In this document: positions 1 through 64,000 of the stretch, in pieces | How positions within the stretch are numbered: position 1 is the stretch's first letter | Layout of the letters: the number at the start of each line of letters is the position of its first letter | NCBI GenBank assembly: GCA_022710725.1 | Contig: JAKLGK010000006.1 | Span: 124,001-188,000 of the forward strand | Direction: 5' to 3' | DNA from: Verrucomicrobiota bacterium | GTDB taxonomy: Bacteria > Verrucomicrobiota > Kiritimatiellia > CAIQIC01 > JAGNIJ01 | DNA: 64,000 nt | Made by a program: the position numbers and the translations under genes | Notes under the pieces: generated by a model | What the model saw: the letters and a program-made list of their open reading frames with translations, nothing else | The model's database searches: none | Told to the model about the DNA's origin: nothing

Positions 1-1666
1 CGCACAGGATCTCGCCGCTGGCCGTGTCCACGACGCGGCTGAACAGGGTCAGGCTGCCGCCCTGCGGGATCAGCAGCGTTATCGCCAGCAGTTCGGCCGG
101 CATCAGCTTGCCGACGCGCAGCGCGGCGCGCGGGTCCGCCAGGTCGGATGCGCTCAACCGCTGCTCCTCGATCAGCGCGTCCCAGCCCTCGGCCCGCTCG
201 AGCACGCGAAACCGCGGCGGGTACAGGAGCAGCTCGTGCTCCATCATCCGGCCGACCCGCTCGGCCCGGTCGTCCACCACGGGTTCCGCCCCCAGGGCCG
301 TGCTGACGGGGGACACGCCCAGCCGGAGCCGGTACTCCTCGTCCAGGTACTCGGGGGACTGGCTCACCACGACGCACTCCTCCCGCGTGGTCCGGCCGGC
401 GCGGTCGGTGACGACGACGTCGTACGTATTGGTCCCCGGGGCCAGGCTGCAACGGCGGGCAAAGTGGAATTGCTCGCAGCCCCGCGAGGCGTCGGGCAAC
501 TGGTCCTCGCCGTTGATGGTCACCGACTTCAGGCCGCCGCGGTCCGTGGTCGTGACCTCGATCAGGAACTCGCTGTTGAACACCCGCGTGCGCAGCGGGG
601 TATGCAGGCGCAAGCCGGGCGGCAGGCGATCGCCCTCGTCCGGGGCCGCGGCGGCCGGCGTGTCCGGCCGGCCCTCCGGCTGCCGGGCCGCGTACCGCGG
701 GGCGCGCGCCTGCGCCAGCGGGGAGAGGGTCTCCGCGCTGAACAGGCGGATCAGCGAATTGCCCGCGAAGTCCTCGATCTGGACCGGCAGGGGCGACGAC
801 AGGGGCGCGACGAATTCGAAGTCCTGCTGCGTCCCCCCATCGGTCGTCACCGGTTTCCCGTCCACGGTGATGCGGGCCACGCCGAAGCGGTCCGAGCCCC
901 GCGCCCGCACCGCCCACCCGTCCGCCCGGCGTTCCGCGCCGAGGACGGCGAGCGCCGGCGGCTGCCAATCGGCGTTGACCGTCCACTCGGCGCGGGCCTC
1001 CCGGCCCGCCAGGTCGCGGGCGGACAACCGGATGACATTGGCCCCCTCCGCCAGGTCCACCGCCTGCTCGACCGGCAGGACGGGGACCGCGAGTTCGTTG
1101 AACAGCGGCTTCCCGTTGAGCGCCACGTCCTGCACATAGCCTTTGCCGGAAACGCGCGCGGAGACGAGCAGCGTCCGGTCCCGGCTCCACGGGGGCGGGG
1201 GCGAGTCCGCCTCGATCCGGGGCGGCGCGCTCACCCGGCCCCGGACCAGTTCGGCGCGCGCCCGGTTCAGGAAATGGCGGGCCCGGCCCGAAGGCTGCTG
1301 CTGCAGCGAGCGCTCCAGGAAGCGGACGGCGTTGCTGGCCTGGCCGAGCTGGAAATAGCAGATGCCGAGCTCGCGGTGGGGAAAGTAGTCGTCGATGAAA
1401 TGGAAGCCGTACGTCCGCGCGCGCCACGTGTCGCGCGGGTAGCCGTACACCGCGCCGCGTTCCAGTCCCAGGCAGATGCGGAACTGCTGCGCGGCGGCCG
1501 CGTAGTCGCCGGCATACGAGAGGGCCGCGCCCCGCGCGTAGAAGTTCCACCAGGTCTTGTGCGGAGGCGGCGCGGAGTTCCCGGCGGGCGGGGTGGGCGC
1601 GCACCCGGCGGCCAGCCCCGCGAGTCCCGCCGCGGCTAGGGACCGGAAGAAGCGCCGGGCATCCAT
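1..1666 (-). CDS. Exported lipoprotein with C-terminal CsgG-like domain (3' end beyond window)
   Basis: The frame is open from an ATG at 1666 to the window edge (555 codons seen), so the C-terminus is missing. The N-terminus MDARRFFR plus a hydrophobic stretch ends in the lipobox LAAGC (Cys22), so it should be an envelope lipoprotein. Residues about 35-125 look like tetratricopeptide-style helices (YAGDYAAAAQQF, LGQASNAVRFLERSL). Next come Ig-like stretches of the type DRFGVARITVDGKPV and DRGGLKSVTINGEDQ. The last visible 120 residues (RFRVLERAEGWDALIEEQRL, then VVDTASGEIL) fit the CsgG/FlgO-like family of secretion or assembly lipoproteins. It lies 9 bases after the anti-sigma candidate and has a GGAG ribosome site, so it is probably the third gene of the sigma-factor operon. 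Family assignment is from pattern only. Confidence 0.75.
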   Translation of the reverse strand, partial: MDARRFFRSLAAAGLAGLAAGCAPTPPAGNSAPPPHKTWWNFYARGAALSYAGDYAAAAQQFRICLGLERGAVYGYPRDTWRARTYGFHFIDDYFPHRELGICYFQLGQASNAVRFLERSLQQQPSGRARHFLNRARAELVRGRVSAPPRIEADSPPPPWSRDRTLLVSARVSGKGYVQDVALNGKPLFNELAVPVLPVEQAVDLAEGANVIRLSARDLAGREARAEWTVNADWQPPALAVLGAERRADGWAVRARGSDRFGVARITVDGKPVTTDGGTQQDFEFVAPLSSPLPVQIEDFAGNSLIRLFSAETLSPLAQARAPRYAARQPEGRPDTPAAAAPDEGDRLPPGLRLHTPLRTRVFNSEFLIEVTTTDRGGLKSVTINGEDQLPDASRGCEQFHFARRCSLAPGTNTYDVVVTDRAGRTTREECVVVSQSPEYLDEEYRLRLGVSPVSTALGAEPVVDDRAERVGRMMEHELLLYPPRFRVLERAEGWDALIEEQRLSASDLADPRAALRVGKLMPAELLAITLLIPQGGSLTLFSRVVDTASGEILC

Positions 1667-1675
1667 GATCCGCTC

Positions 1676-2458
1676 CTACGGTTGGGCAGGGCGGGCCGCG
1701 CGGAGCAGGTCCGAGGCGACCTGCCCGCCGAACTCCGGCAGGTCCCGCGAGAAAGCCTCCGCGTTCTCGAACTGCCGCGTCCAGCGGATCTCCGGGGCCG
1801 GGTCGCCCGGCCGAAAGGCGTCCACCTGGACGGACAACATGCTCTCGGGCAGTTCCTGGATGCGCGTGGCCAGGCGCCATTCCGTGCGTTTCCGCAGCAC
1901 CGAGCGCGACGCCGTGCGGCCGGCCTGCCGCTCGTAATGGGAGGCGATCTCCGCGCGGAGATCAGCGGCCATGGCCCGGAGGGCTTCGACGACCGGGCCG
2001 GTGTCCGCCGGCTTGTCGCCGCGGTACTGGGCGGCCTCCAGCCGGTCCGGTTGCCAGGCCAGGCTCGGCGAGAAATAGTTGCGCGCGCCGAGCAGGACCA
2101 GCGCGCAGGCCGCGAGGGTGGCCGCGGTCTGCAGCGCGCGCCACGGCTGGCGGAGCCAGAGCAGCGCCTCGCCCGGGAATCGCAGCACCCTGGTCGGCGC
2201 GGAAGCGTCAGGCGCGGCGGCGCCCCAGCGTCCTGCCTCGGGCGAAGTCTCCCAGGCGTGCAGCACTTTTTTTACCAGCAGTTCCTCCGGCACCTCCGCC
2301 TGTGAGCCGGTCTCCCGCAGCAGGCGATCCATGTCCTGGATCTGGCGATAGTGCCGCTGCAGGGCCGGGTCGGCCTTCAGCGCCTCCCGCAGCTCGGCGG
2401 CCTGCGGGTCGTTCAGTTGGCCGTGCACCAGAGCCCATAATTTGTCGGTCTCGCTCAT
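1676..2458 (-). CDS. Putative membrane-bound anti-sigma factor
   Basis: This 260-residue protein follows the ECF sigma gene by 14 bases with the ribosome site AAGGAG. Residues 5-48 (LWALVHGQLNDPQAAELREA onward) resemble the short helical N-terminal domain that anti-sigma proteins use to hold their sigma factor. There is no HxxxCxxC zinc motif in it. One membrane helix spans about 108-128 (ALQTAATLAACALVLLGA), and the remaining 130 residues would be periplasmic, charged and of no family I recognise. A sigma gene followed by a single-pass protein is the standard layout for membrane-signalled control of an ECF sigma factor. The role is inferred from this context and the weak N-terminal resemblance. 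Confidence 0.6.
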   Translation of the reverse strand: MSETDKLWALVHGQLNDPQAAELREALKADPALQRHYRQIQDMDRLLRETGSQAEVPEELLVKKVLHAWETSPEAGRWGAAAPDASAPTRVLRFPGEALLWLRQPWRALQTAATLAACALVLLGARNYFSPSLAWQPDRLEAAQYRGDKPADTGPVVEALRAMAADLRAEIASHYERQAGRTASRSVLRKRTEWRLATRIQELPESMLSVQVDAFRPGDPAPEIRWTRQFENAEAFSRDLPEFGGQVASDLLRAARPAQP

Positions 2459-2472
2459 GTCACGGAGCTCCT

Positions 2473-3096
2473 TCACTGGCCACTGTCGTTCGAGACGCGG
2501 AAATCTTCCCCGAAAAACAGGTCGGCGCTGAACATCTTGCGCATTTTCTCGAGACATTTCGCCAGCCGGGAGCCGACGGTATTGATCGAGATGCCCAGTT
2601 CGTCCGCCATCTGCTTGTAGGATTGCTGGGCGAAGTAGAACCGCTGGATGGCGACGCGGCAGAGCTCGTCCACCTGCTCGAGGACGCGCTTCACCTGGCC
2701 GGCGACCTCGGCGTTGATCACGTCGCGGAGCGGATCCTGGGACCGGTCGGCCATGCGGGCGGTCTCCTCCTCCGGCCGCTGCCCGTCCCCGGTGGCCAGC
2801 GGCACCAGGATCTGCCGCGCGCGGATCTGGCGGCGCACCTCGTCGATGCAGCGGTTGATGCAGATGCGCTTGACGTAGTACTCGACGGAGGATTCCTCGT
2901 TGAACGACTCGATGGCCTTGAAAAGGGCCAGGCGGATGCCCTGGGCCATGTCCTCCCTCGTCGGCGGCGAAAACCGCCACTTCGACCAGGAGACCACTGA
3001 GCGGATCAGTTCGTCGTGCTGCGCAAAAAAGTCGTCCCATGCCCGGCGGTCCCCGGATTGCAGCCGGCCGAGCTGTTCTGGGCTGATCTCACTCAT
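2473..3096 (-). CDS. ECF-type RNA polymerase sigma factor
   Basis: The 207-residue protein has a sigma-70 region 2 at about 20-85 (DELIRSVVSWSKWRF, EDMAQGIRLALFKAIESF, YVKRICINRCIDEVRRQ). Region 4 lies at about 130-185, with the helix-turn-helix SYKQMADELGISINTVGSRL. It lacks regions 1 and 3, as ECF factors do. Its length and the YVKRIxINRCxDEVRR signature match a planctomycete/verrucomicrobial style of ECF factor. It heads a three-gene set with the anti-sigma candidate and the CsgG-like lipoprotein, so it may control an envelope response. I saw no clear autoregulatory promoter upstream. Confidence 0.9.
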   Translation of the reverse strand: MSEISPEQLGRLQSGDRRAWDDFFAQHDELIRSVVSWSKWRFSPPTREDMAQGIRLALFKAIESFNEESSVEYYVKRICINRCIDEVRRQIRARQILVPLATGDGQRPEEETARMADRSQDPLRDVINAEVAGQVKRVLEQVDELCRVAIQRFYFAQQSYKQMADELGISINTVGSRLAKCLEKMRKMFSADLFFGEDFRVSNDSGQ

Positions 3097-3191
3097 GCGC
3101 TGTGGCTTGGGTGCTGCCTACCGGTGACACGATAACCTGCCGGATTGCCGGTGTATACAGAAAAGTCCCGGCCCGTCGTTCCAGCGTCCGC

Positions 3192-3237
3192 GGGAAAACG
3201 GAAAGCGGCCCGCCCCGCGCAGGGCGGGACGGGCCGC
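3192..3237 (-). terminator. Intrinsic terminator after the FG-GAP gene
   Basis: On the minus strand, downstream of the gene ending at 3279, there is an 8-bp perfect outer stem (GCGGCCCG with CGGGCCGC, 3205-3237) and a further inner GC stem. It is followed directly by TTTCCGTTTTCCC (3204-3192). A GC hairpin plus T-rich tail is the normal rho-independent form. Confidence 0.65.
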
Positions 3238-3278
3238 GTACTAAGTCTCACCGCGTGGACGCCTATCCGGCGTCGAGT

Positions 3279-4868
3279 TTATTGCAGGGTGTACTGCGCG
3301 TGCAGGATCACGGTGGGGCCCGGGACGCCGGCGGGCAGCGCCCGCGCAGGCCAGACGCGGAACCGGACCGGCATGTTGCCGGCCAGGGCCGAAGACGTGC
3401 CTGCACCGTTGGCCACAAGCGATGGGCCGGCGGAGAAGGAATGTTGGTAGATCGAGGTCATGCCGCGCACGTCCCACAATTGCACCCAGAGCACGCGGTC
3501 GGCGGCCGGCACCCGTGCATCCCAGGTGATTTCGATGTTGAAGAGCACCGCCGTGCCCTGCCGGACGGACCCTGGCGTGTACAAGCTGTAGGTGGCCTCG
3601 CGCACATTCTCGAAGAAGACCTCGTGGTGGTCGAACATCACGACGTCCACCCGGCCGAGATTCCTGTCGTTGTCGCCGTACGCCGCGTCGATGGCTTCGG
3701 ACCCGGCCGCCAGGTTGCCGTCGATGGCGACGTCGTGAATGTAGGACGCGTAGTCGCCGTTCTGCCACGGCAGGTGCTTGTAATAGAGCACGTTCCAGGC
3801 ATTGTAGGCCAGGCCGTAGACGTAGGTTTCGCCCGTGGTCGGATCGTCCCAGGGGTCGGCCAGGGAGCCCACGACGATCTTCGAGCCGCTGACGTCCACC
3901 GAGTCGCCGAAGGCCTGGTAGTCCACGTCGGTCTCGGAGGCGAGGCGCGCCTTCCACTGCCATTGGTTCTGGCTGAACTCGTAGACTCGGGCGGCGCCCC
4001 GGTAGGTGTTCTCGGCGATCGAGCCCACCACGGCCCGCAGGCCGTCCATCGCCACGCTGTGGCCGAATTGCGCGCCCGCGATCACGCCGCGGATTCGTTG
4101 AGCCTGCTGCCACTGGTTGTTGCTCCACTGGTAGGCATAGACGCAGCCCCGCCCGGCTTCCTCCTCGGGCGCGCCGGCGAGGATGCGGGTGCCGCTGATG
4201 GCCACCGAGGTCCCGAACCGGAAACCCGCCTTGGTGACCTTGGCCACCTGGTTCCAGGCGCCGTTGACCTTGCGGTAGAAGTACACCGACGATTCCCCCG
4301 GCGATCCCACGACGGCGAACTCGCCGTCAATGCCGACGGAAGCGCCGAACTTGGAGGTCCGCGGGGCGCCCGCGGCGGGCCGCAGCCGCGCGGTGCGCTG
4401 CCAATTGTTGCCCTCGTAGATGTACACCGCGCCCGCGTAGACGTTCCGGTTGTCCTGCGCGGCCGTGGTCATGCGGACGTTGCCCGGCGCGCCCACGATG
4501 CACTGCGTGCCCTTCAGGTCCACCGCGGCGCCGAAGAACGCCCCGCTCAGCACGTCGTTTGCGGCCGACGACGGCTCCAGCACGCGCAGCGTGTTGGCGA
4601 CTTCTCGCCCGTTGCTGTCCAGCGTGTAGATATGCACCTTGCCGCAGTTCACCGCGCCCCCGAGTTGCACGCCCGGCCGGCCGACGGCCATCCGCGGGCC
4701 GGACATCGCGACGGCGTGCCCGAACAGGTGCGTGTTCTTGTTGTAGTCCGGCGAGATGGAGCCCGCGGCCTCCCAGATCTCTTCGAAGGGCGGAGAAGCG
4801 CCGAGCGCCCCCGTCGCGGTCATGCAGGCCAGCCCGACGCCTGTCAGCACTTTCATCAGCCTTTGCAT
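3279..4868 (-). CDS. Exported FG-GAP/beta-propeller repeat protein
   Basis: Start chosen at the ATG at 4868, which follows AGGAGG by 6 bases and begins with a signal peptide (MQRLMKVLTGVGLACMTATG, cleavage near ALGA). The 529-residue protein is built from about seven FG-GAP-like repeats such as FGHAVAMSG.RMAVGRPG, FGASVGIDGEFAVVGSPG and FGTSVAISGTRILAGAPE. These repeats form integrin-alpha-like beta-propellers. The last 150 residues form a separate beta-rich domain. Such proteins are usually extracellular and of unknown specific role. It is transcribed alone, with its own terminator downstream. A more distal in-frame ATG exists 48 bases upstream but lacks a ribosome site. Confidence 0.8.
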   Translation of the reverse strand: MQRLMKVLTGVGLACMTATGALGASPPFEEIWEAAGSISPDYNKNTHLFGHAVAMSGPRMAVGRPGVQLGGAVNCGKVHIYTLDSNGREVANTLRVLEPSSAANDVLSGAFFGAAVDLKGTQCIVGAPGNVRMTTAAQDNRNVYAGAVYIYEGNNWQRTARLRPAAGAPRTSKFGASVGIDGEFAVVGSPGESSVYFYRKVNGAWNQVAKVTKAGFRFGTSVAISGTRILAGAPEEEAGRGCVYAYQWSNNQWQQAQRIRGVIAGAQFGHSVAMDGLRAVVGSIAENTYRGAARVYEFSQNQWQWKARLASETDVDYQAFGDSVDVSGSKIVVGSLADPWDDPTTGETYVYGLAYNAWNVLYYKHLPWQNGDYASYIHDVAIDGNLAAGSEAIDAAYGDNDRNLGRVDVVMFDHHEVFFENVREATYSLYTPGSVRQGTAVLFNIEITWDARVPAADRVLWVQLWDVRGMTSIYQHSFSAGPSLVANGAGTSSALAGNMPVRFRVWPARALPAGVPGPTVILHAQYTLQ

Positions 4869-4976
4869 CACGAACCTCCTGTTTCCGTCTTTCCGCCTCC
4901 CGCCGGCACCCTTCATCGGTCGGGGTTGGTCAACCGGCGGGCGGTCTTGAGCGTATCAGTCGGCGCGGGGGCGGGA

Positions 4977-5027
4977 TTCTTCCCGGCTTGTTCTTTTTTC
5001 GGCCGAAACTCTCTTGGGCGGGAAGAA
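4977..5027. repeat. 9-bp inverted repeat in the leader of the response-regulator gene
   Basis: TTCTTCCCG at 4977-4985 is matched by its complement CGGGAAGAA at 5019-5027, with CGGCCG between the arms. It could be a structured leader or a binding site upstream of the gene at 5070. There is no other support. Confidence 0.3.
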
Positions 5028-5069
5028 AGGGCCCTTTGCGACGACTACACAGGCAGAGGAGCAAGAGTC

Positions 5070-5453
5070 ATGAATACCGACGGGCGGAGCGAAACGGCGG
5101 CGACGATACTGGTCATTGACGACAATTCCTGCATCCGGGACCTGCTGGCCCGGCTGCTGCGGCGCTACGGGCGGGTCGAGTGCGCGGCTACCGTGGACGA
5201 GGGGCTGCAACTGTTCCGCCGGCTCGGGCCCGGGCTGGTCATCACCGACTACGAGATGCCGGGGCGAAACGGGATCGACGGCATCCGCGCGATGAAGGCC
5301 CTCGCGCCGGGCGTTCATATCGTCATGCTCAGCGGCTCGGCCACGCGCGAATTGACCGACGAGGCCAAGCGGGAAGGCGCCTTCGAATGCCTGGGAAAGC
5401 CGTTCGAGCTGAATGTCCTCCGCGAACTCACCGCCCGCTGCCTGGCGGTCTGA
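5070..5453 (+). CDS. Single-domain response regulator (CheY-like receiver)
   Basis: The 127-residue receiver has the acidic pair D17-D18, the phosphoacceptor D60 (VITDYEMPGRNG), a switch Ser (MLSGSA) and the conserved Lys in LGKPFE. It has no output domain, so it would act through protein contacts or a phosphorelay. The start is the ATG at 5070 after AGAGGAG; the frame is open far upstream, but that part is not protein-like. No kinase is adjacent. The nearest kinases start at 8699 and 13028. Confidence 0.88.
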   Translation: MNTDGRSETAATILVIDDNSCIRDLLARLLRRYGRVECAATVDEGLQLFRRLGPGLVITDYEMPGRNGIDGIRAMKALAPGVHIVMLSGSATRELTDEAKREGAFECLGKPFELNVLRELTARCLAV

Positions 5454-5509
5454 CGCGCCGCCCGCGGGGTTGGACAACCGGCCGCCGATCTGCTAGGTGT
5501 TCCCCCGCC

Positions 5510-5695
5510 ATGAAATTCAAAGTGGATCATGACCTGTGCATCGGGTGCGGCGCATGCGAGCGGACCTGCCCGGCGGTCTTCGCCCTCGTGGACGACAAGT
5601 CCAACGTCCAGCTCGACCCCGTCCCGCCGGAGCACGAGGAGAAGGCCCTGCGCGCCGAGGACGGCTGCCCCGTCGGCGCCATCTCGCACGAGTAA
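5510..5695 (+). CDS. Small monocluster [4Fe-4S] ferredoxin
   Basis: The 61-residue protein has CIGCGACERTCP (Cys10, 13, 16, 20) and a second half with a lone Cys53 in DGCPVGAI. This is the pattern of a single-cluster ferredoxin in which Cys10, 13, 16 and 53 bind the cluster; Cys20 may pair in a disulfide or be free. The acidic middle segment is typical. It is a low-potential electron carrier whose partner is unknown. It lies between a receiver gene and an exported protein with no obvious operon partner. Confidence 0.9.
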   Translation: MKFKVDHDLCIGCGACERTCPAVFALVDDKSNVQLDPVPPEHEEKALRAEDGCPVGAISHE

Positions 5696-5710
5696 TCCGG
5701 CGCGGTCCGC

Positions 5711-7336
5711 ATGAGGAGGGGCCGGATCATCGCGGGAAGCGGGCTGGCCTGGCTAGCGCTGGCCTGGGCCGCGTGCGCATCTACGAACATCGCCTACATC
5801 GGCGGCGATCCGGACCTGTGGAATCTCGCGGAAATTCAGACCGCCCTCGCGGACCTGGCCCCGTCGCCCATCCCCGATCTCAACGCGTTCATCGCCGCGC
5901 TGCACGATTACGCGGACAGCGATAGGTTCGCGTACGGCGGCACCGACGCCGAGCGGCTGGATCGAATCAGCGCCGAGCCCGTCCCGATGATCAACGAGGT
6001 CATCGTCAGCAACACGTTCCGCCTGGTGCAGGCCGGGACCAACACGCTGCTTGAACATTTTCTCCACCTGACCGTGGAAACGTGGTTCCCGTTTCCCGCC
6101 GACCCGGCGAATCCAGAATTCCAGGTGGCCTATTCCGGGGCGCTGGTTTGCCAGGTCATGCCCATTGCCATTACGAATCCCCTGGCGCTTCAGTCCTCGC
6201 CGCCGGCGATCCAGCACGAGGGGCACGACTACAAGCTGTCCACTTTCACATTCAGCCATGCCACCCCCGTCAACGGCCCCGGGCAGCCTGTCTATCCACC
6301 GCCGGTCATCGGCGTTCGGGTGATACTGGAGGACTCCATCCAGGCGCAGTACCTCGGGACCGCCGTGGATCGCGTCTGGCGCGGTTGGCCCGCGACTTGT
6401 TTTCAGGTGATTGGACCGGCGCCTCTGCTGGTGGTCGGTGGGCCCTCCATGCCGTTTGGCCCGCCCGCCGGGTGTTCTGCCAACGATCCCAGGATCAACT
6501 GGAACCCGGCTTTAAGCGTTCACTGGTCATCGGCCGTGGCCACGCCCGGGCAGCCCAATGTCACGCTCTCCGGCCCCTCGAATTCCGTCGGCTTTATGTT
6601 TGCCGCCACAAACGGGATCATCTCCGTGGCCGAGTTGACCAACGTGCTCTACGACGCCGCGAAGCCCTGGACCACGGTGACGCTGGTCGATCCGGACCCG
6701 GACGAGACCTGGCGGATTCGGAACCAGCTGACCGTGAACGAGCGCTTCCCGCTGGTCGCCGATGCGGGCCCGCACGGGCAGGTCTCGCCGCTCCAGACCA
6801 ACGTCCTTTCCGGCGAGGACGCCGCCTTCCTGATCACGCCCGACCTGTACTATACCCTCGACTCGCTCTGGACCAACGGCGGGGCGGCGGGCGCCGACCT
6901 GGGCACCGGCGTGCACGAGTTCGTGTGGAGTAGCGTCCTTTTCACCGGAGCCTTCCACGCGGTCTTCGCCGAGGTGCGCGCCGCGAACTTCGGCACACCG
7001 TACCCGTGGCTGGCGGAACACGGCTTCACGACCGACATGGAGGCCGCGGAACTCCTGACCGGCTCCAACGGAATGCCGGTCTGGCAATCCTACGTGGCCG
7101 GGCTCGACCCTCACGACCCCGACGCGCAATTCGAGATCCGCTCTCTGGCGGGGGAGGGGCTTCTTTTCGATACGGCCACGGGCCGGCTGTACGCGGTGGA
7201 CGGCGAGTCGAACCTGGCGGAACAGGCCTGGGCGGCGAGCCTGACCAACGATATGCCCGGCACCGGCGGCCCGGTGCAGGTCCCCGTCGAGCCGTCGGCG
7301 GGCGGCGTCTACCGGCTCCGCGTCCGCGAGCCCTGA
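5711..7336 (+). CDS. Exported protein of unknown function with a Kiritimatiellota-style C-terminal module
   Basis: The 541-residue protein starts with MRRGRIIAGSG and a hydrophobic segment ending WAAC (a weak lipobox) or ACAST. The body is beta-rich with no recognised enzyme motif. Residues about 420-460 read GTPYPWLAEHGF, then MEAAELL, then GMPVWQSYVAGLDPHDP. This resembles the GTPxxWLxxxG...WQEYxAGTDP module I associate with many large secreted proteins of Kiritimatiellota and related bacteria, where it may be a sorting or anchoring region. That link comes from memory of sequence style rather than a search. Confidence 0.6.
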   Translation: MRRGRIIAGSGLAWLALAWAACASTNIAYIGGDPDLWNLAEIQTALADLAPSPIPDLNAFIAALHDYADSDRFAYGGTDAERLDRISAEPVPMINEVIVSNTFRLVQAGTNTLLEHFLHLTVETWFPFPADPANPEFQVAYSGALVCQVMPIAITNPLALQSSPPAIQHEGHDYKLSTFTFSHATPVNGPGQPVYPPPVIGVRVILEDSIQAQYLGTAVDRVWRGWPATCFQVIGPAPLLVVGGPSMPFGPPAGCSANDPRINWNPALSVHWSSAVATPGQPNVTLSGPSNSVGFMFAATNGIISVAELTNVLYDAAKPWTTVTLVDPDPDETWRIRNQLTVNERFPLVADAGPHGQVSPLQTNVLSGEDAAFLITPDLYYTLDSLWTNGGAAGADLGTGVHEFVWSSVLFTGAFHAVFAEVRAANFGTPYPWLAEHGFTTDMEAAELLTGSNGMPVWQSYVAGLDPHDPDAQFEIRSLAGEGLLFDTATGRLYAVDGESNLAEQAWAASLTNDMPGTGGPVQVPVEPSAGGVYRLRVREP

Positions 7337-7501
7337 TCCGGTCCCGATCACCTTTTCCATTGCTTGGGAATCCCGGGTGCGTCGTCTCGATGCGGCCGGG
7401 CGGAAATCGCTTGCGTCGGGAGGCACCCGCGACGAAACTATAACCAACGGAGGTTGTTACCGTTTGACGAGGCGCGGGATAACCGACGGGAGGGCCGGCG
7501 T

Positions 7502-8593
7502 ATGAAAGGAAGAGGTCTCCTGGTTGTCCTGCTGGCGGCGCTCCTGGGCGGGCCCGAAGCGCGCGCGCAGACGAACGAGCCGGCGGCGGGTCGGGCGCTC
7601 GTGGAGGCGACGCGGAAGGCGAAGGTCCGCCTGTGGGGGCAGGTGAACCGGGCGCTGCTGTACGCGGAGAACGGAAGCTTCTCGGAGTGGTTTCACGTGG
7701 ACAACGACAGCTCGCCGTCGCGCCTGGGCGCGGCGGGAGAGTACACGCCGGACGGCTGGCCGGACTGGACGTTCGGCGGGCAGGTCGAGCTGGGCTTCAA
7801 GTCGGACAATTCCGCGGCCGTGACGTTCGGCGGCGAGGATCCCGAGTTCGAGGTGGACGGCCGCAAGATCGAGGCGTACGCCCGGAGCCCCTCCGCCGGT
7901 TCCCTGGCGCTGGGGCAGGGCGACATGGCGTCGAACGGCTCGGCGGAGGAGGACTTGAGCGGCACCTACGTGATCAGCTACAGCCAGGTGCGGTTTGCCG
8001 CGGCGAGCCTGGTCTTCGGAACCAACGGGCCGGCGATCAAGGAGGTCTTCAACAACTTCGACGGGCTGCACCGCGATGACCGGCTCCGCTACGACACGCC
8101 CGCCTGGCACGGCTGGTCCGCGGCCGCCTCCGCCGCGGGCCAGGATTTCTACGACGCGGCCCTCCGCTTTGCCCGCGACCTCGGCCCATGCCAGGGCGCC
8201 GCGGCGCTCGCGGTCGCACACAAGGGCGCGGACGTGGACCAGTTCAGCGGATCCTGCTCCGTGTGGCTGGATGGCGGGCTGAACGTCACCGCCGCGGCCG
8301 GCGGGCAGGAGGTCGAGGGCGATTACTCCCCGTTCTCCTGGTACGGCAAGATCGGCTGGCGGCTGGACTGGCTGTCGTGCGGCGAGACCTGCCTGGCGGT
8401 GGACTATTCGCGCAACGAGGAAATCTCGCAGGCGGGGGACCGCGCCGAATCCCGCGCCGTGGTGCTGAACCAGCGACTGGAGCCGATCGCCTCGGACCTG
8501 TACGCGTCGGTGCGGACCTTCACGCTCGACCGGCCGGGCGAGGAGTACGAGGACGTGCTGACCGTCATGGCCGGCGTACGCCTGTGCTTCTGA
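7502..8593 (+). CDS. Outer-membrane porin-like beta-barrel protein
   Basis: The 363-residue protein has a clear signal peptide (MKGRGLLVVLLAALLGG, cleavage near ARAQ). The mature part starts with a strand like KVRLWGQVNRALLY and alternates polar and hydrophobic residues in strand-sized blocks. It ends VRLCF, with the terminal Phe typical of outer-membrane barrels. The sequence around WFHVDNDSSPSRLG matches the N-terminal style of general diffusion porins of Gram-negative bacteria. The start is the ATG at 7502 after GGGAGGGCC. It is followed by a kinase with periplasmic solute-binding domains, so it may serve uptake of the sensed compound; that is speculation. Confidence 0.72.
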   Translation: MKGRGLLVVLLAALLGGPEARAQTNEPAAGRALVEATRKAKVRLWGQVNRALLYAENGSFSEWFHVDNDSSPSRLGAAGEYTPDGWPDWTFGGQVELGFKSDNSAAVTFGGEDPEFEVDGRKIEAYARSPSAGSLALGQGDMASNGSAEEDLSGTYVISYSQVRFAAASLVFGTNGPAIKEVFNNFDGLHRDDRLRYDTPAWHGWSAAASAAGQDFYDAALRFARDLGPCQGAAALAVAHKGADVDQFSGSCSVWLDGGLNVTAAAGGQEVEGDYSPFSWYGKIGWRLDWLSCGETCLAVDYSRNEEISQAGDRAESRAVVLNQRLEPIASDLYASVRTFTLDRPGEEYEDVLTVMAGVRLCF

Positions 8594-8628
8594 CGCGGCC
8601 GCGGAGCGGGATGAGGAAGGGGAAAAGC

Positions 8629-8657
8629 TTGCGCGAAGGAAGCGGGAAGCCCATAAT
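8629..8657 (+). promoter_or_regulatory. Candidate sigma-70-type promoter for the signalling cluster
   Basis: TTGCGC at 8629-8634 and CATAAT at 8652-8657 are separated by 17 bases. They lie 42 bases before the kinase ATG at 8699. The same TTGCGC-N17 layout recurs at 53133-53161 on the other strand. Confidence 0.45.
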
Positions 8658-8698
8658 AAACCGCGAAGAGGCGGTCGTTAACCGCCGGGTCTCTCCGA

Positions 8699-11629
8699 AT
8701 GAAGCGTAACGGAAACACGGTGGCGCGGGGGGTGGTCGCGGCCGGCCTTCTGCTGGCCGCCGCCGGGCCGGGCCGCGCCGCGGAGGCCGTCCGGGTCGGC
8801 GCCTACGAGAACCTGCCCAAGATCTACTCGCTGCCCGACGGCCGCGTCAGCGGGTTTTTCCCCGCCATCCTCGAACACATCGCCGGCCAGGAAGGCTGGA
8901 CGATCGAGTACCGCAAGGGCACGTGGAAGGAGTGCCTGGACCGCCTGGAGCGCGGCGAGATCGACGTGATGCCGGACGTGGCCCTGACGCCGGAGCGCCA
9001 GCAGAAGTTCGAGTTCACCGAGGAGACGGCGCTGATCAGCTGGGCGGTGATCTACACGCGGCCGGACGTGGTCGTGCAGTCGTTCCTGGACCTGGCGGAC
9101 CGGCGCATCGCCCTCATGAGGGGCAGCGTATACACGAGCGGCACGGGCAGCCTGCCGGAGCTGCTCGCGAAGTTCGACATCCGCGCGGAGTACGTGGAGT
9201 TCGAATCCTACCGGGACGTCTTCCAGGCGGTGAGCCGGCGCGAGGCGGACGCGGGCGTGGTGAACAACATCTTCGGCTCGTACTTCGAGAAGGAATACAA
9301 CGTGGCGCGCTCGCCGGTGCTGTTCAGCCCGTCGCAGCTGCGGTTCGCCTTCCCCAAGGGCTCGTCGCAGGGCGCGCGCCTCAAAGTCGCGCTCGACAGG
9401 AGGTTGCGCGAGCTCAAGGTCGACCCGCAGTCGTTCTATTACCGCGCCATGGATACGCATCTCTACGGGGCGCCGCACGGCGAGACGCCCGCCGCGGCCG
9501 CGGATTGGACGGCGGTGTTGACGGACGGGGAGAAGAACTGGCTGCGCCGGCATCCGGTGATCCGCGTCGGGATCGATCCCGAATTCTACCCGTTTGAGTT
9601 CCGCGGGCCGCGGGGCGAGTACCAGGGGATCGCGTCGGACTATGTGCGCCTGTTCAACGAGCGGCTGGGCCTGAACCTGCGCCTGGTCGAGGGCCTGGCC
9701 TGGACGGCGGCCGTGGCCGGCGTCCGGAGCGGGACGATCGACGTGCTCCCCTGCGTCGGCCGAACCCTGGAGCGCGAGCAGTGGCTCCGGTTCTCCCAGC
9801 CCTACATCCGCTTCCAGCGCGTGATCATGACCCGGCTCGACATGCCGTTCCTGGCCGGGCTCAAGGACCTCGAATCGCTGCGCGTCGGCGTGCAGAGCGG
9901 CACGTCGCATGAGGGTTTCCTGCGGGAGAACAGCCCGGCCGAACCCGTGCTGTTCGGCTCGCTGGAGGAGAGCCTGCTGGCGCTCTCCGGCGGCAAGGTG
10001 GACGCCGTGGTGGCCAACCTGGCGTCGGCGGCGTACTGGATCCGCAAGTTGAACCTGATCAATCTCAAGGTGGCCGCGCCCGCCTCGCCGGAGCAATACA
10101 CGCTGCACTTCGCCGTGCGCAAGGACTGGCCGGAACTGCTCGGCATCCTGAACAAGGCCCTGGACCTGGTCACCGCGGACCAGCAGCGCGAGATCGAGCA
10201 GCGGTGGGTTGCGGTGGAGTACAAGCCGGGGATCGAGCGCCGCGTGGTGTGGCGCATCGGCCTGCGGATCGCGGTCGGGGTGGCCGTGGTGCTACTGGTG
10301 ATCCTCTTCTGGAACCTCCGCCTGAAGAAGGAGATCGGGCGGCGGCGGGAGATCGAGCGGCGGCTGAACTACCGCGAGCGCTTCGAGCGGCTCGTGGCGG
10401 AGACTTCGTCGCGGCTCGTCGCTGTCAAGCCGGCGGAGATGGACCGGCATATCCAGGTCGCGCTGGCGGAGATCGCCTGCTTCACCGGGACCGCCGCCGG
10501 CTACCTGTACGCCTTCGGGCCGCAGGAGCGCGCGGAGCGGACCCACGCGGCCGGCGATCTGGAGGCCCTCCGCGCGGCGGAGCCGGGCGACCGGGACGAG
10601 GAGTGGCTAGCGCGCCTGCGCGCCGGCCGCCCCGTGACGGTCTCGGCCCGGGCGGACGGGGAGGAGCACCTGGTCCGGCCCATCCGCGGCCGCGTGGTTG
10701 AGGTGCCGTGCGCGACGGAGGAGCAGGTGACCGGCTTCCTGGGGCTCCTGGACACGCGGCCGGAGGCGCCGCCGTGGTCGGACGAGGATATCAGCCTGCT
10801 GCGGCTCACGGGCGAAATGCTCTCCAGCGCCCTGCGGCGGAAGCAGATCGAGGAGAACCTGGAACGCTACGCCGTGGAGCTGGAGCGGGCCAACCGGCAG
10901 CTGCAGGACCTCGACCAGCTCAAGAGCCTGTTCATCGCCTCCGTCTCGCACGAACTGCGCACGCCGCTGAATTCCATCATCGGCTTCACCGGCGTAATTC
11001 TGAAGGGCATGGCCGGCGAGCTGAACGATAAACAGCGCGACCAGCTGCAGCGGGTCTACCATTCCGCGCAGCACCTGCTGGCCCTGATCACGGACATCAT
11101 CGACATCTCCAAGATCGAGGCCGGGCGCGTGGACGTCTATCCCCAGGTGTTCCGGCTGGACGAGGTCATCCGGGAGGCGGTGGAGTCCATCCGGCCGCAG
11201 GCGGAGGTGAAGTCCCTGCGCGTGGAGTGCGGGCCGCTGCCCGAGCTGGAGGTGTTCACGGACCGCAAGCGGCTGCGGCAGTGCCTGCTGAACTACTTGA
11301 GCAACGCGGTGAAGTATACCGAGGCGGGCTCCGTGCGGGTGGAGGCGCGGGACCTGAGCGAGCGATTTGAGGTCGCGGTCAGCGACACGGGCATCGGCAT
11401 CTCGCCGGAAGAGCAGGCCAAGCTGTTCGAACCGTTCGTGCGGCTGGATTCGCACCTGCGGATCAAGGCCGGCGGGACGGGCCTCGGGCTGTACCTGACC
11501 CGCAAGATCGCCCGGGAGATCCTGCTCGGCGAGATCGAGGTCCGGAGCGAGAAGAACCGGGGCAGCACTTTCATTCTGCGGGCGCCGCGGCGGCGGCCGG
11601 CCCAACCGGGGGAGGAGAAGCCGTCATGA
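8699..11629 (+). CDS. Sensor histidine kinase with two periplasmic solute-binding domains
   Basis: The 976-residue protein has a signal segment (MKRNGNTVARGVVAAGLLLA), then two type-3 periplasmic binding protein domains at about 30-262 and 277-505. A membrane helix follows near 521-542 (VAVVLLVILFWNL), then a GAF-like region at about 575-705 and a coiled linker. The HisKA domain has phosphoacceptor His751 (SHELRTPLNS), and the ATPase domain carries NYLSNAVKY, DTGIGI and GTGLGL. The layout is like BvgS/EvgS sensors but without built-in receiver or HPt domains. The stop overlaps the next ATG by 4 bases, so the receiver at 11626 is its likely first partner. Ligands are probably amino acids or similar small solutes (family knowledge, not visible here). 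Confidence 0.92.
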   Translation: MKRNGNTVARGVVAAGLLLAAAGPGRAAEAVRVGAYENLPKIYSLPDGRVSGFFPAILEHIAGQEGWTIEYRKGTWKECLDRLERGEIDVMPDVALTPERQQKFEFTEETALISWAVIYTRPDVVVQSFLDLADRRIALMRGSVYTSGTGSLPELLAKFDIRAEYVEFESYRDVFQAVSRREADAGVVNNIFGSYFEKEYNVARSPVLFSPSQLRFAFPKGSSQGARLKVALDRRLRELKVDPQSFYYRAMDTHLYGAPHGETPAAAADWTAVLTDGEKNWLRRHPVIRVGIDPEFYPFEFRGPRGEYQGIASDYVRLFNERLGLNLRLVEGLAWTAAVAGVRSGTIDVLPCVGRTLEREQWLRFSQPYIRFQRVIMTRLDMPFLAGLKDLESLRVGVQSGTSHEGFLRENSPAEPVLFGSLEESLLALSGGKVDAVVANLASAAYWIRKLNLINLKVAAPASPEQYTLHFAVRKDWPELLGILNKALDLVTADQQREIEQRWVAVEYKPGIERRVVWRIGLRIAVGVAVVLLVILFWNLRLKKEIGRRREIERRLNYRERFERLVAETSSRLVAVKPAEMDRHIQVALAEIACFTGTAAGYLYAFGPQERAERTHAAGDLEALRAAEPGDRDEEWLARLRAGRPVTVSARADGEEHLVRPIRGRVVEVPCATEEQVTGFLGLLDTRPEAPPWSDEDISLLRLTGEMLSSALRRKQIEENLERYAVELERANRQLQDLDQLKSLFIASVSHELRTPLNSIIGFTGVILKGMAGELNDKQRDQLQRVYHSAQHLLALITDIIDISKIEAGRVDVYPQVFRLDEVIREAVESIRPQAEVKSLRVECGPLPELEVFTDRKRLRQCLLNYLSNAVKYTEAGSVRVEARDLSERFEVAVSDTGIGISPEEQAKLFEPFVRLDSHLRIKAGGTGLGLYLTRKIAREILLGEIEVRSEKNRGSTFILRAPRRRPAQPGEEKPS

Positions 11630-11997
11630 AACGCGTGCTGGTCATCGAGGACAACGAGAACAACATGGAGCTGATCACGTTCATCCTGGAGACGCACGGC
11701 TGCTCGGTCCTCAAGGCCGTGTGCGGGCGGGAGGGCGTGGAGAAGGCCCTGCGGGAGCGGCCGGATTTCATCGTCCTGGACATCCAGCTTCCGGACATCC
11801 TGGGCACGGAGGTGTTGAAGCGCATCCGGGCCGAGGAGGCCGGGCGCCATATCCCGATCATCGCCATGACCTCTTATGCCATGGCCGGCGACGAGCAGCG
11901 GCTGCTGGCGGCCGGCTGCAACGGGTACATCGAGAAGCCCATCGATCCGGAACGGGTCATCGGTCAGATCACGCGCATCGTGGGAGAACTGTCATGA
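11626..11997 (+). CDS. Single-domain response regulator
   Basis: A 123-residue CheY-like receiver with E8-D9 and phosphoacceptor D52 (IVLDIQLPD). MTSYA and IEKPID supply the switch Ser/Thr and the conserved Lys. It resembles DivK-type receivers (EDNENNMEL). It overlaps the kinase gene by ATGA on the 5' side and the next receiver-PAS gene in the same way on the 3' side, so the three proteins are probably made together and form a phosphorelay. Confidence 0.92.
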   Translation: MKRVLVIEDNENNMELITFILETHGCSVLKAVCGREGVEKALRERPDFIVLDIQLPDILGTEVLKRIRAEEAGRHIPIIAMTSYAMAGDEQRLLAAGCNGYIEKPIDPERVIGQITRIVGELS

Positions 11998-12995
11998 AAA
12001 TACTCGTGGTGGAAGACGACGAGAACTCGCGGGTGCTGCAGCACACGATCCTGGAGGGCAACGGCTACGAGGTCGTCAGCGCCCGGAACGGCCGCGAGGC
12101 CCTGGAGCGGCTGAAGGAGGCGATCCCGGACCTGATCGTTTCCGACATCATGATGCCGGACATGGACGGCTATGCCTTGTGCCGGACGCTCAAGAGCGAC
12201 CCCGTCCTCGCCCGCATACCGCTTGTGATCTACTCGGCCACGTTCACCACGGAGGAGGATCAGCAACTCGCCCGGGAGTTCGGCGCGGACCTGTTTCTCG
12301 TGAAGCCCATGGACCAGGACGCGTTTATGGAGCAGATCCGCCGGGTCCTGGCCTCGGGCGTCCGCACGGCGCCTGTCCGGCGTCCGTCGGCCCGGGACAA
12401 GGATCGCCTGGATGCCCAGTACATCGCGACCATCGCCCGGAAGCTGGACAAGAAGGTCCTGGAGCTCAACGACGCGCGGGCCCGGCTGCGGTCCAGCGAG
12501 GAGCGCAGCCGCCTGTTCCTGGACGCCATCGCGGACATGGCCTTCATCAAGGATGAAGCCTTCCGGCTCTGGTACGTGAACGACGCCTACGCGGCGTTTC
12601 ACGGGCGGCCGGTCGAGGCCATCCTGGGCCGTACCGATTACGAGCTCTCGCCCCGGGAGGCGGCGGATCGCTGGCGCGCGAGCGACCGGCAGGTGCTGGA
12701 GACCGGCCGCCCCGCGACCGACCACGACGAGCGCAACGGGCGCATGTACGAGACGCGGAAGTTCCCCGTTCCGCTGGAGGGCGGGAAGACCGGTATCGGC
12801 GGCCTGGTCCGCGACGTGACCGATCAGAAAAGGATGGAGGCGGCCGTGCGCGACCAGCTGGACGAGTTGCGCCGCTGGCACGACGGCACGATGGGCCGTG
12901 AAATGCGGGTGATCGAGCTGAAGAACGAGGTGAACGAGCTGCTGGCCCGGCTGGGTGAACCGCCCCGCTACGGCGCGGCCGACGGCGAGGAGTAA
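11994..12995 (+). CDS. Receiver-PAS signalling protein without catalytic domain
   Basis: The 333-residue protein has a receiver at 1-120 (phosphoacceptor D51 in IVSDIMMPD, Lys in LVKPMD), a coiled linker and a PAS domain at about 165-290 (AIADMAFIKDEAF, FHGRPVEAILGRTDYEL, GLVRDVTDQKR). It ends with a helical tail DELRRWHDGTMGREMRVIEL. That tail normally joins a PAS domain to a histidine kinase or cyclase, but here the protein stops. It may therefore act as an adaptor between the kinases on either side, or be a kinase that lost its catalytic half. It overlaps the previous gene by ATGA, with a 32-base gap to the hybrid kinase. Confidence 0.85.
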   Translation: MKILVVEDDENSRVLQHTILEGNGYEVVSARNGREALERLKEAIPDLIVSDIMMPDMDGYALCRTLKSDPVLARIPLVIYSATFTTEEDQQLAREFGADLFLVKPMDQDAFMEQIRRVLASGVRTAPVRRPSARDKDRLDAQYIATIARKLDKKVLELNDARARLRSSEERSRLFLDAIADMAFIKDEAFRLWYVNDAYAAFHGRPVEAILGRTDYELSPREAADRWRASDRQVLETGRPATDHDERNGRMYETRKFPVPLEGGKTGIGGLVRDVTDQKRMEAAVRDQLDELRRWHDGTMGREMRVIELKNEVNELLARLGEPPRYGAADGEE

Positions 12996-13027
12996 CGGGG
13001 CGCCCGGATGGCGAGGAGAGAGCGACG

Positions 13028-16000
13028 ATGAAACTGGGTTCGCGAGTACTGCTGGCGCTGGGCCCGTCCCTGGCCGTGCTGTTCATCGTGTTGTACGCAG
13101 TGGGCACCCACGGGCTTCGCGCCGGATTCGCCGACCTGGAGCAGCGTTTTGCGCTGCAGAATGTCCAGCAGGTCCAATGGGCCGTCGAGGCGGAGGGCCG
13201 CCACCTGGACCGCTCGGTCGCGGACTGGGCGTTCTGGGACGACACCTACGCGTTCGTGGAGGACCGGAACGAAGCCTTCATCGAATCCAACCTGACACTG
13301 GACACGTTCCAGTCGCTCGGCATCCGGCTCCTGATCATCGTGGACCCGTCTGGCGCCGTGGTCTGGGGCGGGATTAGGGATCCGGAAAGCAGCGCGGTGC
13401 GCCCGCTGCCGGACGACGCGGCGCGCTGGCTGGCGCCTGGCGCGCCCCTGGCCCGCGGGGAGGAGGGCGATTGGAGCCTGGCGGGGCTCATGAGCCTGGC
13501 GGGGGAGCCCCTGGTCGTGGCGGCCCGTCCGATCCTGACCAGCCAGCGGGAAGGCCCGCCGCGCGGGACGGTGGTGATGGGACGCGCCCTCGATGCCGCC
13601 TGGTTCGGGGAACTGGCGGCCATCCTCCATCTGCAGGTGAACGTCTACCCCGCGCGAGCCCTTCCCTCGCACGTCACGGAAAGCGGCGCGTGGCCCGCGC
13701 TGCTGCGCGGCGCCCCGGCCGCCATCCTGCCGCTGGACGAGAACACGATGCGCGCCTACGCGCTCCTGCGCGACCTGGAAAAGCAACCGGCGGCGGTCAT
13801 CGAGATCCGCCGGCCGCGCATGATATACGCCGTGGGGCTGCGCATCGCCCGGTTCGGCCGGCTCATGCTGGGCCTGGTGGCCCTCGTTTTTATCAGCGCC
13901 ATCGTCGTCTTGTTGAGGAGGCTTGTCTCGCGGCCGCTGGCGAACTTGCGGCGGGATATCGATGAGGTGTCCGCCTCGCCGGGCTTCACGCGGCGGGTGC
14001 CGCGGAGGGGACCGAGCGAACTGGCCGGCGTCGCGGACCATATCAACCGCCTCCTCGATCTGGTGGCGGAATCGCACCGCTTTCTCGACTCGATCATCGA
14101 GAATATTCCGAACATGATCTTCATCAAGGACGCCCGCGAACTGCGGTTCGTCCGCTTCAACCGCGCGGGGGAGGACCTGTTGGGCACAACCCGGGAGGAA
14201 CTCATCGGCCGGAGCGACCGCGATATCTTCCCGAAGGAACAGGCCGACTTCTTCATCGCCAAGGACCGGGAAGTCCTGGAGGGGAGGAAGCCTCTCGATA
14301 TCCCGGAGGAACGGTTGCAGACGCGCCGCAAGGGCGCGCGGATACTCCACACCCGCAAGGTACCGGTCCTCAACGAGCGGGGGGAACCCGAGTACATGCT
14401 GGGCATCTCCGAGGACATCACCGAGTGGAAGCGGGTCGACGAGCAGCGGCGCGCGACGGAGGCGGAGATGCAACGCCTGCTCGAGGCCGCGCGCAAATCG
14501 CGCAAGGCGCTCTTGAGCGTCGTGGAGGACCAGAAGCGCACGCAGGCCTCGCTGACGGCCCTGTCCTTTCGCCAGGAGGCCCTGCTGTCCGCCATCCCGG
14601 ACATCGTCATGGAAGTGGACGCCCGCCAGGTCTATACGTGGGCCAACCCGGCTGGCCTGGCGTTCTTCGGCGCGGACGTCGTCGGCCGGTCGGCGTCCTC
14701 CTATTTCGCGGGCGAGCAATCCACCGAGGACCTGGTGAAACCCGTGTTCGAAGGCTCCCGCGAGGTGGTCTACGTGGAAAGCTGGCAGCGCCGGCAGGAC
14801 GGCCAGAAGCGGCTGCTGGCCTGGTGGTGCCGCGGGCTCAAGAACGACCGGGGCGAGGTGATCGGGGCGATCTCCACCGCGCGGGACATCACCGAGCAGA
14901 GCGTGCTGGAGGAGCAGGTCCGCCAGATCCAGAAGATCGAGGCCATCGGCCGGCTCGCCGGCGGCGTCTCGCACGATTTCAACAACATGCTGGGCGTCAT
15001 CATCGGCCACGCCGAGATGGCCATGGAATCGATCGAACCCGGGCAGCCGCTGCTCGAAAACCTGCAGGAGATCCTGACCGCGGCGCGGCGATCGGCGGAC
15101 CTGACCCGGCAGTTGCTGGCCTTCGCCCGCAAGCAGACCATCACGCCCCGCGTGCTGGACGTCAACGAGACCGTCGCCGGCATGCTCAAGATGCTCCGCC
15201 GCCTAATCGGCGAGGATATCGAACTGGTCTGGGAGCCCGGCCCGGACGTGTGGCCGGTGAAAATGGACCCCGCCCAGATGGACCAGGTGCTGGCCAACCT
15301 CTCGGTCAATGCGCGCGACGCCATGAAAGGCGCCGGCATGCTGACCATTCGCACGGAGAACGTGGTCGTCGAGGAGAGCGATGTCCGGCACCATCCCGGC
15401 TCCTATCCGGGGGAATTCGTCATGCTCACGGTGCGCGACACCGGCACCGGGATGGACAAGGCGACGATGGAGCACATCTTCGAGCCCTTCTTCACCACCA
15501 AGGAGGCGGGCAAGGGCACGGGCCTGGGCCTGTCCACGGTGTTCGGGATCGTGAAGCAGAACCGGGGCTGGATCGAGGTGGCCAGCCGGCCGGGCCAAGG
15601 GGCCACCTTCCGGATCAGCCTGCCCCGCGAACGATCGGCGGCGGAAGAGGAGGCGGTGTCCGCGGAAGGATCGGCCGGCGGCACCGAAACGATCCTGCTG
15701 GTCGAGGACGAGCTGCCGATCCTGAAGCTGGGAGAGAAAATCCTGAAGAAAGCCGGCTACACGGTCCTCGCCGCGCGCGCGCCGGGCGAGGCCATGGCGT
15801 TGGCGGCCGGGCACCCGGGTCGTATCCACCTGCTCATCACGGACGTCGTCATGCCGACGATGAACGGGAAGGATTTGAGGGACAAGCTGGCCGAAACGCG
15901 GCCGGACATGAAGGCGCTGTACATATCCGGTTATACCGCGGATGTCATCGGCCAGCACGGCGTGCTGGACGAGGGCATCCAGTTCCTGCAGAAGCCCTTC

Positions 16001-16057
16001 ACGGGCCGGACGCTCAACGCCAAGGTTCGCGAAGTGCTCGACCGGAAAAAGGCCTGA
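13028..16057 (+). CDS. Hybrid sensor histidine kinase (CHASE4-like, HAMP, two PAS, receiver)
   Basis: The 1009-residue protein has a first membrane helix at about 9-27, then a periplasmic CHASE4-like domain (HLDRSVADWAFWDDTYAFVE) up to about 270. A second helix (LVALVFISAIVVLL) precedes HAMP, PAS 1 at about 352-470 (IIENIPNMIFIKDARELRFV) and PAS 2 at about 515-635. The HisKA domain has His649 (SHDFNNMLGVI) and the ATPase domain DTGTGM and GTGLGLST. The C-terminal receiver has D939 (LLITDVVMPTMNG). The SHDFNNML box is typical of the NtrB/PAS hybrid class. It is the last of four co-oriented signalling genes; no DNA-binding output is encoded nearby. Confidence 0.93.
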   Translation: MKLGSRVLLALGPSLAVLFIVLYAVGTHGLRAGFADLEQRFALQNVQQVQWAVEAEGRHLDRSVADWAFWDDTYAFVEDRNEAFIESNLTLDTFQSLGIRLLIIVDPSGAVVWGGIRDPESSAVRPLPDDAARWLAPGAPLARGEEGDWSLAGLMSLAGEPLVVAARPILTSQREGPPRGTVVMGRALDAAWFGELAAILHLQVNVYPARALPSHVTESGAWPALLRGAPAAILPLDENTMRAYALLRDLEKQPAAVIEIRRPRMIYAVGLRIARFGRLMLGLVALVFISAIVVLLRRLVSRPLANLRRDIDEVSASPGFTRRVPRRGPSELAGVADHINRLLDLVAESHRFLDSIIENIPNMIFIKDARELRFVRFNRAGEDLLGTTREELIGRSDRDIFPKEQADFFIAKDREVLEGRKPLDIPEERLQTRRKGARILHTRKVPVLNERGEPEYMLGISEDITEWKRVDEQRRATEAEMQRLLEAARKSRKALLSVVEDQKRTQASLTALSFRQEALLSAIPDIVMEVDARQVYTWANPAGLAFFGADVVGRSASSYFAGEQSTEDLVKPVFEGSREVVYVESWQRRQDGQKRLLAWWCRGLKNDRGEVIGAISTARDITEQSVLEEQVRQIQKIEAIGRLAGGVSHDFNNMLGVIIGHAEMAMESIEPGQPLLENLQEILTAARRSADLTRQLLAFARKQTITPRVLDVNETVAGMLKMLRRLIGEDIELVWEPGPDVWPVKMDPAQMDQVLANLSVNARDAMKGAGMLTIRTENVVVEESDVRHHPGSYPGEFVMLTVRDTGTGMDKATMEHIFEPFFTTKEAGKGTGLGLSTVFGIVKQNRGWIEVASRPGQGATFRISLPRERSAAEEEAVSAEGSAGGTETILLVEDELPILKLGEKILKKAGYTVLAARAPGEAMALAAGHPGRIHLLITDVVMPTMNGKDLRDKLAETRPDMKALYISGYTADVIGQHGVLDEGIQFLQKPFTGRTLNAKVREVLDRKKA

Positions 16058-16081
16058 CCTTGTTTCTTCGGCCGCGGCGGG

Positions 16082-17146
16082 TCAGGGCGCGGGGACGGTC
16101 TTGTAGATCCGGCCGTCGGCGCTCGTGAACCAGCCGTGATCGAGGTCGCGGAAGGCCATGGCCGTCAGCACCGGCTTCACGTCCATCCACACCGCCCACG
16201 TCGCGCCCGCGTCGCGGGAGAGCAGGACCAGCGAGCCGTCCGCGCCCTTCTGCGCGAGCGCCAGCCCCGTGTCCGGGTCGAGGAAATCCACGTCCACGAT
16301 GTTCCAGTATCCCTGGATGCTGAGGTCTACGGTCTCCCAATCCGAACCGCCGTCGCGGGTGATCCAGAGCCGCCCCGCGTGTCCGCGGTCGGCGCGCATC
16401 CACCCGAAATCGTCCGTGACCATTTCCAGTTCGGCCCAACCGATCTCGCTGGGAAAATCTTTCGTCTTCCACGTCGCGCCGCCGTCCTCCGTGAACGCAT
16501 AGCGGCCGTACGGGCCGACCACCCAGCCGCGGCGGTCATCGCGGAAAAACACGGCGCCGTAGTCGTTGCGCGGGAGGCCGCCCTCGAGCGCCGTCCATGT
16601 CGCGCCGCCGTCGCCGGTGCGGAAGACCTTGGCCCCGCACGTCGGCGGCTGGATCGCGTAGCACTGGCTTCCGACCGCCGAGAGCGAGCCGAAATAGTAG
16701 AAGCCGCGCTCCGGCACCGCGGCGGCCGTCCACGTCGCGCCGCGGTCGGAGGAATGCAGGACCTGCTCGCGGAACAGCAGCCAGCCGTCCGCGGTGGTCG
16801 GGAACAGCACGGCCGAGAAATCCGGGCCGTCCTTCTCCGCGGGCAGGACCGGCGCCCACGTCTCGCCGTTGTCCGTGGAGCGCAGGACGGTGCGCGACTC
16901 GCCGGCGGCCACCAGCGTCAGCGGCTCCTCGTTGGTGGAGGCGGGCGGGACGACCGCGATGTCCAGCAGCGGCGTCTCGCCGCGGAAGGCCGTGCGGACG
17001 GGGCCGTCTTCAACCTCGGGGGTTGGGGCGACGGCCTCTTCCGTCTGTGCGGGCGGCGGGGGCTCGGCCTTTTTACCGCAGGAAACCAGGCCGGAAATTG
17101 CGGCGGCCAGCGCAACGAGGCGACACAGTTCCGTGAGTCTATTCAT
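16082..17146 (-). CDS. Lipoprotein with BNR/sortilin-type (Ycf48-like) propeller repeats
   Basis: The 354-residue protein has the lipobox LVSC (Cys23) after the leader MNRLTELCRLVALAAA and a short Pro/Glu linker. At least six repeats carry the S/T-x-D-x-G-x-T-W signature (STDNGETWAPV, SSDRGATWTAA, TGDGGATWTAL, TEDGGATWKTK, TRDGGSDWETV, SRDAGATWAVW). Such repeats form a beta-propeller as in Ycf48/HCF136 photosystem assembly factors and sialidase-like proteins, although no catalytic residues are evident. It is probably an extracytoplasmic assembly or binding protein. It is convergent with the hybrid kinase gene (24-base gap) and appears to be a single transcription unit. Confidence 0.82.
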   Translation of the reverse strand: MNRLTELCRLVALAAAISGLVSCGKKAEPPPPAQTEEAVAPTPEVEDGPVRTAFRGETPLLDIAVVPPASTNEEPLTLVAAGESRTVLRSTDNGETWAPVLPAEKDGPDFSAVLFPTTADGWLLFREQVLHSSDRGATWTAAAVPERGFYYFGSLSAVGSQCYAIQPPTCGAKVFRTGDGGATWTALEGGLPRNDYGAVFFRDDRRGWVVGPYGRYAFTEDGGATWKTKDFPSEIGWAELEMVTDDFGWMRADRGHAGRLWITRDGGSDWETVDLSIQGYWNIVDVDFLDPDTGLALAQKGADGSLVLLSRDAGATWAVWMDVKPVLTAMAFRDLDHGWFTSADGRIYKTVPAP

Positions 17147-17277
17147 TGCATACTCCCGGAGCGTCTCTAGTCCGCCGCCGCCGGATCGTCAAGCGCGGGT
17201 CGCGACCCGCCCTTCCTGCGCGTGTGTCCGGGATTGCGCGGGCGCCGGCGATCACGCCGCATGCGCGGCGGGGCCCG

Positions 17278-18108
17278 CTACAGCGTCAGGACCTTCCCCG
17301 CGTGGCAAGGCCACAGGCGGCAGGCGGTGTGCTCCGCCAGGTACGCCGCCGCCGCGTCGCCCGTGCAGTGGCCGGGCCCGAGCACGGCCACGTCGTAACG
17401 GGTCAGCGCGGCGGCCGTGGCGGCGAGGCGTTCCTGTGAAGCCGCGGCCAGGTGCATCCCGCCGAGCACGGCGTGGAACTGCCGGGTCCCGGTCAGCTTG
17501 GCAATGTACTCCAGCGTATTGACCACGCCCGAGTGCGCGCAGCCGAGCACGACGACCAGGCCGCGGGCGCACTCCGTCCACAGGGCCTGGTCGTCGGGCA
17601 GCCGGTCGGGCGTCTTTCCCCCGGCGTCCAGGAAGAACGGGCCGCCGACATCCTCGTAGTCCGTCGCCCGCGGGATCTCGCCGGTGGTCCAGACGTTCGG
17701 CGCGACTTCCACCGGTTGCGCGGACCAGGTGACGCGGCCGCCCGCCGCCGCCAGCGCCGCGCGGGCCGGCGCCGGCATGCCGATGGCGCGGACGCCGTCC
17801 CGCAGGCTGTACCGCTCCTTCCCGGCCTCCGGGTCGAGCACGACGCAGGCGCTGCGGTTCTGCTCCAGGAACCAGGCCAGGCCGCCGGTATGATCGTAGT
17901 GCCCGTGGCTCAAGACCACGGCGCGGGCATCGGCCACGGGAATGTTCAGCGCTGCCGCGTTGGACGGCAGGGCCGGGCCCTGGCCCGTGTCGAACAGCAC
18001 CGGCCCCGCCGGGGTTTCGATCCAGAGCGAGAGCCCGTGTTCGGCGGCGAGGTTCGGCGCTCCGGCACCGTTCTCGACCAGCACGGTGATGCGCACCGCG
18101 TCGTTCAT
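17278..18108 (-). CDS. Metallo-beta-lactamase-fold hydrolase
   Basis: The 276-residue protein carries the metal motif HGHYDHTGG at about 73-81, plus GCAHSG and GGMHL later. This matches the subfamily related to archaeal ribofuranosyl-aminobenzene phosphate synthase, often annotated as MBL-fold metallohydrolase. Its start overlaps the stop of the upstream cysteine-desulfidase-like gene (ATGA). It is the last gene of the 13-gene run that begins at 25292. Its substrate is unknown. The start at 18108 is set by the overlap and the protein-like sequence MNDAVRITVLVENGAG. Confidence 0.85.
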   Translation of the reverse strand: MNDAVRITVLVENGAGAPNLAAEHGLSLWIETPAGPVLFDTGQGPALPSNAAALNIPVADARAVVLSHGHYDHTGGLAWFLEQNRSACVVLDPEAGKERYSLRDGVRAIGMPAPARAALAAAGGRVTWSAQPVEVAPNVWTTGEIPRATDYEDVGGPFFLDAGGKTPDRLPDDQALWTECARGLVVVLGCAHSGVVNTLEYIAKLTGTRQFHAVLGGMHLAAASQERLAATAAALTRYDVAVLGPGHCTGDAAAAYLAEHTACRLWPCHAGKVLTL

Positions 18109-19127
18109 GCAAGGGCCTCGACATGCTTCCGGACGACGCGCAAGGCCTTTTCCGCCTTGCCACCGCAACTCGCTCGCGCGCCGCGGCATTCGAGGCTCCG
18201 CAGGTCGCGCGTGACGGCTCGGATGACCCGCCGCAGGGCCGGCGCGTCCGCGCCCCGCGCATACGCCAGGCCCGCCGCAAGTGCGGGCGCGGCCTTGAGG
18301 GCCAGGCCGCAGTCGTCCGAGATGCGGCTCCGCTCGTGGCTCATGCGAAGCTGGACCAGCAGCGCCAGCACGATGGCCGGGAGCGTCGCGCGGCCCCGCT
18401 CGCGGTATAGTTCGCGCAGCGGCAGGCCGAGAAAAATGCCGTGGTTTCCCGAGCCCGTGATCGTCATGATCGCGTGCCGGTATCCGCACATCCGCTCCCG
18501 GACCAGCCGCGCCACGCGTTTTTCAACGGGCAGCCGGGGCTGGCCGAGGGCCTGCTTGAGCAGGAAATCCTCCGCGACGGCCTCCAGCGCCGGCGCGCGC
18601 CGGCGCGCCAAGCGGACGATCTCGTCCAGGCCAGGCGGGACGACGGCCGGCGGGTACTTCATCCTGATCTCGCGGCCGTCCACGACGAGGCGCGTGATGC
18701 GGTCGTGCCGCTCTGTAATCAGGGCCTTGCCCCGGTGGCCCCCCGCGACGAGTTCCGCGCGGACCCAGATGCCCCGCTGGCGCCGCCGGATGATCTTCAA
18801 CCAGCCACGCCGGCGCAGGAGGGTTCGTGCTTTCGCGAGGTTCATGCACGGGAACACGTTGAACCCCGCCGCGTCGGTGGCCAGGCCCGCGGCCGCCGCC
18901 GCGCGCACGCCGCGCCGATGTAGAAACGGCACCACGGCGGTTGAGGCGTTGCGGTGCACGTCGTGGGAAAGCCACAGACGCGCGCGGAGGGTCTTCAGAT
19001 CCAGCGGGCCCGGCCAGTGCCGGGCGATCGCACGGAAGGCGTAGGCGCAGCTCGCGGGCTCCGTGCACCCGACGACCTGGACGATCTCCCGGTCCAGCAG
19101 GGTTGCCGCCTGTTTCGCTTCGTTCAT
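18105..19127 (-). CDS. Cysteine desulfidase / L-serine dehydratase-alpha-like (UPF0597 type), shortened
   Basis: The 340-residue protein has VVGCTEPASCAYAF near the N-terminus, the hallmark of the YhaM/CyuA (UPF0597) family. It also has TGSGNHGIFLGLPL and SDDCGLALKAAPALAAGL. These enzymes use a [4Fe-4S] cluster to split L-cysteine to sulfide, pyruvate and ammonia. The usual length is about 430 residues, so this one is some 90 shorter. The C-terminal cluster segment reads LECRGARASCGGKAEKAL instead of the usual DGMICDGAK..CA.K, so activity is uncertain. In this operon it could supply sulfide for cluster assembly. The start at MNEAKQ follows the NifX-like stop by 7 bases; the ribosome site is weak. 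Confidence 0.7.
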   Translation of the reverse strand: MNEAKQAATLLDREIVQVVGCTEPASCAYAFRAIARHWPGPLDLKTLRARLWLSHDVHRNASTAVVPFLHRRGVRAAAAAGLATDAAGFNVFPCMNLAKARTLLRRRGWLKIIRRRQRGIWVRAELVAGGHRGKALITERHDRITRLVVDGREIRMKYPPAVVPPGLDEIVRLARRRAPALEAVAEDFLLKQALGQPRLPVEKRVARLVRERMCGYRHAIMTITGSGNHGIFLGLPLRELYRERGRATLPAIVLALLVQLRMSHERSRISDDCGLALKAAPALAAGLAYARGADAPALRRVIRAVTRDLRSLECRGARASCGGKAEKALRVVRKHVEALA

Positions 19128-19134
19128 GGCCGGC

Positions 19135-19473
19135 TCAATGGTCGCAAAGATTATCGCCGCTTTGAAGCGTTCCGGCAAGGAAGGCGGCGGCGAGGGCCTC
19201 GGGCTCGGCGCACGGCGCGCCGACGATGACCCGGATGCCGTTCTGCGCGAAGAGCTGCTGCGCGCGCACGCCCATCCCGCCGGCGAGGATTACGTTCGCG
19301 CCCTGCTCGTGCAGCCAGCGGGGCAGGACGCCCGGCTCGTGGGGCGGGGGATCCCGCAACGCGGTCCCCGCGATTTTCCGCGTCTTTTCGTCCGCCTCGA
19401 CCAGGGCGAACTGTTCGCAGTGGCCGAAGTGGGCGCAGAGTTTTCCGCCCGCAACCGGTATGGCTATCTTCAT
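19135..19473 (-). CDS. NifX/NafY-type dinitrogenase iron-molybdenum-cofactor family protein (first copy)
   Basis: The 112-residue single-domain protein (MKIAIPVAGG, HFGHCEQFALVE, GANVILAGGMGVRAQQLF) belongs to the family that includes NifX, the NifB C-terminus and Orange Protein. Members bind or carry metal-sulfur clusters. The start at 19473 follows AAGGAG by 6 bases. The His and Cys residues of HFGHCE and the C-terminal DNLCDH could bind metal. It follows two ferredoxin-bearing MinD ATPases by 19 bases, the arrangement of ORP-type loci. The nitrogenase structural genes are not in this window. Confidence 0.88.
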   Translation of the reverse strand: MKIAIPVAGGKLCAHFGHCEQFALVEADEKTRKIAGTALRDPPPHEPGVLPRWLHEQGANVILAGGMGVRAQQLFAQNGIRVIVGAPCAEPEALAAAFLAGTLQSGDNLCDH

Positions 19474-19492
19474 CGTGTGCTCCTTCTGTTGG

Positions 19493-20374
19493 TTATCGTT
19501 CCTTCCGTACATCGTTGGTGACGGCGTTCCACAGGGCCCGCAGGTCGGCGGCGGCCTCGCCGGGCGGGCCTTCCACGATGGACCGGCCCGCCAGTAAAGC
19601 TTGCGTCGCTGCGCGGTCGTAGCGGATGCGCCCCGCGAGGCGCGCGCCGAGCGCGGAGACCCGCCGCTCGATCGCCTCCGTCTGCGCGGGATTGATGTCC
19701 CACTTGTTTACGCACACGAGGGCTGGGACGTTGAAATGGCGCGCCAAGCCGAGCACGCGCTCCAGGTCGTGGGCCCCGGAAAGCGTCGGCTCGGTTACGA
19801 CGAGCACGCGCGAGGCGCCCGTCAGCGAGGCGATCACCGGGCAGCCGATGCCCGGCGGCCCGTCCACGAGCAGCCAGTCATACCCGGCCGCCCGGCCGAC
19901 CGCGCGGGCCTCCTCGCGGACCCGCGCGACCAGTTTACCGGAGTTCTCGCCGCCCGGCTCCAGGCGGGCGTGGACCATCGGGCCGTGCCGCGTGTCCGAG
20001 ACGTACCACTCGCCCGCGACGCGCTCCGGAAAATCCACGGCTTGCGCCGGGCAGACCCGGACGCACACCCCGCAGCCCTCGCACCCGGCCGCGTCCACGC
20101 GGAAGGTCCCGCCGTCCGCCGCGCGGATCGCGTCGAACCGGCAGGCCGCGGCGCACGCGCCGCAACCGGTGCAGGATGCCCGTCGGATCACGGCCGCGTG
20201 CCCGGCGTGGAAGGATTCGCGACGGCGGATGTCCGGCCGGAGCAGCAGGTGCAGGTCCGCCGCGTCCACGTCGCAATCCGCGAGCACCGCGCGGCCGGCG
20301 AGCGCGGCGAAAGACGCCGTGACGCTCGTCTTGCCCGTCCCGCCCTTGCCGCTGATGACGACGAGTTCCTTCAT
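19493..20374 (-). CDS. MinD/ParA-family ATPase with inserted two-cluster ferredoxin domain (first of pair)
   Basis: The 293-residue protein begins MKELVVISGKGGTGKTSV with a deviant Walker A (GKGGTGKT). Residues about 60-115 insert a ferredoxin domain with CTGCGACAAACR and CEGCGVCVRVCP, each fit for a [4Fe-4S] cluster. The ATPase resumes with WLLVDGPPGIGCP and NKWDIN. Such Fe-S-bearing MinD proteins occur as tandem pairs in ORP operons and beside NifX-like proteins, where they are thought to help insert metal-sulfur clusters. It overlaps its partner gene by ATGA. The two proteins probably form a heterodimer. Confidence 0.92.
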   Translation of the reverse strand: MKELVVISGKGGTGKTSVTASFAALAGRAVLADCDVDAADLHLLLRPDIRRRESFHAGHAAVIRRASCTGCGACAAACRFDAIRAADGGTFRVDAAGCEGCGVCVRVCPAQAVDFPERVAGEWYVSDTRHGPMVHARLEPGGENSGKLVARVREEARAVGRAAGYDWLLVDGPPGIGCPVIASLTGASRVLVVTEPTLSGAHDLERVLGLARHFNVPALVCVNKWDINPAQTEAIERRVSALGARLAGRIRYDRAATQALLAGRSIVEGPPGEAAADLRALWNAVTNDVRKER

Positions 20375-21234
20375 GCTCGGACCTTCTCGCTCATCTCGCT
20401 CAGGATGCGCTCAGACAGCCGGTCCAAGGCTTGTTGAAAGCCCGGGAGGCCGTTCATCAATTCGCCGCGCGAGTACGCCTCCGCCGCCGCCCGGTCGTCC
20501 GGGATTTCCGCCAGCACGGGGATGTGCGCTTCCCGGCAGAAGCGGTTCACCGCGTCGTCGCCGGACCCGGCGCGGTTGATCACGACGCCGAACGGCCGCT
20601 CCAGACGGCGCATCAGTTCCACCGCCAGCCGCAGGTCGTGCAGCCCGAACGGCGTCGGTTCCGTGACGAGCAGGACGTAGTCCGCGTCGCGCGCCGCGGC
20701 GACGACCGGGCAGGCCGTCCCCGGCGGCGTGTCGAGCAGGACCAGCGCGCCGTCCGCCCGCGCGCGCTTGAGGGCGCGGATCACCGGCGGGGCCATGGCC
20801 TCGCCGACGTTCATCCGGCCCTGCGCAAAAAGGATGGCCCCGGCGCGGCCGGTCTCGACCACGCCGACGGCTCGCGGCTCCTCCCGGATCGCGCCGGCCG
20901 GACATGCCGTGACGCAGCCCCCGCACCCGTGGCACAGCTCGGGAAAGACCATCGCCCGCTTCAGCACGACCAGGGCGTTAAACTCGCAGACCTCGGCGCA
21001 GCGGCCGCACGCCGTGCACTTATCCGCGTCGATGACCGGCACCGGGAGGCCAACCGCTTCGCTTGTTTCCAGCGCGGGCTTGAGAAACAGGTGGCCGTTG
21101 GGCTCCTCCACGTCGCCGTCCAGGTACTGGACCGCCACGCCCCGCTCCGCCAGCAGGGCGGCCAGGTTGACGGCGACGGTCGTCTTGCCCGTCCCGCCCT
21201 TGCCGCTGGCGATGGCCACGGTAAAGCTACTCAT
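20371..21234 (-). CDS. MinD/ParA-family ATPase with inserted two-cluster ferredoxin domain (second of pair)
   Basis: The 287-residue protein starts MSSFTVAIASGKGGTGKTTV at 21234; longer in-frame starts give non-homologous sequence. The GKGGTGKT P-loop is followed by DGDVEEPNGH. An inserted ferredoxin at about 63-110 has CTACGRCAEVCE and CHGCGGCVTACP. VLLDTPPGTACP and VINRAG follow. It pairs with the ATPase encoded just downstream. Its start overlaps the DUF89 stop by 8 bases, so translation is probably coupled. Both proteins keep all eight cluster cysteines. Confidence 0.92.
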   Translation of the reverse strand: MSSFTVAIASGKGGTGKTTVAVNLAALLAERGVAVQYLDGDVEEPNGHLFLKPALETSEAVGLPVPVIDADKCTACGRCAEVCEFNALVVLKRAMVFPELCHGCGGCVTACPAGAIREEPRAVGVVETGRAGAILFAQGRMNVGEAMAPPVIRALKRARADGALVLLDTPPGTACPVVAAARDADYVLLVTEPTPFGLHDLRLAVELMRRLERPFGVVINRAGSGDDAVNRFCREAHIPVLAEIPDDRAAAEAYSRGELMNGLPGFQQALDRLSERILSEMSEKVRA

Positions 21235-22087
21235 GGGCCAGCCTCTCCTTGACCACAAGGCTGCCCACGGGCTCGCCGATGTGCGCCGCGACAACCGGAC
21301 ACTTGACCGTGAACAAGAAAAATATCCGCTTCGGGACGTCGGACAACGTCTCGTAGTTGCCCTGGCCTTTCGCGATCACCAGGTCGGCACGGTCGAACCA
21401 TTCCCGGAAGGCCGGCGAGCAATCCGCCAGCACGGTGCCCGGCGCGTCGGAGCCGTTGTCGAGCACCGGCGCGACTTCCGGCAGGCCCGCCGTGACGGCG
21501 TCGTCCATCGTGGCGTCGTTGATCACCGGAGCGCCGCGGACGAAGACGGTGATCCTTTCCGCCGGCAGGACCTCGATCAGCACGCGGTCGAACACGATCT
21601 CGCCCGCGTTGTCGGCGAGGTAGAGGATGCAGCGCGCCTGTTCCGCGGCCCGGAACAGGTCGTCCACGCGGCCGCGCAGGGGCCGCGGCCAGATGGTCTC
21701 CAGGTGCCGCGGCAGGTCTTCGGCTCCGATCTGCGTCTTGGCTCCGGCGTCGAGCAGGTTTCCGCCGATGGCCAACCGCACCGCCGCCTCGCGCGGATCG
21801 GGCTGACGCGCAAGGTGATCCCGCAGGCGGGGCAGGAGGTCTAGCGCCGCGCGGTTCATCTCGTCCTTCACCCGGCGGTAGGGATCGGGGATGCCCGTCT
21901 CCCGGCGGATGATCCGGTGGAGCCGCTGCGCCATTTCCGGCGGCGAGCCCTGCCAGTCGGTCCCCGCGATCTCGCGCAGCAGGCGCCGGAGCAGCGCTTC
22001 GCGGCGGGCCGGGTCGTCCACGGACATCGTGACGACTTCCGCCGCCTGGCGCGCGAAGCAGGGCAGGCAATCCAAGGTCGTCTTCAT
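21227..22087 (-). CDS. DUF89 (ARMT1-like) family protein
   Basis: The 286-residue protein begins MKTTLDCLPCFARQAAE, with the LxCxPCF start typical of the archaeal/bacterial DUF89 branch. It contains YLADNAGEIVFDRVLIE, RGAPVINDATMDDA and DLVIAKGQGNYE, all family motifs around a metal-dependent phosphatase-like site. Characterised DUF89 proteins are metal-dependent phosphatases acting on damaged sugar phosphates and related compounds; the CxxC branch is not characterised to my knowledge. It sits between the AAA ATPase (ATGA overlap) and the MinD pair, suggesting a role in the same pathway. Confidence 0.88.
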   Translation of the reverse strand: MKTTLDCLPCFARQAAEVVTMSVDDPARREALLRRLLREIAGTDWQGSPPEMAQRLHRIIRRETGIPDPYRRVKDEMNRAALDLLPRLRDHLARQPDPREAAVRLAIGGNLLDAGAKTQIGAEDLPRHLETIWPRPLRGRVDDLFRAAEQARCILYLADNAGEIVFDRVLIEVLPAERITVFVRGAPVINDATMDDAVTAGLPEVAPVLDNGSDAPGTVLADCSPAFREWFDRADLVIAKGQGNYETLSDVPKRIFFLFTVKCPVVAAHIGEPVGSLVVKERLAHE

Positions 22088-22638
22088 GTGGACTCCCGGC
22101 CGTGGACCCGGCGGATGGAGCCCATGACGCAGTCCCGGTAGCCGCGGCGCAGCTCGATGAAGTGCGCGCGGTCCCAGAAGAGCACCTGGTGCGTGGAACA
22201 GATCACCTGAACGCCCCGCGCCACGGTGCGGTCCATCGCCGCGCGCAGGGCGAGGACGTGCTCGAAGTCCTGGCCGGACTCCGGCTCGTCGAGCAGCAGG
22301 CAGGTTTCCGGCGACAGCCGCAGGGTCGAGAACGCGGCCTGCAGGATTTCGCCGTGCGAGGAAAACAGCGCCCGCGCCCGCAACACCATGTCCGTCGCGT
22401 TGCGCGCCGGCCGGTCGGACACGCGCGGGTTCATCTGCTCCGAGTCGAACAGCACGTATTCCGTCGGCCCCTCCTCGATCTTCCGGCAATGCGGGCACTC
22501 CGAGACGGCCTGGAGAATCGTGCTCTTGCCCGTCCCGTTGGGCCCGATCAGCAGGTTCAGCCCGGGCGCGAAAGGCACATGGCGATACCGCTTCACGCGC
22601 CGGCCGTGGTTCATGCAGAGATGGAGAGCCTTCAACAT
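22084..22638 (-). CDS. Small AAA/ABC-type ATPase
   Basis: The 184-residue protein has Walker A GPNGTGKST (32-40) and Walker B CLLLDEPESG, then a switch His in ICSTHQ. These are features of the AAA_21/SMC-like predicted ATPase group. A CPHC motif (48-51) right after the P-loop could bind metal, and it ends RDCVMGSIRRVHGREST. There are no membrane segments, so it is a soluble ATPase. It lies 11 bases after the NifU-like gene and overlaps the DUF89 gene by ATGA. The start is inferred from MLKALHLCMNHG, with a poor ribosome site, so coupling to upstream translation is likely. Confidence 0.8.
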   Translation of the reverse strand: MLKALHLCMNHGRRVKRYRHVPFAPGLNLLIGPNGTGKSTILQAVSECPHCRKIEEGPTEYVLFDSEQMNPRVSDRPARNATDMVLRARALFSSHGEILQAAFSTLRLSPETCLLLDEPESGQDFEHVLALRAAMDRTVARGVQVICSTHQVLFWDRAHFIELRRGYRDCVMGSIRRVHGREST

Positions 22639-22649
22639 GGTGGGGATCG

Positions 22650-23000
22650 TCAGGGTTCGAGCAGGTAGGCCGCGAGCGCCCGGTACAGCGTGCTGACGGC
22701 CAGGATCGCGCAATGGTTTCCCTCGTCCGGCAGACATTCCGCCGTCTCGATGATCTCGCGCGGGTTGATGCCGAGCGCCTCGTGCGCGGTCTTTCCCAAA
22801 GCCCGCTGCGCCACCGCGCGGCCGCACAGCCGCGTGTGGGCGCAGCCGTCCGTGTAATAGCGGACGTCCTCGATCTTTCCCCCGGCGATCACCAGGTAGA
22901 ACTCCATCTCGTCGCCGCACGGGCCCCGCAGCCGGGCCGAGGCCGTCGGATCGTTCATCCGGCCGAAATACGGGTCCGCGCCCTGTTCCGTCGCGCTCAT
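22650..23000 (-). CDS. NifU/IscU-like iron-sulfur scaffold protein
   Basis: The 116-residue protein has GPCGDEMEFYL, DGCAHTRLCGRAVAQ and AECLPDEGNHCAILAV, i.e. three conserved Cys regions placed as in the N-terminal domain of NifU/IscU. It would assemble or hand over Fe-S clusters. The first third (DPYFGRMNDPTASARLRG) matches the scaffold family start. It overlaps the radical SAM gene by ATGA and lies 11 bases before the AAA ATPase. No cysteine desulfurase (NifS/IscS) is encoded in the cluster; the desulfidase-like protein at 18105 may instead give sulfide. Confidence 0.82.
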   Translation of the reverse strand: MSATEQGADPYFGRMNDPTASARLRGPCGDEMEFYLVIAGGKIEDVRYYTDGCAHTRLCGRAVAQRALGKTAHEALGINPREIIETAECLPDEGNHCAILAVSTLYRALAAYLLEP

Positions 23001-23947
23001 GGGGATTCCCCTTCCTTGCCGCTGACCGCCTTGAAATAGATCTCGCCATCCCGGTACTCGCCGCGCGCCCGGCTCGTACGCGCCAGATCGCCGAGGTATT
23101 TGGCTACTTCGTTGCGGTGCATGTCGAACGCCTCCGCGATCTGGGCGGGCGTGCACGGCCGCCGCCTCAGCATGTCCAGGATCGCCCGCTCGCCGGCCTC
23201 GATGTTCACGCCGGATCGCTTCGGGAACCCCGCGATCACCGTCGCCCGCGGCCGGAACCAGCCGGCCCATTCCTCCATGCGCTCGCGCGGCACCGCCTGC
23301 ACCGCCCGCTCCGCCGCCGGGCGCACCGCCGTGTTCAGGTGGATCTCGTCCGGCGCGATCGTCTCCGCGAGCCGGGCGAGCCGTTCCAGCCCCTCGGCCG
23401 TCGTGTTCAGCCCGTCGACGAGGAACACCTCCAGCCAGATCGTCCCGGGAAACATCTGCCGGAACGTGCGCAGCCCCGCGACGACCACGTCGAAGCTCAA
23501 CTCCGGGTGCGGCCGGTTGACGCGCTGGAACGTCCGTGTGTCCCAGGCACTCAACGAAAGCTTCACAATCCGCGCCTGACAGGCCGCCTCCCGGACGTCG
23601 GATTCCCAGAACAGCGTGCCGTTGGACAACAACACCGCGGGAACGGGCAACTCGTCCCGGATGAACTCCAGGACGTCCCCGAAGCCCGAGTGCAACGTCG
23701 GTTCGCCCGAGCCCGCGAGCGTGATGTAGTCCGCCTGGCCGCCCTCGTCGCGCCAGCGCGCGAGCTCGGTGGTCACCTCGGCGACCGGCACATACTCGCG
23801 GCGCTCCAGCGTCTTGCACGACGTGTGCCCGAGCTGGCAGAAGACGCAGTCCAGCGTGCACGTCTTCAGCGGCGTCAGGTCCACGCCGAGCGACCGGCCG
23901 AACCGGCGCGAGGGCACCGGGCCGAAAAGATGACGGAAAGCGGTCAT
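22997..23947 (-). CDS. Radical SAM protein with C-terminal winged-helix domain
   Basis: The 316-residue protein has the radical SAM triad CxxxCxxC (Cys30, 34, 37 in TCTLDCVFC) within the FGPVPSRRFGRSLG context, typical of the MoaA/NifB-like uncharacterised group. The glycine motif is LAGSGEPTLH. Residues about 245-300 (DMLRRRPCTPAQIAEAFDMH) look like a winged helix. It binds a [4Fe-4S] cluster and S-adenosylmethionine; its substrate is unknown. Close relatives are often found beside NifX-like and MinD genes, so a NifB-like step in metallocluster building is possible but unproven. The start is the ATG at 23947. Confidence 0.88.
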   Translation of the reverse strand: MTAFRHLFGPVPSRRFGRSLGVDLTPLKTCTLDCVFCQLGHTSCKTLERREYVPVAEVTTELARWRDEGGQADYITLAGSGEPTLHSGFGDVLEFIRDELPVPAVLLSNGTLFWESDVREAACQARIVKLSLSAWDTRTFQRVNRPHPELSFDVVVAGLRTFRQMFPGTIWLEVFLVDGLNTTAEGLERLARLAETIAPDEIHLNTAVRPAAERAVQAVPRERMEEWAGWFRPRATVIAGFPKRSGVNIEAGERAILDMLRRRPCTPAQIAEAFDMHRNEVAKYLGDLARTSRARGEYRDGEIYFKAVSGKEGESP

Positions 23948-23993
23948 GGGTTCCTGCCGGGCGGGCGGACGCCCGCCCGGCGCAACGCCCGTG

Positions 23994-24311
23994 CTACTGG
24001 TCCGCCGGCTTGCTCTCGAGCTTCCGGATGCGGCCCTGGATATCCTCCAACGCCTTGCCGAAGTTGTCCGCCTGCTGCTTGAGCGCGGCCAATTCCTGCT
24101 CCGGCGCCGGCGCCGTGGGTGTTTGAATCCAGCCCGGCAGGCCGGTCGCGAAGTACATGTTTCGCCATCCGCGCCCGCCTGCCCCGAACCTTGTCGAGGG
24201 GCCGCCCTGGCCGCGGCCGAAGCCTCGGCCAAAGCCTCCGTTCATGTGCCCGGCTCCGCGTCCGCTCATCGCGCCCATGCCCCTCGGCCCTGTCCTGTCT
24301 CCACCTGGCAT
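23994..24311 (-). CDS. DUF5320-type small protein with coiled-coil tail
   Basis: The 105-residue protein starts MPGGDRTGPRGMGAMSGRG after AAGGAG. A Gly/Arg/Met-rich N-terminal half (GRGFGRGQGGPSTRFGAGGRG) leads to MYFATGLPGW and a C-terminal helix with heptad-like spacing (EQELAALKQQADNFGKALED). This layout is DUF5320, which is commonly encoded beside NifX-like dinitrogenase-cofactor proteins in anaerobes. Its function is unknown; the Met/Gly-rich part could bind metal or a partner. Confidence 0.78.
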   Translation of the reverse strand: MPGGDRTGPRGMGAMSGRGAGHMNGGFGRGFGRGQGGPSTRFGAGGRGWRNMYFATGLPGWIQTPTAPAPEQELAALKQQADNFGKALEDIQGRIRKLESKPADQ

Positions 24312-24330
24312 ACTGCACTCTCCTTTCCTG

Positions 24331-24528
24331 TTATGATCTGCCCCGACCTTGCCCGCGGCCCCGGCCGCGGACCTGGCCCTGTCGGCCGCTTCTTGCGCCG
24401 CCCTGGCCGCGTCCCTGTGGCGGCGTCGATTCCGCGGCGCCCTGCGACGAGTTCCCTCCGCACCGGCCCATTCCGCGACCCGTGCGCGCACCCTGCCCCT
24501 GCGGGCCTGTTCCATCTCCTCTTGGCAT
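24331..24528 (-). CDS. Very small Gly/Arg/Gln-rich DUF5320-like protein
   Basis: The 65-residue product begins MPRGDGTGPQGQGARTGRG, the same opening as the neighbouring DUF5320 protein. It continues with GRCGG and then a low-complexity GRGQGGARSGRQGQ tail without the coiled coil. AGGAAT lies before the ATG at 24528. It has one Cys. It is probably a shortened paralogue of the downstream protein (20-base gap). Real coding is supported by the conserved opening, its position in the operon and the ribosome site; other frames in this segment are also open. Confidence 0.6.
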   Translation of the reverse strand: MPRGDGTGPQGQGARTGRGMGRCGGNSSQGAAESTPPQGRGQGGARSGRQGQVRGRGRGQGRGRS

Positions 24529-24552
24529 GTCCTTGATTCCTTTCCGTTGTGA

Positions 24553-24915
24553 TCAGACCCAATGTCCCTCGACATTGGCGCCCGTGGTTTCCTTCAATGC
24601 GCCGGCCTTCCAGGCCTCGATAGCCGCAGCCACCGTGCCGGGGGGCGCGAGGCAGATTTGGATGCCCGCCGCCGCCAGCGTTCGGAACGCCTTCGGGCCG
24701 ACGTGCCCCGTGAGCAAGACTTCCGCGCCCAGCCGCGCGACGGCTTGGGCGGCCTGAATGCCCGCGCCCTGCACGGCGTTCAGGTTCTGCGCATTATCGT
24801 GCGCGGTGTACTGCCCGGTTTCCGTGTCGAAGACGACAAATTTCTTCGCCCGCCCGAAATGCGGGTCGAGCGCCCCGTTCGGGTTCTCCGACTGCGCCGT
24901 GACCGCTATTTTCAT
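24553..24915 (-). CDS. NifX/NafY-type dinitrogenase iron-molybdenum-cofactor family protein (second copy)
   Basis: The 120-residue protein (MKIAVTAQSENPNGALDPHF, FGRAKKFVVFD, GAEVLLTGHVGPKAFRTL) is the typical member seen next to DUF134 genes. Unlike the first copy it lacks Cys in the HFGR segment. It ends GANVEGHWV. It overlaps the DUF134 gene by ATGA. An 8-bp hairpin (CCAATGTC / GACATTGG, 24559-24578) lies within its last codons. It is a likely carrier of a Mo- or Fe-S-type cluster, by family. Confidence 0.9.
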   Translation of the reverse strand: MKIAVTAQSENPNGALDPHFGRAKKFVVFDTETGQYTAHDNAQNLNAVQGAGIQAAQAVARLGAEVLLTGHVGPKAFRTLAAAGIQICLAPPGTVAAAIEAWKAGALKETTGANVEGHWV

Positions 24916-25292
24916 CCTCCGTTCCTTTCTTTCCTTCCGTCCTGCCAGCCGCGTCCATGTCGTCCACATCCCCGGCCGCTTCCGGGCGGCGGAGACACGG
25001 CCGCTGGATGTACCGGTCCGCCTTCCAGCCGTAGCGCCTTGCCGTGGATCAGCGCATCGGCGACCTTCCGCCGGGCGGCCTCGACCACGCGGGCGAAAGT
25101 CGGCCGCGAGATGTTCATTCGCGCGGCGGCCTGCTCCTGGTACATCGCCTCCAGGTCGGCCAGGCGTAGCGCCTCGAGCTCGTCGAGCGCCACGACGACC
25201 TCCTCCAGCACGCGCAGGGGTACCCCCGCGGGCTTGAAGTACGTCACCCCCGGCACGAAGCCCACTTTTCTCGGGCAGCACGGTCTCGGCAT
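24912..25292 (-). CDS. DUF134 (UPF0251) helix-turn-helix regulator
   Basis: The 126-residue protein starts MPRPCCPRKVGFVPGVTYF at 25292, with AGGA 7 bases upstream, and contains VALDELEALRLADLEAMYQE and the helix-turn-helix AAARMNISRPTFARVVEAAR. This is the DUF134 family, sigma-70 region-4-like DNA-binding proteins routinely linked to NifX-like genes. It has a Gly/His/Cys-rich tail (GSGRGCGRHGRG) that might sense metal. As the first gene of the 13-gene run it probably binds the palindrome at 25318-25333 in its own promoter. Confidence 0.88.
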   Translation of the reverse strand: MPRPCCPRKVGFVPGVTYFKPAGVPLRVLEEVVVALDELEALRLADLEAMYQEQAAARMNISRPTFARVVEAARRKVADALIHGKALRLEGGPVHPAAVSPPPGSGRGCGRHGRGWQDGRKERNGG

Positions 25293-25317
25293 GGGTCCAT
25301 CCTGGCTTGAATTCATA

Positions 25318-25333
25318 ATGAGCATATGCTCAT
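25318..25333. promoter_or_regulatory. 16-bp perfect palindrome, candidate operator of the DUF134 operon
   Basis: ATGAGCATATGCTCAT is a perfect palindrome that overlaps the -10 box of the minus-strand promoter. It shares the core GCATATGC and the AT ends with the arsR operator at 32336-32361. The divergent glutamate dehydrogenase gene starts 118 bases away. Confidence 0.6.
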
Positions 25334-25349
25334 AATAAATACCTGTCAA
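25321..25349 (-). promoter_or_regulatory. Sigma-70-type promoter of the 13-gene ORP-like operon
   Basis: On the minus strand TTGACA (25349-25344) and TATGCT (25326-25321) are 17 bases apart. This is the best promoter match in the window, and the -10 lies inside the palindrome. Transcription would start about 20 bases before the DUF134 start codon. Confidence 0.65.
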
Positions 25350-25450
25350 GGGCGGGGTTCTTGACTCTGCGGGGGCCCGCGCCATAATGGCGGCATGATG
25401 TCGTTCAACCATGGCGCGCGGGGCTTTTCCCGCGGCCCAGGAGGTTCCCC

Positions 25451-26719
<1,269 letters not shown>

Positions 26720-26728
26720 CGGCCTGAC

Positions 26729-27841
26729 ATGCCCGGCCCGTTCCAGGTGATGTTCGTCACGCCCGCCTTCGTCTACGGCGGGCTGGAGCGGGTTATCCTC
26801 GACCTGGTCAAGGCGCTGGATCGCGAACGGTTCCGGCCGATGATCTGCTCCCTCTATCCGCCCGCGCCCGGCATGAAGCCCCGGCTCGATGCGGCGGGCG
26901 TTCCGTTTTTCGCCTTCGACAAGGGCGACGGGGTCAACCTCCGCCTGGTGGGACAACTGGCGCGCCTCTTCCGGCGCGAGCGCGTGGACCTGGTCAACGC
27001 GCACGACATCGGCGCGACGTTCTACGCGGGACCCGCGGCCCGGCTGGCGGGCATCCGGCGCGTGGTGCACACCGATCACAGCCAGGTGCTCGGCCTGCGC
27101 CGGCGGCTGGGCCTGTTCGGCGCCGTCCTGCGCCACACCGCGGCGCGCGCCACGACGGTCTCCGAGCACCTGCGTCGATTCCTCGTGGAGAAACTGCATT
27201 ACCCGGCCGCGCGCGCGCAGGTCATTCCGAACGGCATGGACCTGTCCGCCTACGAGAAGTCGGAGCCCGGCCTCCGCCCGGAATTCGGATTCGGCCCGGC
27301 CGACAAGGTCATCGGCGCGTGCGGCCGTCTGACGGAGCAGAAGGGCATGCTTCACCTCCTGCGCGCCCTGCCCGGCCTGCTGAAAACGCAGCCGGCGGCC
27401 CGCCTGCTGATCGTCGGTGACGGCCCGCAGCGGGCGGACCTGGCGGCCGAGGCGGCGAGGCTTGGGGTGGGGGATCGCGTCACGTTGACCGGGAACCGCG
27501 ATGACCTGCCGGGGTTGATGCGGACCATGGACGTCTTCGCGCTGCCTTCGCTGTGGGAAGGCCAGCCCCTGGTCCTCCTCGAGGCCATGGCGGCGGGCGT
27601 GCCGATCGTCGCGACCGATGTCGGCGGCGATGCGGAGGTGGTCGGCGGCGGCAAGTACGGCGCGCTCATCCCGCCCGCGGACGAGGCCGCGCTGACGGAA
27701 GCCCTGCGGCAGGCGCTGGAACAACCGGAGCCCGCGCGTCGGCGCGCCGAGCAGGCCCGCGCGCACGTGTTCGCCGATCGCACGCACACCGCCATGGCGC
27801 GGCAGTATGAAAGCCTCTTTGAAAATTTGCTTTCCCATTAA
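26729..27841 (+). CDS. Glycosyltransferase, GT4 family
   Basis: The 370-residue protein has two Rossmann-like halves. The N-terminal half has GGLERVILDLVKAL. The C-terminal half has GRLTEQKGMLHLLRAL and the nucleotide-sugar loop LPSLWEGQPLVLLEAMAAG with the E-x7-E pattern, then VPIVATDVGG. It is a retaining GT4 transferase, probably cytoplasmic, building surface glycan or exopolysaccharide. The acceptor is unknown. It lies 9 bases after gdhA and 33 before another transferase. Confidence 0.9.
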   Translation: MPGPFQVMFVTPAFVYGGLERVILDLVKALDRERFRPMICSLYPPAPGMKPRLDAAGVPFFAFDKGDGVNLRLVGQLARLFRRERVDLVNAHDIGATFYAGPAARLAGIRRVVHTDHSQVLGLRRRLGLFGAVLRHTAARATTVSEHLRRFLVEKLHYPAARAQVIPNGMDLSAYEKSEPGLRPEFGFGPADKVIGACGRLTEQKGMLHLLRALPGLLKTQPAARLLIVGDGPQRADLAAEAARLGVGDRVTLTGNRDDLPGLMRTMDVFALPSLWEGQPLVLLEAMAAGVPIVATDVGGDAEVVGGGKYGALIPPADEAALTEALRQALEQPEPARRRAEQARAHVFADRTHTAMARQYESLFENLLSH

Positions 27842-27874
27842 GGAACTAGTGAATAGCTCCCTGAATCCTTCCCC

Positions 27875-28858
27875 ATGCGCCTCCTGACCAACATGGCCTT
27901 CTGGCAATGCCCGTACTGGACGGAGCGCGTGGACTGCCTCTACGACCTGGCCGGCGCGAAGGCGGATCCGGCCTTTATGCCGTTCTGGAAAGAAGCCTGG
28001 CGGCTGTTCCGGAAGAGCCGGGCCTACGATGCCGTGCTGACGATGGAGTCCCGCACCTCGCTGGCCTACGGGTGGCTGTGCTCCGTGGCCGGCCGCCCCT
28101 CGAAGCAGATCATGACCGAGGTGTTCATTGACCAGCCCCGGCCCGCGAGCCTTTTCTGGCGGCTGAAGACCGCGCTCTTCCGCTGGATCGCGCGGCGGGG
28201 GGTCGGCGCGCTCGTCTTGAGCTCCGCGGAGTTGGAAACCGTGTCGGAGCGATTCGGCCTGCCGAGGAAAAAGCTGCGCTTCATTCCCCTGCAATGCACC
28301 ATCGAGCAACCCCGCGAGGCGCCGGCCGACGAGGGGTTCGTGCTTTCCGCCGGCCGCTCGCTGCGCGATTACGGAACGGTGATCCGCGCCGCGGCGGGGA
28401 TCCGGGCGCCCGTGCTTATCCTGTGCGGGCCGGCCGACGACATCCCCGCAGGCCCGGCCAGCGTTACGGTCGAGCGAGAGGCGACCCGCGAACGCTACAT
28501 GGACGCGCTGGCCCGGTGCTCCGTCGTGGCCCTGGCGCTGCAGGATACGCTGCGGCCGACGGGGCAGGTGGTCATGCTGGAAGCCATGGGGCTGGGCAAG
28601 CCGGTGGTCGTTACGCGCCATGCCGGGACGGTGGACTATATCCGGGACGGAGAGAACGGGTTCCTGGTCGAGCCGGGCGACGCGGAAGGCCTGGCGCGCA
28701 AGGTCCGCATGCTGCTGGACGATCCGGCGCTGCGGCGGCGCATCGGCCGGCAGGCCTTGGCCGACGTGATGGAGAAATACAGTCTCGAGGCCCACGCGAA
28801 GGCCCGGCTTCAGGCGATCTCCGAGCTCCTGTCGGCCGCCAGTTCCGAGACCACGTAA
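27875..28858 (+). CDS. Glycosyltransferase, GT4-like
   Basis: The 327-residue protein has a divergent N-terminal half (MRLLTNMAFWQCPYWTERVD). Its clear GT4 C-terminal half has GRSLRDYGTVIRAA, then TGQVVMLEAMGLGKPVVVT, and finally DGENGFLVEPGD. It likely works with the preceding transferase on the same glycan. Its last 49 bases overlap the convergent GT39 gene. Confidence 0.85.
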   Translation: MRLLTNMAFWQCPYWTERVDCLYDLAGAKADPAFMPFWKEAWRLFRKSRAYDAVLTMESRTSLAYGWLCSVAGRPSKQIMTEVFIDQPRPASLFWRLKTALFRWIARRGVGALVLSSAELETVSERFGLPRKKLRFIPLQCTIEQPREAPADEGFVLSAGRSLRDYGTVIRAAAGIRAPVLILCGPADDIPAGPASVTVEREATRERYMDALARCSVVALALQDTLRPTGQVVMLEAMGLGKPVVVTRHAGTVDYIRDGENGFLVEPGDAEGLARKVRMLLDDPALRRRIGRQALADVMEKYSLEAHAKARLQAISELLSAASSETT

Positions 28859-30225
28859 AGGATCAGCATCGGCACGACCGGCAGGTGATGCCGCGCGCCG
28901 CCCTCGTAGAAGCTGTAGATCACCCATTTCGACAGGACCAGGATCGCCGTCGCCAGCTCGACGGGCGTGGCCGGGCGACGCCGGATCAGGGCCCGCGCCG
29001 CGACGAAGGCCCAGAGCCATACCAGCGTTCCCCATCCGACCTGCGCGATGAACCGGAAGGCCGGATCGAGCGGACCCAGCGGGGCGCCGCCGCGGTTGAT
29101 CAACTCGACGTAGCTGGTCTCCGTGCCCCACGTGTGGAGCAGCTTGCGCCCGGCCAGTCGGATGAACTGTCCCGGGTGGAAGAGGATGAAGGCCTTCGCC
29201 TGGTCCCGGCAGTAGCGCATGTGCCGGAGCATTTCCTCCGGCGTTTCGATGCGCGTCATGTCGGGCAGGGCGCTGTAGAGGCCGTCGGAATCCGGGTTGT
29301 TGGCGCTCCAGAGGACCAGCGGGCCGGAGGTGCAGACGAGGACCGGTTCGCCGAGCACCTGCCGGTTCCGCCACGCCCATGGCGCGATGACGATGAGCAA
29401 CCCGAGGATGAACGCGAGCCACGCGGCCCACACGCGGCGTTGGAAGAACGACCGGGCGGACAGCAGCCAGAACGCGAGGGCCTGGGCGGGCGCGACCAGG
29501 AGGACGGCTTTCGTCAGCGCGCCGAAGCCCGCGGCCAGTCCGCCCGCGAAGCCCGCGCCGGCGCCGCCTCCTCGGGCGACGGCGAGCCAACGGCCGGCCA
29601 TCAGCAGGATCATCAGCGTGTAGAGATAGAAGTAGTACGGGGTGACCAGCGCGTAGAGGATCATAGAGGGGTAGTACGCCATGGCCAGCGTGGCGGCCCG
29701 CGCGGGCAGCGGGGGCAGGGCGCGGCGGGCGATGGCGTGCAGCGCGAGGATCATGCCGAGAAACAGGGGAATCTGGCCCAGTTGCGCCACGAGCGGCGAC
29801 GCGCCGAATATTTTGAACAGCAGGGCATAGTACCAGATTTGCCCAGGGGCGTAGTAGGTGAGGGCCGACATCTCGCCCGTGCGGGCCAGGCGCTCGGCTT
29901 CCTGAAGCACGAAGAGTCCGTCGAATGCCGGATCGGGCCGCAACCAGAGGACCAGTGCCGCCTGAAGCAGCGCAGGAATTCCGAGGACCAGGGCGAGAAA
30001 CCGGCGCGGCGGGAGGCTGGGCAGGCGGGTTTTTCGGAAGAGAAGCAGTCCCGCGACGGCCGCGGCAACGGACAGCGGAAGCCATCCGCTCGGACGACCC
30101 TTATACAGGGGAAAGGCCAGCAGCATGGCGAGCACGGCCGGGCCGGCGAGGCGGAAAATCGCAAGCAGGATGGAAAGCAGCGAATCCCCTGGGCGCACGG
30201 CCGGGCTGGAATCCTGCGTGGTCAT
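28810..30225 (-). CDS. Membrane glycosyltransferase, GT39/PMT (ArnT-like) family
   Basis: The 471-residue protein has about 10-11 membrane helices. The first luminal loop carries DPAFDGLFVLQEAERLARTG, which fits the acidic catalytic site of polyprenyl-phosphate-dependent GT39 enzymes. AYYPSMILYALVTPYYF and NPDSDGLYSA are further family-style segments. It would transfer a sugar from a lipid carrier on the outer face of the inner membrane. The start is the ATG at 30225; an upstream TTG gives only 13 more residues. The 3' end overlaps the gene at 27875-28858. Confidence 0.82.
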   Translation of the reverse strand: MTTQDSSPAVRPGDSLLSILLAIFRLAGPAVLAMLLAFPLYKGRPSGWLPLSVAAAVAGLLLFRKTRLPSLPPRRFLALVLGIPALLQAALVLWLRPDPAFDGLFVLQEAERLARTGEMSALTYYAPGQIWYYALLFKIFGASPLVAQLGQIPLFLGMILALHAIARRALPPLPARAATLAMAYYPSMILYALVTPYYFYLYTLMILLMAGRWLAVARGGGAGAGFAGGLAAGFGALTKAVLLVAPAQALAFWLLSARSFFQRRVWAAWLAFILGLLIVIAPWAWRNRQVLGEPVLVCTSGPLVLWSANNPDSDGLYSALPDMTRIETPEEMLRHMRYCRDQAKAFILFHPGQFIRLAGRKLLHTWGTETSYVELINRGGAPLGPLDPAFRFIAQVGWGTLVWLWAFVAARALIRRRPATPVELATAILVLSKWVIYSFYEGGARHHLPVVPMLILYVVSELAADRSSEIA

Positions 30226-30352
30226 GCCTGGCGGGCATAGTAGGGAAGTTGCTTCGCCGCGCAAAGAGCAATCGTTTTCCGGCTTGCAGGGCAGGGCGGG
30301 CGGGCTACATTTCCGGGCGTGTGAACGCGTGGCATCACGAGGGGGCGGTCCG

Positions 30353-31771
30353 ATGACGGCCGGCGGGGAGCCCTTCGCCGAGGGCGCGGCGGAATATGAG
30401 CTGTCGCTGGTGTGCGAACTGCGCGCGGTGAAAGAGCGGAGTCCGGCGTTCTCGACGCCCCTGCTGGTGAAAAACGCCGGCTGGTTCTGCCGCCTGCGGT
30501 GGATCGTGGTGGCGATGCTGCTTCTCTTCGGCCTGCTCGTCCGTTTCCCGCCTATCGCGAGTTTCTTCGGAGTTCCCTCCGCCGGTCACTGGCCGTGGGC
30601 CTGCGCGGCGGTGCTGGGGATCGGCAACGTCGTGTTTCTCTGGCATGGCGGGCGCGCGGCGCGGGAGGGCCGCCGCCGCCTGGTGGCCGCGAACCTCTGG
30701 GCGCAGATCCTGCTCGACCTGGTCATCCTCACGCTGGTCGTCCAATTCCTCGGCGGGGCGCGGAGCGCGTTCGCGTTCGCCTATCTCTTTCACATTGTCC
30801 TGGCATGCATCTTCCTGCCGCGCCTGCAGAGCCTGCTGGTGACGCTGCTCGCCTGCCTGCTGTACCTGGCGGGCACGGCCGGCGCCCAGGCGGGCCTGTT
30901 CGGCGGCGGGCTGGTGGATGCTGCGCCGGGGCGGGTCGGCCTGGCCGTGGTCGTGACGGCGGGGATCTGGCTGGTCGTATGGTACCTGACCTCGCAGATC
31001 ACCGAGACCGTCCGCGCCCGGGACCTGGAACTGTCGCGGACGAACGAGCGGCTCCTGCGGGCGCAGGAGGAGCGTACGCGGCACATGCTGGCCACCACCC
31101 ACCAGCTCAAGGCGCCGTTCGCCGCGATCCAGGCGAACACGCAGCTCATGCTGGACGGCTACTGCGGGGAACTGCCCGCCGAGGCCCGCGACGTGGCGCA
31201 GCGTATCTCCGCGCGCTGCCGCCGGCTGACCCGGGACATCCAGGATATGCTGCAGTTGGCCAACCTCCGGTCCGAGGGCCAGAAGCCGCCGGCGCCGCAG
31301 GAGGTGGATCTCCAGGAGGCGTGGCGGTACGTCATTCACCAGCTGGAGCCGCTGGCGTCCGAGCGCGAGGTGCGCCTGGACATCGCGCTGGTCCCGGCCC
31401 GGGTTCCCGGGATCCCCGATCACCTGAAAATGCTGTTTATCAACCTGCTGTCGAACGCTATTATGTATTCCCGGCGCGGGGGGCGCGTGCGGGTGGAGGC
31501 GGGAACTCTCGCTGGCGGCGGGGCGCGCGTGCGGGTGGCGGACGAGGGCATCGGCATCGCGCCCGAAAAGCTGCCGCGCATATTCGACGAGTACTACCGG
31601 ACGGAGGAAGCCGTGCAGTTCAACAAGGAGTCCTCGGGACTGGGATTGGCCATCGTGCGGCACGTCGCGCGGGAGCACGGCCTCCGCCTGAAGGTGGCCA
31701 GCCGGCCGGATCACGGCACGGCGTTTACTTTGGACTTTCCTTCCGTCGCGCAATCGCCGAAAAGAAACTAG
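30353..31771 (+). CDS. Membrane sensor histidine kinase
   Basis: The 472-residue protein has five or six membrane helices between about 45 and 215 with only short loops, so it probably senses within the membrane or cell. The HisKA domain has His250 in THQLKAPFAAI; KAPF replaces the usual RTPL, as in a known minority of kinases. The ATPase domain has NLLSNAIMY, DEGIGIAP and SSGLGLAI. The start at 30353 has GAGGGGGCGG upstream. A receiver gene follows 21 bases later and is the likely partner. Confidence 0.9.
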   Translation: MTAGGEPFAEGAAEYELSLVCELRAVKERSPAFSTPLLVKNAGWFCRLRWIVVAMLLLFGLLVRFPPIASFFGVPSAGHWPWACAAVLGIGNVVFLWHGGRAAREGRRRLVAANLWAQILLDLVILTLVVQFLGGARSAFAFAYLFHIVLACIFLPRLQSLLVTLLACLLYLAGTAGAQAGLFGGGLVDAAPGRVGLAVVVTAGIWLVVWYLTSQITETVRARDLELSRTNERLLRAQEERTRHMLATTHQLKAPFAAIQANTQLMLDGYCGELPAEARDVAQRISARCRRLTRDIQDMLQLANLRSEGQKPPAPQEVDLQEAWRYVIHQLEPLASEREVRLDIALVPARVPGIPDHLKMLFINLLSNAIMYSRRGGRVRVEAGTLAGGGARVRVADEGIGIAPEKLPRIFDEYYRTEEAVQFNKESSGLGLAIVRHVAREHGLRLKVASRPDHGTAFTLDFPSVAQSPKRN

Positions 31772-31792
31772 GAAACGGGATAGGAGACTCCG

Positions 31793-32182
31793 ATGGCCTA
31801 CATACTGATCGTGGACGACGACGAGGATTTCGCGGCCGCTTCGGCGGCGGCTCTCCGCAAGGCGGGGCACGAGGTGAAGGTGGAGACGCGCGCCAGCCGC
31901 GCCCTGCAGGTCCTCGAAGCGCGGCCGCCGGACCTGGCGGTCCTCGACGTCATGTTCCCGGAGAACGAGTCCGCCGGGTTCGATCTGGCCCGGCAGATGC
32001 GTCAGCATCCCGCCCTGAAGGCCACGCCGATCCTGATGCTGACGGCCATCAACATGAAGTTCCCGCTCGGTTTCGGTTCGGCGGACAAGGACGAGGAGTG
32101 GCTGCCCGTGACCGATTTCGTCGAGAAGCCGGTGGATTTCGACGTCCTGTGCCGCAAGGTGGCCGCCCTGCTGGCCACGTAG
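31793..32182 (+). CDS. Response regulator receiver protein
   Basis: The 129-residue receiver has D8-D9-D10, phosphoacceptor D52 (LAVLDVMFPENESAG), Thr in MLTAIN and Lys in FVEKPVDF. A longer-than-usual loop (NMKFPLGFGSADKDEEWLPV) precedes the Lys, typical of the receiver class that follows such kinases. It has no output domain. The gene ends 154 bases before the arsR operator. Confidence 0.9.
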   Translation: MAYILIVDDDEDFAAASAAALRKAGHEVKVETRASRALQVLEARPPDLAVLDVMFPENESAGFDLARQMRQHPALKATPILMLTAINMKFPLGFGSADKDEEWLPVTDFVEKPVDFDVLCRKVAALLAT

Positions 32183-32335
32183 TTGCTGAAGCGCGGCCTG
32201 TCCGAAAAACCCGGCGCGCCGGGCGCCCGCGGGGCTTGGGCTTGATCCTTCCGCCCGCGGCCGCGTGAGCCCGTCCGCGTGCCCCTGCCTCGAGTGTCCC
32301 GCTCCATGCTGGCCGACGGTTCCGCGAAGCTCTTG

Positions 32336-32361
32336 ACCTTATGCGCATATGCGCATAAGGT
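32336..32361. promoter_or_regulatory. 26-bp perfect palindrome, arsR operator
   Basis: The half-site ACCTTATGCGCAT is followed by its exact complement. TTGACC (32333-32338) just overlaps its left end and could be a -35 box, so a bound repressor would block the promoter. The arsR start codon is 8 bases downstream. ArsR/SmtB repressors bind such AT-flanked inverted repeats. Confidence 0.75.
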
Positions 32362-32368
32362 AGGTGTC

Positions 32369-32686
32369 ATGAACTACCGGCAAGCCAAGACAAGAGCGGA
32401 AATCCTGAAGGCCATGGCGCATCCCGTGCGCGTGCTGATCGCGGACACGTTGACGCGGGGCGACCAGTGCGTCCGCGAACTGAACCGCCTGGCGCGGATC
32501 AACCAGTCCAATGTCTCCCGTCACCTGGCGGTGCTCAAGAAGGCCGGGATCATCTCCGACCGGCGCATCGGCATGAAGGTGCTCTACCACCTCGAAACGC
32601 CGTGCATTCTGAGGGCGTTCGACTGCGCCGCGGAGGTGGTCCAGGCGGATGCCCGGCGGCGGAGCCAGTACTTGAAAGCGGTGTGA
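32369..32686 (+). CDS. arsR: ArsR/SmtB-family arsenic-responsive repressor
   Basis: The 105-residue winged-helix protein has AMAHPVRVLIADTL, the recognition helix NQSNVSRHLAVLKKAGII and the wing RRIGMKVLYHLETPCIL. Cys residues occur in DQCVREL near helix 3, in TPCILRAFDC near the C-terminus, and nowhere in a classic ELCVCDL box. It may therefore sense As(III) with a different site (for example the C-terminal CxxxxxxC pair). It is the first gene of the arsenic run, with the palindrome directly upstream. The start at 32369 follows AAGGTAGG. Confidence 0.9.
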   Translation: MNYRQAKTRAEILKAMAHPVRVLIADTLTRGDQCVRELNRLARINQSNVSRHLAVLKKAGIISDRRIGMKVLYHLETPCILRAFDCAAEVVQADARRRSQYLKAV

Positions 32687-32687
32687 G

Positions 32688-34067
32688 GTGGGCCGGGAGC
32701 GGAAGATAGCCCTCGGGCTGGCGGCCGGCTTCCTCGCGGCGTACTTCCTGCCGGTCGAGGCCGCCCGGTTCCAGGGCGCCGTGACCGAATCGCTGCGGCT
32801 CGTGCGCTGGTACGCCCGGGAGCATGTCCTGCTATGCCTCGTGCCCGCCTTCTTCATCGCCGGCGCCATCGGCGTGTTTGTCCGGCAGGACGCCGTGATG
32901 AAATACTTCGGGCCGAAGGCGCACAAGGCGCTGGCCTACGGCGTGGCCTCGGTGTCCGGCACGATCCTCGCCGTATGCTCCTGCACCGTGCTTCCCCTCT
33001 TCGGCGGCATCTACCTGCGCGGCGCGGGACTCGGCCCGGCGATCGCGTTCCTCTACTCCGGCCCGGCGATCAACGTCCTGGCGATCGTGCTGACGGCCCG
33101 CGTGCTGGGCTGGCAACTCGGGCTGGCGCGGTCGGTCGGCGCCGTTTCGTTCAGCGTGGTTATCGGATTGCTGATGCATCTGATCTTTCTCAAGGAAGAG
33201 CGCGCCAAGGCCGCGCAGGTTCAGGACGTGTACATGGGCGATGACGACGGCAAGGACCATCCGCTCTGGCAGGTCGCGCTCTACTTCCTCTCGATGGTCG
33301 GCATCCTCGTCTTCGCGAACTGGGGCAAGCCGATGGAGCCGGCCGGCGTCTGGTTCGCGATCTACAAGACCAAGTGGATCGTCACGGCGCTCTTCGCCGT
33401 TCTGCTGGGTCTCTGCCTCTGGCGGTTCTTCAGGGTGCGGCTTGCCTATATCGCGCTGGCGGCCGTTCCGCCCCTCCTATTGGCAGGGGCCTTCCCCGGC
33501 CATCCCGTGGTCGCCTTCGCGGCGGGCTCGGCCGGATTGACCGTGCTGACGTTTGTCGGCGGAGCTGATCTCAAGGACTGGCGCGACCAGACGTGGGGCT
33601 TCGCGAAGCAGATTCTGCCCCTGCTGTTCATGGGTGTGCTGGCCGCGGGCTTCTTCCTCGGCAGTCCGGGATCCAAAGACGCGGGCATTGTGCCGAATGT
33701 CTGGATTCAAGCACTGGTTGGGGATTCGCCGTCATCCCTCCTTTCAATCTTTGGAAAACCAGAGGGCACGCACATCCAATGGTTGGAAACGATCTGGCCG
33801 CTCTGGACCAACCTCTTCGCCTCGATCACCGGCGCGCTGATGTACTTCGCCACGCTGACCGAGGTTCCGATCCTGCGCGGCCTGCTCGACAGCGGCATGG
33901 GGCAGGGGCCGGCCCTGGCGCTCCTGCTTGCCGGGCCAGCGCTTTCGCTGCCGAGTATGTTGGTGATCAACTCCATTCTCGGTCCACGGAAGACGTTGAC
34001 ATTCGTCGGCCTGGTGGTGGCCATGGCGACGATCACCGGGATGATTTTCGGCGGGCTTGTTACATAG
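32688..34067 (+). CDS. arsP: ArsP-type organoarsenical efflux permease with an in-frame repeat insertion
   Basis: The 459-residue DUF318 permease has ten or so membrane helices and the paired signatures CSCTVLPLFGGIY (Cys97, Cys99) with LYSGPAINVL, and later TLTEVPI with LAGPALSLPSMLVI. ArsP proteins export trivalent organoarsenicals such as MAs(III). The start is a GTG one base after the arsR stop. Residues about 352-367 (FGKPEGTHIQWLE and neighbours) are an extra segment just before the last conserved block WTNLFASITGALMYFATLTE. Its DNA matches the palindromic repeat seen at 56266-56314. The frame stays open, so the protein may still work. Confidence 0.88.
   Translation: MGRERKIALGLAAGFLAAYFLPVEAARFQGAVTESLRLVRWYAREHVLLCLVPAFFIAGAIGVFVRQDAVMKYFGPKAHKALAYGVASVSGTILAVCSCTVLPLFGGIYLRGAGLGPAIAFLYSGPAINVLAIVLTARVLGWQLGLARSVGAVSFSVVIGLLMHLIFLKEERAKAAQVQDVYMGDDDGKDHPLWQVALYFLSMVGILVFANWGKPMEPAGVWFAIYKTKWIVTALFAVLLGLCLWRFFRVRLAYIALAAVPPLLLAGAFPGHPVVAFAAGSAGLTVLTFVGGADLKDWRDQTWGFAKQILPLLFMGVLAAGFFLGSPGSKDAGIVPNVWIQALVGDSPSSLLSIFGKPEGTHIQWLETIWPLWTNLFASITGALMYFATLTEVPILRGLLDSGMGQGPALALLLAGPALSLPSMLVINSILGPRKTLTFVGLVVAMATITGMIFGGLVT
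33742..33789. repeat. Degenerate copy of the paired TTCCAAT-ATTGGAA repeat inside arsP
   Basis: CAATCTTTGGAAAACC (33745-33760) and CCAATGGTTGGAAA (33776-33789) align with the two palindromes of the intergenic element at 56266-56314. The two halves start exactly 32 bases apart in both copies. Confidence 0.65.
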
Positions 34068-34076
34068 GAGACCGGC

Positions 34077-34310
34077 ATGAAGAAGATTCAGATTCTCGGC
34101 ACGGGCTGTCCGAAGTGCAAACTGCTCGCGGCCAACGCGGCGGATGCCGTGAAGGCCCTGGCCATCGAAGCGCAGATCGAGAAGGTCGAAAAAATAGGGG
34201 AGATCATGAAGTTCGGCGTGATGACCACGCCGGCCCTTGTCGTGGATGGCGTGGTGAAAAGCGCCGGCAAGGTGTTGAGCGCGGACGATATCAAGAAGCA
34301 TTTGGCCTAG
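34077..34310 (+). CDS. Small thioredoxin-like redox protein (TM0996/ArsE type)
   Basis: The 77-residue protein MKKIQILGTGCPKCKLLAAN has the active-site pair Cys11-Cys14 and the cis-Pro loop MTTPALVVDG. This is the small glutaredoxin-like family found with ArsP permeases in many arsenic operons. In Shewanella the arsEFG genes act together, and this gene may play the ArsE part, but I am not certain of that equivalence. It lies 9 bases after arsP and is cytoplasmic. Confidence 0.88.
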   Translation: MKKIQILGTGCPKCKLLAANAADAVKALAIEAQIEKVEKIGEIMKFGVMTTPALVVDGVVKSAGKVLSADDIKKHLA

Positions 34311-34319
34311 GAGACGGTC

Positions 34320-34469
34320 ATGACCGAGAAACAAGCAGGCGCTTGTGGAGGAGCGCCCAAACTGATCTTCCCCTGTTCCGGAGGGGCGGATGTCGGCGCC
34401 TTGGCGGACCAGGCCGCCCGACGATTAACGAGGGATGGATTCGGCACGATGTACTGCCTGGCCGGCTGA
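34320..34469 (+). pseudogene. Truncated DGC-domain (putative zinc-binding) protein
   Basis: The 49-residue frame MTEKQAGACGGAPKLIFPCS, followed by GGADVGALADQAARRL and MYCLAG, matches the first third of the roughly 120-residue DGC family (PF08859), which is common in arsenic operons. The family continues with an IGGRVSG-like segment and the DGCPxDCA motif, but here TGA follows directly after CLAG. None of the three downstream frames shows the missing part. The metal-binding DGC motif is therefore absent. It keeps its spacing and GGAGACGGTC ribosome site. It is either a remnant or a minimal protein; a remnant is more likely. Confidence 0.7.
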
Positions 34470-34481
34470 TGTGGTCGCCCC

Positions 34482-34628
34482 ATGGTAAAGGTTTATACGA
34501 CACCGCCGCCGGCCTGTTCGTGCCGGGGTGAAGAGGGCAATGACCTTGTACCGTTGCTGGTGGTCGCAGTTCTCTTGATCGGCGCGCGACTTGTGAATGG
34601 ATGGCTGAAGAAGAAAGGAAGGCGTCAC
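34482..34628 (+). other. Short open segment in frame with the downstream thioredoxin; possible N-terminal extension
   Basis: An ATG at 34482 opens 49 codons (MVKVYTTPPPACSCRGEEG, then a membrane-like helix LVPLLVVAVLLIGARL and KKKGRR). These run without a stop into the thioredoxin gene at 34629. No ribosome site precedes the ATG, while AGGAAGG precedes the GTG at 34629, so separate translation of the thioredoxin is favoured. The VKVYTTP opening resembles a glutaredoxin start, so this may be another operon remnant. Confidence 0.4.
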
Positions 34629-35072
34629 GTGAAAAATTTGAAGCAGGTGGTGATCGTGGGCGCCCTGGTTGCTGCCGTGGGCGGAGTATTCGCCCTGAAA
34701 CAGCGGCAGTCGAGACCTGTCGTTGCGTCCGCCGAGGTGGAGGCGTCGGCTGCCGCGGCCAGCGAAAGGCCCGCGCCGCTCCCTCGCCTCGTCGATCTCG
34801 GCGCGGATAAGTGCGTTCCCTGCAAGGCGATGGCGCCTATCCTGGAGGAGCTGAAAAAGACCTATGCCGGTCAGTTACAGGTGGACTTTATTGATGTTTG
34901 GAAAAATCCCGGGGCGGGCGACCAGTACGGTCTGCGTGTAATTCCAACGCAGATTTTCTTCTCCGCCGACGGCAAGGAGTTGTTCCGGCATGAAGGCTTC
35001 TTCTCGCGGGAGGATATTCTCGCGAAGTGGGCGGAATTCGGGGTCGCGTTCAGCGACACGGGGGCGCCGTAA
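34629..35072 (+). CDS. Membrane-anchored periplasmic thioredoxin
   Basis: The 147-residue protein starts at GTG 34629 (AGGAAGG upstream), with one N-terminal helix (VVIVGALVAAVGGVFAL), an Ala/Ser-rich linker and a thioredoxin domain with active site CVPC (Cys62-Cys65) and the cis-Pro loop RVIPTQIFF. The domain should face the periplasm. Its stop overlaps the ATG of the CcdA-like ArsG gene by one base (TAATG), so the two probably form an electron relay, as CcdA-like proteins hand electrons to such thioredoxins. Confidence 0.85.
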   Translation: MKNLKQVVIVGALVAAVGGVFALKQRQSRPVVASAEVEASAAAASERPAPLPRLVDLGADKCVPCKAMAPILEELKKTYAGQLQVDFIDVWKNPGAGDQYGLRVIPTQIFFSADGKELFRHEGFFSREDILAKWAEFGVAFSDTGAP

Positions 35073-35779
35073 TGGGGTGGATACAGGCATTCTTCTCCTC
35101 GCTTTCGCACGCCATTGAAGGCAACCCGGCCGTGGCCGTTGCAGCGGCGCTGGCCTGGGGCATCTTGAGCATCCTCTTGAGCCCCTGCCACCTGGCCAGC
35201 ATCCCGCTGATCATCGGGTTCATTGACGAGCAGGGCTCCATCAGCACCAGGCGGGCGTTCTGGATCGCCCTGTTGTTCTCGGCCGGCATCCTGGTCACCA
35301 TCGCGCTGATCGGCGTGGCGACGGCGCTGGCGGGACGGATGCTGGGGGACGTGGGCGAGTACGGCAACTACGTGGTCGCCGTGATCTTCTTTATCGTCGG
35401 TCTGCACCTGCTGGATGTCATCCCCCTGAACTTCGGCGGACCGGGCCGGGTGAACATGAAGCGCAGAGGCCTGCTGGCGTCGTTCATCCTGGGCCTGGTC
35501 TTCGGCGTGGCGCTCGGGCCGTGCACCTTCGCCTTCATGGCCCCCATGCTGGCCATCACCTTCAAGCTCTCGGCCGCGAACGGGCTGTACGGCGCCTTTC
35601 TGCTGGTGATGTATGGCGTCGGGCATTGCGGCGTGATCGTGGCGGCCGGGACGTCGTACGAATGGATCGAGCACTATCTGAAGTGGAGCGAGGCCTCGAG
35701 GGGCGCGCTGCGGATCAAGAAGGCCTGCGGCGTGCTGGTGCTTCTCGGCGGTCTTTGGCTTCTGTACACCGCACCCTAG
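35072..35779 (+). CDS. arsG: CcdA/DsbD-like ArsG-family permease
   Basis: The 235-residue protein has six membrane helices. The first holds LSPCHLASIPLIIGF and the fourth LGPCTFAFMAPML, the paired Cys-Pro helices of CcdA/DsbD-type thiol carriers. This sequence type, next to an ArsF-like protein, is annotated as the aromatic aminobenzylarsenical efflux permease ArsG. Whether it moves electrons, arsenicals or both cannot be told from sequence. It follows the periplasmic thioredoxin by overlap and precedes arsF by 9 bases. Confidence 0.85.
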   Translation: MGWIQAFFSSLSHAIEGNPAVAVAAALAWGILSILLSPCHLASIPLIIGFIDEQGSISTRRAFWIALLFSAGILVTIALIGVATALAGRMLGDVGEYGNYVVAVIFFIVGLHLLDVIPLNFGGPGRVNMKRRGLLASFILGLVFGVALGPCTFAFMAPMLAITFKLSAANGLYGAFLLVMYGVGHCGVIVAAGTSYEWIEHYLKWSEASRGALRIKKACGVLVLLGGLWLLYTAP

Positions 35780-35788
35780 GAGAAGGAC

Positions 35789-36229
35789 ATGAACTCACTG
35801 CGATCGTTCCGAACCGTGTTGTGCGCGGGCCTGATGGGCGTGGTTCTGGCCTCGTTCTCTGAAGCCGCCGAGGCCCCGGCGAAAAAGCCGCTGGAAAAGA
35901 CGGTGTTCTATTTCCACCGGACGGCCCGCTGCCCGACGTGCCTGAAACTGGAGTCCTGGACCCGCGAAGCGGTGCAGGCCCGGTCTACCGGGGAGCAATC
36001 GAAGACTCTCGTCTTCAAACCGGTAAACCTCGATGCGCCTGAAAACAAGCACTTCGAAGAGGATTTTCAGTTGACGTTCAGCACCGCGGTCGCGGCGGAA
36101 ATGCAGGAAGACGGCCGGGCGGCCCGGTGGAAAAACCTCGACCGCATCTGGGAATATTCCGCGGACGAGGCGGCCTTCAGGAAGTATGTGGACGGCGAAC
36201 TCGGCGCGTTTTTCAACGCCAAGCCATGA
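35789..36229 (+). CDS. arsF: ArsF-family protein (nitrophenyl-arsenical reductase subunit)
   Basis: The 146-residue protein has a signal peptide (RSFRTVLCAGLMGVVLASFS) and a thioredoxin-like fold with the pair CPTC (Cys48-Cys51), then DEAAFRKYVDGELGAF. It matches the family annotated as nitrophenyl compound nitroreductase subunit ArsF, described with ArsE and ArsG in Shewanella putrefaciens. It lacks any visible FMN motif, so a thiol-redox role in the periplasm is what the sequence itself supports. Its stop overlaps arsC (ATGA). Confidence 0.82.
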   Translation: MNSLRSFRTVLCAGLMGVVLASFSEAAEAPAKKPLEKTVFYFHRTARCPTCLKLESWTREAVQARSTGEQSKTLVFKPVNLDAPENKHFEEDFQLTFSTAVAAEMQEDGRAARWKNLDRIWEYSADEAAFRKYVDGELGAFFNAKP

Positions 36230-36653
36230 ACAGGCTGAAGATACTCTTTCTGTGCACCGGCAACTCCTGTCGGAGCCAGATGGCCGAGGGCTGGGCGCGC
36301 CATCTGAAGGGCGACGTGATCGAAGCGTACTCCGCGGGGATCGAGACCCATGGACTGAATCCCCTGGCCGTGAAGGTCATGGCCGAGGCGGGGGTGGACA
36401 TTTCCAAACAGCGGTCCAAGCGCGTGGCCGAGTTGAAGGGCATCGAGTTCGATCATGTCGTGACGGTCTGCGATCACGCGCACGAATCCTGCCCGCTCTT
36501 TCCCGGCCGGACGAAGGTCACGCACCGCGGATTCGACGATCCTCCGCGCCTGGCGAAGGACGTCCGGACGGACGAGGAGGCCCTGAGGCCTTACCGGCGG
36601 GTGCGGGATGAGATCAGGGCCTTTGTGGAAATGCTGCCGGAGGCGTTAAAGAC

Positions 36654-36657
<4 letters not shown>
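36226..36657 (+). CDS. arsC: Arsenate reductase, thioredoxin-coupled (low-molecular-weight phosphatase type)
   Basis: The 143-residue enzyme reduces As(V) to As(III). The P-loop [10 protein letters not shown] supplies nucleophile Cys10 (and Cys15). The relay pair is Cys82 and Cys89 in [10 protein letters not shown], the hallmark of thioredoxin-dependent ArsC, as in Staphylococcus aureus and Bacillus. The start ATG overlaps the arsF stop, and the stop overlaps the acr3 start. The small thioredoxins upstream could recycle it. Confidence 0.94.
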
Positions 36658-37868
<1,211 letters not shown>

Positions 37869-37891
37869 CGGCCTCGCGGCCCGGCGCCAGG

Positions 37892-37918
37892 ATGATACCT
37901 AGAGGGTCTAGGCATCAT
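37892..37918. promoter_or_regulatory. Palindromic operator upstream of padR (copy 1)
   Basis: ATGATACCTAGA, spacer GGG, then TCTAGGCATCAT: a 12+3+12 inverted repeat with one mismatch. It differs by one base from the copy at 38299-38325. It ends 12 bases before the padR start codon. Confidence 0.75.
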
Positions 37919-37930
37919 GGAGGAGTGATC

Positions 37931-38302
37931 ATGGACTATGTCAATCGCGGGTACTGGAACGCGGTGATGAGTGCGAGCCTTTGCAAGTTCCTCATTCTGC
38001 GGGTGATCAGTGAAAGGCCGCGGCACGGATATGGAATCGTCTGGCGGGTGGCCGAGTTGACGAAACACTTGTGCGCGCCGACGCAAGGGGCCGTTTATCC
38101 CGCGCTCCGCGACTTCGAGAAGGCGGGCTGCGTGGCCAGCCGGATCGAGCGGCGGGGGCGGAGGGAGCGAAAGGTGTACCGGCTCACCGCCCGGGGCCGG
38201 GAAGCCCTCCAGGCGGCCGCGGAGGTCTGGCATCACGGCCTGCAGCGCCTGCGGACGATAGTGCGTCCCGCCGTCACCTCCCGGATGAAAGTCGGCCCAT
38301 GA
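37931..38302 (+). CDS. PadR-family transcriptional regulator of the arsenic island
   Basis: The 123-residue protein has the PadR winged helix: FLILRVISERPRHGYGIVWR, APTQGAVYPALRDFEKAG, then the wing RRGRRERKVYRLTARGREAL. It has a short C-terminal helix, as in subgroup-2 PadR proteins. Three cysteines, Cys18, Cys48 and Cys67, lie in the DNA-binding domain and could bind As(III). It sits between acr3 and arsM with nearly identical palindromes on both sides, the second overlapping its own stop codon. This suggests that it represses itself and arsM. The start at 37931 has GGAGTGATC before it. Confidence 0.85.
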   Translation: MDYVNRGYWNAVMSASLCKFLILRVISERPRHGYGIVWRVAELTKHLCAPTQGAVYPALRDFEKAGCVASRIERRGRRERKVYRLTARGREALQAAAEVWHHGLQRLRTIVRPAVTSRMKVGP

Positions 38303-38328
38303 TACCTAGAGGGTCTAGGTATCATGGG
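38296..38328. promoter_or_regulatory. Palindromic operator between padR and arsM (copy 2)
   Basis: A perfect 15+3+15 inverted repeat: CCCATGATACCTAGA, spacer GGG, then its exact complement. It overlaps the padR stop codon (38300-38302) and lies 77 bases before the arsM start. The 27-base core matches copy 1 with one change. Confidence 0.8.
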
Positions 38329-38405
38329 CGGGCGCGACACGATGACGCGGCGCGAGGGGGCGAGGGGAAGGCGGAGCGATCGTTGCCATGTTACGGGAGA
38401 TCATC

Positions 38406-39233
38406 ATGAAAAAGGATGTTCATGAATCGGTCCGCCAGGGTTATGCGGCCATCGCCGCGGGCGGCGGATCGTGCTGCGGGCCGGCGAAGAGCTGCGGCGG
38501 GGGCGGGGCCGCCGACGTGGCCCGAACCGTGGGCTATTCCGACGCGGAACTGGCGACGCTGCCGGACGGCGCGAACATGGGGCTTTCGTGCGGGAACCCG
38601 GCGGCGCTGGCGGGATTGAAGCCGGGCGAGGCGGTCCTGGACCTCGGCGCCGGCGGCGGGTTTGACGTCTTTCTCGTCGCGCAAAAGGTGGGCCCGGCCG
38701 GGCGAGCGATCGGCGTGGACATGACGCCGGAAATGGTCGGCAAGGCGCGGCGGAATACGATTGTCTTCCGGGAAAAAACCGGCCTGGACAACGTGGAGTT
38801 CCGCCTGGGCGAGATCGAGCATCTTCCCGTGGCGGACGCGAGCGTGGATGTGGTGATCTCCAACTGCGTGGTCAACCTTTCGCCCGACAAGCCGCAGGTC
38901 TGGCGCGAGGCCTGCCGCGTGCTGAAGCCCGGCGGCCGCGTCGCGGTTTCCGACCTGGCCTTGCTCCAACCCCTGCCGGACGCGGTGCGGGAATCCGTAG
39001 AGGCCCTGGTCGGTTGCGTGGCCGGGGCGGTTCTGATCCGCGACACGGAGGCGATGATGAGGCAGGCGGGCTTTGCGGACATCGTCCTGGAATCGAAGCC
39101 GGACTACATCGACGCGATGAGCCGGTGGAGCGATCCGCTCTACCGTGCCATCATCGAGAGGCTGCCGCCGGGCGCCCGCCTGGCGGACTTCGTAACCAGC
39201 TTGTCTATTTCCGCCCGGAAGCCCCGCCCGTAG
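38406..39233 (+). CDS. arsM: Arsenite S-adenosylmethionine methyltransferase
   Basis: The 275-residue enzyme methylates As(III). The SAM site is VLDLGAGGGFDVFLVA, followed by GVDMTPEMV. The arsenic-binding cysteines fit ArsM: Cys62 (LSCGNP), Cys154 (ISNCVVNLSPDK) and Cys204 (VGCVAGA). A Cys-rich N-terminus adds Cys23, Cys24 and Cys30. The start is the ATG at 38406, with GGGAGA upstream. The second PadR palindrome lies between padR and this gene. Its product MAs(III) is what ArsP exports, so the two ends of the island are functionally linked. The last 29 bases overlap the convergent nuclease gene. Confidence 0.94.
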   Translation: MKKDVHESVRQGYAAIAAGGGSCCGPAKSCGGGGAADVARTVGYSDAELATLPDGANMGLSCGNPAALAGLKPGEAVLDLGAGGGFDVFLVAQKVGPAGRAIGVDMTPEMVGKARRNTIVFREKTGLDNVEFRLGEIEHLPVADASVDVVISNCVVNLSPDKPQVWREACRVLKPGGRVAVSDLALLQPLPDAVRESVEALVGCVAGAVLIRDTEAMMRQAGFADIVLESKPDYIDAMSRWSDPLYRAIIERLPPGARLADFVTSLSISARKPRP

Positions 39234-40140
39234 CCGGTTCCGCCGCAGGGTCCAGCGCCGTATTCAGCAGGTGGGCGAGGCGGATGCCAGCCTTCTCGAG
39301 CTGTTCCCGGGCCACGGGCACCGCGGCATCAATGTAGTTCTCCCGCGTCAGGTCCGTGCCCGGCCGGGACCAGGTGAACGGGATATCCGAGCCGTCCGCG
39401 AAATGATACGCCCGGTCATGTGCCAGCTTGAAGCTTTCGAAGGCCCAGTCGAGCGGCGCGCCCGCCGCCCAGGACTGCGCCTGCTCGGGCGTGATTTCCG
39501 CGAGCAGTTGCCGGGCGACGGCGTCCGGGTCGCGCCCGGCCATCAGCTCGTACACCAGGCATTCGTCCCAGACGCTGTGCAGGTTGAGCGGATGGTCCAT
39601 CGGTTCGCTGTCGTTCAGCGTGAAATGCTCGCCCTCGAACGATCGGATGGGGATGAAATTGCCGCCGGCGTCGTTGTACCGGTAGCCGCAGTGCAGCGGC
39701 TGGTGCAGGTCGCCGACAAAGTGCACAAGAAAGCTCACAGCCGCCCGCCGCCGCGCCCGGGACAGCTTCGGCCGGGCCAGCTCCCCGTGCCAGCGAGTGA
39801 TCTGGCTGACGATATCCTGCTCGTCCTCGGGCAGCTTCAATTCGTCGGCATGGTCGAAGACGTTGAAGTCCACGTAATGCCAGCGGTTGTTCTTCGGGTA
39901 CCGCTTGTCGTATTCCTTGTCGCCCCGGATGATGTCCGGCCAGCTGGATACCTCGTAGTCGCCCAGCTGCTTCTTGCCCAGGATGGCGCGCATCCGCTCC
40001 CGGGCGCGCGGGGTGAGGTGGCGGACGGCGATGTCCGCCACGATCGTGTGCCCTTCCGGCCCCCACGCCGGGGCGGCGGCGGGCCACCCGGCCGTCATCC
40101 ACGTTGCGGCCAGCGCCAGTACGATGCGGCTGTTTATCAT
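39205..40140 (-). CDS. Secreted S1/P1-type nuclease (phospholipase C/P1 family)
   Basis: The 311-residue protein has a signal peptide cut after about residue 25 (AAAPA), so the mature protein starts with Trp26 (WGPEGH). In P1/S1 enzymes the N-terminal Trp binds zinc. Further ligands are HYVDFNVFD, FLVHFVGDLHQPLHCG and the HSVWDE segment. These trinuclear-zinc enzymes degrade single-stranded DNA and RNA outside the cytoplasm. It is the only minus-strand gene between the arsenic island and the rhomboid gene. The start at 40140 has GGGGAA upstream. Confidence 0.9.
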   Translation of the reverse strand: MINSRIVLALAATWMTAGWPAAAPAWGPEGHTIVADIAVRHLTPRARERMRAILGKKQLGDYEVSSWPDIIRGDKEYDKRYPKNNRWHYVDFNVFDHADELKLPEDEQDIVSQITRWHGELARPKLSRARRRAAVSFLVHFVGDLHQPLHCGYRYNDAGGNFIPIRSFEGEHFTLNDSEPMDHPLNLHSVWDECLVYELMAGRDPDAVARQLLAEITPEQAQSWAAGAPLDWAFESFKLAHDRAYHFADGSDIPFTWSRPGTDLTRENYIDAAVPVAREQLEKAGIRLAHLLNTALDPAAEPATGGASGRK

Positions 40141-40251
40141 GATGATTCCCCGGGGAAGCGAGCCACCACTATACCCGAACATCTCCTGTTTTCCAGCCCC
40201 CGCCCAAAAAGGCCCTTCGCGCGGGCCGGTTTCTATGCTTAAGTCGACGGC

Positions 40252-41193
40252 GTGAACTGGAAGGACTTCTTCGACCGGCTGGGCATGGACGGCACGCGCT
40301 GGCAGTGGCGGATCATGCGCTGGCAGCAGCGGATGGCGGAGCGCGGGGCGGAGCGCGCCGCTCCCGAAAACCGCGCCGCCTCCCGCTACAAGTTCTGCGA
40401 AACCTGCGGCGCGATCCTGCCGCGAGAGGAAAAAGTCTGCCCGCGCTGCCAGGCCCCCGCGCCGGGCTGGCGATCGCAATACATCAAGCGCCGTCTGGCG
40501 CTTGTGCTTCCAGGATGGGTGCCCGTCACCGGCGTGCTCCTCGCGGCCAACGGGCTGGTGATGCTGGCGGCGATGCTGTTTTTCGGCCTGGGCGCGCTCT
40601 TCCAGCCGGGCTCGCGCATGCTGGTCGCGATGGGCGCCCTGGTGCCCGCGCTGTTCCAGGAAGGCGAGGGATGGCGGCTGATCACGTACGGCTACCTCCA
40701 CATCGGGCTGATGCACATCGCCTTCAACATGATCGCCCTCTCGCAGGTCGGGCCCGTCCTGGAGGAGCAGGTCGGCCGGGCGCGGTTCTTCGTGGTCTAC
40801 ACGCTCGCGGTGATCGGCGGCGGGCTGGCGGATATCCTGTTCCGCGATCCGATCTCGATCGTTGCCGGCGCCTCGGGCGCGCTCTTCGGCCTGATCGGGT
40901 TCGGCATGAGCTACGCGCACTTCTACGGCGGGTTCGCGGGCCGGATGCAGCGCGATTTCTTCCTCCGTTGGGCGGTGTACGGCTTCGTGTTCGGCCTGCT
41001 GGTGGGGGCGGACAACATCGCCCACGCCGGCGGCCTGGTCACCGGCGCGCTACTGGGCTTCCTGGTCGAGCGCGAGCGGGTCCGCGGGGAGCGGTTCGAT
41101 CCGCTCTGGAACGCCCTCGCCGGCCTCTGCGCCGCCGCGACCGTCGGCGCGTTTGTGTGGATGGCCGTGGCGGGGGTGGGGGCTGCGGGGTGA
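40252..41193 (+). CDS. Rhomboid-family intramembrane serine protease with N-terminal zinc ribbon
   Basis: The 313-residue protein starts at GTG 40252. Residues about 48-68 form a zinc ribbon (FCETCGAILPREEKVCPRCQ). The membrane part has the H/N motif GLMHIAFNMIAL, the catalytic serine Ser208 in AGASGALFG and His258 in IAHAGGLVTG. These complete the rhomboid catalytic set. It cleaves membrane proteins inside the bilayer; the ribbon may bind substrates or partners. A terminal helix (GLCAAATVGAFVWMAVA) follows. Confidence 0.92.
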   Translation: MNWKDFFDRLGMDGTRWQWRIMRWQQRMAERGAERAAPENRAASRYKFCETCGAILPREEKVCPRCQAPAPGWRSQYIKRRLALVLPGWVPVTGVLLAANGLVMLAAMLFFGLGALFQPGSRMLVAMGALVPALFQEGEGWRLITYGYLHIGLMHIAFNMIALSQVGPVLEEQVGRARFFVVYTLAVIGGGLADILFRDPISIVAGASGALFGLIGFGMSYAHFYGGFAGRMQRDFFLRWAVYGFVFGLLVGADNIAHAGGLVTGALLGFLVERERVRGERFDPLWNALAGLCAAATVGAFVWMAVAGVGAAG

Positions 41194-41196
41194 GCA

Positions 41197-41280
41197 GTGA
41201 ATGGTGAATAGAAGGCGGATCCGGCTTCCTGTCCCCTGAACCCCGCCTGCCCGCCCTGGCCTTGGCGAAGACGGGAAACC
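41197..41280. repeat. Intergenic repeat, GTGAATGGTGAATAG type (copy A)
   Basis: It starts 4 bases after the rhomboid stop. The order GTGAATGGTGAATAG, CCTGAACCCC, CCTTGGCGAAGACGGG is matched in the same order at 44704-44799. Confidence 0.6.
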
Positions 41281-41377
41281 TCTTGATTCCCGGCCCCGAA
41301 CCGTATTTACTGTGCCGCGCCCGGATGGACCGGGAGCAGGCCACCGGCGACGCAAACGCCCGGAGAGGAAGGATATC

Positions 41378-42547
41378 ATGGCGGAAATGGATTATGGGCT
41401 GACCGAACAGCAACAGGAAATTCGGAGCATCATGCGCGAGTTCGCGGAAGAGCGGGTGAAACCCGTTCGCGCCGAACTGGATGAGAAGGATATCTTCCCG
41501 CGCGAACTGCTCAACGAATTGGGCAAGATGGACCTGATGGGCCTGTACATCCCCGAGGAATACGGCGGGTTCGGCGCGGAGAGCATGCTGGATTTCGTCA
41601 TCGCCATCGAGGAGTTGAGCCGCGTCTGCATCGGCGTGTCCGTCTCCTATGCCGCCAACGCCCTCGGCGCGGACCCGATCATCATCGGCGGCTCGGACGA
41701 GCAGAAGAAGAAATACCTCGCCCCCCTGGCGAAGGGCGAAAAGCTGGCCGCCTTCGCCCTGACCGAGCCCAACGCGGGCAGCGACGCCGGCGGCATCCAG
41801 ACGACGGCCGTGAAGAAGGGCGACAAGTACGTCCTCAACGGCACGAAGCAGTGGATCACCAACGGCGGCGAGGCGGATACCTACTCGGTGATGGCCATGA
41901 CCGACCGGAGCAAGGGCGCGCGCGGCGCCTCGTTCTTCATCTTGGAGAAGGGCATGCCGGGCTTCACGTTCGGCAAGAAGGAAAACAAGATGGGCATCCG
42001 CGCCTCGGCGACGCGGGAACTGATCTTCGAGGATTGCGAGGTGCCGGCGGCGAACCTCATCGGCCGCGAGGGCATGGGGTTCATCATCGCCATGAAGACG
42101 TTCGACGTGTCGCGGCCGGGCATCGCGGCGCAGGGCGTGGGCCTGGCGCAGGGCGCGCTGGACGAGGTGATCAACTACGCGCGCCAGCGCGTCCAGTTCG
42201 GCAAGCCCATCATCGCAAACCAGGGCTACCAGTGGACGCTGGCGGACCTGGCGACGAAGACCGAGGCCGCCCGCGCGCTGCTCTACTCGGTCTGCCGGAC
42301 GGCGGACAAGAGCACCAAGGACATCTCGAAGTACTCGGCCATGATCAAGCTCTTCGCGACCGACGTGGCCATGGACGTCACCACGTGGGCCGTGCAGCTC
42401 CTCGGCGGCTACGGGTACATGAAGGAATACCCCGTCGAGAAGATGATGCGGGACGCCAAGATCCTGCAGATCTACGAGGGCACCAACCAGGTCCAGCGCG
42501 ACGTGATCGGCGCGGCGCTGATCAAGGAGTACGCGTCGAAGAAGTAG
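41378..42547 (+). CDS. Acyl-CoA dehydrogenase
   Basis: The 389-residue FAD enzyme oxidises short acyl-CoA or reduces enoyl-CoA. It has ALTEPNAGSDAGGI and FITNGG-like QWITNGGEADTYSVM, which contact FAD, and the catalytic Glu in QIYEGTNQVQRDVI. The length is standard, and it most resembles short-chain (butyryl-CoA type) enzymes. GAGAGGAAGG precedes the ATG at 41378. The Etf genes follow directly, with the alpha subunit carrying ferredoxin clusters. A bifurcating Bcd-Etf complex that couples enoyl-CoA and ferredoxin reduction to NADH is therefore possible. Confidence 0.93.
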   Translation: MAEMDYGLTEQQQEIRSIMREFAEERVKPVRAELDEKDIFPRELLNELGKMDLMGLYIPEEYGGFGAESMLDFVIAIEELSRVCIGVSVSYAANALGADPIIIGGSDEQKKKYLAPLAKGEKLAAFALTEPNAGSDAGGIQTTAVKKGDKYVLNGTKQWITNGGEADTYSVMAMTDRSKGARGASFFILEKGMPGFTFGKKENKMGIRASATRELIFEDCEVPAANLIGREGMGFIIAMKTFDVSRPGIAAQGVGLAQGALDEVINYARQRVQFGKPIIANQGYQWTLADLATKTEAARALLYSVCRTADKSTKDISKYSAMIKLFATDVAMDVTTWAVQLLGGYGYMKEYPVEKMMRDAKILQIYEGTNQVQRDVIGAALIKEYASKK

Positions 42548-42556
42548 GAAGCCGTC

Positions 42557-42644
42557 GGTAGGGCGGCTTGGCTCAAGCCGCCGCGCGCCCGGGCGCCGCT
42601 TCGTGCAAAAACCCGGGCGGCGCGTTCAGCGGACGCGCCCTACC
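42557..42644. repeat. Intergenic inverted-repeat element GGTAGGGCG...CGCCCTACC
   Basis: The ends GGTAGGGCG (42557) and CGCCCTACC (to 42644) are complementary. The interior contains GGCGGCTTGGCTCAAGCCGCC, a nested hairpin, and GGCGGCGCGTTCAGCGGACG. It fills the gap between the dehydrogenase and etfB. Confidence 0.55.
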
Positions 42645-42663
42645 TCACCGCGCGGGAGAACGT

Positions 42664-43449
42664 ATGCACATCGTCGTATGCATCAAGCAGGTTCCGGGCA
42701 CCACGAAGGTGCAGATCAACCCGGAGACGAACACGCTGATCCGCGAGGGCGTCGAGGCGATCATCAATCCCTTCGACGAGAACGCCCTCGAGGCCGCCCT
42801 CGTCCTCAAGGAAACGGGCGGCGCGAAGGTGACCGTGTTGTGCATGGGCCCGCCGCAGGCCGAGACGGCGCTGCGCGAGTCCATGGCCCGCGGCGCGGAC
42901 GACATCGTGCTGCTCTGCGACCGCGCCTTCGCCGGCTCGGACACGTGGGCGACCTCCTACGCGCTGGCCCAGGGCATCCGCACGCTGGGCGCCGTGGACC
43001 TGGTCTTCTGCGGCAAGCAGGCGATCGACGGCGACACGGCGCAGGTCGGGCCGGGCGTCGCCGAGTTCCTCGGCTGGCCGGTGATCACGTACGTGCGCAA
43101 GCTGGAGGTCAAGGACGGCAAGGCGCTGATCGAGCGGACGTTCGAGGACGGCTACGAGAAGATCGAGGCGCCGCTGCCGTGCGTGCTCACCACGGTCAAG
43201 GAAATGAACGTCCCGCGCATGGCCTCGCTCAAGGGCCGCATGCGGGCGAAGAAGGCCGAGATCAAGGTCCTGACCGCCGAGGCCGTGAAGGCGGACCCGA
43301 AGGAGATCGGCCTGAAGGGCTCGCCGACCCGCGTGGTGAAGATCTTCACCCCGCCCAAGAAAAGCTCCGGCGTGCGCATCGACGGCACCGAGCCGAGCGT
43401 CGCCGCCCGCGAGATCGTCAGCCGCCTGAAGGAGCAGAAGGTGATTTAA
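42664..43449 (+). CDS. etfB: Electron transfer flavoprotein beta subunit
   Basis: The 261-residue protein begins MHIVVCIKQVPGTTKVQINP and has NPFDENALEAALVLKE, CGKQAIDGDTAQVGPGVAE and LTTVKEMNVPRMASLKGRM. All are hallmarks of EtfB, the last being the recognition-loop region that docks to acyl-CoA dehydrogenase. In bifurcating Etf complexes this subunit holds the second FAD; the DGDTAQVGP loop fits that. The start at 42664 is set by the MHIVVC opening; upstream codons belong to the repeat. Confidence 0.94.
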   Translation: MHIVVCIKQVPGTTKVQINPETNTLIREGVEAIINPFDENALEAALVLKETGGAKVTVLCMGPPQAETALRESMARGADDIVLLCDRAFAGSDTWATSYALAQGIRTLGAVDLVFCGKQAIDGDTAQVGPGVAEFLGWPVITYVRKLEVKDGKALIERTFEDGYEKIEAPLPCVLTTVKEMNVPRMASLKGRMRAKKAEIKVLTAEAVKADPKEIGLKGSPTRVVKIFTPPKKSSGVRIDGTEPSVAAREIVSRLKEQKVI

Positions 43450-43483
43450 CGGGGCCGCGGCCCCGGGATGGAGTGAGTTCGCC

Positions 43484-44707
43484 ATGTCGCTTGAAATCAT
43501 CCAGGACAAATGCACGGGCTGCGGGATCTGCCTCAAGGCCTGCCCGTTCGGCGCGCTGACGCTGGAGATGCGCGACAAGCTCGGCCTGCCGCCGAGCAAG
43601 TTCAAGCGCATCGTCAAGGTCGAGGTCTCCTGCACGCTGTGCGGCGCCTGCGTCCCGACGTGCAAGTTCGACGCCATGAAGCTGGACAAGCCCGAGGCCG
43701 CCGCGCCGGCGGACCGGCCGCTCGACGCGTACCGGGGCATCTGGGTCTACGTCGAGCAGCGCGGCGGGCATATCGAGGGCGTCTCGTTCGAGCTGCTGGC
43801 CAAGGGCCGCGAGCTGGCCGACCAGCGGAAGACCGAGCTGGTGGGCGTCCTGCTGGGCCACGACATGAAGGGCAAGGTGGACGAATTGTTCGCGCGCGGC
43901 GCGGACAAGGTGATCCTGGCGGACCATCCGGCGCTGGCCGGTTTCGATTCGGACGCCTACGCGGACGTCTTTGCCGAACTGGTCAAGAAGCACAAGCCCG
44001 AGGTCGTCCTCGCTGGCGGCACGAGCATCGGCCGCACGTTCATCCCGCGCGTCGCGATCCGGGTGAAGACCGGCCTGACGGCGGACTGCACGGGCCTCGA
44101 GATCGACCCCAAGGAAAACCTCCTGCTCCAGACCCGGCCCGCGTTCGGCGGCAACATCATGGCCACCATCATCTGCCCGAACCACCGGCCGCAGATGGCT
44201 ACGGTGCGCCACAAGGTCTTCAAGGCCGGTGCCCCCGACCCGCAGCGGAAGGGGACGCTGATCGAAGAGGTGATGGACATCCGGGCCGGCCGGGCGAAGG
44301 TCGTCGAGGTCATCCGCGAGATGACCAACGAGATCAACGTGGCCGAGGCGGACATCATCGTGTCCGGCGGGCGCGGGCTGGGCGGGCCGGACAACTTCAA
44401 GCTGCTCTTCGAACTGGCCAAGGAGCTGGGCGCGGCCGTCGGCGCGAGCCGCGGCGCGGTGGACGCGGGCTGGATCTCGTCCTTCCACCAGGTCGGCCAG
44501 ACGGGCAAGACCGTGTGCCCGAAGCTCTATATCGCCTGCGGCATCTCCGGCGCGATCCAGCACCTCGTCGGCATGAGCTCCTCGGATACCATCGTCGCCA
44601 TCAACAAGGACCCCAACGCGCCGATCTTCGACGTGGCCGACTATGCCATCGTCGGCGACCTGACCGAGGTGGTGCCGGCGATCACGAAGGTGCTCAGGGG
44701 GGAGTGA
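43484..44707 (+). CDS. etfA: Electron transfer flavoprotein alpha subunit with N-terminal two-cluster ferredoxin domain
   Basis: The 407-residue protein begins with a ferredoxin domain: [12 protein letters not shown] (Cys10, 13, 16, 20) and [12 protein letters not shown] (Cys50, 53, 56, 60). The Etf-alpha part follows from about 80, with the FAD domain [37 protein letters not shown] and [12 protein letters not shown]. This fusion is known from CarE-type Etf of bifurcating caffeyl-CoA reductase. It is about 80 residues longer than plain EtfA. It is the third gene of the Acd-EtfB-EtfA unit. Confidence 0.94.
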
Positions 44708-44799
44708 ATAGTGAATGGTGAATGGATTTTCCTGAAAACTGAACCCTGAACCCTGCTGGTCCGCCGTCGCCCTGGCGAAGGCGGGAACCCCGAACCCCA
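44704..44799. repeat. Intergenic repeat, GTGAATGGTGAATAG type (copy B)
   Basis: It starts at the etfA stop codon with GTGAATAGTGAATGGTGAATGG, continues CTGAACCCTGAACCCTG and ends CGCCCTGGCGAAGGCGGG, before trigger factor. It has the same order of blocks as copy A. Confidence 0.6.
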
Positions 44800-44808
44800 T
44801 CCCTGACA

Positions 44809-46110
44809 ATGAACATCCAAATCGAAGACATCGGTCCCTGCCGCAAGTCCGTCCGCGTGGAAGTGCCCGCGGAGCAGGTCAACGCTACGTATGAAGAGGT
44901 CCTGGGCGAGTTTGCCCGCGAGGCGAAGATCCCGGGCTTCCGGCCGGGCCGGGCGCCGCGCGAGGTCGTCGGCAAGCGGTTCGCGCAGGACATCCAGAAG
45001 GAAGTCAAGGACCGCCTCGTTCCCGAGGGCTACCGCGAGGCCGTGAAGCAGCACAACCTTCACGTGATCGAGGTCCTGGCCGTGGACGACGTCTCGTACG
45101 TCGCGGGCGCGCCGATGGTGTTCAAGCTGACGCTCGACGTGTCGCCGGACTTCACGCTGCCGGTCTACAAGGAAATCCCGCTCCAGAAGAAGAAGCAGGA
45201 GGTCACCGCCGCCGCCGTGGACGAGGTCGTGAAGGACATCCTCGACCGCGCGGCGACGTGGGAGGAGGTGGCCGGCCGCCCGGTGCAGGCGGGCGACCTG
45301 GCCATGACGGACTACGAGGGCGTGGCCGACGGCAAGCCGGTTGCCGAGCTGGCGCCGAAGATGGAGATGCTGGGCAAGGTCACGGACCAGCTGATCCCGG
45401 CCCAGCCGGAATCGATCATCCCGGGCCTCGGGGCGGCGCTGGTCGGGATGTCCGCCGGGGAGCGCAAGCAGCTGGCCGTGGACTTCCCCGCCGACTACTT
45501 CGAGAAGGCGCTGGCGGGCAGGAAGGCCGACTATTTCATCACCGTCAAGGGCGTGCGCGAGAAGAAGCTGCCCGCGATGGACGCGGAGTTCTTCAAGAAG
45601 ATGGGCATGGAATCCGAGGCGGCGCTCCGGGACCAGATTCGCAAGGACCTGGCCGCGGCGCAGGGGCAGCAGGAGCATGCCCGGCTGCGCGGGGAGATCG
45701 TCAAGTACCTGATCGAGAAGACGACCCTCGACCTGCCGGCGTCCGTCGTCGAGCGCGAGACGCGGGACGCGGTGTACGACATCGTCAGCACCCACCGCGC
45801 CCGCGGCGTGCCGCAGGAGACGATCGAGGAGAAGAAGGAAGAGGTCTTCCAGGCCGCGGCCCGCACGGCCCAGGACCGGGTCAAGCTGCGCTACATCCTG
45901 CACCGGATCGCCGAGCAGGAGAAGGTCGAGGCGACCGAGGAGGACCTCGCCGGCCGGCTGGCGGAACTGGCGCGGCGCTACCGCTCGACCCCGGAAGAGG
46001 TCCGGGCCGAGCTGGAGAAGAAGGACAGCCTGGACGACATCCGGTTCGAGGTCCGGCTGAACAAGGTGCTGGATTTCCTGCTCGCGCAGGCGAAGGTAAA
46101 AGAGGAATAG
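44809..46110 (+). CDS. tig: Trigger factor (ribosome-bound peptidyl-prolyl isomerase chaperone)
   Basis: The 433-residue protein has the ribosome-docking segment in its first 110 residues ([20 protein letters not shown]). An FKBP-like isomerase domain lies at about 155-240 ([29 protein letters not shown]), and the C-terminal helical arms carry [19 protein letters not shown]. The length is normal for the family. It heads tig-clpP-clpX, a conserved bacterial gene order linking folding and degradation. Confidence 0.95.
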
Positions 46111-46125
46111 TATCCATGGTTGGGC

Positions 46126-46162
46126 GGCAGGGCGCCCAGGCCCGGGCCGGGCCCGCCCTGCC
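46126..46162. repeat. GC-rich hairpin between tig and clpP
   Basis: GGCAGGGCG (46126-46134) pairs with CGCCCTGCC (46154-46162), with a GC-rich interior. No T-tract follows on either strand, so it is not a clear terminator. It may moderate read-through or mark an end of the tig message. Confidence 0.35.
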
Positions 46163-46192
46163 GGGGCACGGGGCGCAGAGCGGGGAGGCACT

Positions 46193-46810
46193 ATGACCGA
46201 GCGGGCGCAGGTTCTCATACCGATGGTGGTGGAGCAGACGGGGCGCGGCGAGCGCGCGTACGACATCTACTCGCGCCTCCTGAAGGACCGGATCATCTTC
46301 ATCGGCACGGCGATCGGCGACGAGATCAGCAACCTGGTGATCGCGCAGATGCTGTTCCTCCAGAGCGAGGACGCCGAGAAGGACATCAACCTCTACATCA
46401 ACTCGCCGGGCGGCTCGGTGACGGCCGGGCTGGCGATCTACGACACGATGCAGTTCCTCAAGTGCCCCGTGACGACCTACTGCGTCGGGCAGGCGGCGAG
46501 CATGGCGGCGGTCCTGCTGGCCGCGGGCTCGGCAGGACGGCGGTTCGCCCTGCCGAACGCGCGGATCATGATCCACCAGCCGTGGGGCGGGGTGGAGGGG
46601 CAGGCCTCGGACATCAGCATCCAGGCCAAGGAGATCCTGCGGCTGCGCGACCGCCTCAACGAGATCCTCGCGCGGCACACGGGCAAGTCGCTCGAGGTGA
46701 TCTCGCGGGACACGGACCGCGATTTCTTCATGGCCGCCGACGAGGCGAAAGCCTACGGGTTGGTGGACGAGGTCGTCACGGGGAAGAAGGGCGCCGCGAA
46801 AGGCGGGTGA
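46193..46810 (+). CDS. clpP: ATP-dependent Clp protease proteolytic subunit
   Basis: The 205-residue serine protease has the triad Ser103 ([12 protein letters not shown]), His128 (MIHQPWGG) and Asp177 ([12 protein letters not shown]). It also carries YINSPGGSV, the oxyanion segment. It forms the degradation chamber used by ClpX. The start ATG at 46193 follows GGGGAGGC. It lies 3 bases before clpX. Confidence 0.97.
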
Positions 46811-46813
46811 GCC

Positions 46814-48094
<1,281 letters not shown>

Positions 48095-48101
48095 GGCGGG
48101 C

Positions 48102-49700
48102 GTGAAGGGGTTGAAATCCATCGCGGCCGGACTCCTCGCGCTGGTCCTGGCGGCGTCGTCCGTCGCCGCCCGCGAAATCGCCGTGACGATCCTGCACACG
48201 ACCGACGTGCACGGCTTCGTCGAGCCCACCCGCGATTACGAGGGGAACGAGAACGTCGGCGGGCTGCTGCGGTGCGCGACCCTGATCCGGCAGGCGCGGG
48301 ACGAGGCGCCCGGCGCGCTGCTCGTGGACTGCGGCGACCTCTGGATCGGCAGCCCGGAAAGTCTGGTCACCAGGACGGCCGTCGCCCGCAAGGCCGTGGC
48401 CTGGCTGAAATACGACGCCTGGGTGATCGGGAACCACGATTTCGATTGGGGGCTGGGCCTGTTCCAGAAGTTGCTCGAGTCGGCCCCGGCCCCCGCGCTG
48501 GGCGCGAACATCCGGTCCCGGCCCGGCGCGCCGAACCCGGCGGCGGCCGTCCATCCGTACCTGATCCGCGAGGTGGAAGGCATCCGCGTGGCCCTCGTGG
48601 GGCTGACCACGCCGGGCATGCCCGGCTGGTTCCTGCCCGAGTATCTCGGCTCCCTGGAGTTCGAAGCGTCTGTCCCGGCCCTGCGGCGGATCATGCCGTC
48701 CGTTCGGGAGGCCGGCGCGGAGATCCGCGTGCTGCTGGTGCACCAGGGCGTCCGGCCCTTCGGCGACGACGAGGCCAACGAGCTGGAACGGATCGCGGCC
48801 GCGTTCCCGGAATTCGACGTCATCCTCGGCGGCCATTCGCACCAGGTCGTGCCGGGCATCAAGATCCGCGACGTCTGGTACTCGCAGGCCGGCTACTACG
48901 CCACCGTGCTCGGCCGGGTGGACCTGGTCTATGACACCGTCCGGCAGGGCGTGGTGCGCGTGGACTGCCGGCTGCTGCCCGCCGGGGCCGACGTGGAACC
49001 GTCGGCGGAATTGCAGGCGGTCGTGCAAGCCGAACTCGACAAGGCCGCCGCGCAGCGCCGCAAGATCGTGGGGCGCACCGTTCGCGACCTCGTCGCCTCC
49101 GTCGAGCCGCCCGGCCAGTCCCCCGCGCAGCAGCTCCTCGCGCACGCGATCGCGGCGGAGACGGGCGCGGAGATTGTGCTGCACGGCATCCTGGCGGAAG
49201 ACACGATCCCCGCGGGGCCGATCACCGGCGGGGACCTGTGGCGGCTGGTCCCCTACGAGAACCGGGTGGGCCTGCTCTCCCTGACCGCCGCGGAACTGAA
49301 AGCCGTGCTGGAAGAAAACGTTCAGCACCTGGGCACCCCGCAGTTCCAGGGCGTCTGCGGGCTGGCCTACGACCTCGATCCCGCGGCGCCGGAGGGCCGC
49401 CGGGTGCTCAACCTGCGGCTGGCGGACGGCTCCAAGCTGCACGGCCGCAAGCGGTACCGAGTCGCCATGAACAGCTACGTCCTGGCGTCCGGCGGCCGCC
49501 GCTACCCGGTCGTGCGGAAGCTGGTCGGGAAGAGCAATACCCGTTTCGAGTTGACCGACCTGGATACCCGCATGGCCGTGGCCCGCTACCTCCGGAAACA
49601 CCGCCCGCTGGACCTCGGGCCCGGCGACGAAGTGCGCCTGCTCTCCCGCCCCCGCCCGGCCGCGGCCGCCAAAGCGTCCGGCGGCGCGGTGGCCCCGTGA
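48102..49700 (+). CDS. Periplasmic 5'-nucleotidase/UshA-like metallophosphatase
   Basis: The 532-residue protein has a signal peptide (KGLKSIAAGLLALVLAASSV). A calcineurin-like phosphoesterase domain follows with HTTDVHG, DCGDLWIGSP, GNHDFDWG and GGHSHQ, the usual dinuclear metal set. The C-terminal 5'-nucleotidase domain (TGGDLWRLVPYENRVGLLSL, MNSYVLASGGRRYPV) gives nucleotide binding. It would release phosphate from nucleotides outside the cytoplasm. The start is GTG at 48102, 7 bases after clpX. The stop overlaps the next start (GTGA). Confidence 0.9.
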   Translation: MKGLKSIAAGLLALVLAASSVAAREIAVTILHTTDVHGFVEPTRDYEGNENVGGLLRCATLIRQARDEAPGALLVDCGDLWIGSPESLVTRTAVARKAVAWLKYDAWVIGNHDFDWGLGLFQKLLESAPAPALGANIRSRPGAPNPAAAVHPYLIREVEGIRVALVGLTTPGMPGWFLPEYLGSLEFEASVPALRRIMPSVREAGAEIRVLLVHQGVRPFGDDEANELERIAAAFPEFDVILGGHSHQVVPGIKIRDVWYSQAGYYATVLGRVDLVYDTVRQGVVRVDCRLLPAGADVEPSAELQAVVQAELDKAAAQRRKIVGRTVRDLVASVEPPGQSPAQQLLAHAIAAETGAEIVLHGILAEDTIPAGPITGGDLWRLVPYENRVGLLSLTAAELKAVLEENVQHLGTPQFQGVCGLAYDLDPAAPEGRRVLNLRLADGSKLHGRKRYRVAMNSYVLASGGRRYPVVRKLVGKSNTRFELTDLDTRMAVARYLRKHRPLDLGPGDEVRLLSRPRPAAAAKASGGAVAP

Positions 49701-50818
49701 AGGGGTCGTTCTCCATCGGGCGCCTTTTCGGCGTGGACATCCGGATCCACTGGACCTTCTTCCTGCTGGCCGGCTGGTTCGCCTGGTGGGGCGGCGAGGG
49801 GGATGGATGGCGGGCGGCGGCCTGGGCCCTGTCCCTGCTGGCCGGGCTCTTCGCCTGCGTGGTCCTCCACGAACTGGGGCACAGCCTGGTCGCGATCCGG
49901 TTCGGCGGCCAGGTGCAGGCGATCACGCTGCTGCCGATCGGAGGCGTGGCGCTCATGAGGAAAATTCCCGAGCGCCCGCTCCACGAGTTTCTCGTGGCGG
50001 TCGCGGGCCCGGCGGTGAACGTGGCCCTCTTCCTCGGGCTGGCGCTGATCCGCGGCGGGTTTCCGTCCTGGATCGCGGCGGAGCCGCCGGCCGGCGCCTG
50101 GCAGGAATGGCTGGACACGTTGATGCAGGCCAACGCGGTGATGGCCGTGTTCAACCTGATCCCGGCGTTCCCGATGGACGGCGGCCGCGTCCTGCGCAGC
50201 GCGTTGAGTTGGCGCCTGCCGCGCGATCGCGCGACGCGCTGGGCGGCGGTGGTCGGGCAGGTCTTCGCGGTCGGCTTCGTGGCCCTGGGCCTCTACACGA
50301 ATCCCTTCCTGGCGGTCATCGGCGTCTTCATCTTTCTCGGGGCCGGCCGCGAGGAGCGCGTTGTCCGGGTCCGCGCCGCGCTCCGGGGTGCACGCGTCCG
50401 CGACGCCATGCTCGCGGATCCCGTCGTGCTCCATCCGTCCGAGCCGCTGGGCCGCTGTCTCGAGTTGGCCGTCCACCGGAAACAGGAGGACTTCGCCGTC
50501 GAGGCCGACGGCCGGCTGGTGGGGATCCTGACACGCGCGGATTGGGCCGAGGCGATCCGCGCCCGGGGGGAATCCGCGGAGGTCGGATCGGCCGCCCGCC
50601 GCCATTTCATGGCCCTGCATCCCGACGCCCCGCTGGCGCGGGTCTGCGCGGAGCTCGGGCGGATGGGCCAGCCGGTCTTTCCCGTGATCGAGAGCGGCCG
50701 GCTCGTCGGCCTGCTGGCCGTCGCCGACATCGAGCGATTCCTTGCCCTGCGCGAGGTCCGGGACCGGCCGTCCCGAAGCCGGGCTGCGCCGAACCGCTTT
50801 ACGATTGACCTGGGGTAG
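49697..50818 (+). CDS. Site-2 protease-type (M50) membrane metalloprotease with CBS domains
   Basis: The 373-residue protein has the zinc motif HELGH (58-62) in the second helix, the third ligand in NLIPAFPMDGGRVLRS and about six membrane helices to about 225. Two CBS domains follow at about 235-360 (RDAMLADPVVLHPSEPLGR, RRHFMALHPDAPLARV) and could bind adenine nucleotides. This is the SpoIVFB-like group of intramembrane proteases. The GTG start overlaps the nucleotidase stop. The 3' end overlaps the CCA enzyme gene by 20 bases. Confidence 0.92.
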   Translation: MKGSFSIGRLFGVDIRIHWTFFLLAGWFAWWGGEGDGWRAAAWALSLLAGLFACVVLHELGHSLVAIRFGGQVQAITLLPIGGVALMRKIPERPLHEFLVAVAGPAVNVALFLGLALIRGGFPSWIAAEPPAGAWQEWLDTLMQANAVMAVFNLIPAFPMDGGRVLRSALSWRLPRDRATRWAAVVGQVFAVGFVALGLYTNPFLAVIGVFIFLGAGREERVVRVRAALRGARVRDAMLADPVVLHPSEPLGRCLELAVHRKQEDFAVEADGRLVGILTRADWAEAIRARGESAEVGSAARRHFMALHPDAPLARVCAELGRMGQPVFPVIESGRLVGLLAVADIERFLALREVRDRPSRSRAAPNRFTIDLG

Positions 50819-52187
50819 GCCCCGCGGGAACGCCGCCGCCCGGCTGTTCCCGGATCTCCTCACGGATCCAGTTCAGCAGCGCCTCGCGGTCCGGGAACCG
50901 GCTCTCCAGTTGGGCTTCGTAGGCCTTCTTGTGCCAGTAGCCGACGCGCGGGCCCTGCGGGATGCCGAGAGCCAGGATGTCGTCGCCGCGAATCCACGGC
51001 GGCGGGAGGACCGGCTCGTTTTTCAGTTCCTCCATGAACCGGCGCATGAACTCGTAGTTGCTCAAGTCGCTGTGGCTGGCCAGGCAGTCCAGCCGGTGCA
51101 GTTCGAGTTCCATCGGGAACGTCGGCGCGCCGGCCATCTGGCGCAGCTTGGACCGGCGCATCCGCGGGACGTTGATGAACCGCATGTGATTCGCCACGCC
51201 CTGCCGGACGGCGTCCACCAGGTCGTTCGGCATCTTGAGCCGCCGCAGGATCTGCTCGGCGAGATCGGCGCCGACGCTGTCGTGCTCGTTGAAACGGATC
51301 CGGGTGGACCCGTCCGGCTCGATCGTCGGCGTCGCCGTGAGCGGTTTGCCGATGTCGTGGAGCAGCACGCTCCAGGCCAGTTCCGGCGTGGCATCCTTCA
51401 TGGCGTCCAGCATCAGGACCGTGTGCGTGAAGACGTCGCCTTCCGGATGAAAAGCCGGCGGCTGCTCCTGCCCGACGAGCCGCTCGGCTTCCGGGAGCAC
51501 GACGGCCAGCAGGCCCAGGTCGCGCAAGAGGGCCAGGCCCCGACCCGCGCGCGGGGACTCGACCAGGAGCCGCGTCAGCTCCTGCTGGACGCGCTCTGCG
51601 CTGACGTCCGCCAGCAGCGGAGCGAGCCGGCGGACGGCCTCTGCGGTGGCCGGTTCGATGTCGAACTCCAGCGCCGACGCGAACCGGGCGGCCCGCAGGA
51701 GGCGAAGGTGGTCCTCGCGGAAGCGGGCTTCCGGATCGCCGATCGCCCGGATGAGGCGGCGCTGCAGGTCGTCCTGCCCGCCGACGAAGTCGAGCACGCG
51801 GTCCTCGATCGGGTCGAAGAATAGCCCGTTGACGGTGAAGTCGCGGCGCTTCGCGTCCTCCTCGGCGCTGGTGAAGGCCACGCCGTCGGGATGCCGCCCG
51901 TCGCGGTAGGGCCGGTCGTGGCGGAACGTGGCGACCTCGAACGCGAAGCCGTCCCGGAGCACCTGGATCACGCCGAAGGCCTTGCCGATCTCGAGGGTCT
52001 TCGGGAAGAGGGCCTGGACCTGTTCCGGCCGCGCGCTGGTGGCGATGTCGATGTCCTTGGCGGGCCGGCCCATCAGGCGGTCGCGGACGCAGCCGCCGGC
52101 CCAGTAGGCGTCGAATCCGGCGGCGCGGAGCGTGCGGACCATCTCGCGCGCCGCCTCCTGCGGGCGGCTGTCGCCGATCGGGTTCAT
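50799..52187 (-). CDS. CCA-adding / poly(A) polymerase-type tRNA nucleotidyltransferase
   Basis: The 462-residue protein has the class-II nucleotidyltransferase head GGCVRDRLMGRPAKDIDIAT, then RRDFTVNGLFFDP and RFREDHLRLLRAARFAS. An HD domain follows (LLHDIGKPLTAT, NEHDSVGADL). It either adds or repairs the CCA end of tRNAs or adds A residues to RNA; sequence alone does not settle which. The HD domain favours a CCA-type enzyme. The long product includes a C-terminal tail ending GVPAGPTPGQS. Confidence 0.92.
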   Translation of the reverse strand: MNPIGDSRPQEAAREMVRTLRAAGFDAYWAGGCVRDRLMGRPAKDIDIATSARPEQVQALFPKTLEIGKAFGVIQVLRDGFAFEVATFRHDRPYRDGRHPDGVAFTSAEEDAKRRDFTVNGLFFDPIEDRVLDFVGGQDDLQRRLIRAIGDPEARFREDHLRLLRAARFASALEFDIEPATAEAVRRLAPLLADVSAERVQQELTRLLVESPRAGRGLALLRDLGLLAVVLPEAERLVGQEQPPAFHPEGDVFTHTVLMLDAMKDATPELAWSVLLHDIGKPLTATPTIEPDGSTRIRFNEHDSVGADLAEQILRRLKMPNDLVDAVRQGVANHMRFINVPRMRRSKLRQMAGAPTFPMELELHRLDCLASHSDLSNYEFMRRFMEELKNEPVLPPPWIRGDDILALGIPQGPRVGYWHKKAYEAQLESRFPDREALLNWIREEIREQPGGGVPAGPTPGQS

Positions 52188-52203
52188 GGGCGGCGGGCGG
52201 CCC

Positions 52204-53088
52204 CTAGCCGCGGGTCGTGGTGCCGGCGGCGCCGTGCCGCGTCTCGGACGGGATCTTGATCAGGCGCGTCGTGCTCAACCGCTGCTCGCAGTAGCGCACG
52301 AACTCGGCGCGGTCCTTCGGGGAGATCAGCAGGGGCTCGGCCTTTTCCGAGATCTGCAGCCGGACCAGGGATTTCGCCGAGGTCGCGAGGCAATAACCGG
52401 ACGACAGGAAGCCGGCCCCCTGGACGGCGTCCACGGAATGGATGGTCTCGAAGGGGATGGGCATGGCATACACCCAGCCCTCGATCAGGATGCCGTTGGG
52501 GCAGGCGCGGTAGAGGCGCGGGGGATAGATGAGCGGCCGGAGGTACACGGCCAGTTCCCAGAAGGACCGATCGAAGAGGGTGGGCGTCGTGAGGTCCCAG
52601 TCCACGTGCTTGAAGTTGAGCATGTAGCGGGCCATCCGGATGCGGGCGACCATGAAGGTGATGACGAGGACGCCGAGGACCCAGAGGGCGATCTCCAGCG
52701 GCGAACCGCTCACGATCGCCGTGGCGGTCGGCGAATCTTTCACCAGCGTGTACAGCCGGTAGTACGTGATCATGGAAAATAAGAGCGGGGAAAACAGGTG
52801 GGTGAAGGGCGTGGACATGTAGTCGATGCTGGAGCTGGCGACCACAAGGTGCGCCAGGTACAGCCCGACGATGATCACGGCCCAGATGAATTCCTGGAGG
52901 TCCTGCCAGCTTCCGCGCTGGGAAGCCTGGGCCTGTTCGGCCTGGGCCAGGATCGAGAGTTGGGGGGACTCCGTCGTCTGCGCCTGGAGGTAGTAGGGGA
53001 CGACGATGGCCGTGACGACAAAGACCAAGGCCAGCAATTCCAGCTCCCACGGCCATCCCGGCGGGCCCCAGCGGGTCCTCTTCTTCAC
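52204..53088 (-). CDS. Membrane protein with C-terminal PH-like domain
   Basis: The 294-residue protein starts at GTG 53088. It has four membrane helices at about 16-36, 68-88, 97-112 and 130-150. A cytoplasmic beta-rich domain (RACPNGILIEGWVYAMPIPF, GYCLATSAKSLVRLQIS) follows that resembles bacterial PH domains. No catalytic motif is visible and I do not recognise a named family. It lies 16 bases before the CCA enzyme gene on the same strand, so both may come from the promoter at 53133-53161. Confidence 0.65.
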   Translation of the reverse strand: MKKRTRWGPPGWPWELELLALVFVVTAIVVPYYLQAQTTESPQLSILAQAEQAQASQRGSWQDLQEFIWAVIIVGLYLAHLVVASSSIDYMSTPFTHLFSPLLFSMITYYRLYTLVKDSPTATAIVSGSPLEIALWVLGVLVITFMVARIRMARYMLNFKHVDWDLTTPTLFDRSFWELAVYLRPLIYPPRLYRACPNGILIEGWVYAMPIPFETIHSVDAVQGAGFLSSGYCLATSAKSLVRLQISEKAEPLLISPKDRAEFVRYCEQRLSTTRLIKIPSETRHGAAGTTTRG

Positions 53089-53132
53089 GTGTTCACCCTT
53101 GCTTGTCTCGTCAAACGCGTTAACCCACGCGC

Positions 53133-53161
53133 ACTATAGAAATGCGCCCGCCCTTGCGCAA
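53133..53161 (-). promoter_or_regulatory. Sigma-70-type promoter for the membrane PH-like protein and CCA enzyme
   Basis: On the minus strand TTGCGC (53161-53156) and TATAGT (53138-53133) are 17 bases apart, 45 bases before the GTG start. Confidence 0.55.
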
Positions 53162-53250
53162 GCAGGATATTGCGGGGGCCGCCATTTTAGGATCCGTTGC
53201 CTTCGGCGCTCCCTGCCGCCGTTTCCCCTGTGGCGAAGGTAATAAATTAA

Positions 53251-53279
53251 TTCACGAGTGTGAATGGTATTGTTATACT
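53251..53279 (+). promoter_or_regulatory. Sigma-70-type promoter for the thiol-redox genes
   Basis: TTCACG (53251-53256) and TATACT (53274-53279) are 17 bases apart in an AT-rich stretch, 79 bases before the thioredoxin ATG. The two promoters in this 269-base gap are divergent. Confidence 0.5.
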
Positions 53280-53357
53280 CCTGGCCCCGTCCGCCGCCGA
53301 GGTTCTTGAATCCCCGGCCGGATAACGTATCCTTACCGGGTAAACGGAGAGCGTATC

Positions 53358-53915
53358 ATGAATTTCAGGCCACGGATAAAGGGATGGGCGGCCTTCGTAG
53401 CGGTTGCGCTGGCGGGATGCGGCCCATCCGGCGAAGACCGGGCCGCGCAACCCGAGGTGTCCCCCTCCGGGCCCGCCGCCTCCGCCTTTTTCATCCCGTC
53501 GCTCAAGGCCGCCGGTGAGTCCATCGACCTGAACTCCTTCCGCGGCCGGGTCGCACTGCTGGACTTCTGGGCCACGTGGTGCCCGCCGTGCCGCTCCGAA
53601 CTGCCCGAACTCGCCCGCCTCTTCGAGGAACTCAAGGACCAGGGATTCGTCCTCGTCGGCATGACCGTGGACCAGGGCGCCGCCGAGTCGGTGGCCCAGG
53701 CCGTGGGCCGGTTCGAGATTCCCTATCCCGTGGGATTGGCCGGGCCTGACATCCAGGCCGCCTATGGCGGCATCCGCGCCGTGCCCACCAAGTTCCTGCT
53801 CGACGCCCAGGGCAAGGTGCGCAAGAGCTATCTGGGCGTGGTTCCCGTGGAGCAGTTGCGGGCGGACATCTCGGCCCTCCTCGCGGAAACTAAAGGCGCC
53901 CCGGCCTCGCCGTAG
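53358..53915 (+). CDS. TlpA/ResA-type lipoprotein thioredoxin
   Basis: The 185-residue protein has the lipobox VALAGC (Cys21). A TlpA-like thioredoxin domain follows with active site WCPPC in LLDFWATWCPPCRSELPELA and the cis-Pro loop RAVPTKFLLD. It would reduce disulfides on the periplasmic side, for example in cytochrome c or outer-membrane proteins. The next gene, dsbD, lies 11 bases downstream and would supply its electrons. Confidence 0.92.
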   Translation: MNFRPRIKGWAAFVAVALAGCGPSGEDRAAQPEVSPSGPAASAFFIPSLKAAGESIDLNSFRGRVALLDFWATWCPPCRSELPELARLFEELKDQGFVLVGMTVDQGAAESVAQAVGRFEIPYPVGLAGPDIQAAYGGIRAVPTKFLLDAQGKVRKSYLGVVPVEQLRADISALLAETKGAPASP

Positions 53916-53926
53916 AAAGCCGCGCG

Positions 53927-55525
53927 ATGAGGGGGATTCGGTTCCATCGGCTCGCGGGGTTGCTCCTGTCGGCCGGGACCGCGCTGGCCGCCGAGAGTCC
54001 TTTTGTCGTTACCGCGTCCTTCGATCAGCGGGAGGGGCAGCCGCACGTCCGCGTCCATTTCCAGTATCCGCCGGGCCACTATCTCTACGCGGACTCGATT
54101 CACGTGGCCGCCCGCGCCGGCGCCGAACTGGTCCTGGCGGAAGCGCCGACGCCGACCCGGGTCCGGGACAAGCACAGCGGCGGGGAAAAGGCTGTCTTGG
54201 ACAAGCCGCACGACCGGTTGTACCAGTTGCCCGTGGCCGCGGGCGTCCTCGAAGTCGAAGTCTCCTTCCAGGGCTGCGACGCGTCCGTCTGTTATTTCCC
54301 CGAAAAGCGGATCGTCCCCGTGGGCGCCGCTGCGGGGGATAGCCCGGCCCTCCCGGTCGCGCCCGGCCCTGCGTCGCCGGCGGCCGGCGACTGGCGCGCG
54401 GCGCTCGAGCGGTTCAGCGTGGCGGGCACGGCGGCGGGTTACGTGAAACCGGAGGCGCTGCTGGAGTTCCTCGGGCAGGCGGAATCCGGTGCGGCGGCCG
54501 GCGACGGGCTCGTGGCGCGCTGGCAGAAGCTGGGCTGGCTCGCCACCCTGGCGCTGATCCTCGCCGGCGGCGTGGCGCTCAACCTCACGCCGTGCGTGTT
54601 GCCCATGATCCCCGTCAACCTGGCCATCATCGGGGCCGGGGCGCGCGCCGGTTCCCGCCGGCGCGGTTTCGCGCTGGGCGGCGTGTACGGCCTGGGCATG
54701 GCGCTCGCCTACGGCCTCCTAGGCGTGATCGTCGTGCTGACCGGCGCGCGGTTCGGCGCGCTCAACGCGTCGCCCTGGTTCAACGCGGCCATGGCCGGGC
54801 TGTTCGTGGCGCTGTCGCTAGCCATGTTTGACGTGTTCGAGATCAACTTGAGCCGGTTCCAGGGGGGCGGGGCGGAGGGGAGGCGGGGCGGGTACACCGT
54901 GGCCCTGGTCATGGGCGCCGTTTCCGCGCTGCTGGCCGGGGCGTGCGTGGCGCCGGTGCTGATCTCCGTGCTCGTGCTGGCCGGCCATCTCTACGGGCGC
55001 GGCATCGCGCTGGGCCTCCTGCTGCCGTTCGTGCTCGGCCTCGGGATGGCGCTGCCGTGGCCGCTGGCGGGCGCGGGCCTGTCGTTCCTGCCCAAGCCCG
55101 GCCGCTGGATGACCGTGGTCCGCAACCTGTTCGGCGTGCTTATCCTGCTGCTGGCGCTGTACTACGGCTATACGGCGTACCGCCTGTTCCGTCCGCCCCC
55201 GCCGCCGCCGGCCGTGAAAACCGGCGCCTCGAACCTGCGCAAGGTGGATTCGGCCGAAGGCCTGGCCGCGGCCCTGGACGAGGCCGCGCGCGAAGGCCGG
55301 CCCGTCTTCCTCGATTTCTGGGCGACCTGGTGCAAGAACTGCCTCGTGATGGAAAAGACCACGTTCAAGGATCCTGCCGTCGCCGCCCGCCTGGCGGGGT
55401 ACCTCGTGGTCAAGTTCCAGGCCGAGCAGCCCGGCGACCCGCCGGCCTCGGACATCCTGGACCGGTTCGGGGCCATCGGGTTGCCCACCTACGCGGTCTT
55501 GAAGCCGGTGGCCGGTTCGCGGTAG
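53927..55525 (+). CDS. dsbD: Thiol:disulfide interchange protein DsbD
   Basis: The 532-residue protein has all three DsbD parts. The N-terminal periplasmic domain has the Cys pair GCDASVCYFPEKR after a signal peptide (LAGLLLSAGTALA). The eight-helix membrane domain has NLTPCVLPMIPV and LAGACVAPVLISV. The C-terminal thioredoxin domain has FWATWCKNCLVME. It moves electrons from cytoplasmic thioredoxin to periplasmic acceptors such as the lipoprotein just upstream. A Pro-rich hinge (RPPPPPPAV) joins the last two parts. Confidence 0.95.
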   Translation: MRGIRFHRLAGLLLSAGTALAAESPFVVTASFDQREGQPHVRVHFQYPPGHYLYADSIHVAARAGAELVLAEAPTPTRVRDKHSGGEKAVLDKPHDRLYQLPVAAGVLEVEVSFQGCDASVCYFPEKRIVPVGAAAGDSPALPVAPGPASPAAGDWRAALERFSVAGTAAGYVKPEALLEFLGQAESGAAAGDGLVARWQKLGWLATLALILAGGVALNLTPCVLPMIPVNLAIIGAGARAGSRRRGFALGGVYGLGMALAYGLLGVIVVLTGARFGALNASPWFNAAMAGLFVALSLAMFDVFEINLSRFQGGGAEGRRGGYTVALVMGAVSALLAGACVAPVLISVLVLAGHLYGRGIALGLLLPFVLGLGMALPWPLAGAGLSFLPKPGRWMTVVRNLFGVLILLLALYYGYTAYRLFRPPPPPPAVKTGASNLRKVDSAEGLAAALDEAAREGRPVFLDFWATWCKNCLVMEKTTFKDPAVAARLAGYLVVKFQAEQPGDPPASDILDRFGAIGLPTYAVLKPVAGSR

Positions 55526-55561
55526 AAAGCCGACGGCGGGCGCCGCCGAAAGGAGACCAGC

Positions 55562-55915
55562 ATGCCGGACCATTTCTTTCGATCCGTCTTTCAGAACCCG
55601 GACTACGCCGTCGCCCGGACGGACGCCGGGGCCGTCCGGGACCGAATCGAGATCCAGACGCTCCGCGCGGAGGTGGAGCGGTTGCTGATGATCGCGGAGG
55701 CGCTCTGGAGCATCCTCGCGGAAAAATTCGATCTTCCCGAGGAGGAACTGCTCCGGCGGATTCACGAGATCGACCGTCGCGACGGCAAGCTGGACGGCCG
55801 CGTCGCGCCCGAGCCGCCCTCGCTCTGCCCGAAGTGCAGCCGCCCGATGGAAAAGCGCCGGCCCTACTGCATGTACTGCGGCCAGCCCGTCGCGCGCGAC
55901 CCGTTCGAACGCTGA
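55562..55915 (+). CDS. Small protein with helical region and C-terminal zinc ribbon
   Basis: The 117-residue protein has a helical middle (TLRAEVERLLMIAEALWSIL) and ends in a double-CxxC zinc ribbon (CPKCSRPMEKRRPYCMYCGQ). I recognise no named family. Similar helix-plus-ribbon proteins may bind nucleic acid or partner proteins. AAAGGAG precedes the ATG by 8 bases. It is the third gene after dsbD on the same strand and may share its transcript. It is convergent with the DUF1805 gene (1-base gap). Confidence 0.75.
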   Translation: MPDHFFRSVFQNPDYAVARTDAGAVRDRIEIQTLRAEVERLLMIAEALWSILAEKFDLPEEELLRRIHEIDRRDGKLDGRVAPEPPSLCPKCSRPMEKRRPYCMYCGQPVARDPFER

Positions 55916-55916
55916 A

Positions 55917-56225
55917 TCAACCGAGCAGCTTTGCCAGCGCCGCGCGGCCGCTCAGGCCGGCCTCGATCCCCTTTTCCCGCGCGAACGCGTTGGCCTCGCG
56001 CACCTCGCCTTCGAGCAGGTCCTCGATCGAGGCGATGACCTTTCCGCCCGCGCCCTTCATGCGGGCGGCCGCGTAGCGGAACCGCTCCAGCCCGACGACG
56101 TCGAACGCGCCGCAGCCGATCATCCCGTTCGGCGCGGTGATCCACACCAGGTTGACGGGCCCGATCGGCGAGACGTGGCCTTCCGCCCGGCCCTGCTCCA
56201 GCGAAATCGTTTCCTGCCGACTCAT
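55917..56225 (-). CDS. DUF1805 (YunC-like) family protein
   Basis: The 102-residue protein (LVWITAPNGMIGCGAFDVVG, then RFRYAAARMKG and KVIASIEDLLEGEVREAN) matches the DUF1805 domain, known structurally from Bacillus YunC but without a defined function. The N-terminal half holds the conserved GMIGCG loop with one Cys. It is transcribed away from the palindromic repeat at 56266-56314. The start at 56225 follows GGGAGGAGC. Confidence 0.8.
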   Translation of the reverse strand: MSRQETISLEQGRAEGHVSPIGPVNLVWITAPNGMIGCGAFDVVGLERFRYAAARMKGAGGKVIASIEDLLEGEVREANAFAREKGIEAGLSGRAALAKLLG

Positions 56226-56265
56226 GCGCTCCTCCCGTTTCCGTTTGCCGGCACGGTACCATGTT

Positions 56266-56314
56266 TTTCCAATGATTGGAAAACCCGGCGATTCTTTTTT
56301 CCAATCATTGGAAA
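56266..56314. repeat. Paired palindromic repeat TTTCCAATGATTGGAAA / TTTCCAATCATTGGAAA
   Basis: Two near-perfect 17-base palindromes (56266-56282 and 56298-56314) start 32 bases apart, with CCCGGCG and a T-run between. They occupy the divergent gap between the DUF1805 and PLP-protein genes. The copy inside arsP (33742-33789) has the same pitch. Confidence 0.85.
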
Positions 56315-56335
56315 TTCCGGTATAAGGCGGACAGC

Positions 56336-57028
56336 ATGGACTCGGGTTTGGCAGAGCGGTTGCAGGCCGTTCGGGAGCGGATGGAGTCGGCGTGTGCGCG
56401 CGCCGGGCGCGATCCGGGCGGCGCGCGCCTGGTCGCCGTGTCCAAGACGCACGGGCCGGACCGCGTCCGCGAGGCCGTGGAGTGCGGGCTGACCGTGTTC
56501 GGGGAGAGCAAGGTCCAGGAGGCGCAGGCCAAGATCCCGCAGTGTCCCGGCCGGCTGTCGTGGCATCTTGTCGGCCACCTCCAGCGCAACAAGGCCGCCG
56601 TGGCGGCCCAGCTTTTCGACTACATTCATTCCGTGGATTCCGCGCGGCTGCTGGAAGCCGTGGACCGCGCCAGCGCCGAGGCAGGCAAGGTCATGCCCGT
56701 GCTCCTCGAGGTCAACGTCTCCGGGGAAAGCTCGAAGTTCGGCCTCGCGCCCGCGGACGTGCCGGCCCTGCTGGCCCGGGCGAATGAACTCGACAACGTG
56801 GAAGTCCGGGGCTTGATGACCATGCCGCCGTTCACGGAGGACCCGGCGGAGGCCCGGCCGTGGTTCAGGCGGCTGCGGGAACTGCGGGACGCCTGGCGCG
56901 GCGAAACCGGCTTCGCGCTGGACGAACTGTCGATGGGCATGACCCATGACCTGGAGATCGCGATCGAGGAGGGCGCCACGTGGGTCCGCGTGGGGACGGC
57001 CCTTTTCGGGGAAAGGGAACGCACATGA
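56336..57028 (+). CDS. PLP homeostasis protein (YggS/PROSC family)
   Basis: The 230-residue single-domain TIM-barrel protein has LVAVSKTHGPDRV (the PLP-binding Lys), FGESKVQEAQAK, WHLVGHLQRNKA, LLEVNVSGESSKFG and ELSMGMTHDLEIAIEEGATWVRVG. It binds pyridoxal phosphate without catalysing a reaction and keeps vitamin B6 and amino-acid pools balanced. It is translationally coupled to proC (ATGA overlap), a common bacterial arrangement. The ATG at 56336 has AAGGCGG upstream. Confidence 0.95.
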   Translation: MDSGLAERLQAVRERMESACARAGRDPGGARLVAVSKTHGPDRVREAVECGLTVFGESKVQEAQAKIPQCPGRLSWHLVGHLQRNKAAVAAQLFDYIHSVDSARLLEAVDRASAEAGKVMPVLLEVNVSGESSKFGLAPADVPALLARANELDNVEVRGLMTMPPFTEDPAEARPWFRRLRELRDAWRGETGFALDELSMGMTHDLEIAIEEGATWVRVGTALFGERERT

Positions 57029-57852
57029 GCGTGGCGAAGCCGGACGTCGGCAACGTGGTTTTCATCGGCGCGGGCAACATGGCCGAGGCCCTCGTCAAGG
57101 GCATCCTCGGCGGCGGGCTTTGTCCCCGGAATGCGATCGGCGTGACCGATGTGCGTCCCGAGCGGAGGGAATACTTTGAAAAGCACTTCGGCGTGCGCGC
57201 CCTCACCGCCAACCGCGAGGCGGTGCGCCGTGCGGACGTGGTGGTGCTGGCCGTGAAGCCGCAGGCGATGGCCGAGGTGCTCGGAGAACTGCGCGGCGCG
57301 ATCCCGAAGACGGCCCTGGTCATGACCATCGCCGCCGGCATCCCCACCACGAGCCTCGAGGACGGGCTCGGCGAGGGCACGCGCGTCGTCCGCGTCATGC
57401 CCAATACGCCCTCCCTGGTCCAGGCCGGGGCCTCGGCCCTGTGCGGCGGGCGATGGGCGACGGAGCCGGACCTGGCGACCGCGGGCGCGCTCATGGCGTC
57501 CGTCGGCCTGGTGGCCCGCGTGAAGGAAGCCGACATGGACGCCGTCACGGCGGTCAGCGGGAGCGGCCCGGCCTACGTGTTCTTCCTCGCCGAGGTCCTG
57601 TTGCACGCGGCGGAGAAGATGCAACTCGATGCCGGGACGGCGCGCGATCTCACCGTGGCCACCATCGAGGGCGCGGCTCGGCTCATGAAGGAAACCGGCC
57701 TGCCGCCCGCCGAGCTGCGGGCGCGGGTCACGTCGAAGGGGGGCACGACCGAGGCCGCCCTGAACGTCCTGCGGGAGAAAGGGGTATTCGAGTCCTTCGT
57801 GGAAGCCGTGTTGGCGGCGCGCCGCCGCGCGGCAGAGCTTTTGAAGAGTTGA
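57025..57852 (+). CDS. proC: Pyrroline-5-carboxylate reductase
   Basis: The 275-residue enzyme makes proline from pyrroline-5-carboxylate with NAD(P)H. The Rossmann motif is VVFIGAGNMAEALVKGIL. The core includes VVVLAVKPQAMAEVL, VRVMPNTPSLVQAGASAL, the substrate segment AVSGSGPAYVFF and TSKGGTTEAALNVL. The length is standard. It overlaps the PLP protein gene by ATGA. Confidence 0.96.
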   Translation: MSVAKPDVGNVVFIGAGNMAEALVKGILGGGLCPRNAIGVTDVRPERREYFEKHFGVRALTANREAVRRADVVVLAVKPQAMAEVLGELRGAIPKTALVMTIAAGIPTTSLEDGLGEGTRVVRVMPNTPSLVQAGASALCGGRWATEPDLATAGALMASVGLVARVKEADMDAVTAVSGSGPAYVFFLAEVLLHAAEKMQLDAGTARDLTVATIEGAARLMKETGLPPAELRARVTSKGGTTEAALNVLREKGVFESFVEAVLAARRRAAELLKS

Positions 57853-57862
57853 AAGAGACGGC

Positions 57863-58762
57863 ATGGGACGGGGCAAAGATCCAGCCTACCGCATCACCGA
57901 GGAGCGCCGCCCGGGCTCGTCCGGGCCCGTGGCGCACATCCTCGGCGTGCTCGTCTGCCTGGCCGGCATCGTCTACCTCGGCTTGTTCCTGGCCAGCCGG
58001 ACGCAGGGCTTCCGCCTCTCGGTGGAGGATCGCCTGGAGCGCGCGCTCGGCCTTCCGGTATCGCTCAAGCGGGTGGAGGCCACGCCCGGCCTGAACCTCC
58101 GGCTGGAGGGCCTGGCCTCCCGCGACAGCGAGAAGAACGGCCGGCCGGGGATCCGGGCGCACGAGGTGGTGCTGGGCTGGTCGCTGTCCGGCCTGGTCCG
58201 CCCCGGGCCCCTGTTCCAGCGCGTCGTCATTCGCGGAGGGGCTATCACCTTCGCGCCCGGTTCCTCGGGCCGATGGGAGCCGGCCGCGCTCGAACCGCTG
58301 GGCGCGCAGGTCGCGCAGTGGGGCGGGTTCGAACTGCCGGCCCCGGAGGCCGCCGGGTCGTCTGCGCCGGGAGACGGGAACGAGGCGGGCCCGGCCGCGC
58401 CCTCCGCCGAAGGGGCGCCGACCAACACGGCCTCGTGGTTTGAGCACGTGGCGTTGGAAGTGCGCGCCGCCCGCCTCGCCTGGTGGGACGCCGAGGGCGG
58501 GGAACGGGCTTCGGCCGAGGGGATCGACCTTCTCGTGACGCCGGTCAACCTGCCCAACCGGCCGATCACCCACGTGCACCTGACCATGGATAAGGGACGC
58601 GTCGGCAACCGGCAGGTCCAGAACCTCGTTTTCGAACTCATCCGCACGGCCGAGCAGGACATCATCCTCGGCTATGCCGGCGACTGGCATCCCGTGGCCA
58701 AGGGCGAGCCCGCCGACGCGCCGGAGAAGCCGGCCGGCGAGAATCCCGTCACGCCCGATTGA
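57863..58762 (+). CDS. Single-pass membrane protein with AsmA-like periplasmic region
   Basis: The 299-residue protein has a cytoplasmic N-terminus and one helix at about 26-46 (ILGVLVCLAGIVYLGLFLAS). A large periplasmic part with LSLKR-like strands follows (LPVSLKRVEATPGLNLRLEG, GALVLGWSLSGL-type blocks). The pattern resembles the start of AsmA/DUF748 proteins, which help lipid traffic to the outer membrane, but it is shorter than typical members. An Ala/Gly-rich low-complexity insert lies at 165-190. It is the third gene after proC (10-base gap). Confidence 0.55.
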   Translation: MGRGKDPAYRITEERRPGSSGPVAHILGVLVCLAGIVYLGLFLASRTQGFRLSVEDRLERALGLPVSLKRVEATPGLNLRLEGLASRDSEKNGRPGIRAHEVVLGWSLSGLVRPGPLFQRVVIRGGAITFAPGSSGRWEPAALEPLGAQVAQWGGFELPAPEAAGSSAPGDGNEAGPAAPSAEGAPTNTASWFEHVALEVRAARLAWWDAEGGERASAEGIDLLVTPVNLPNRPITHVHLTMDKGRVGNRQVQNLVFELIRTAEQDIILGYAGDWHPVAKGEPADAPEKPAGENPVTPD

Positions 58763-58777
58763 TCCCGCCCGGCGCAG

Positions 58778-59413
58778 TCAGGACGCCGCGCGGTGCATGA
58801 AAAAATTCGAGCGCTTCTCCTCGCCGATCGTGGTCGCGGGTCCGTGCCCGGGGAACACGCGGGTGTCGTCCGGGAGTTCCCCGAGCTGCAGGACCGAACG
58901 CGCCAGCGCGCGGGCGTCGCCTCCCGGCAGGTCCGTCCGGCCGACGGTGCCCTGGAACAACGTATCGCCGGCGAACAACACGCGCTCGTCGGGCAGGTGG
59001 AACGCCACCCCGCCCGGCGTGTGGCCCGGCGTGGCGATGACGCGGTACCGGAACGGGCCGTCGGTCCGGGCCTCCCCGTCCTTGACGAGGCAGGGCGCGC
59101 CCGCGGGGGCGGCCGGGGCGGCATAGTACGGCGGGAGTTCGTTCACCGGGGTGAAGGCCCATGGCGCGTCGAGTTCGTGCAGGATCACCGGGGCCGGCCA
59201 TTCGCGGTGCAGGGCGGCGAGGGCGCTCACGTGATCAACGTGGCCGTGGGTCAGCAGGTAGGCCGCGGGCCGCAGGCGCAGGCGGCGCAGGGCGTCGCGC
59301 AGAAGATCCGCGTCGGCGCCCGGATCGATCACCAGCGCCTCGCCGCCGGCGCCCCGGTGAGCGATGTAGCTGTTCACCTCGAACGGCCCCACCACGATGC
59401 ATTCGATGTTCAT
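58778..59413 (-). CDS. Metallo-beta-lactamase-fold hydrolase (glyoxalase II-like)
   Basis: The 211-residue protein has THGHVDHVSAL (metal ligands), then ATPGHTPGGVAFHL, LFAGDTLF and FPGHGPATTIGEEK. These are the complete dinuclear-metal set of the hydroxyacylglutathione-hydrolase/YcbL group. It acts on thioesters such as lactoylglutathione or a bacillithiol/CoA analogue; which one is not visible. The start is the ATG at 59413. It is convergent with the AsmA-like gene (15-base gap). Confidence 0.92.
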   Translation of the reverse strand: MNIECIVVGPFEVNSYIAHRGAGGEALVIDPGADADLLRDALRRLRLRPAAYLLTHGHVDHVSALAALHREWPAPVILHELDAPWAFTPVNELPPYYAAPAAPAGAPCLVKDGEARTDGPFRYRVIATPGHTPGGVAFHLPDERVLFAGDTLFQGTVGRTDLPGGDARALARSVLQLGELPDDTRVFPGHGPATTIGEEKRSNFFMHRAAS

Positions 59414-59462
59414 GCGGCGGAATATTCGCTAGGATGCCGGAAAGGTCAAGGATGCCCCGGGC

Positions 59463-60140
59463 ATGACATGGCTGGTGTCCAGCACGTTGCGGGACGAGGC
59501 GGACCGGCGCTACGCGCGCTGGCTGGCGTCCGCCGGAGTTCCGGCGGAGTGGGTCCGGCCGGGCGACCCCGTGCCCGCGTCGTTCGAAGCCCTGCTGCTG
59601 ACCGGCGGCGGGGACGTGGACCCGGACCTGTACGGCGCCGCGCGTCAACCGCGCACGGATGCCGTGAATCGAGCGCGCGACGTATTCGAGATCATGCTGG
59701 TCCGCGCCGCCCTCGAAGCCCGCCGCCCCGTCTTCGGGATCTGCCGCGGCATCCAGGTCGTCGGCGTCGCGCTGGGCGGCCGGCTGATCCAGCATATCCC
59801 CGACATCTGCCCGGCAGCGCGCGAGGTTCATGCGCAGGTGGAGGGCCGGGACAGCGGGCATCCGGTGGAGGTGGAAGCGCGGAGCCGTCTTGCCTCCGTG
59901 CTGGGGCCGCGGACGGACGTCAACAGCGCGCATCACCAGGCCGTGGATCCGGCGGCGCCGGGCCGCGGACTGAAGATCGCGGCGCGCTCGCCGGCGGGGA
60001 TCGTCGAGGCCGTCGAGGCGGACGGCATCCCCGTGATGGCCGTGCAGTGGCACCCGGAGCGCATGCCGCCGGACCATCCCGCGTCGCGCGCGTTGCTGCA
60101 GCTCTTCCGAACCATCGCCTCGGAGCGCGATCCCGCTTGA
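59463..60140 (+). CDS. Class-I glutamine-amidotransferase-like gamma-glutamyl hydrolase (PuuD family)
   Basis: The 225-residue protein has LLLTGGGDVDPDLYG, the nucleophile Cys in PVFGICRGIQVVGVALGG, VNSAHHQAVD and the catalytic His/Glu in VQWHPERM. This is the peptidase C26 group that cleaves gamma-glutamyl bonds, such as gamma-glutamyl-GABA in putrescine breakdown. No other putrescine genes are nearby, so the substrate is open. It lies 49 bases from the divergent hydrolase gene. Confidence 0.92.
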   Translation: MTWLVSSTLRDEADRRYARWLASAGVPAEWVRPGDPVPASFEALLLTGGGDVDPDLYGAARQPRTDAVNRARDVFEIMLVRAALEARRPVFGICRGIQVVGVALGGRLIQHIPDICPAAREVHAQVEGRDSGHPVEVEARSRLASVLGPRTDVNSAHHQAVDPAAPGRGLKIAARSPAGIVEAVEADGIPVMAVQWHPERMPPDHPASRALLQLFRTIASERDPA

Positions 60141-60164
60141 CCCTGCGGGGCGCGGAGTTACGTT

Positions 60165-60734
60165 ATGGCCATGTCCTTTCTCGAACTGGCGGCCCGGAGG
60201 GAGAGCACGCGCCGTTACGCGCCGGCGCCCGTGCCCCGCGAGGCGCTGGAGCGCTGCCTCGAGGCGGCCCGGCTGGCCCCGTCGGCCTGCAACTCCCAGC
60301 CCTGGAAATTCATCGTGGTGGATTCCGAGCCCCTGCGCGGCCGGCTCGTGGGCGAGGCGTTCAAGGGAATTTACCGGATGAACCGTTTTGTCGAGCAGGC
60401 CCCCGTGCTGATCGTCATCGTCACGGAGCGCTCGAAGTACGCGGCGCAGCTCGGCGGGCAGTTCCGCGGCATCCAGTACAGCCTGGTGGACATCGGCATC
60501 GCGGGCGAACACCTGGCCCTGCAGGCGGCGGAGGAGGGCTTGGGCACCTGCTGGCTCGGGTGGTTCAACGAGCGGGGCGTGAAGAAGGTGCTGCGCCTCC
60601 CGCGCTCCGCGCGCGTGGACATCATTCTGAGCCTCGGCTATCCCGCCGAGCCGGGCCCGCGCGAAAAGAAGCGCAAGACGCTCGACGTCATCCGGGAATA
60701 CCGGGTGGACCCGGTGAAGGCGCATGAGCGCTGA
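60165..60734 (+). CDS. Nitroreductase-family FMN oxidoreductase
   Basis: The 189-residue protein has the N-terminal FMN contacts RRESTRRYAPAPV and RLAPSACNSQPWKFIVV, and later GIAGEHLALQAAEEGLGTCW. The C-terminus carries LSLGYPAEPGPREKKRKTL. These are typical of small nitroreductases that reduce nitro compounds or quinones. It could act on environmental nitroaromatics, but no such link is shown. It overlaps the next gene by 11 bases. An alternative start, MSFLEL, lies 6 bases downstream. Confidence 0.92.
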   Translation: MAMSFLELAARRESTRRYAPAPVPREALERCLEAARLAPSACNSQPWKFIVVDSEPLRGRLVGEAFKGIYRMNRFVEQAPVLIVIVTERSKYAAQLGGQFRGIQYSLVDIGIAGEHLALQAAEEGLGTCWLGWFNERGVKKVLRLPRSARVDIILSLGYPAEPGPREKKRKTLDVIREYRVDPVKAHER

Positions 60735-61983
60735 CGTCCGCATCCGGGCGCCGGAGCGTCTCCGCGTGGCGGGCTCCTCCCTCTGGCTGGTCCTCCGCGA
60801 GGCCGGGCAGTCGTTCTCCGCCAACCGCGACATGGCGAGCGCCGCGACGCTGGCCTACTACGGGTTCCTGGCTCTCATGCCCCTGCTGCTGCTCGTGATC
60901 TACCTGCTCGGCCTGTTCCTCCAGTCCTCGGAGGCCGTCCTCGCCGGTGTCGAAGACCTGGCGGCGCGTCTCTTCCCGTCGTTCAACCGGGCGCTGCTGG
61001 TGGATCTCCTGTCCGTCGCCCGCGGCCGCGCCTGGGGCCTGATCAGCGTCGTGCTGCTGTTCTGGTCGCTGATGCCGTTCGCGGGCGCGATCCGCGCCGC
61101 CGTGCGAAGGATCTTCCGCGCGGCCCACCGCGCCTCTTTCCTGCGGAGCAAGCTGCTCGACCTGTCCGCCGTCCTCGTGCTGCTCCTGCTGTTCCTGCTG
61201 ATGGCGGGCGGCAAGGTCTACGCGTCGCTGGGCCCGGTGCGGCTGCTCGCGCGGGCGGGCGCGGCGCTGGCCTGTGCGCGCGCCCTGGGGAGCGCCGCGC
61301 TGGCGGTCGGCGTGCTGGCCTTCTTCTACCGCGTGTTCGCGCCCGGAAAGATCCGGCTGCCCCACCTGCTGGCGGGGGCGCTCGCCGCCGCGGCGCTCCT
61401 GGCCGTCGTGCGCCCGCTCTTCGGCCTGATCCTGAAATACAATCCGAATTACGGCTATGCCTTCGGCTCGCTCAAGGCGATCTTCCTGCTCCTGGTCTGG
61501 GCCTACTACACCTTCGCCGTCCTGCTCTTCGGCGCCGAGGTGGTGGCCATGACCCAGCGGCGCGACGCCCTCCTGCTGCGCCGGCTCTTCGCCGGCGGGC
61601 CGGAAGCGCGGACCTCCCGGGTATTGCTGGGCCGGTTCGTGCGCGCGGCCGCGGACGGCGAGGTGCTGTTCCGCGAGGGCGATCCGGGCGCGGAGATGTT
61701 CTACGTCCTGGAGGGTTCCGTCCGGCTGACGCGGGCCGGCCGGGAACTGCGGGTGATGGGCCCGGGCGAGTATTTCGGCGAGATGTCCATGCTCCTCGGC
61801 GCGCCGCGCGCGGCGACCGCCGTCGCGTCGGGGCCCGGAACGCGATTGGCGGCGATCTCGCAGAAGAACTTCGAGGTCATCCTCGGCGAGAACCCGGCCA
61901 TCGTCTTCGACCTGCTCAAGGAGATGGCCCGGCGGCTGGAGCAGACGAACCGGAAGCTGGAAGCCGGGCCGCCTCGAGATTGA
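60724..61983 (+). CDS. YihY/BrkB-type membrane protein fused to a cyclic-nucleotide-binding domain
   Basis: The 419-residue protein has six membrane helices at about 20-280 (SAATLAYYGFLALMPLLLLV, ISVVLLFWSLMPFAGAIRA, LLLVWAYYTFAVLLFGAEVV), the YihY/BrkB pattern. A cNMP-binding domain follows at about 305-405: GEVLFREGDPGAEMFYVLEG, then GPGEYFGEMSMLLGAPRAAT. The binding-cassette PRAAT and GEYFGE motifs are kept, so ligand binding is plausible. The fusion suggests that a membrane function is gated by cAMP, c-di-GMP or a similar nucleotide. The last 68 bases overlap the convergent GT39 gene. Confidence 0.9.
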   Translation: MSADVRIRAPERLRVAGSSLWLVLREAGQSFSANRDMASAATLAYYGFLALMPLLLLVIYLLGLFLQSSEAVLAGVEDLAARLFPSFNRALLVDLLSVARGRAWGLISVVLLFWSLMPFAGAIRAAVRRIFRAAHRASFLRSKLLDLSAVLVLLLLFLLMAGGKVYASLGPVRLLARAGAALACARALGSAALAVGVLAFFYRVFAPGKIRLPHLLAGALAAAALLAVVRPLFGLILKYNPNYGYAFGSLKAIFLLLVWAYYTFAVLLFGAEVVAMTQRRDALLLRRLFAGGPEARTSRVLLGRFVRAAADGEVLFREGDPGAEMFYVLEGSVRLTRAGRELRVMGPGEYFGEMSMLLGAPRAATAVASGPGTRLAAISQKNFEVILGENPAIVFDLLKEMARRLEQTNRKLEAGPPRD

Positions 61984-63559
61984 AGCGCGGGCCCTCGTTG
62001 GACGGATCGAGGGCGACGGCGCGGCGATAGGCGTCGATCGCGTCCGCGCGGCGGCCCCCCTGCTCGAGCAGCACGCCCAGGCTGTTCCACGCGTCCACCA
62101 TCCGCGGATCGATCTCCGTCGCGCGGCGAAGACAGGCCTCGGCCTCGGCGGGCCGGCCTTCCGCGGCCAGGCGCTGGCCGGCCGCCCAGTTCCGCTCCGC
62201 CTCGAACGCGAGTTGCTCCTCGGGATACGCGCGCGCGACGCTGGTCAGCGCGGCCGCGGCCGCGAGCGCCGCGAGCGCCCCGGCCAGGCGCGTCCGGTTA
62301 GCGCGCTGCTCCCAGAGCCAGGCCAGGCCGAGAGCCGCGGCGACCGCCAGCGCCGGGACCGCGGGCGCGCGGTAGCGGTCGGAGACGAAGACCGCGATCA
62401 CCGCGGGCGAATACAGCAGAAGGAACAGCCACGCCGCGCCCAGCTGCCGGCGACGCGCGGCCAACCCGAGCAGGGCGAGGGGCAGGAGCAGCCCGAAGGG
62501 GAATCCGAACCCGCCGGCCTTCCAGAGCAGCGGCTTCAGGACGGGCGCGGCTTCGCGCAGCGAGTAGAGGTCGTGGTTGCGGGGGATCTCCCGCGAGCAG
62601 AGGAAGCGGGCGGCCTTTTGCAGCAGCCCGGCCGCGAAGGCGCCGGGCTGGGAGCGGGCGTACCCGGCGACCTTGTTCCGGAAGTAGTCGGATTGATCCC
62701 AGATGTCCGAAAGGCCCGCGCGCTGCGGCTCGCGGATCAACTCCATCCACTCGACGCCGGGGCGGATGGAGACCGTTTCGATCCATCGCGGGTTGTTGCC
62801 GAGGTAAAGGTTCAGGCCGGAGCTGGAGGGGAACGCGGTGAACCGGCCCGTGTGCTGGCGGCCGAACGCCGCCGCCGGCAGGAGGACGGCCAGCAGGCCC
62901 ATCGCCAGCGTGCCGGCCGTGTCCAGGCCGGCCTTCCAGCCGTACCGCCGGACCCGGAGGGCGGTGAGCCACAGGCCCGCGCCGAGCGTAAAGGGCAGGA
63001 ATGTCGGCCGGGTGAGCGCGGCCAGGCCGCCGGCGACGCCCAGCGCCGCGAGCGTCCCGGGCCGCGGCTCGGTCTGCGCGCGCTGGAGCAGCCAGAGCAG
63101 CAGGGCGGTCCAGAACACGGCCCAGCCCTCCGAAAGCAGGTCGGCTTCCAGGGCGATCACGGGCCCGTACAAGGCCAGGATCAGCCCCGCCGCGACGGCC
63201 GTGAGGCGCCCGCCCAGCCGGCGCGTGAGAAAGTAGACCAGGACACAGGCCGCCGCGCCCAGCACGGCCTGGAGCATCCGCGCCGCGAGCAGCGAGGGGC
63301 CGAATGCGCGGAAAACCACGGAAAGCCAGAGCGGGTAGAAGATCGGCTGCCAGAACAGCGCCTCGCCCGCCGGCGCGCCGGCCGCCAGCGCCCGGGCCTG
63401 GTCGGCGTAGGAAGCCGCGTCGACAATGGGAACGCCGTACAGCGGGTGGGCGTGGAGGGGAAGCAGGACCGCCAGCCGGGCGAGCAGGGCGACGAGGAAG
63501 ATCGCCGGCGCGCCGCCGCGCGCGAAAAGGCGGCCGGCCGCTGTCGGGGCTGGGTCCAT
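61916..63559 (-). CDS. GT39-like membrane glycosyltransferase with C-terminal TPR tail
   Basis: The 547-residue protein has about 11 membrane helices and an acidic first loop (VDAASYADQARALAAG) in place of the usual catalytic Asp-Glu region of PMT/ArnT enzymes. It also has LEADLLSEGWAVFWTALLLW. The last 90 residues are cytoplasmic-type TPR repeats (AEACLRRATEIDPRMVDAWN, DAIDAYRRAVALDPSNEGPR), unusual as a tail on GT39. It probably glycosylates an envelope component, with the TPR part binding a partner. The ATG at 63559 is the start. The 3' end overlaps the BrkB-cNMP gene by 68 bases. Confidence 0.85.
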   Translation of the reverse strand: MDPAPTAAGRLFARGGAPAIFLVALLARLAVLLPLHAHPLYGVPIVDAASYADQARALAAGAPAGEALFWQPIFYPLWLSVVFRAFGPSLLAARMLQAVLGAAACVLVYFLTRRLGGRLTAVAAGLILALYGPVIALEADLLSEGWAVFWTALLLWLLQRAQTEPRPGTLAALGVAGGLAALTRPTFLPFTLGAGLWLTALRVRRYGWKAGLDTAGTLAMGLLAVLLPAAAFGRQHTGRFTAFPSSSGLNLYLGNNPRWIETVSIRPGVEWMELIREPQRAGLSDIWDQSDYFRNKVAGYARSQPGAFAAGLLQKAARFLCSREIPRNHDLYSLREAAPVLKPLLWKAGGFGFPFGLLLPLALLGLAARRRQLGAAWLFLLLYSPAVIAVFVSDRYRAPAVPALAVAAALGLAWLWEQRANRTRLAGALAALAAAAALTSVARAYPEEQLAFEAERNWAAGQRLAAEGRPAEAEACLRRATEIDPRMVDAWNSLGVLLEQGGRRADAIDAYRRAVALDPSNEGPRFNLEAARLPASGSSAPAAGPSP

Positions 63560-63619
63560 GCGGGACCGACTCTACTCCCTTCCGCCGGGCGCCGGTAGGC
63601 TGTTTTTGTCGGAAAAGCC

Positions 63620-63648
63620 TTGGATGCGCAGGACCGTACGATTATACA
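63620..63648 (+). promoter_or_regulatory. Candidate promoter of the omptin-like gene
   Basis: TTGGAT (63620-63625) and TATACA (63643-63648) are 17 bases apart, 51 bases before the ATG. The -35 match is weak (three of six consensus bases). Confidence 0.35.
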
Positions 63649-63699
63649 TAGCGGGCAGAGCGCGACCGTGTTCGCGGCAATCGCAACGAGGAGGACAAC

Positions 63700-64000
63700 A
63701 TGATTCGCGGATCGGCCTGGGTGTCGATGTGCTCGGCCTTGCTGGTGCTGGCGGGGGCGCAGGTGTCGCTGGCGCTGCACGCTTCGCAGGACCCGTTGCT
63801 GGAACCGTCCAAGGAAAAGCCATACGCCTTTTCGCTGCGCGGCTCGGTGGGCCTGCTGGACGGCCAGGCCGACGAGCTGGTCTACGAGCCGGAGATGGAC
63901 GACTACAAGTTGAGCGAATTGAACTGGGATCTGTCCGGGCTGGCCATGGGCGGCGCCGTGCTCTCCGCGGCCGCCGGCAAGCTCGGGTGCAACGCGGGAT
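63700..64000 (+). CDS. Omptin-family outer-membrane protein (partial, 3' end beyond window)
   Basis: The 100 visible codons give a signal peptide (SMCSALLVLAGAQVSLAL), then a mature region with YAFSLRGSVGLLDGQADELVYE and KLSELNWDLSGLAMGGAVLS. The strand pattern SLxxGxLxGxxxExVYxxxxxxxKLSxLxW is the start of omptins (OmpT/Pla), outer-membrane aspartyl proteases. The catalytic Asp/His residues lie beyond the window, so activity cannot be judged. The ATG at 63700 follows GAGGAGGAC. It may be an omptin relative without protease activity. Confidence 0.75.
   Translation, partial: MIRGSAWVSMCSALLVLAGAQVSLALHASQDPLLEPSKEKPYAFSLRGSVGLLDGQADELVYEPEMDDYKLSELNWDLSGLAMGGAVLSAAAGKLGCNAG

Follow-up and report, generated by a model that had tools for sequence, protein, structure and literature searches.

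Paired palindromes around a cysteine-bearing PadR gene: a possible second switch in a bacterial arsenic island

Bacterial arsenic genes are usually taken to be under the control of ArsR-family proteins. A nickel-responsive member of the PadR family, YqjI of Escherichia coli, represses itself and a neighbouring target, a ferric reductase gene. LmrR of Lactococcus lactis, which belongs to PadR subfamily 2, binds its own promoter and that of its target lmrCD and senses drugs and riboflavin (PMC4534193). A PadR binding motif of the form ATGT-N8-10-ACAT has also been reported (PMC3506622). Because LmrR binds both its own and its target promoter, the double-operator plan is already known for the PadR family. 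No PadR that regulates arsenic genes was found in the open-access papers that were searched, most subscription papers lying outside the scope of the search. Thus, metal-responsive PadRs are already known, whereas a PadR clade that carries Cys48 and is linked to arsenic genes, as outlined below, is undescribed.

What might a PadR regulate and sense within an arsenic island? The 64,000-nucleotide stretch of DNA that was analysed here (the window) encodes a PadR that resembles LmrR as a small, presumably repressing PadR-type protein with sites before its own gene and a putative target and with a probable detoxification role. The two systems differ in that LmrR responds to drugs or riboflavin and is associated with the ATGT-N8-10-ACAT motif, whereas the window carries GATACCTAG-N5-CTAGGTATC and the putative target encodes an arsenic methyltransferase. 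YqjI, which we liken to the window PadR by description only, is of the same family but responds to nickel, its target being a ferric reductase gene. The thiol-based control that ArsR/SmtB proteins exert on ars genes is the mode that we propose for the window PadR, although the latter is a PadR by profile (PF03551 and not PF01022) and the respective operators are unrelated palindromes. Closely similar systems reside on plasmids of Cupriavidus and Roseomonas, whose PadRs bear no database name beyond 'PadR family transcriptional regulator'. They belong to the same clade as the window PadR and share Cys48, similar operator arms or layout and arsenic-type neighbours, but differ in a CC pair at positions 47-48, the absence of Cys18 and Cys67, and other target genes.

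The arsenic island and the palindromes at padR

The genes and predicted operators of the island are listed in Table 1 together with related sites elsewhere. The longest open reading frame of arsM begins at 38388, and the ATG at 38406, which is preceded by GGGAG, is the most likely start. The ArsM translation contains three conserved cysteine residues, in LSCGN, SNCVVN and VGCVAGA, whose role we presume from established knowledge of ArsM. The gap at about 34070-34480, which separates the ArsP_1 permease gene from that of the membrane thioredoxin, appears to contain a small thioredoxin-like reading frame.

Table 1. Features of the arsenic island in the window and related sites in other records
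Feature	Position	Strand	Remarks
arsR operator candidate	32336..32361	.	perfect 26-base palindrome ACCTTATGCGCATATGCGCATAAGGT
arsR, ArsR/SmtB-family regulator	32369..32686	+	PF01022; NF033788 above cut-off
ArsP_1-family permease	32688..34067	+	PF03773, 238.7 bits
thioredoxin-fold protein and DsbD transmembrane protein	34482..35779	+	island members
arsC-type gene, low-molecular-weight phosphatase fold; candidate arsenate reductase	36220..36657	+	PF01451
acr3, ACR3-family arsenite efflux transporter	36654..37868	+	TIGR00832, 372.9 bits, cut-off 282.8; upstream of operator 1
operator 1 (predicted)	37892..37918	.	one mispaired position; arms recur ahead of other PadR genes
padR	37931..38302	+	123 aa, PadR-family winged-helix; Cys18, Cys48, Cys67; PF03551
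operator 2 (predicted)	38299..38325	.	perfect palindrome overlapping padR stop codon
arsM, arsenite methyltransferase	38406..39233	+	NF008823, 316.9 bits, cut-off 263
Roseomonas mucosa pTT14-4 operon padR, ArsO-like, ArsK-like	4956-8123 (L113)		adjoins chrA; same PadR clade
pbpC copy	G000:C8:34570-34588 (L041 10569-10591)		inside coding sequence
btuF copy	G000:C7:186869-186887 (L043 8368-8390)		inside BtuF-like gene; CTAG one side, CTTG other
intergenic copy	G000:C14:67423-67441 (L042 8422-8444)		short gap between convergent genes; same GGG centre

The PadR protein exceeds the curated cut-off for the PadR winged-helix domain (PF03551, 74.2 bits against 27) and matches 36 distinct PDB sequences at E<=0.01, most of which are PadR-type. 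The ArsR domain (HTH_5, PF01022) has no match in this protein, and the ArsR of the island is encoded by a separate gene. A low-confidence structural model (mean pLDDT 57.7) predicts a helix at residues 87-116, a candidate for the C-terminal dimerisation helix of the family; this single-sequence model is too poor for distances between the cysteine residues, whose positions (18, 48 and 67) in the initial annotation agree with the translation.

That annotation had also described a pair of palindromes with a GGG centre and a single-base difference, one before padR and the other across its stop codon and ahead of arsM, and the pair is indeed found in this arrangement. Site 1 (ATGATACCTAGAGGGTCTAGGCATCAT) is a 27-base palindrome that is imperfect by one pair and is located 23 bases past the acr3 stop codon and 12 bases ahead of the padR start codon. 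Site 2 (ATGATACCTAGAGGGTCTAGGTATCAT), also of 27 bases, is perfect around GGG, and its perfect arms reach 16 bases and span 38295-38329. The TGA of padR (38300-38302) is embedded in site 2, the end of which is separated from the likely arsM start by 80 bases. Shuffling the window 100 times gives an expectation of 0 palindrome matches with up to 3 mismatches. A search around site 1 and site 2 detected no sigma-70-type promoter.

The candidate operator of arsR overlaps a promoter-like pair, TTGACC-17-TAAGGT, just ahead of the arsR start and is unrelated in sequence to the padR palindromes. Within the window, the padR-type palindrome is found only at padR and before arsM. Given these two distinct palindromes and their distribution, control of padR and arsM apart from the ArsR unit, as had been suggested, is plausible, and the island likely contains two separate switches.

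The same palindrome type at other PadR genes

Similar palindromes recur at PadR genes of distant bacteria. The common arms GATACCTWG-N5-CWAGGTATC directly precede PadR genes of Nocardia, of a Cupriavidus plasmid and of several related bacteria. The exact form GATACCTAG-N5-CTAGGTATC occurs in 18 stretches in a search of 84,980 species genomes, mostly in three Lentisphaerae or Verrucomicrobia MAGs, and one of these stretches is positioned directly ahead of a PadR start in Nocardia colli. Among named organisms, the nearest relative of the window PadR (47% identical) is encoded on plasmid pRK1-4 of Cupriavidus basilensis, which carries TGATACCTTG-ATGGA-CAAGGTATAT before this PadR gene. The closest relative overall, a PadR from a genome of the same taxonomic class (G298, 50% identical), has two copies of a CTTG form upstream. 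At one mismatch or fewer, this CTTG variant occurs at six sites in 288 genomes of the class, four of which lie upstream of PadR genes (two in G298 and one each in G062 and G187); the remaining two fall inside pbpC (G338) and btuF (the window's genome). A second PadR of the window's own genome is preceded by TACCTTACTATACAAGGTA, approximately 42 bases before its matched part, and genome G012 displays the palindrome on both sides of a PadR gene, as in the window. Chance cannot credibly account for such recurrent placement at PadR genes, for which PadR binding sites are the best interpretation. It is thus very probable that the palindromes at padR are operators, as the initial annotation had assumed.

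The site type is a general PadR operator and not an arsenic signature, judging from these comparisons, because the G012 PadR has neither a cysteine residue in its DNA-binding domain nor arsenic neighbours and nonetheless carries the palindrome on both sides. The Nocardia PadR with this operator type is likewise devoid of cysteines and ars neighbours. The operator form of the window PadR, ATAC-N13-GTAT, is unlike the reported ATGT-N8-10-ACAT motif, and the latter does not characterise the family in general, since many of the compared PadRs have CCTWG-N5-CWAGG sites. The PadR protein used alone as a query retrieved nothing from the 84,980-genome collection, and no relative was found in E. coli genomes. 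Only remote PadRs were detected in phages, and viral contigs contain one remote PadR and one palindrome, which lies inside a phage gene and is unrelated.

The arrangement of operator, padR, operator and target also recurs. In Roseomonas mucosa plasmids, the PadR gene, whose product is 40% identical to the window PadR, is followed by genes for a flavoprotein (ArsO-like) and an MFS transporter (ArsK-like), which match the curated models below cut-off. The gap from padR to the flavoprotein gene contains a candidate second site that resembles operator 1 (19/27, p<0.001). In Cupriavidus, where the target would be an ArsP_1 permease, the site between padR and the target is weaker (17/28, p~0.015), and no second site was seen in G116, in which padR is also adjacent to an ArsP_1 gene. 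It is similarity to operator 1, and not palindromy, that marks the putative second sites in Roseomonas and Cupriavidus; palindromy by itself is weak (p 0.13 to 0.7) for the Roseomonas sites, G116 and the second Cupriavidus site. The earlier suggestion that PadR controls both itself and arsM gains from the layout in Roseomonas and, to a lesser degree, in Cupriavidus, and control of arsM by PadR is probable.

Cys48 and its clade

Cys48 distinguishes a small group among 77 distinct PadR-type proteins collected from all fetched loci, a set that comes mainly from one phylum and plasmid records, such that the clade may be larger. It is found in the window PadR, G298, G116, Cupriavidus and Roseomonas (5/77), and these proteins group in a single clade (93/74 support; recovered in 92% of bootstrap trees). 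Four of the five are encoded beside arsenic-type genes: arsM in the window, ArsP_1 in Cupriavidus and G116, and the ArsO-like and ArsK-like genes in Roseomonas. On the short (10-kb) contig of the fifth, G298, ars genes are absent. Based on the alignment and the low-confidence model, position 48 is located immediately ahead of the recognition helix. Other PadRs have a hydrophobic residue there (Leu in 39 of the 77), and the cysteine may accordingly be structural. Three clade members contain a CC pair at positions 47-48, of which the window PadR retains the second cysteine only.

The remaining two cysteines are less widespread. Cys18 is confined to the window PadR and G298, and Cys67 occurs in these two and in one unrelated PadR; both are absent from the other three clade members. 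Hence, by sequence, the three-cysteine set, which G298 keeps in full, is restricted to one branch and only Cys48 is clade-wide, and the three-cysteine sensor of the initial annotation does not hold for the clade. The Cys48 clade, with arsenic-type genes beside four of its five members, favours the broader proposal of that annotation, an arsenic-sensing PadR, which is tempered by an operator type that is not specific to arsenic. Taken together, the neighbourhood and Cys48 make arsenic sensing a plausible and reasonable reading, and the odds that an arsenical is the ligand of PadR are roughly even. Slightly short of even is the broader proposal that these PadRs constitute a distinct clade that has come to sense trivalent, perhaps methylated, arsenic through a thiol and that would operate via Cys48, at the start of the recognition helix, and paired operators at arsM, ArsP-type or ArsO/ArsK-type genes in unrelated phyla, in parallel to ArsR.

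Proposed mechanism, alternatives and further copies

We propose that a PadR dimer acts as a repressor that binds the two copies of GATACCTAG-N5-CTAGGTATC. Binding to site 1, just ahead of the padR start, would mediate autorepression, and binding to site 2, between padR and arsM, would repress arsM. A trivalent arsenical, either As(III) or the ArsM product MAs(III), would bind the Cys48 thiol at the entrance of the recognition helix, perhaps joined by Cys18 and Cys67 in the window's branch, and the arsenical-bound PadR would leave the DNA, allowing the induction of padR and arsM. The acr3 operon would stay under ArsR and ArsR's own, different palindrome. The sequences directly show the two sites and their genes, the recurrence of the operator type at other PadRs and the Cys48 clade with its arsenic-type neighbours. 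That PadR binds the sites, that it represses and does not activate, that its ligand is an arsenical and that the cysteines act as proposed is what we infer. To the model as a whole, in which PadR represses padR and arsM via both sites and an arsenical releases it, we assign a probability of about 0.5. Counting against the model are the negative promoter search at both sites, the clade members that lack Cys18 and Cys67, the G298 contig devoid of ars genes, the G116 locus with no second site seen, the palindrome copies away from ars and padR promoters, and a possible structural role of Cys48. If the model is true, the PadR clade would represent a second arsenic switch of independent origin. Should MAs(III) be the inducer, the methylation branch would have its own control, with possible parts for biosensors. 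The consensus GATACCTWG-N5-CWAGGTATC further provides a practical handle for finding PadR target genes in these bacteria.

The palindromes might instead be operators for padR and arsM whose PadR senses a drug-like compound, another metal, or oxidative or electrophile stress, the arsenic link being one of association. This alternative is less probable than the arsenical model but deserves serious weight, given that the operator type is common to PadRs that lack both cysteines and ars genes (G012 and Nocardia), that G298 has all three cysteines beside no ars gene on its contig, and that the Roseomonas operon is also close to chrA. Moreover, the ArsP_1-family proteins match the Cu/Zn SO_0444 and SaoE models below cut-off and so need not move arsenic. 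Against it stand the arsenic-type genes next to four of the five clade members, the location of the window padR between acr3 and arsM, and the restriction of Cys48 to the arsenic-linked clade. Site 2 could also function not as a DNA operator but as an RNA hairpin of 16 base pairs that includes the padR stop codon and separates or attenuates arsM expression. Its predicted fold is very stable (-34.4 kcal/mol, z -7.9), but every perfect palindrome folds as RNA, and site 1, despite its near-identical sequence, folds unremarkably (z -0.84) and sits where an operator is expected. Site 2 has no T-tract and no intrinsic terminator call, and no known RNA family in Rfam was matched; a hairpin role is highly improbable.

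Dispersed copies of the palindrome raise another alternative, namely that REP-like repeats or relics of mobile units flank padR by accident and serve no operator role. The 3.9-Mb genome that contains the window has five copies within one mismatch, two of them at padR, and all five have the GGG centre in the same sense. In G012 (LaPlata-15m-a_bin-260; loci L185-L192), about 20 copies of GATACCTAG-N5-CTAGGTATC are dispersed (24 places within 2 mismatches), often paired 110-390 bases apart, several between convergent genes and mostly far from start codons, and one pair (L191) flanks the PadR gene. A CTCG variant, TACCTCGGTATCCGAGGTA, similarly flanks a PadR gene in G359 (G359:C235:44759 and 45326; L180 2258 and 2825). 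However, single or double copies are placed directly ahead of PadR starts in Nocardia, G062, G187, G298 and Cupriavidus, in genomes without many dispersed copies. Unlike in REP/RAYT systems, which also share the feature of dispersed copies, the flanked gene encodes a PadR by Pfam and not a transposase of the REP-associated tyrosine type. The pbpC copy, moreover, is not an insertion: the pbpC ortholog of G338 has the same length and bears a symmetric CTTG/CAAG variant, which differs by two compensating changes, at the same codons, ruling out a mobile insertion there. We consider an accidental repeat unlikely and retain the reading of the palindromes as predicted PadR operators.

The three extra copies in the window's genome are not at ars or padR promoters and are not explained by a promoter-only model. 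They may be binding sites without a promoter role or spread operator copies. The symmetric change in the pbpC copy is only suggestive, and the conservation of this copy between the two species is unremarkable (2 mismatches in 22; 5-18% of nearby windows match equally well). In the G338 ortholog of the BtuF-like gene, only the right half of the palindrome is present. The CTCG variant is dispersed in both G359 and G115, and the G359 gene represents a third PadR that is bracketed by its genome's own repeated palindrome.
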